A DNA stretch of 10,387 bases. It comes from an uncultured Clostridium sp. (GTDB lineage Bacteria > Bacillota_A > Clostridia > Lachnospirales > Lachnospiraceae). The stretch spans positions 1-10,387 of the forward strand of contig CAMWKN010000021.1 in NCBI GenBank assembly GCA_947174825.1. The letters run 5' to 3'. The translations under genes were made by a program, and so were the position numbers. How positions within the stretch are numbered: position 1 is the stretch's first letter; each line of letters opens with the position of its first letter. Below the pieces are notes generated by a model, which made no database searches, had not been told where the DNA came from, and saw only the letters and a program-made list of their open reading frames with translations. Positions 1-10,387 of this stretch are shown here, piece after piece.

Positions 1-41
1 AAATAAAGCAAGAGAATTTAAGTATCTATCTTGCTTTATTT
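1..41 (-). terminator. Hairpin terminator after the Cys-rich peptide operon
   Basis: Bases 1-13 (AAATAAAGCAAGA) pair perfectly with 29-41, leaving a 15-base loop. The hairpin lies 44 bases past the stop of the last precursor gene, where a transcript of the minus-strand operon would end. The stem is AT-rich and the following T-tract is mostly outside the window, so its strength cannot be judged. It could work in both directions. Confidence 0.55.
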
Positions 42-84
42 TCGTTAACACCTAATTTTTTTAATGCAAGAGTATGCGAAATTT

Positions 85-246
85 CTAGCATATCAAAGTA
101 TAATTATTTTCTTTTTTACTAGTTGTATCACAACCTCTGCATCCCTTACACCCATCGCATCCAGAGCAACTGAAGCAGTAAACGCTTGCTGTACCATCAT
201 CATTTCTGCCCTCAAACGAAAAATCAATTACTTCTGTTGTAAACAT
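85..246 (-). CDS. Cys-rich RiPP precursor peptide 4 (CxG repeat)
   Basis: A 53-residue peptide starting MFTTEVIDF, with an acidic, Cys-free leader (about residues 1-22) and the core CFSCSGCDGCKGCRGC at residues 24-39. The six cysteines (24, 27, 30, 33, 36, 39) fall at every third residue, and a seventh Cys is the last residue. The start is fixed by AGGAGG at 255-260, eight bases before the ATG, and by the MFT opening shared with the three sibling genes upstream. It is the last gene of the operon, 12 bases after its neighbour. By analogy with CXXX-repeat systems the core should be the substrate of the upstream radical SAM enzyme; the actual modification is unknown. Its frame is easily missed because a longer plus-strand shadow frame covers it. 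Confidence 0.85.
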   Translation of the reverse strand: MFTTEVIDFSFEGRNDDGTASVYCFSCSGCDGCKGCRGCDTTSKKENNYTLIC

Positions 247-258
247 ACTTCCATCCTC

Positions 259-408
259 CTACTGTCTACTAGGTGGCGTGTCTACCTTGCTTAGTGAATC
301 ACAGCCGTCACATCCCTTACAGCCAGAACACCCCTTGCAAGTTATACATCCTACATATGGAATATTTGTATTTTCCATATTAATATTCATAATTTCATCC
401 GTAAACAT
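259..408 (-). CDS. Cys-rich RiPP precursor peptide 3 (CxG repeat)
   Basis: A 49-residue peptide opening MFTDEIMNI. The core CITCKGCSGCKGCDGC spans residues 21-36 with six cysteines in exact three-residue spacing, and a Cys-free tail ends in PPSRQ. AGGAGGG at 416-422 supports the ATG. Its stop codon (TAG, 259-261) is the first part of the TAGGAGG that forms the ribosome site of precursor 4. The same arrangement joins precursor 2 to this gene, so the tandem copies look like products of duplication. It lacks the C-terminal Cys seen in precursors 2 and 4. Probable substrate of the radical SAM enzyme at 1233-3365. Confidence 0.85.
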   Translation of the reverse strand: MFTDEIMNINMENTNIPYVGCITCKGCSGCKGCDGCDSLSKVDTPPSRQ

Positions 409-420
409 TGATGATCCCTC

Positions 421-585
421 CTATAAGCATAAATAATTTGCCGTATTCTTTGCTGTATCTCCACAGCCTGCACATCCTTTGCAACCGTCGCAGCCTTTAC
501 ACCAAGAGCAATTAACTCCTTCCATCTTCTCTTTTCCTGATTCGTATATTCCCGAATCCAAATCAAATAATTCTGATGTAAACAT
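421..585 (-). CDS. Cys-rich RiPP precursor peptide 2 (CxG repeat)
   Basis: A 54-residue peptide opening MFTSELFDL, with a charged leader to about residue 25. The core CSWCKGCDGCKGCAGC is at residues 26-41 and a short tail ends LCL. Six core cysteines sit three residues apart, plus an extra Cys at 53. TTAGGAGG lies just before the ATG (about 593-600). It follows a 125-base gap after precursor 1, the longest gap between the precursors. Its TAG stop overlaps the Shine-Dalgarno site of precursor 3. A longer minus-strand frame at 387-593 is a shadow in another phase: it has no sibling-like start and its cysteines are not in register. Confidence 0.85.
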   Translation of the reverse strand: MFTSELFDLDSGIYESGKEKMEGVNCSWCKGCDGCKGCAGCGDTAKNTANYLCL

Positions 586-710
586 AAAGTCACCTCCTAA
601 CTAAAGCTCGTAACATGTCTAGAATCCCTAAATTTCAAGCAAGAAAACTTCTATTTTAAACGCATCAATCAAGAGTTTAAAGTTTGAAATATAAGGAAAC
701 AAGAATGGAT

Positions 711-851
711 CTAGTTTACCTTGTTGCCTTTACAGCCGGTACAACTATCACATCCTTTGCAAGCTGTACAAGTAATACAAAATGCTGCTGGTGCAATCTG
801 ATTCTGATTATCAGTTGCTGAAGTTTTTACAAAGAAATCTTCTGTAAACAT
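711..851 (-). CDS. Cys-rich RiPP precursor peptide 1 (CxG-like repeat)
   Basis: A 46-residue peptide opening MFTEDFFVK. The core CITCTACKGCDSCTGC is at residues 25-40 and is followed by KGNKVN. The six cysteines (25, 28, 31, 34, 37, 40) keep the three-residue period, but Ala and Ser replace Gly in two units, so this is the most divergent copy. The open frame continues upstream to 941. I chose the ATG at 851 because GAGGTGA precedes it (about 857-864) and because MFT plus an acidic residue is the shared start of all four copies. It is the first precursor after the 90-residue accessory gene, separated by a 92-base gap holding a hairpin. Confidence 0.86.
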   Translation of the reverse strand: MFTEDFFVKTSATDNQNQIAPAAFCITCTACKGCDSCTGCKGNKVN

Positions 852-886
852 ACAATTCACCTCTTTTCTTTTAAGTTTTATTAGAA

Positions 887-920
887 ATATTGTATGAGGG
901 AAACAAACCCTATCCAATAT
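887..920 (-). other. Hairpin between accessory gene and first precursor
   Basis: Read on the minus strand, ATATTG/CAATAT (6 bp) and AGGG/CCCT (4 bp) form a two-part stem around TTTGTTT. No clear T-tract follows. It could be a weak attenuator, a processing site or a 3' stabiliser that sets precursor against enzyme levels. The structure is visible; the role is inference. Confidence 0.35.
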
Positions 921-943
921 CTCTTTACATAACAAAATCAAAC

Positions 944-1216
944 CTATAACATTACGGTAATTTCACTGTCACCAAAGTTCATAAATGCACGCTCATCAAA
1001 ATCATAATGATACTTTTGAGAAATTTGATTCCACCATTGTTTCTTTTCGCATTCCATCTTCTCAATTTCTTTCTCTATCTGCGGCAATAACCCTTTTTTG
1101 TCAGGATAATCTACCTCTATTGTCACTTTTAAATCTTTTAATGCGCCTAAGTGATTAGAGATATTTTGTATTTTTAAAGTTTCTTCTTTTTCTATTCTTT
1201 GTCTATATATACTCAT
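944..1216 (-). CDS. CXXX repeat peptide modification system protein-like (90 aa)
   Basis: A 90-residue, charged, Cys-poor protein with no signal or membrane segment. The C-terminal part carries KKQWWNQISQKYHYDF and ends DSEITVML. This matches my memory of the small 'CXXX repeat peptide modification system protein' family, whose members carry a paired-Trp WW...KY segment and end in a short E-I-hydrophobic strand. Members are found beside the radical SAM CXXX maturases, and the neighbour here is exactly such an enzyme. GGAGGG precedes the ATG and the upstream stop is only 16 bases away, so it is co-transcribed. Its biochemical role is unknown to me; it may be a chaperone or leader-binding partner of the maturase (inference). 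Family assignment is from memory, not from a search. Confidence 0.72.
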   Translation of the reverse strand: MSIYRQRIEKEETLKIQNISNHLGALKDLKVTIEVDYPDKKGLLPQIEKEIEKMECEKKQWWNQISQKYHYDFDERAFMNFGDSEITVML

Positions 1217-1232
1217 GATATTATCCCTCCTA

Positions 1233-3365
1233 TCAAACCCTTAACTTTTTATCCTGCAATAAAATAAATGGGTCATCATACGAAATCGGAGCTAAAATAT
1301 TATTACTAAATGGAGTTTTATCATTGATCTCCATTAGTTCTTTTTGCAGTTCATAACTTATGCTTCTTTCGATATGACTTACAATACATTGTTCACGTGA
1401 TGGTATGTTATATTCCAAAGTTTTCTTTTTATTATCAAAAACACATCTTTGACAATGTGTAGCATCACATTCACTGCAAATCGGAGATTTTGAAATTGTC
1501 AATAAATCGCTAAACTCTGTTGTAAGTCGCTCTTCATTTTTAAATTCAAGATATTCATTTCTATTATCATAATAAAAAGCAGGGCACAAATAGAACTTTC
1601 CATTTGGTGCCAATGTAAAGCTTTGTGTTCCAGCATTACAACTCATTATCTCCATTTCTTTAGTCAGCAATATATTCGTCAACAAATTAATTTGTTTAAA
1701 ATGTTTTTCTCTAAAATGTTTAATTATAATTGACTTTATGATTTGAAGTTGTTCTTTGTAAATTTTCTGTTCCTTTTCTGTCAAATTGTAATCTGAAAGA
1801 ACAATATGCACCTTTTTAACAGCTTCAAAATCAAAAAGTTTTTCACATATTAAACCCAATTGAGATATTTGTGCTCTATCCACATGACAAATAACATAAC
1901 TGCATCCTTCGACACAATCAACTTCATCAGTGTTAATAACATCTATACGATCAAAATAGGATTCATTGCAACCGCAGGGAACTATATGTTTTGCTTCAAA
2001 TCCCCTAAGTTTTTCGGAAAACGATTCATCTAATTTACTATTGTCATGTAAAATAACTGGCATTAGAAAATGTTGTCTTGCAAATTCCAATCCTTTACAA
2101 AAATTCTCCAAAGAGATTTTTTCTTCTACTCCACCCTCAGCATTATATCGACAATAAGATACGCTTTTATTGCTCATCATAATATATAAATATCTTTTTC
2201 TATCTTTATTAAAAATATTTCTATTTCTATTTTTTTCATTCCTCAACCTAGCAAAAAAATAATCATTTGCTCGGCATCTTGCTTTGTGCATTTTGCAAAT
2301 ATTTGTTTCCCTACTATAAATTGTATCAGATTTAGCAAAATCAAAATTATTTCCTTGACACCAAGCACATCCCGATGCAACTACACAATTAAGGCATTCT
2401 TCAGAACTTTGTGATTTTAATTCAAGCGCTTCAAAACTTCGTACCAAATTGATATCTACTCCTGAATTTAGATTCCCAATTTTTCTCCCTTCTTTTCTAT
2501 TGTTTAATGTGAAAGGCAAAAAACGAGTGCAAGGGTATAAATCTCCATTATAGTCTACAGCCGCAACATTTTCACCACAATTACACCAGTTTGCATACAT
2601 TCTTTCTTTTCCATTTGGTATTCCTATACGTTCTTCAAAAAAACCTCCACTGAATGATTCATCCAAATTATTATCAATCAAATAATCTGCCAACTGAATT
2701 AACTGATTCATAAATAATTGGTCATCACCCGGTTTCCAAACATCTTCTAAAACCACATTTGCACTGACATCTTTAAATCCCAAACTGTACAAATATACAA
2801 TACTATCTTTTAAATATTTTAAATCATCACTTGCAAAGGTAACTTTCGTTGCAGCATTCGGAAATTGCTTTAAATATAAATCAATGTTTTTTATAACATC
2901 ATCAAATGATCCGGTTCCATCCTTCTTTACCCTCTGCAAATCATGTTTTTCCTTTGTTCCATCTAAAGTTATTCCAACGAAAAGCTGATTGTAATTTTTT
3001 TTAATAAACTTTTGAACTTTTTCTGTGCCATATAATGTACCATTACTAGAAACAGTAATATTATAATTTGTAAACCAATGATGTTTTTCCTCGTAAAGTC
3101 TAAATTTCATATAATCACATATTTTATCCATTAAATCTATCTCTAAAAATGGTTCTCCTCCCATAAAATCTAAATAGAATATAGATTCATCACTCATAGT
3201 ATCAATTACCATGTCAATTGCTTTTTTAGCAACCTCAAAGCTCATTTTTCCTTTATTATTTTTATGTACCTCATAACAATATTTGCAAGCCAAATTACAA
3301 TTTTCCGTTACTACCAACGTCAAAAACCTACGATCTAAAATGGTGTTTTTTAATTCATTCCTCAT
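1233..3365 (-). CDS. Radical SAM/SPASM peptide maturase fused to CXXX repeat peptide maturase
   Basis: A 710-residue two-part protein (numbered from the ATG at 3365). Residues 1 to about 370 form a radical SAM enzyme. CNLACKYC at 23-30 gives the three [4Fe-4S]-binding cysteines (23, 27, 30) that reductively cleave S-adenosylmethionine, and GGEP at 69-72 is the usual motif 2. A SPASM-type Cys-rich region follows (Cys 261, 263, 279, 324, 327, 333, 336, 357, 364) for auxiliary clusters. From KRYLYIMMSNKSVSYCRY (about 390) begins a second part with no CxxxCxxC motif. It ends in TLAPNGKFYLCPAFYY, CSECDATHCQRC (630-641) and EQCIVSHIER, which I recognise as the CXXX repeat peptide maturase family, usually encoded as a separate protein. 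It should install thioether or other Cys-derived links in the four downstream precursors. GTG at 3368 is also possible, but GGAGG lies six bases before the ATG. Confidence 0.85.
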   Translation of the reverse strand: MRNELKNTILDRRFLTLVVTENCNLACKYCYEVHKNNKGKMSFEVAKKAIDMVIDTMSDESIFYLDFMGGEPFLEIDLMDKICDYMKFRLYEEKHHWFTNYNITVSSNGTLYGTEKVQKFIKKNYNQLFVGITLDGTKEKHDLQRVKKDGTGSFDDVIKNIDLYLKQFPNAATKVTFASDDLKYLKDSIVYLYSLGFKDVSANVVLEDVWKPGDDQLFMNQLIQLADYLIDNNLDESFSGGFFEERIGIPNGKERMYANWCNCGENVAAVDYNGDLYPCTRFLPFTLNNRKEGRKIGNLNSGVDINLVRSFEALELKSQSSEECLNCVVASGCAWCQGNNFDFAKSDTIYSRETNICKMHKARCRANDYFFARLRNEKNRNRNIFNKDRKRYLYIMMSNKSVSYCRYNAEGGVEEKISLENFCKGLEFARQHFLMPVILHDNSKLDESFSEKLRGFEAKHIVPCGCNESYFDRIDVINTDEVDCVEGCSYVICHVDRAQISQLGLICEKLFDFEAVKKVHIVLSDYNLTEKEQKIYKEQLQIIKSIIIKHFREKHFKQINLLTNILLTKEMEIMSCNAGTQSFTLAPNGKFYLCPAFYYDNRNEYLEFKNEERLTTEFSDLLTISKSPICSECDATHCQRCVFDNKKKTLEYNIPSREQCIVSHIERSISYELQKELMEINDKTPFSNNILAPISYDDPFILLQDKKLRV

Positions 3366-3447
3366 CACAAACCTCCAATATTGTTTAAATTTAATTATAT
3401 TAATTCATAAATAGTGTGGCCAGCAAAATCCCAACCTAAATTTACAA

Positions 3448-3475
3448 ATTATAAGATGAAAACGCAGTCCATCAA
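3448..3475 (-). promoter_or_regulatory. Sigma-A-type promoter for the peptide operon
   Basis: On the minus strand, TTGATG (3475-3470) and a perfect TATAAT (3453-3448) are separated by 16 bases. This gives a transcript start near 3441 and a leader of about 75 bases before the radical SAM gene. The rest of the 247-base gap 3366-3612 is AT-rich, and I saw nothing else I can name in it. Confidence 0.6.
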
Positions 3476-3612
3476 CCTACCTATAAACTAACATCAATTT
3501 AACCAAGATTACTTTCAAGTCTAATTGCAATATTATTTTACAAGAAAAAAGTCAAACAAACTTCATCTTGTAATTTTTCTGACTTTCCATGTAAGATTTC
3601 CCCATAACAACT

Positions 3613-3815
3613 TTAATAAGATTTTGCACATAATGTACTAAAAAGATTTAATTTGAGTTCATTTAATAAATTTGAGACTAACTTTTCAATTCCGTTTGCC
3701 ATTTTCTCAGGCATATGTAACAAATATTTCTTCTGCTCTCCATTTCTGTCATCTAAAACATTCATAACACGTTCTAAAATAGGTATTTTATTATGACTTG
3801 TATACAGGAGACATT
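3613..3815 (-). pseudogene. C-terminal remnant of an XRE-type regulator
   Basis: In the minus-strand frame, LLYTSHNKIPILERVMNVLD and the following KKYLLHMPEKMANGIEKL match, position for position, the tail of the intact XRE regulator at 9741-10073 (LMYENLNQIPITERILNILN and QEYLLHMLEEMSFGLDKL). The similarity stops at about 3815, and the frame continues into unrelated sequence including the agrD terminator hairpin. The whole helix-turn-helix half is therefore missing. An extra 16 or so residues follow the point where the intact protein ends. No start codon with a ribosome site serves the fragment. It looks like a gene cut when the agr locus, or the peptide operon beside it, arrived. Confidence 0.7.
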
Positions 3816-3844
3816 GGAAATGAATTGACCAAACCTTTTTTCCA

Positions 3845-3892
3845 AAAATACTGCCATATATGTAATTTCCCTCACATATATGGCAGTATTTT
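3845..3892 (-). terminator. Strong terminator downstream of agrD
   Basis: A perfect 19-bp inverted repeat (3845-3863 with 3874-3892, containing ATACTGCCATATATGT) closes a 10-base loop. On the minus strand the stem runs straight into TTTTT. It starts 20 bases past the agrD stop, so it ends the agrD message before the XRE remnant and the peptide operon. The T-run on the other strand is shorter, but some bidirectional action is possible. Confidence 0.8.
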
Positions 3893-3911
3893 CTACCGTA
3901 TGTTGGCTTTT

Positions 3912-4058
3912 TTATCGGGAAAACTTTTTCATTCCTGCCGGCTGCTTGGGCTGATGAAGGCAATACATACATCTGCTGTCCGCTGCTGCTTTTACAGAAT
4001 TAAGTGCCACTTTTCCCAAAATTGTTGCTACAATATTTTTCTTTTTGCTGCCTACCAT
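3912..4058 (-). CDS. agrD: AgrD-like cyclic lactone autoinducer prepeptide
   Basis: A 48-residue peptide with a basic start (MVGSKKKN), an amphipathic stretch (about 9-28), then CMYCL (30-34) and the tail HQPKQPAGM. The HQPxxP tail directly after a five-residue Cys-led segment is the signature of clostridial AgrD proteins; from memory, Clostridium perfringens AgrD has CLWFT followed by HQPEEP. By that analogy the pheromone ring would be CMYCL, with a thiolactone from Cys30 to the Leu34 carboxyl made by AgrB. A second Cys (33) inside the ring is unusual. GGAGGTG lies just before the ATG at 4058; the frame extends to 4193 without a better start. Normal agr order puts agrD after agrB. Here it is divergent from the agr operon, 236 bases away. 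Confidence 0.82.
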   Translation of the reverse strand: MVGSKKKNIVATILGKVALNSVKAAADSRCMYCLHQPKQPAGMKKFSR

Positions 4059-4089
4059 ATAACACACCTCCAATATCATTTTTAATGAC

Positions 4090-4095
4090 AGTATA
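4090..4095 (-). promoter_or_regulatory. Candidate -10 box of the agrD promoter
   Basis: TATACT on the minus strand sits about 18 bases before the agrD ribosome site, with no good -35 at 16-18 bases. A sound -10 without a -35 is what AgrA-activated promoters show in Staphylococcus. I could not recognise a clear pair of LytTR repeats, so AgrA control is inference. Confidence 0.35.
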
Positions 4096-4213
4096 CCTTG
4101 TTTTACAGGCTTTTCCTTTTCAATGTTGAAATTCCGATACAGCATGTAATTTTTCCCTGTGATCATTCCCATACCGATATTTAATTTATGCATCTGTTGT
4201 TTTACCGTTATAT

Positions 4214-4259
4214 GAGTATCTTGTTTACTCGCTTAGATTGTTTGTTTATTCTATATACT
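4214..4259 (+). promoter_or_regulatory. Candidate promoter and operator of the xre-agrACB operon
   Basis: TATACT at 4254-4259 would start transcription near 4266, about 29 bases before the XRE start; only weak -35 matches (CTTAGA, 4232-4237) are present. GAGTA-7-TACTC (4214-4230) is a short inverted repeat just upstream and could be an operator for the XRE protein. Together with the agrD box this makes 4059-4294 a divergent regulatory region with no gene of its own. Confidence 0.35.
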
Positions 4260-4294
4260 TGTGTGAAAATATTACCAGAAAAGGAGTTGTACAT

Positions 4295-4693
4295 ATGGCA
4301 AATAATCGTATTCGTGAACTAAGAAAGAATTTGAGCCTGTCTCAAGAAGCTCTTGCCGAGAAAATTGGAACTACTCAACAAGCGGTAAGCAGAATGGAAA
4401 ACAACGCTTATGATATTCCTTCTGATATACTCATAGAAATATCAAAACAATTTAATGTTACTACTGACTACATACTTGGGATTTCTGATGTGAAGCGTGA
4501 TTATAACGGACAGTACCGTATGAATCAGGAAATGGATAGATGCTATGATATTGTCCTCCGCTATCAGAACCTGTCCGAAATCAACCAAAAGACACTCCGC
4601 TGCATACTTGAGCGCTTAGAGCAGGCGCAAAAGGAAAGCGAGGAAGCATCTGCAAAGGAAGTGGATAAAAATGCTGAGAATAGCAATATGTGA
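4295..4693 (+). CDS. XRE-family regulator in the agr operon
   Basis: A 132-residue cytoplasmic DNA-binding protein. Residues 4-64 are a classic Cro/CI helix-turn-helix: RIRELRKNLSLSQEALAEKI, then TTQQAVSRMENN as the recognition helix and PSDILIEISKQFNVTTDYIL as the closing helices. The C-terminal half is helical and charged (LRCILERLEQAQKESEEA), probably for dimerisation. I chose the ATG at 4295 because AAGGAG lies eight bases before it and the helix-turn-helix starts at once; the upstream in-frame ATG at 4238 has no ribosome site and overlaps the promoter. Its last 23 bases overlap agrA, so the two are translationally coupled. An XRE gene heading an agr operon is not the textbook layout. It may repress this operon or agrD (inference). 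Confidence 0.8.
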   Translation: MANNRIRELRKNLSLSQEALAEKIGTTQQAVSRMENNAYDIPSDILIEISKQFNVTTDYILGISDVKRDYNGQYRMNQEMDRCYDIVLRYQNLSEINQKTLRCILERLEQAQKESEEASAKEVDKNAENSNM

Positions 4694-5414
4694 TGATGAT
4701 TCAAAATTTACCGGGGAAATCGAAACTTTGGTATTTCAAGAAAGCCGGAAGTTAGGCATCCGTGTGGAAACCGAAGTATTCTCCGACGGCAAACCCCTCC
4801 TGAAAAGCATTCAGGACGGCGAGCATTATCAACTTATATTTATTGACATTGAAATGGAGCAGGTAGACGGAATAACGGCTGCACGGTGCATCCGTGAGAT
4901 AGACCGGACGGTACTGCTGATTTATGTATCGGGCTATGATAAATATTTAAAGGAGCTGTTTGAAGTGGAGCCATTCCGCTTTCTCTCAAAACCTTTAAAC
5001 CATTCCCAGTTTGCCCGCTATTTTAAGGAATCCTGTAAACGCATCAATGAGACGGAAGTATTCTATCAGTTTACATTTAACAAGGAAATTCAGAAAGTTC
5101 CTGTAAAAGACATCGTTTATTTTGAAAGCAATAACAGAATCGTTTATATCCACCTTAAAGACGGCTCTGATGAACATTTTTATGGAAAACTCAATAATGT
5201 GGAAAAGGAACTGGCAGCAAGCAGGCAGTATTTCCTGCGTATACACCAGTCCTTTTTAGTGAATTACGACTATGTTAAGAAAATGAACTTTTTCAATATT
5301 ACCATCAGTTTCATGGGAAAAGAAATAGAATTGAAAATCAGCGAGGATCGGCAAAAGGAAGTGCGCCAGCAGCTTTGTAAGATTGCAGGCGGAAAGGCGG
5401 TCATAGAAGAATGA
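4671..5414 (+). CDS. agrA: AgrA-like LytTR response regulator
   Basis: A 247-residue protein with an N-terminal receiver domain (about 1-120). The acidic pocket is DDD (8-10), Asp59 in IFIDIEM is the phosphate acceptor, Ser87 is in YVSGYD and Lys107 is in FLSKPL. A LytTR DNA-binding domain (about 135-235) follows, with FNKEIQKVPVKDIVYFES and YFLRIHQSFLVNYDYVKKM typical of AgrA/ComE-type activators. It should be phosphorylated by the kinase encoded next and bind paired direct repeats at agr promoters. The gene overlaps xre by 23 bases and agrC by four (ATGA). The symbol is given on domain order and neighbours; other LytTR regulators look similar. Confidence 0.85.
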   Translation: MLRIAICDDDSKFTGEIETLVFQESRKLGIRVETEVFSDGKPLLKSIQDGEHYQLIFIDIEMEQVDGITAARCIREIDRTVLLIYVSGYDKYLKELFEVEPFRFLSKPLNHSQFARYFKESCKRINETEVFYQFTFNKEIQKVPVKDIVYFESNNRIVYIHLKDGSDEHFYGKLNNVEKELAASRQYFLRIHQSFLVNYDYVKKMNFFNITISFMGKEIELKISEDRQKEVRQQLCKIAGGKAVIEE

Positions 5415-6721
5415 CTGAATATTTGACGATGATACCCGAACTGCTCCTGTCACTGCTCCATCTTCTCATTATACGAAAATACATGAAAGTATTTTGGGGA
5501 CCGGAGAACAGGAATTTAAAAGGTTACATAGAATGGGGCATATATTATGTCTTTCTGATCATAAACAATGTCGGTTCCGTGTTCCCGCCACAACTATTAT
5601 TGTTCGGGAATGTCCTTCTGATATTTATGATCAGCTCAGCTACCCGCAAGAGAAGCGTTATGCAGCGCTGCATATTTTCCTTGTTGATATGCACGGTATG
5701 GATGCTGGTGGAAGTCATTGTCCTGATGATACTAATGTCTATCGGTTTTGATTCCAGAACGCTTCACGATGCCGGAAGTTTCATATCCAAAATGTGTATG
5801 CTGCTGTTATCAGTTATCATAAGCCACTGTATTAAGGATAACCACTATTCCGAAATTCCCCTGCTTTACTTTTTAAGTATTTTACTGATACCAGTCAGCA
5901 GCATTTATATGATGCACCATATATTCCTTATTGCGGCTGTCCATAACGAGTATATGATATTCTCTGCCACAGCGAGTTTCCTGCTGCTTGTGGTAAACTA
6001 TGTTATCTTTGAAGTCTACGACTGGATCAGCCGGAACGCTGAACTGCGTGAGCAAAACCGCCTATATGCACAGCAACTGGATCTTTGCAGCCAGCAGGCG
6101 GAAGAACGGGAAAGCCTCTATCTTGAGAACCGCAGAATCCGGCATGATTTGAAAAATCATCTTTCCGGGCTTCTTGGAATGGTTCAGGCAGGGCAGACCA
6201 ACGAGGCAGAGAGATACATAATGCAGATGTTAGATGTCACCACCGGAGAACGCCCGGAGGAAGTTTCCCGCAGCGGTAACATAGTTGTGGATTCCTTAAT
6301 CAATAATGCATATGCCGCAGCGCAAAAAGATAATATACAGTTTAATGTCAATGTCCTTGTACCAGCTTCCCTTCCATTTGAAAGCGGACATTTAGCCATC
6401 GTTTTAGGGAACTTACTGGAAAACGCACTGGAAGCCTGCCGGGATATTCCGGGCGAAAAAGGATTTATATGCCTTGATATTTCTTATGCCAAAGACATCT
6501 TTCAGCTTTGCATAAAAAATAACTATCAGGAAAAGCGGAAAAAGGATAATATCGGGCATTATCTAACTACAAAAGCCGATAACATATATCACGGTCTTGG
6601 ACTTTCATCCATAAACCATGCCGTTGTAAATTATCATGGACAAATGAATATAACGGACAATGACAATATATTTCAGGTCATTGTCGTCATGTATGGTTCA
6701 TATTCAGAGAAAGCCGGATAA
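5411..6721 (+). CDS. agrC: AgrC-like membrane histidine kinase
   Basis: A 436-residue sensor kinase. The first 205 residues are about six or seven hydrophobic segments forming the membrane sensor domain for the cyclic peptide. A coiled linker follows (about 207-240, rich in E, Q and R), then the HPK10-type H-box RRIRHDLKNHL with His245 as the phosphorylated residue. The GHKL ATPase has the N-box GNLLENALEA (333-342) and the G-box HGLGLSSI (394-401). The ATG overlaps the agrA stop (ATGA), giving tight co-translation. It should pass phosphate to Asp59 of the AgrA-like protein on binding the AgrD-derived signal. The sensor half diverges fast in this family, so the ligand cannot be read from sequence. 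Confidence 0.87.
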   Translation: MTEYLTMIPELLLSLLHLLIIRKYMKVFWGPENRNLKGYIEWGIYYVFLIINNVGSVFPPQLLLFGNVLLIFMISSATRKRSVMQRCIFSLLICTVWMLVEVIVLMILMSIGFDSRTLHDAGSFISKMCMLLLSVIISHCIKDNHYSEIPLLYFLSILLIPVSSIYMMHHIFLIAAVHNEYMIFSATASFLLLVVNYVIFEVYDWISRNAELREQNRLYAQQLDLCSQQAEERESLYLENRRIRHDLKNHLSGLLGMVQAGQTNEAERYIMQMLDVTTGERPEEVSRSGNIVVDSLINNAYAAAQKDNIQFNVNVLVPASLPFESGHLAIVLGNLLENALEACRDIPGEKGFICLDISYAKDIFQLCIKNNYQEKRKKDNIGHYLTTKADNIYHGLGLSSINHAVVNYHGQMNITDNDNIFQVIVVMYGSYSEKAG

Positions 6722-6758
6722 CATATGGAGTGACTTCAAATTCTAAAAAGGAGCTGTC

Positions 6759-7328
6759 ATGGAACATTTAGCAAAAAAATTAGCAGATTACATATATGAA
6801 AAAGAAATCATTACTGAAGAATTTGTTGAGATCTACCAGTACGGTTTTCAATGCTTTTTGGAGCTGTCTGCAAGTACTATATGCAGCATTATAATAGCCC
6901 TGTTTCTTGGTATGCTGCCTGAATGCCTTTTCTTTTTCCTGCTTTTTATCCCTATGCGCTCCTACGGCGGCGGCTTACATATGAAAACATATTTTGCCTG
7001 TTTTATAGGCTCCTGTTTCATACTCACATCTTCCCTGTTGGCAGTACAATATTTAACAATACCCATTCCGATCTCTTTTGCACTGTATCTGTTTGCTGCC
7101 ACACTGATTCTGCTCGTCGGTCCAGTTGACCATCCAAATCGGGAAGTAGATGCGCAGGAAAACCGCACATTCATTAAGAGAACTTATTTCACGATGCTTG
7201 TTAGCTTTTTATTGGCTTTATTTTTCATCTTCACTCAAAACACAAGGTATATGCTTCTTCAAGCAATCGTATTTGTTTTTATCTCTGCTACTTCCCTCAT
7301 CGGACGCCTGATATACAAACAGACTTAA
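6759..7328 (+). CDS. agrB: AgrB-like pheromone-processing membrane protease
   Basis: A 189-residue integral membrane protein with about four to six hydrophobic segments. RSYGGGLHMKTYFAC (67-81) is the AgrB active site: His74 and Cys81, spaced as His77 and Cys84 of Staphylococcus aureus AgrB. The enzyme cuts the C-terminal tail of AgrD and closes the thiolactone ring through a Cys81 acyl intermediate. AAGGAG precedes the ATG, 37 bases after agrC. No agrD follows; the probable substrate is the divergent peptide at 3912-4058. The stop codon overlaps the stop of the convergent gene at 7325 by sharing TTAA. Confidence 0.9.
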   Translation: MEHLAKKLADYIYEKEIITEEFVEIYQYGFQCFLELSASTICSIIIALFLGMLPECLFFFLLFIPMRSYGGGLHMKTYFACFIGSCFILTSSLLAVQYLTIPIPISFALYLFAATLILLVGPVDHPNREVDAQENRTFIKRTYFTMLVSFLLALFFIFTQNTRYMLLQAIVFVFISATSLIGRLIYKQT

Positions 7329-7693
7329 CTTTCTTTTTGTAAGACAGCCTGTATTTTATCCTGCCAGATTAGAATATCCTGCTTATATTGATCCCGCAGG
7401 CTGTCCGGCAGCTCATCATCGAGCTTGCAAATATCATCATAATCTTTTCGTGGCAGCAATTCCCTATTTTCATAAAACCACTGCCAGCGCCAGTTACGCA
7501 GTAAACTTTCCGCCATGCCCTCCGGCGAGGAAAAAATTTCATCAACTATCATTGACAGGTTCTGTCCTTCCTCTTTGCTTAACAGACCAACCAAAGACAC
7601 ATAGCCCACCTGATAGATATACGCAATATGGTAATCCTTCGATTTTTCGAGGACATCCGAAAAAAGACTTATCAGTTCTTTATATTTATCCAT
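7325..7693 (-). CDS. Hypothetical protein, 122 aa
   Basis: A soluble-looking, mostly helical protein that is strongly acidic overall. It has no Cys and no signal or membrane segment. It opens MDKYKELISLFSDVLEKSK, carries AYIYQVGYVSLVGLL (24-38) and a Trp-rich segment NWRWQWFYENRELL, and ends in a charged helix. I do not recognise the family. AAGGAG lies about six to eight bases before the ATG, and a perfect TATAAT on the minus strand at 7763-7768 may be its -10 box, so it is probably expressed alone. It converges on agrB with overlapping stops and leaves no room for a terminator between them. Confidence 0.75.
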   Translation of the reverse strand: MDKYKELISLFSDVLEKSKDYHIAYIYQVGYVSLVGLLSKEEGQNLSMIVDEIFSSPEGMAESLLRNWRWQWFYENRELLPRKDYDDICKLDDELPDSLRDQYKQDILIWQDKIQAVLQKES

Positions 7694-7913
7694 TTCTCAT
7701 TCTCCTTGGACTAACACTAATGCAGAAATGTGTGCGATCCACATTTCCCGAAAATATAAGTTATTATACCTTACTGCATTTATACAAACAGTTTAATCGT
7801 TGTGTAAACCTATATGCATAATTTTTTTGCATACACATTAATCATAGCAGAAAATCATATCAACTACATTGCCTTTGCAGAAAACGGCTTAATATTGCAG
7901 AAAAAGGAAACAT
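7694..7913. other. Intergenic region with spaced GCAGAAAA repeats
   Basis: This 220-base AT-rich gap holds the promoter region of the 122-residue gene (minus-strand TATAAT at 7763-7768; the -35 match is poor). GCAGAAAA occurs three times, at 7847, 7877 and 7897, with spacings of 30 and 20 bases, and GCAGAAAT occurs at 7722. TATGC (7813-7817) and GCATA (7829-7833) flank a T-run. No reading frame with a ribosome site is evident. Confidence 0.4.
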
Positions 7914-9071
7914 CTACAATCCTTCTTCCACGCTCCGCACCCATTCCCTTACTTTTTCAACAAGTTCCTGTTTCCTTTCAAAATGCAGGTAATGCCCACC
8001 ATCCAGCCGCAGCATTTCACTCTTATCCGTTTCTGTAATTACTTCCCGGTGCAACGTCTCCCATGTTTCCAGCAGCTCACAGTTATCCCCCGAAACGAAT
8101 TGCAATACTGGGACTGTTTCAGGAAATTTCATATCCCTTACAGACTCCAGACTATCCTCCATATGCCCTATTTCATTCATAATATCTTTGCTGTATGCAT
8201 AATCCATAGACAAAATGCGGAATACTTCCAACTCCCTACCTGAATATGAATAAGAAGTATCTGCATAGATTGCGTTTTCAGGATGCCCTATGGAACATAA
8301 CCGGGTAATCCCTAACACATTTGTTGCCTTCTGGAAATACGCTGATAGCTTATTCAATGCTACCATGCTGATCGGGAGCGGCTCTTCATCAGACTGTTTG
8401 GGAACAGACGGCTCAATCCCTATAAAGCCCTTTACTTCCTGCGGATAGACATTCGCCCAGTACAGGGAATACAACCCGGAGAGCGAATGCGGCATTAAAT
8501 AATACTGATTGCAGCCTAACTTTTGGGTACACTCATGCAGTTCTTCCACGACAACGCTGATTTCCCGTTCCGTTCCAACCCTGTCAGATAGCCCATATCC
8601 AAACGGTTCTATGGTAATAACCCTGAAATCTTCTGACAGTTCTTCCGCCAGCGGAAGAAACTCCAGGACAGGCGAAGGCGACCCCCAGCCGGGCAGCAAT
8701 ATGATTGTTGTTTCGTTATCCTCTCCCTTTATATCTACCACCATATTATGCCCATTCACTTCAATAACCGTTCCATATGCAGCTTCAATTTTGGACTGTT
8801 CTGCCTTCTTGCAGATAAAATTCCAAATCATCAATACTGCAATAGCTCCCAATAAAATCAAACCTGCCCATTTCATAATTTTGAATATCTTTTTTCTCAT
8901 GTTCCTTTCCTCCTTCTCTTTTACACTATGTCTTGGCGTACATTCAATCTCTGAAAATACAATCTTCTTGATTCTGTCATTGTTGGTTGCATTTCTGACT
9001 TCCCCGTTCCCTTCAATCAACTCTGAAGCATTATCAAGCATATCACTAATCCTAATCTGCATTGCTTCCAT
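7914..9071 (-). CDS. Membrane alpha/beta hydrolase with anti-sigma-like N-terminus
   Basis: A 385-residue open frame. Residues 1-57 are soluble and charged and look like the cytoplasmic start of a transmembrane anti-sigma factor (MLDNASELIE, DRIKKIVFSEIE). One hydrophobic segment (about 66-86) follows, then an alpha/beta hydrolase that would lie outside the cell. Its oxyanion loop is LPGWGS (126-131), the nucleophile Ser196 is in PHSLSG, the acid is likely Asp329 in VSGDN and the base His360 in DGGHYLHF. PHSLSG departs from the usual GHSxGG. The frame starts 20 bases inside the sigma gene, as anti-sigma genes often do; Met4 (9062) is an equal alternative. An excellent ribosome site precedes an in-frame ATG at 8900 (Met58), so the hydrolase may be made alone as 328 residues starting MRKKIFKIMKW. 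The substrate is unknown. Confidence 0.75.
   Translation of the reverse strand: MEAMQIRISDMLDNASELIEGNGEVRNATNNDRIKKIVFSEIECTPRHSVKEKEERNMRKKIFKIMKWAGLILLGAIAVLMIWNFICKKAEQSKIEAAYGTVIEVNGHNMVVDIKGEDNETTIILLPGWGSPSPVLEFLPLAEELSEDFRVITIEPFGYGLSDRVGTEREISVVVEELHECTQKLGCNQYYLMPHSLSGLYSLYWANVYPQEVKGFIGIEPSVPKQSDEEPLPISMVALNKLSAYFQKATNVLGITRLCSIGHPENAIYADTSYSYSGRELEVFRILSMDYAYSKDIMNEIGHMEDSLESVRDMKFPETVPVLQFVSGDNCELLETWETLHREVITETDKSEMLRLDGGHYLHFERKQELVEKVREWVRSVEEGL
8909..8915 (-). promoter_or_regulatory. Internal ribosome site for the hydrolase (ATG at 8900)
   Basis: AAGGAGG on the minus strand ends eight bases before the in-frame ATG at 8900, the best-spaced ribosome site in the right half of the window. 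In the longer frame these bases encode Lys-Glu-Glu. It argues that an independent 328-residue hydrolase is produced, either instead of or as well as the longer form. Confidence 0.65.
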
Positions 9072-9612
9072 ATCCCTCTTTGATCAGAAATTTTTTTAGC
9101 ACCTCTCTTCCACGCCGCAGTCTGGTTTTCACTGTCTGAGGATTCATCTGAAGCTCCTGCGCAATCTCATTCACTTTTTTGTACTGGTAGTAATACGCAA
9201 CAAAAATCTTCCAGTCTAACGGCTTCAACTGTTCTAAAATTTTTGCAATAATTCTCTGCTGTTCTCTTTGGACAATTAGCTGTTCCACGCTGTTATCAAT
9301 TACCAGAATATCATCCATCAACTGTAGATTCTGTACTTTGGCAGTTCTCAACCAGTCTTTTGCTTTATTCCTTGCAATGACTGCTATGTATGCCTTTATG
9401 CTGCTATATTCTTCATAATTGATCCTTTCAACCGTATTCCACAATGAAATAAATGTGTCTGCAACCACCTCCTCTACATCTTCTTTTGTTCCCTTTGAGC
9501 TTAATAGGTTTCTGACAATAGCAGTAATATAAGCGCCATACAAATCAATTATTTCTTCAAATGCCTTTTCATCCCTGTTCCGTAATCTCTTTAGTATGCT
9601 CTTTTCGTCCAT
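9052..9612 (-). CDS. ECF-type RNA polymerase sigma factor
   Basis: A 186-residue sigma-70-family protein. Region 2 spans about 16-90, with EEIIDLYGAYITAIV and EDVEEVVADTFISLWN, then IKAYIAVIARNKAKDWLR for -10 recognition. Region 4 spans about 130-180, with LKPLDWKIFVAYYYQYKK and the helix-turn-helix VNEIAQELQMNPQTVKTRLR for -35 recognition. Region 3 is absent, as in ECF factors. The frame extends to a GTG at 9675, but an ECF-type promoter lies at 9648-9674, so the ATG at 9612 (MDEKSILKRL, preceded by AGGA and GGAGGA) is the likely start. The 3' end overlaps the next gene, whose N-terminus resembles an anti-sigma factor. Together they look like a membrane-signal circuit. Confidence 0.85.
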   Translation of the reverse strand: MDEKSILKRLRNRDEKAFEEIIDLYGAYITAIVRNLLSSKGTKEDVEEVVADTFISLWNTVERINYEEYSSIKAYIAVIARNKAKDWLRTAKVQNLQLMDDILVIDNSVEQLIVQREQQRIIAKILEQLKPLDWKIFVAYYYQYKKVNEIAQELQMNPQTVKTRLRRGREVLKKFLIKEGYGSNAD

Positions 9613-9647
9613 TCCTCCAAATCCTATCTGCTCAAATTTTTCATCAA

Positions 9648-9674
9648 TACGGTGCTTGTAAGAATTTGGTTTCA
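9648..9674 (-). promoter_or_regulatory. ECF-type autoregulatory promoter
   Basis: On the minus strand, TGAAAC (9674-9669) and CGTA (9651-9648) are separated by 17 bases. This is close to the Bacillus SigW/SigM-type consensus, TGAAAC with 16-17 bases then CGT. The start point would be near 9641, leaving about 29 bases before the sigma ATG. It probably lets the sigma factor switch on its own operon. Confidence 0.62.
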
Positions 9675-9684
9675 CTTTTTAGGC

Positions 9685-9726
9685 AAAAAAACAAAAAGGC
9701 GCATAAAATTCCTACACACCTTTTCG
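9685..9726 (-). terminator. Terminator after the XRE gene
   Basis: Read on the minus strand, CGAAAAGGTGT pairs with GCGCCTTTTTG (11 bp including G-U pairs) around a 13-base loop, followed by seven T (9691-9685). It lies 14 bases past the XRE stop and separates that gene from the ECF promoter, so the sigma operon is an independent unit. Confidence 0.75.
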
Positions 9727-9740
9727 TCCTTTTTCACTTA

Positions 9741-10073
9741 CTAAAAGAGCTTGTCCAAACCAAATGACATTTCTTCAAGCATATGTAATAAATATTCCTG
9801 TTGCTTTTCACTTTTACTGTTTAAGATATTCAGAATACGTTCTGTTATGGGAATTTGATTTAGATTTTCATACATGAGATATGATAGGGGAACATCCAAT
9901 GCATCTGCTATTCTCATAAAATTTTCTAACGACATTGTTCTGCTCCCATGCTCGATCCGCTTTATAGAATCAACTGAAAGCTCTGCTTTCTCTGCTAGTT
10001 CAAATTGAGTTAAATTTTGCTTTTTCCGGTATAATTTCACGTTATCGGCAATAGTATATTTTATATCCTTCAT
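9741..10073 (-). CDS. XRE-family transcriptional regulator
   Basis: A 110-residue protein. The helix-turn-helix (about residues 7-65) includes NVKLYRKKQNLTQFELAEKA, with SVDSIKRIEHGSRTMSLENF around the recognition helix and ADALDVPLSYLM closing it. The C-terminal 35 residues (TERILNILNSKSEKQQEYLL onward) are a short helical tail, and the same tail survives in the remnant at 3613-3815. I preferred ATG at 10073 because GGAG lies nine bases before it; ATG at 10088 adds five residues (MENQK) but has no ribosome site. A TTGCTG-17-TATACG promoter and a 12-bp palindrome lie upstream, suggesting self-repression. Its targets are unknown. Confidence 0.83.
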   Translation of the reverse strand: MKDIKYTIADNVKLYRKKQNLTQFELAEKAELSVDSIKRIEHGSRTMSLENFMRIADALDVPLSYLMYENLNQIPITERILNILNSKSEKQQEYLLHMLEEMSFGLDKLF

Positions 10074-10141
10074 TTTCTGATTCTCCATTCTTTATATTTA
10101 TTTTTGAAATGAAGAATCTGCAGGCGGTCCTCTTTTCGACT

Positions 10142-10174
10142 TTCGTATATGTATATCCTGATTAATCAGCAATT
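10142..10174 (-). promoter_or_regulatory. Candidate XRE promoter with palindromic operator
   Basis: On the minus strand, TTGCTG and TATACG are separated by 17 bases. The perfect 12-bp palindrome CTGATTAATCAG (10158-10169) overlaps the -35 box and spacer. This is where a repressor would sit, and the XRE gene just downstream is the obvious candidate. The -35 is weak (3 of 6 bases). Confidence 0.4.
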
Positions 10175-10288
10175 TTCGACAGTAACAAAAAAAGAGTACA
10201 CCGCACCGACCTGCCATGTCGATTTGGGTACTCGTAAGCTGCTGTATTCAGTTTGAAGGAATATATTGTACTGGATTGCCCATTTCAT
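10166..10288 (-). CDS. Short leader-peptide ORF, tet(M)-type leader-like
   Basis: A 40-codon frame beginning MKWAIQYNIF, continuing TEYSSLRVPKSTWQVGAVYS and ending VENC. AGGGG lies four bases before this ATG and nine before a second, out-of-frame ATG at 10283 (MGNPVQYIPSN, 11 residues). The frame runs through the hairpin at 10185-10234, as leader peptides at attenuators do. From memory, TEYSSLRVPKSTWQV resembles the leader upstream of tet(M) in Tn916-type elements; I could not check this. No tetracycline-resistance gene follows; the next gene is the XRE regulator. It is probably a leftover leader of a lost or moved resistance gene. Confidence 0.45.
   Translation of the reverse strand: MKWAIQYNIFLQTEYSSLRVPKSTWQVGAVYSFFVTVENC
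10185..10234 (-). terminator. Attenuator-type terminator within the leader ORF
   Basis: On the minus strand, GAGTACCC pairs with GGTGTACTC (one bulge), with an inner CGAC/GTCG stem, followed directly by seven T. It is a strong factor-independent terminator inside the short leader frame, consistent with transcription attenuation. Confidence 0.75.
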
Positions 10289-10344
10289 ATATCCCCTATA
10301 TACAAATCTTTGTAAAAAATATATCATCAAAATTTATGGCATAA

Positions 10345-10382
10345 AAATATACACCTAACAACAGCTAAATGTTATCAGGTGT
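10345..10382 (-). terminator. Terminator of a minus-strand gene beyond the right end
   Basis: On the minus strand, ACACCTGATAACA pairs over 13 bp with TGTTGTTAGGTGT (G-U pairs included) around TTTAGC, followed by ATATTTTTA. The G-U pairs become A-C mismatches on the other strand, so it should act leftward only. No gene is visible between it and the leader ORF. Confidence 0.6.
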
Positions 10383-10387
10383 AATCT

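What the first reader, a model, noticed from the sequence alone, without database searches (positions are those of the whole stretch)
85..851. Four tandem precursors with six cysteines at exactly every third residue
Seen directly: 46, 54, 49 and 53-residue peptides share an MFT + acidic/hydrophobic opening and a 16-residue core whose Cys fall at i, i+3 ... i+15, mostly as C-x-G. The neighbouring enzymes match CXXX-repeat systems, whose name implies a four-residue period. A strict CXX period with Gly before most Cys would make a distinct precursor class, perhaps with a regular thioether ladder or a metal-binding rod. The leaders diverge while the Cys grid is invariant, which is expected if an enzyme reads the grid.
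Basis: partly seen in the sequence, partly recalled or inferred. Interest (0 to 1): 0.85.

Follow-up and report, generated by a model that had tools for sequence, protein, structure and literature searches.

The report
Three-residue cysteine-grid peptides beside quorum sensing
A gut bacterium carries four small peptides with a cysteine at exactly every third residue next to an enzyme whose relatives act on peptides with a cysteine at every fourth residue, and the set sits beside a cell-to-cell signalling system, pointing to an uncharacterised, density-controlled modified peptide.

Summary
Four tandem minus-strand ORFs (85-851; 53, 49, 54, 46 aa) each have six Cys spaced exactly i+3, and each has a ribosome-binding site. 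Upstream lie a TIGR04116-like small protein and a fused radical SAM/SPASM maturase that passes the NCBIfam cut-offs for the CXXX-repeat system (TIGR04115, TIGR04119). The peptides match none of the CXXX precursor models. Among 82 maturase loci with recognised precursors, only the window and an oral Lachnospiraceae locus (L080) are purely i+3; the other 80 hold 176 i+3 and 1,778 i+4 steps. Window and L080 maturases share a supported clade, and database searches gave further intact i+3 precursors, so this is a conserved sub-class. In L080 and two mixed-grid Lachnospiraceae loci it forms one same-strand array with the maturase. Gly is the commonest residue at Cys+2 in both i+3 and i+4 steps, suggesting that the unit read is C-x-G with zero or one spacer. 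Verdict: a new variant of the CXXX-repeat radical SAM peptide system under probable agr control. The chemistry (thioether ladder favoured) is inferred, not shown.

The parts
711..851 (-). Precursor 1, 46 aa, MFT start, core CITCTACKGCDSCTGC
   Evidence: relative P0125, 85% identical
421..585 (-). Precursor 2, 54 aa, core CSWCKGCDGCKGCAGC
   Evidence: relative P0123
259..408 (-). Precursor 3, 49 aa, core CITCKGCSGCKGCDGC
   Evidence: relative P0126
85..246 (-). Precursor 4, 53 aa, core CFSCSGCDGCKGCRGC; the contig ends 84 nt after it
   Evidence: near-identical P0122, named as a Lachnospiraceae MAG protein K1W41_25025
944..1216 (-). Accessory protein, TIGR04116-like (38.9 bits, cut-off 50), predicted beta-alpha-alpha-beta-beta fold
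1233..3368 (-). Fused maturase: residues about 1-385 radical SAM/SPASM (TIGR04115, 469 bits, cut-off 350), residues about 386-711 TIGR04119 half (209.6 bits, cut-off 150), a remote homologue of the first half without CX3CX2C. GTG at 3368 or ATG at 3365
3912..4058 (-). AgrD autoinducer precursor, 48 aa, upstream of the maturase on its strand
   Evidence: TIGR04223 33.6-35.6 bits, cut-off 19; RBS-like site
4238..4693 (+). HTH regulator (best NCBIfam hit RstR-like, 42.7 bits, below its cut-off of 80); likely true start inside, at the ATG of MANNR
4671..5414 (+). LytTR response regulator (AgrA-like)
   Evidence: PF04397, PF00072
5411..6721 (+). GHKL histidine kinase (AgrC-like)
   Evidence: PF14501
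6759..7328 (+). AgrB membrane protease
   Evidence: PF04647 133.6 bits, cut-off 23

Best explanation
This is a ribosomal-peptide maturation locus of the CXXX-repeat radical SAM kind whose precursors use a contracted three-residue grid, coupled to an agr quorum sensor. Proposed working: AgrB matures AgrD into a cyclic signal; at high density the histidine kinase and LytTR regulator switch on the maturase, the accessory protein and the precursors; the maturase, probably with the accessory protein, reads the C-x-G units one after another and joins each Cys sulphur to a nearby backbone or side-chain carbon, giving a ladder of small thioether rings; an ABC exporter, seen downstream in the three related agr loci but possibly beyond the contig edge here, secretes the product. 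Shown: gene content, the grid, its conservation, kinship to CXXX maturases, agr adjacency in four loci. Inferred: modification itself, thioether chemistry, the acceptor (Gly at Cys+2 guessed), agr control, export and role.
Against: No experiment on a TIGR04115 enzyme was found in the searches, so the chemistry of the whole family is unproven here. LytTR-site scan (15 shuffles): the window has 2 site pairs at 17 of 18 or better against a shuffle mean of 0.2, but both lie inside genes; one 16-of-18 pair at 3501 lies upstream of the maturase, but the 16-or-better count (8 against 6.3) is at shuffle level; L080, L303 and L304 show no clear excess. In the window agr is split over two strands, unlike L080. 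No AgrB was found in the held sequence of the other 85 of 89 loci, so agr is not needed for the family. The Gly preference could be structural. No leader protease was identified.
Confidence: 0.6

Rival explanations
1. Metal-binding rod: the six thiols stay free, or mostly free, and the secreted or cytosolic peptide chelates soft metal ions, as a metallothionein or metallophore would; the radical SAM enzyme makes a minor trim or none.
For: Six regularly spaced Cys with Gly and few bulky residues; a SPASM-family partner does not by itself prove cross-links.
Against: A radical SAM maturase and accessory protein are encoded beside the precursors, and an accessory-protein relative was found in 88 of 92 sources searched, two pairs of them duplicates. 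agr and ABC-transporter neighbours in three related loci fit a secreted bioactive peptide better. No metal-resistance family was hit by the window ORFs that were scanned.
Confidence: 0.2
2. Azole peptide (heterocycloanthracin/sonorensin type): the CXX repeat is turned into thiazoles by a YcaO cyclodehydratase encoded elsewhere.
For: Known Cys-Xaa-Xaa repeat bacteriocins exist and are encoded far from their enzymes (PMC2674419, abstract), and their [Cxx] part is rich in glycines (PMC7136475, passages). The L080 precursor gives weak hits to NF033482 thiocillin (21.9 bits, cut-off 25) and TIGR03601 (15.8 bits, cut-off 35).
Against: 0 of 3 genomes with this architecture (L080, L023, L064; completeness not stated) hold a YcaO match; the same search rang in 5 of 14 control genomes. 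The window precursors themselves hit neither model.
Confidence: 0.04
3. The Cys peptides are themselves a second signal: a modified pheromone sensed by the neighbouring kinase, with AgrD as a partner or relic.
For: SCIFF-derived ranthipeptides were reported to take part in quorum sensing in clostridia (Chen et al. 2020, seen only as a table entry, a citation and reference entries in PMC8326336 and PMC8748961). Four sequence-different precursors in one locus.
Against: Each of the four agr loci keeps its own AgrD-like peptide (window and L080 over the cut-off; L303 below it; L304 by eye). ABC-transporter genes follow the precursors, with an FtsX-type permease in L303, which looks like export and self-protection.
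Confidence: 0.1
4. Chance neighbourhood: the agr genes merely lie near the maturase and have nothing to do with it.
For: Split arrangement in the window; no convincing shared regulator site; most CXXX loci show no AgrB.
Against: Same gene order in L080, L303 and L304 with the maturase directly after AgrB; per-genome chance of AgrB within 6 kb about 0.3-0.7%, though these loci were picked from 89.
Confidence: 0.1

Closest known systems
CXXX-repeat radical SAM peptide system (NCBIfam TIGR04115, TIGR04116, TIGR04119; precursors TIGR04114, TIGR04117, TIGR04118)
   Same: Maturase passes the TIGR04115 and TIGR04119 cut-offs; accessory protein is a remote TIGR04116 relative; several precursors in one locus, as in many of these loci; C-x-G enriched
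   Different: Grid strictly i+3 rather than mainly i+4; no hit to the precursor models; acidic MFT leader; agr module adjacent
Ranthipeptides: SCIFF/CteB and freyrasin/PapB
   Same: Radical SAM core plus SPASM auxiliary-cluster region; six Cys in about 45-54 residues; 5wgg nearest solved fold
   Different: No Asp/Glu acceptor at fixed spacing; maturase carries a second radical SAM/SPASM-like half without CX3CX2C; below the PapB and SCIFF curated cut-offs
Heterocycloanthracin (TIGR03601, [Cxx] repeats) and lactazolicin ([Cxxx] repeats)
   Same: Cys-Xaa-Xaa repeats, Gly-rich, in a small precursor (PMC2674419, abstract; PMC7136475, passages); the same Cxx/Cxxx pair of spacings exists there
   Different: Azole (YcaO) chemistry; no YcaO match in 3 genomes with the related architecture
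agr quorum sensing (AgrBDCA)
   Same: AgrD, AgrB, GHKL kinase and LytTR regulator all present
   Different: Sits beside a peptide-maturation locus and, in three related loci, in the same array

Membership tests
CXXX-repeat radical SAM system | Maturase above the TIGR04115 cut-off (350 bits) and TIGR04119 cut-off (150) | tested here: met
   469.4 and 209.6 bits
CXXX-repeat radical SAM system | Accessory protein above the TIGR04116 cut-off (50 bits) | tested here: not met
   38.9 bits, E 7.1e-10. Its counterparts in L303 and L304 pass (73.0 and 57.9 bits); L080's does not (20.3). A profile seeded with the window protein itself found one relative in 88 of 92 sources
CXXX-repeat radical SAM system | Precursor with Cys at every fourth residue / match to TIGR04114, TIGR04117 or TIGR04118 | tested here: not met
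   All grid steps i+3; none of these models hit at E up to 10, only unrelated chance hits; 4 of 10 precursors from other loci pass a cut-off
Ranthipeptide (PapB or SCIFF) | Maturase above the PapB (340 bits) or SCIFF (425) cut-off | tested here: not met
   197.3 and 132.7 bits
Ranthipeptide | Cys to non-alpha carbon thioether in the product | not testable with these tools
   needs mass spectrometry and NMR
Sactipeptide | Cys to alpha-carbon thioether in the product | not testable with these tools
   Gly at Cys+2 would allow only an alpha link to that Gly; inference
Heterocycloanthracin / azole peptide | YcaO cyclodehydratase in the genome | tested here: inconclusive
   0 of 3 related genomes, control rings in 5 of 14; the window's own genome is not held
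agr quorum sensing | AgrB, AgrD, GHKL kinase and LytTR regulator together | tested here: met
   PF04647 133.6 bits, TIGR04223 33.6 bits, PF14501, PF04397
Metallothionein | Metal binding by free thiols | not testable with these tools
   no Pfam metallothionein hit at E up to 10, weak evidence for such short peptides

The most novel reading that the evidence does not exclude
The maturase counts C-x-G units rather than a period, so the strict i+3 grid becomes an unbroken ladder of i to i+2 Cys-to-glycine alpha-thioethers, a rod-like thioether peptide type that I have not seen described, produced on command of a built-in agr quorum sensor.
Probability: 0.18. Interest if true: 0.8.

Novelty: new variant of a known kind. 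Interest (0 to 1): 0.52.

Why it matters
No characterised member of the CXXX-repeat radical SAM family turned up in the paper searches. A natural series of loci with i+4, mixed and pure i+3 grids, all beside homologous maturases, gives a ready test of what such an enzyme measures along a peptide. The agr module offers a likely inducer, the synthetic autoinducer, for switching on a silent locus in gut and oral Lachnospiraceae.

Tried and rejected
Literature: all 10 searches of the open-access library were used; subscription journals are mostly not held. No paper for 'CXXX repeat' with 'radical SAM', TIGR04115, 'Cys-Xaa-Xaa' with radical SAM and precursor peptide, or six CXXX-family names. 'ranthipeptide' with 'CXXX' gave 5 papers, 4 listed. 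Passages of those four use CXXX for CxxxD motifs, for the CxxxCxxC cluster motif, or for azole lactazolicins, not for this family. 'radical SAM' with agrB, RiPP and Lachnospiraceae gave one protease review (passages), which describes AgrB but, in the passages seen, not this coupling. agrD with radical SAM gave seven papers, seen only as a listing apart from that review. 'ranthipeptide', 'quorum sensing' and 'agr' gave 39 papers, 20 listed, of which I saw passages of two.

LytTR-site scan: nothing convincing. Rfam: no match in the window. Promoter and terminator scans of 1-4700: at shuffle level. Fold search of the accessory protein: no match at E up to 0.001, best 2js5 at E 1.7, probability 0.85. 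Its model topology is not a winged helix, so I do not call it an RRE. Fold searches of the maturase were filled by its first half; the second half was compared only by profile.

Rows left out of the 89-locus count: L044 (duplicate of L042); L295, L302, L303, L304, L317 and L161/L326 (re-fetches of loci already counted); L289-L294 and L305-L311 (short re-fetches of the same places); L299 and L322-L325 (first-half-only maturases); viral contigs. 7 of 89 had no precursor passing the filter; of these L014, L047, L062, L067 and L070 have short four-Cys grids (steps 344 or 444), none purely i+3. The filter can admit antisense frames (L041 and L060 look affected), which only adds i+3 steps to the other loci. 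Many loci end at contig edges, so agr counts are lower bounds.

Full report
OBSERVATION. The window is a 10,387-base contig with no whole genome held. The minus strand carries four short ORFs in tandem, 711-851, 421-585, 259-408 and 85-246. Each has six Cys spaced exactly i+3, a ribosome-binding site and varied Cys and Gly codons. Two of the four (421-585 and 85-246) also carry a seventh Cys near the C-terminus. The run is improbable for the composition (2.7e-6 to 1.3e-5 each); the four are paralogues, so these are not independent.

NEIGHBOURS. Upstream on the same strand lie a 90-aa protein (944-1216; TIGR04116 at 38.9 bits, cut-off 50) and a 711-aa protein (1233-3368) that passes TIGR04115 (469.4 bits, cut-off 350) and TIGR04119 (209.6, cut-off 150). 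The four peptides hit no NCBIfam model of a CXXX precursor. Of ten precursors taken from other maturase loci, 4 pass a cut-off of TIGR04114, TIGR04117 or TIGR04118; each of the ten has at least a weak hit (E up to 1) to one of them.

HOW UNUSUAL IS THE GRID. I fetched 80 genome loci (best 80 of a capped scan) and further ones from whole-genome searches. After removing duplicates and first-half-only enzymes, 89 loci including the window were counted and 82 had precursors passing the filter. Only the window (20 of 20 steps) and L080, Lachnospiraceae oral taxon 107 (5 of 5), are purely i+3. The other 80 have 176 i+3 and 1,778 i+4 steps; the longest i+3 run elsewhere is three steps. L018, L023, L053, L064, L298 and others mix the spacings, so there is a continuum. 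In a tree of 76 first halves (38 from loci including the window, 38 database proteins) window and L080 share a 14-row clade (support 100/99), within an 18-row clade (100/99) apart from the other 58. Window branches first and L080 is nested, so pure i+3 is most simply the ancestral state of the 14; precursors of the rows between are unknown.

CONSERVATION. Protein searches (sequences) gave relatives of the window peptides (P0122, P0123, P0125, P0126) and of the L080 peptide (P0124, P0135, P0136, and P0137, whose run stops after five Cys). In all, 12 distinct sequences have six Cys at i+3, P0122 differing from precursor 4 by one residue. In four pairs Cys changed 0 of 24, Cys+1 6 of 20, Cys+2 1 of 20, leader 20 of 91, tail 13 of 40. 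Gly is the commonest residue at Cys+2 for both spacings: 76% of 25 (window+L080), 60% of 47 i+3 and 34% of 252 i+4 (other non-Bacteroidota-type loci), 37% of 123 i+3 and 36% of 1,524 i+4 (Bacteroidota-type). I infer that the unit is C-x-G plus zero or one residue.

QUORUM SENSING. The window holds AgrD (3912-4058, minus strand, between the maturase and the plus-strand genes; TIGR04223 33.6 bits, cut-off 19), and on the plus strand a LytTR regulator, GHKL kinase and AgrB. AgrB was found in 4 of 89 loci: window, L080, L023, L064. In L080, L303 (=L023) and L304 (=L064) the order on one strand is regulator, kinase, AgrD, AgrB, maturase, accessory protein, precursors, then ABC transporter genes; an FtsX permease was recognised only in L303, and the L080 630-aa permease hit no Pfam family. 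AgrD evidence: L080 50.2 bits; L303 14.9 bits, below the cut-off; L304 by eye only. These genomes show 1, 2 and 2 AgrB genes, so adjacency by chance is about 0.3-0.7% per genome. All four agr loci are among the 11 of 82 with at least 25% i+3 steps (hypergeometric 1.9e-4, not corrected for kinship). L023 and L064 lie outside the window clade, so the link arose or moved more than once, or was lost often. L299 has a distant kinase and regulator but no AgrB hit. The LytTR-site scan does not support direct control. The window contig ends 84 nt after precursor 4, so an exporter there could be cut off.

MECHANISM. Kinship to thioether-forming maturases favours thioether formation. PapB accepts Cys-Xn-Asp for n = 0-6 (PMC9413430, abstract), so spacing drift is plausible. 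With no fixed Asp/Glu, and with Cys+2 conserved while Cys+1 varies, I favour Gly at Cys+2 as acceptor, which would make an alpha-thioether; this is inference. YcaO azole chemistry is unlikely: 0 of 3 related genomes, with working controls. Azole peptides show the same pair of repeats, [Cxx] in heterocycloanthracins and [Cxxx] in lactazolicins (PMC7136475, passages).

DISTRIBUTION. Patchy: 6 of 397 family-level genomes at E up to 1e-100, one of them first-half-only; 1 of 6, 2 of 13 and 1 of 77 in three genera; 4 of 393 and 8 of 392 (five of them first-half-only) at order level. These tallies include the centre genomes, which were known carriers. One conjugative plasmid of Anaerococcus prevotii, of 72,556 plasmid records, at E up to 1e-60.

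VERDICT. A real, conserved short-spacing variant of the CXXX-repeat radical SAM peptide system, coupled by position to agr. New variant of a known kind; chemistry open.

Noticed in passing
window 3613-3972 and 3845-3892: By eye, a frame resembling the C-terminus of the HTH regulator at 9741-10088 lies between maturase and AgrD (no NCBIfam hit), with a perfect 19-nt inverted repeat, 10 nt apart: looks like a decayed regulator copy.
   Followed up: partly
window 7914-9675: ECF-type sigma factor (9052-9675) overlapping an alpha/beta hydrolase (7914-9071), minus strand; no relative of the hydrolase was found in the loci searched.
   Followed up: no
L004-L077, mostly Bacteroidota: CXXX precursors with leaders like RREFFKKAAKGALPILG, resembling twin-arginine signals (weak TIGR02811 hit in L005 and TIGR01409 hit in the Planctomycete L072), mostly placed upstream of split maturase genes.
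   Followed up: partly
L322, L323, L325, L299; viral contigs L082-L160: Short maturases matching only the first half; L322, L323 and L325 have 217-227-aa neighbours ending in long i+4-rich Cys grids. 79 of the 80 viral-contig hits listed also match little beyond the first half.
   Followed up: no
P0127, P0138, P0140: 82-93 aa peptides with a different leader and i+3 C-x-G runs, perhaps another unrelated CXX precursor kind.
   Followed up: no
P0128, P0129, P0132, P0139: Proteins with signal-peptide-like starts and CKGC-type i+3 grids, unlike the window leaders.
   Followed up: no
L204 1-349: Viral-contig frame with 24 Cys steps, 23 of them i+3.
   Followed up: no
NC_013164.1 273-2342: CXXX-repeat maturase on a plasmid of Anaerococcus prevotii that PLSDB predicts to be conjugative.
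   Followed up: no
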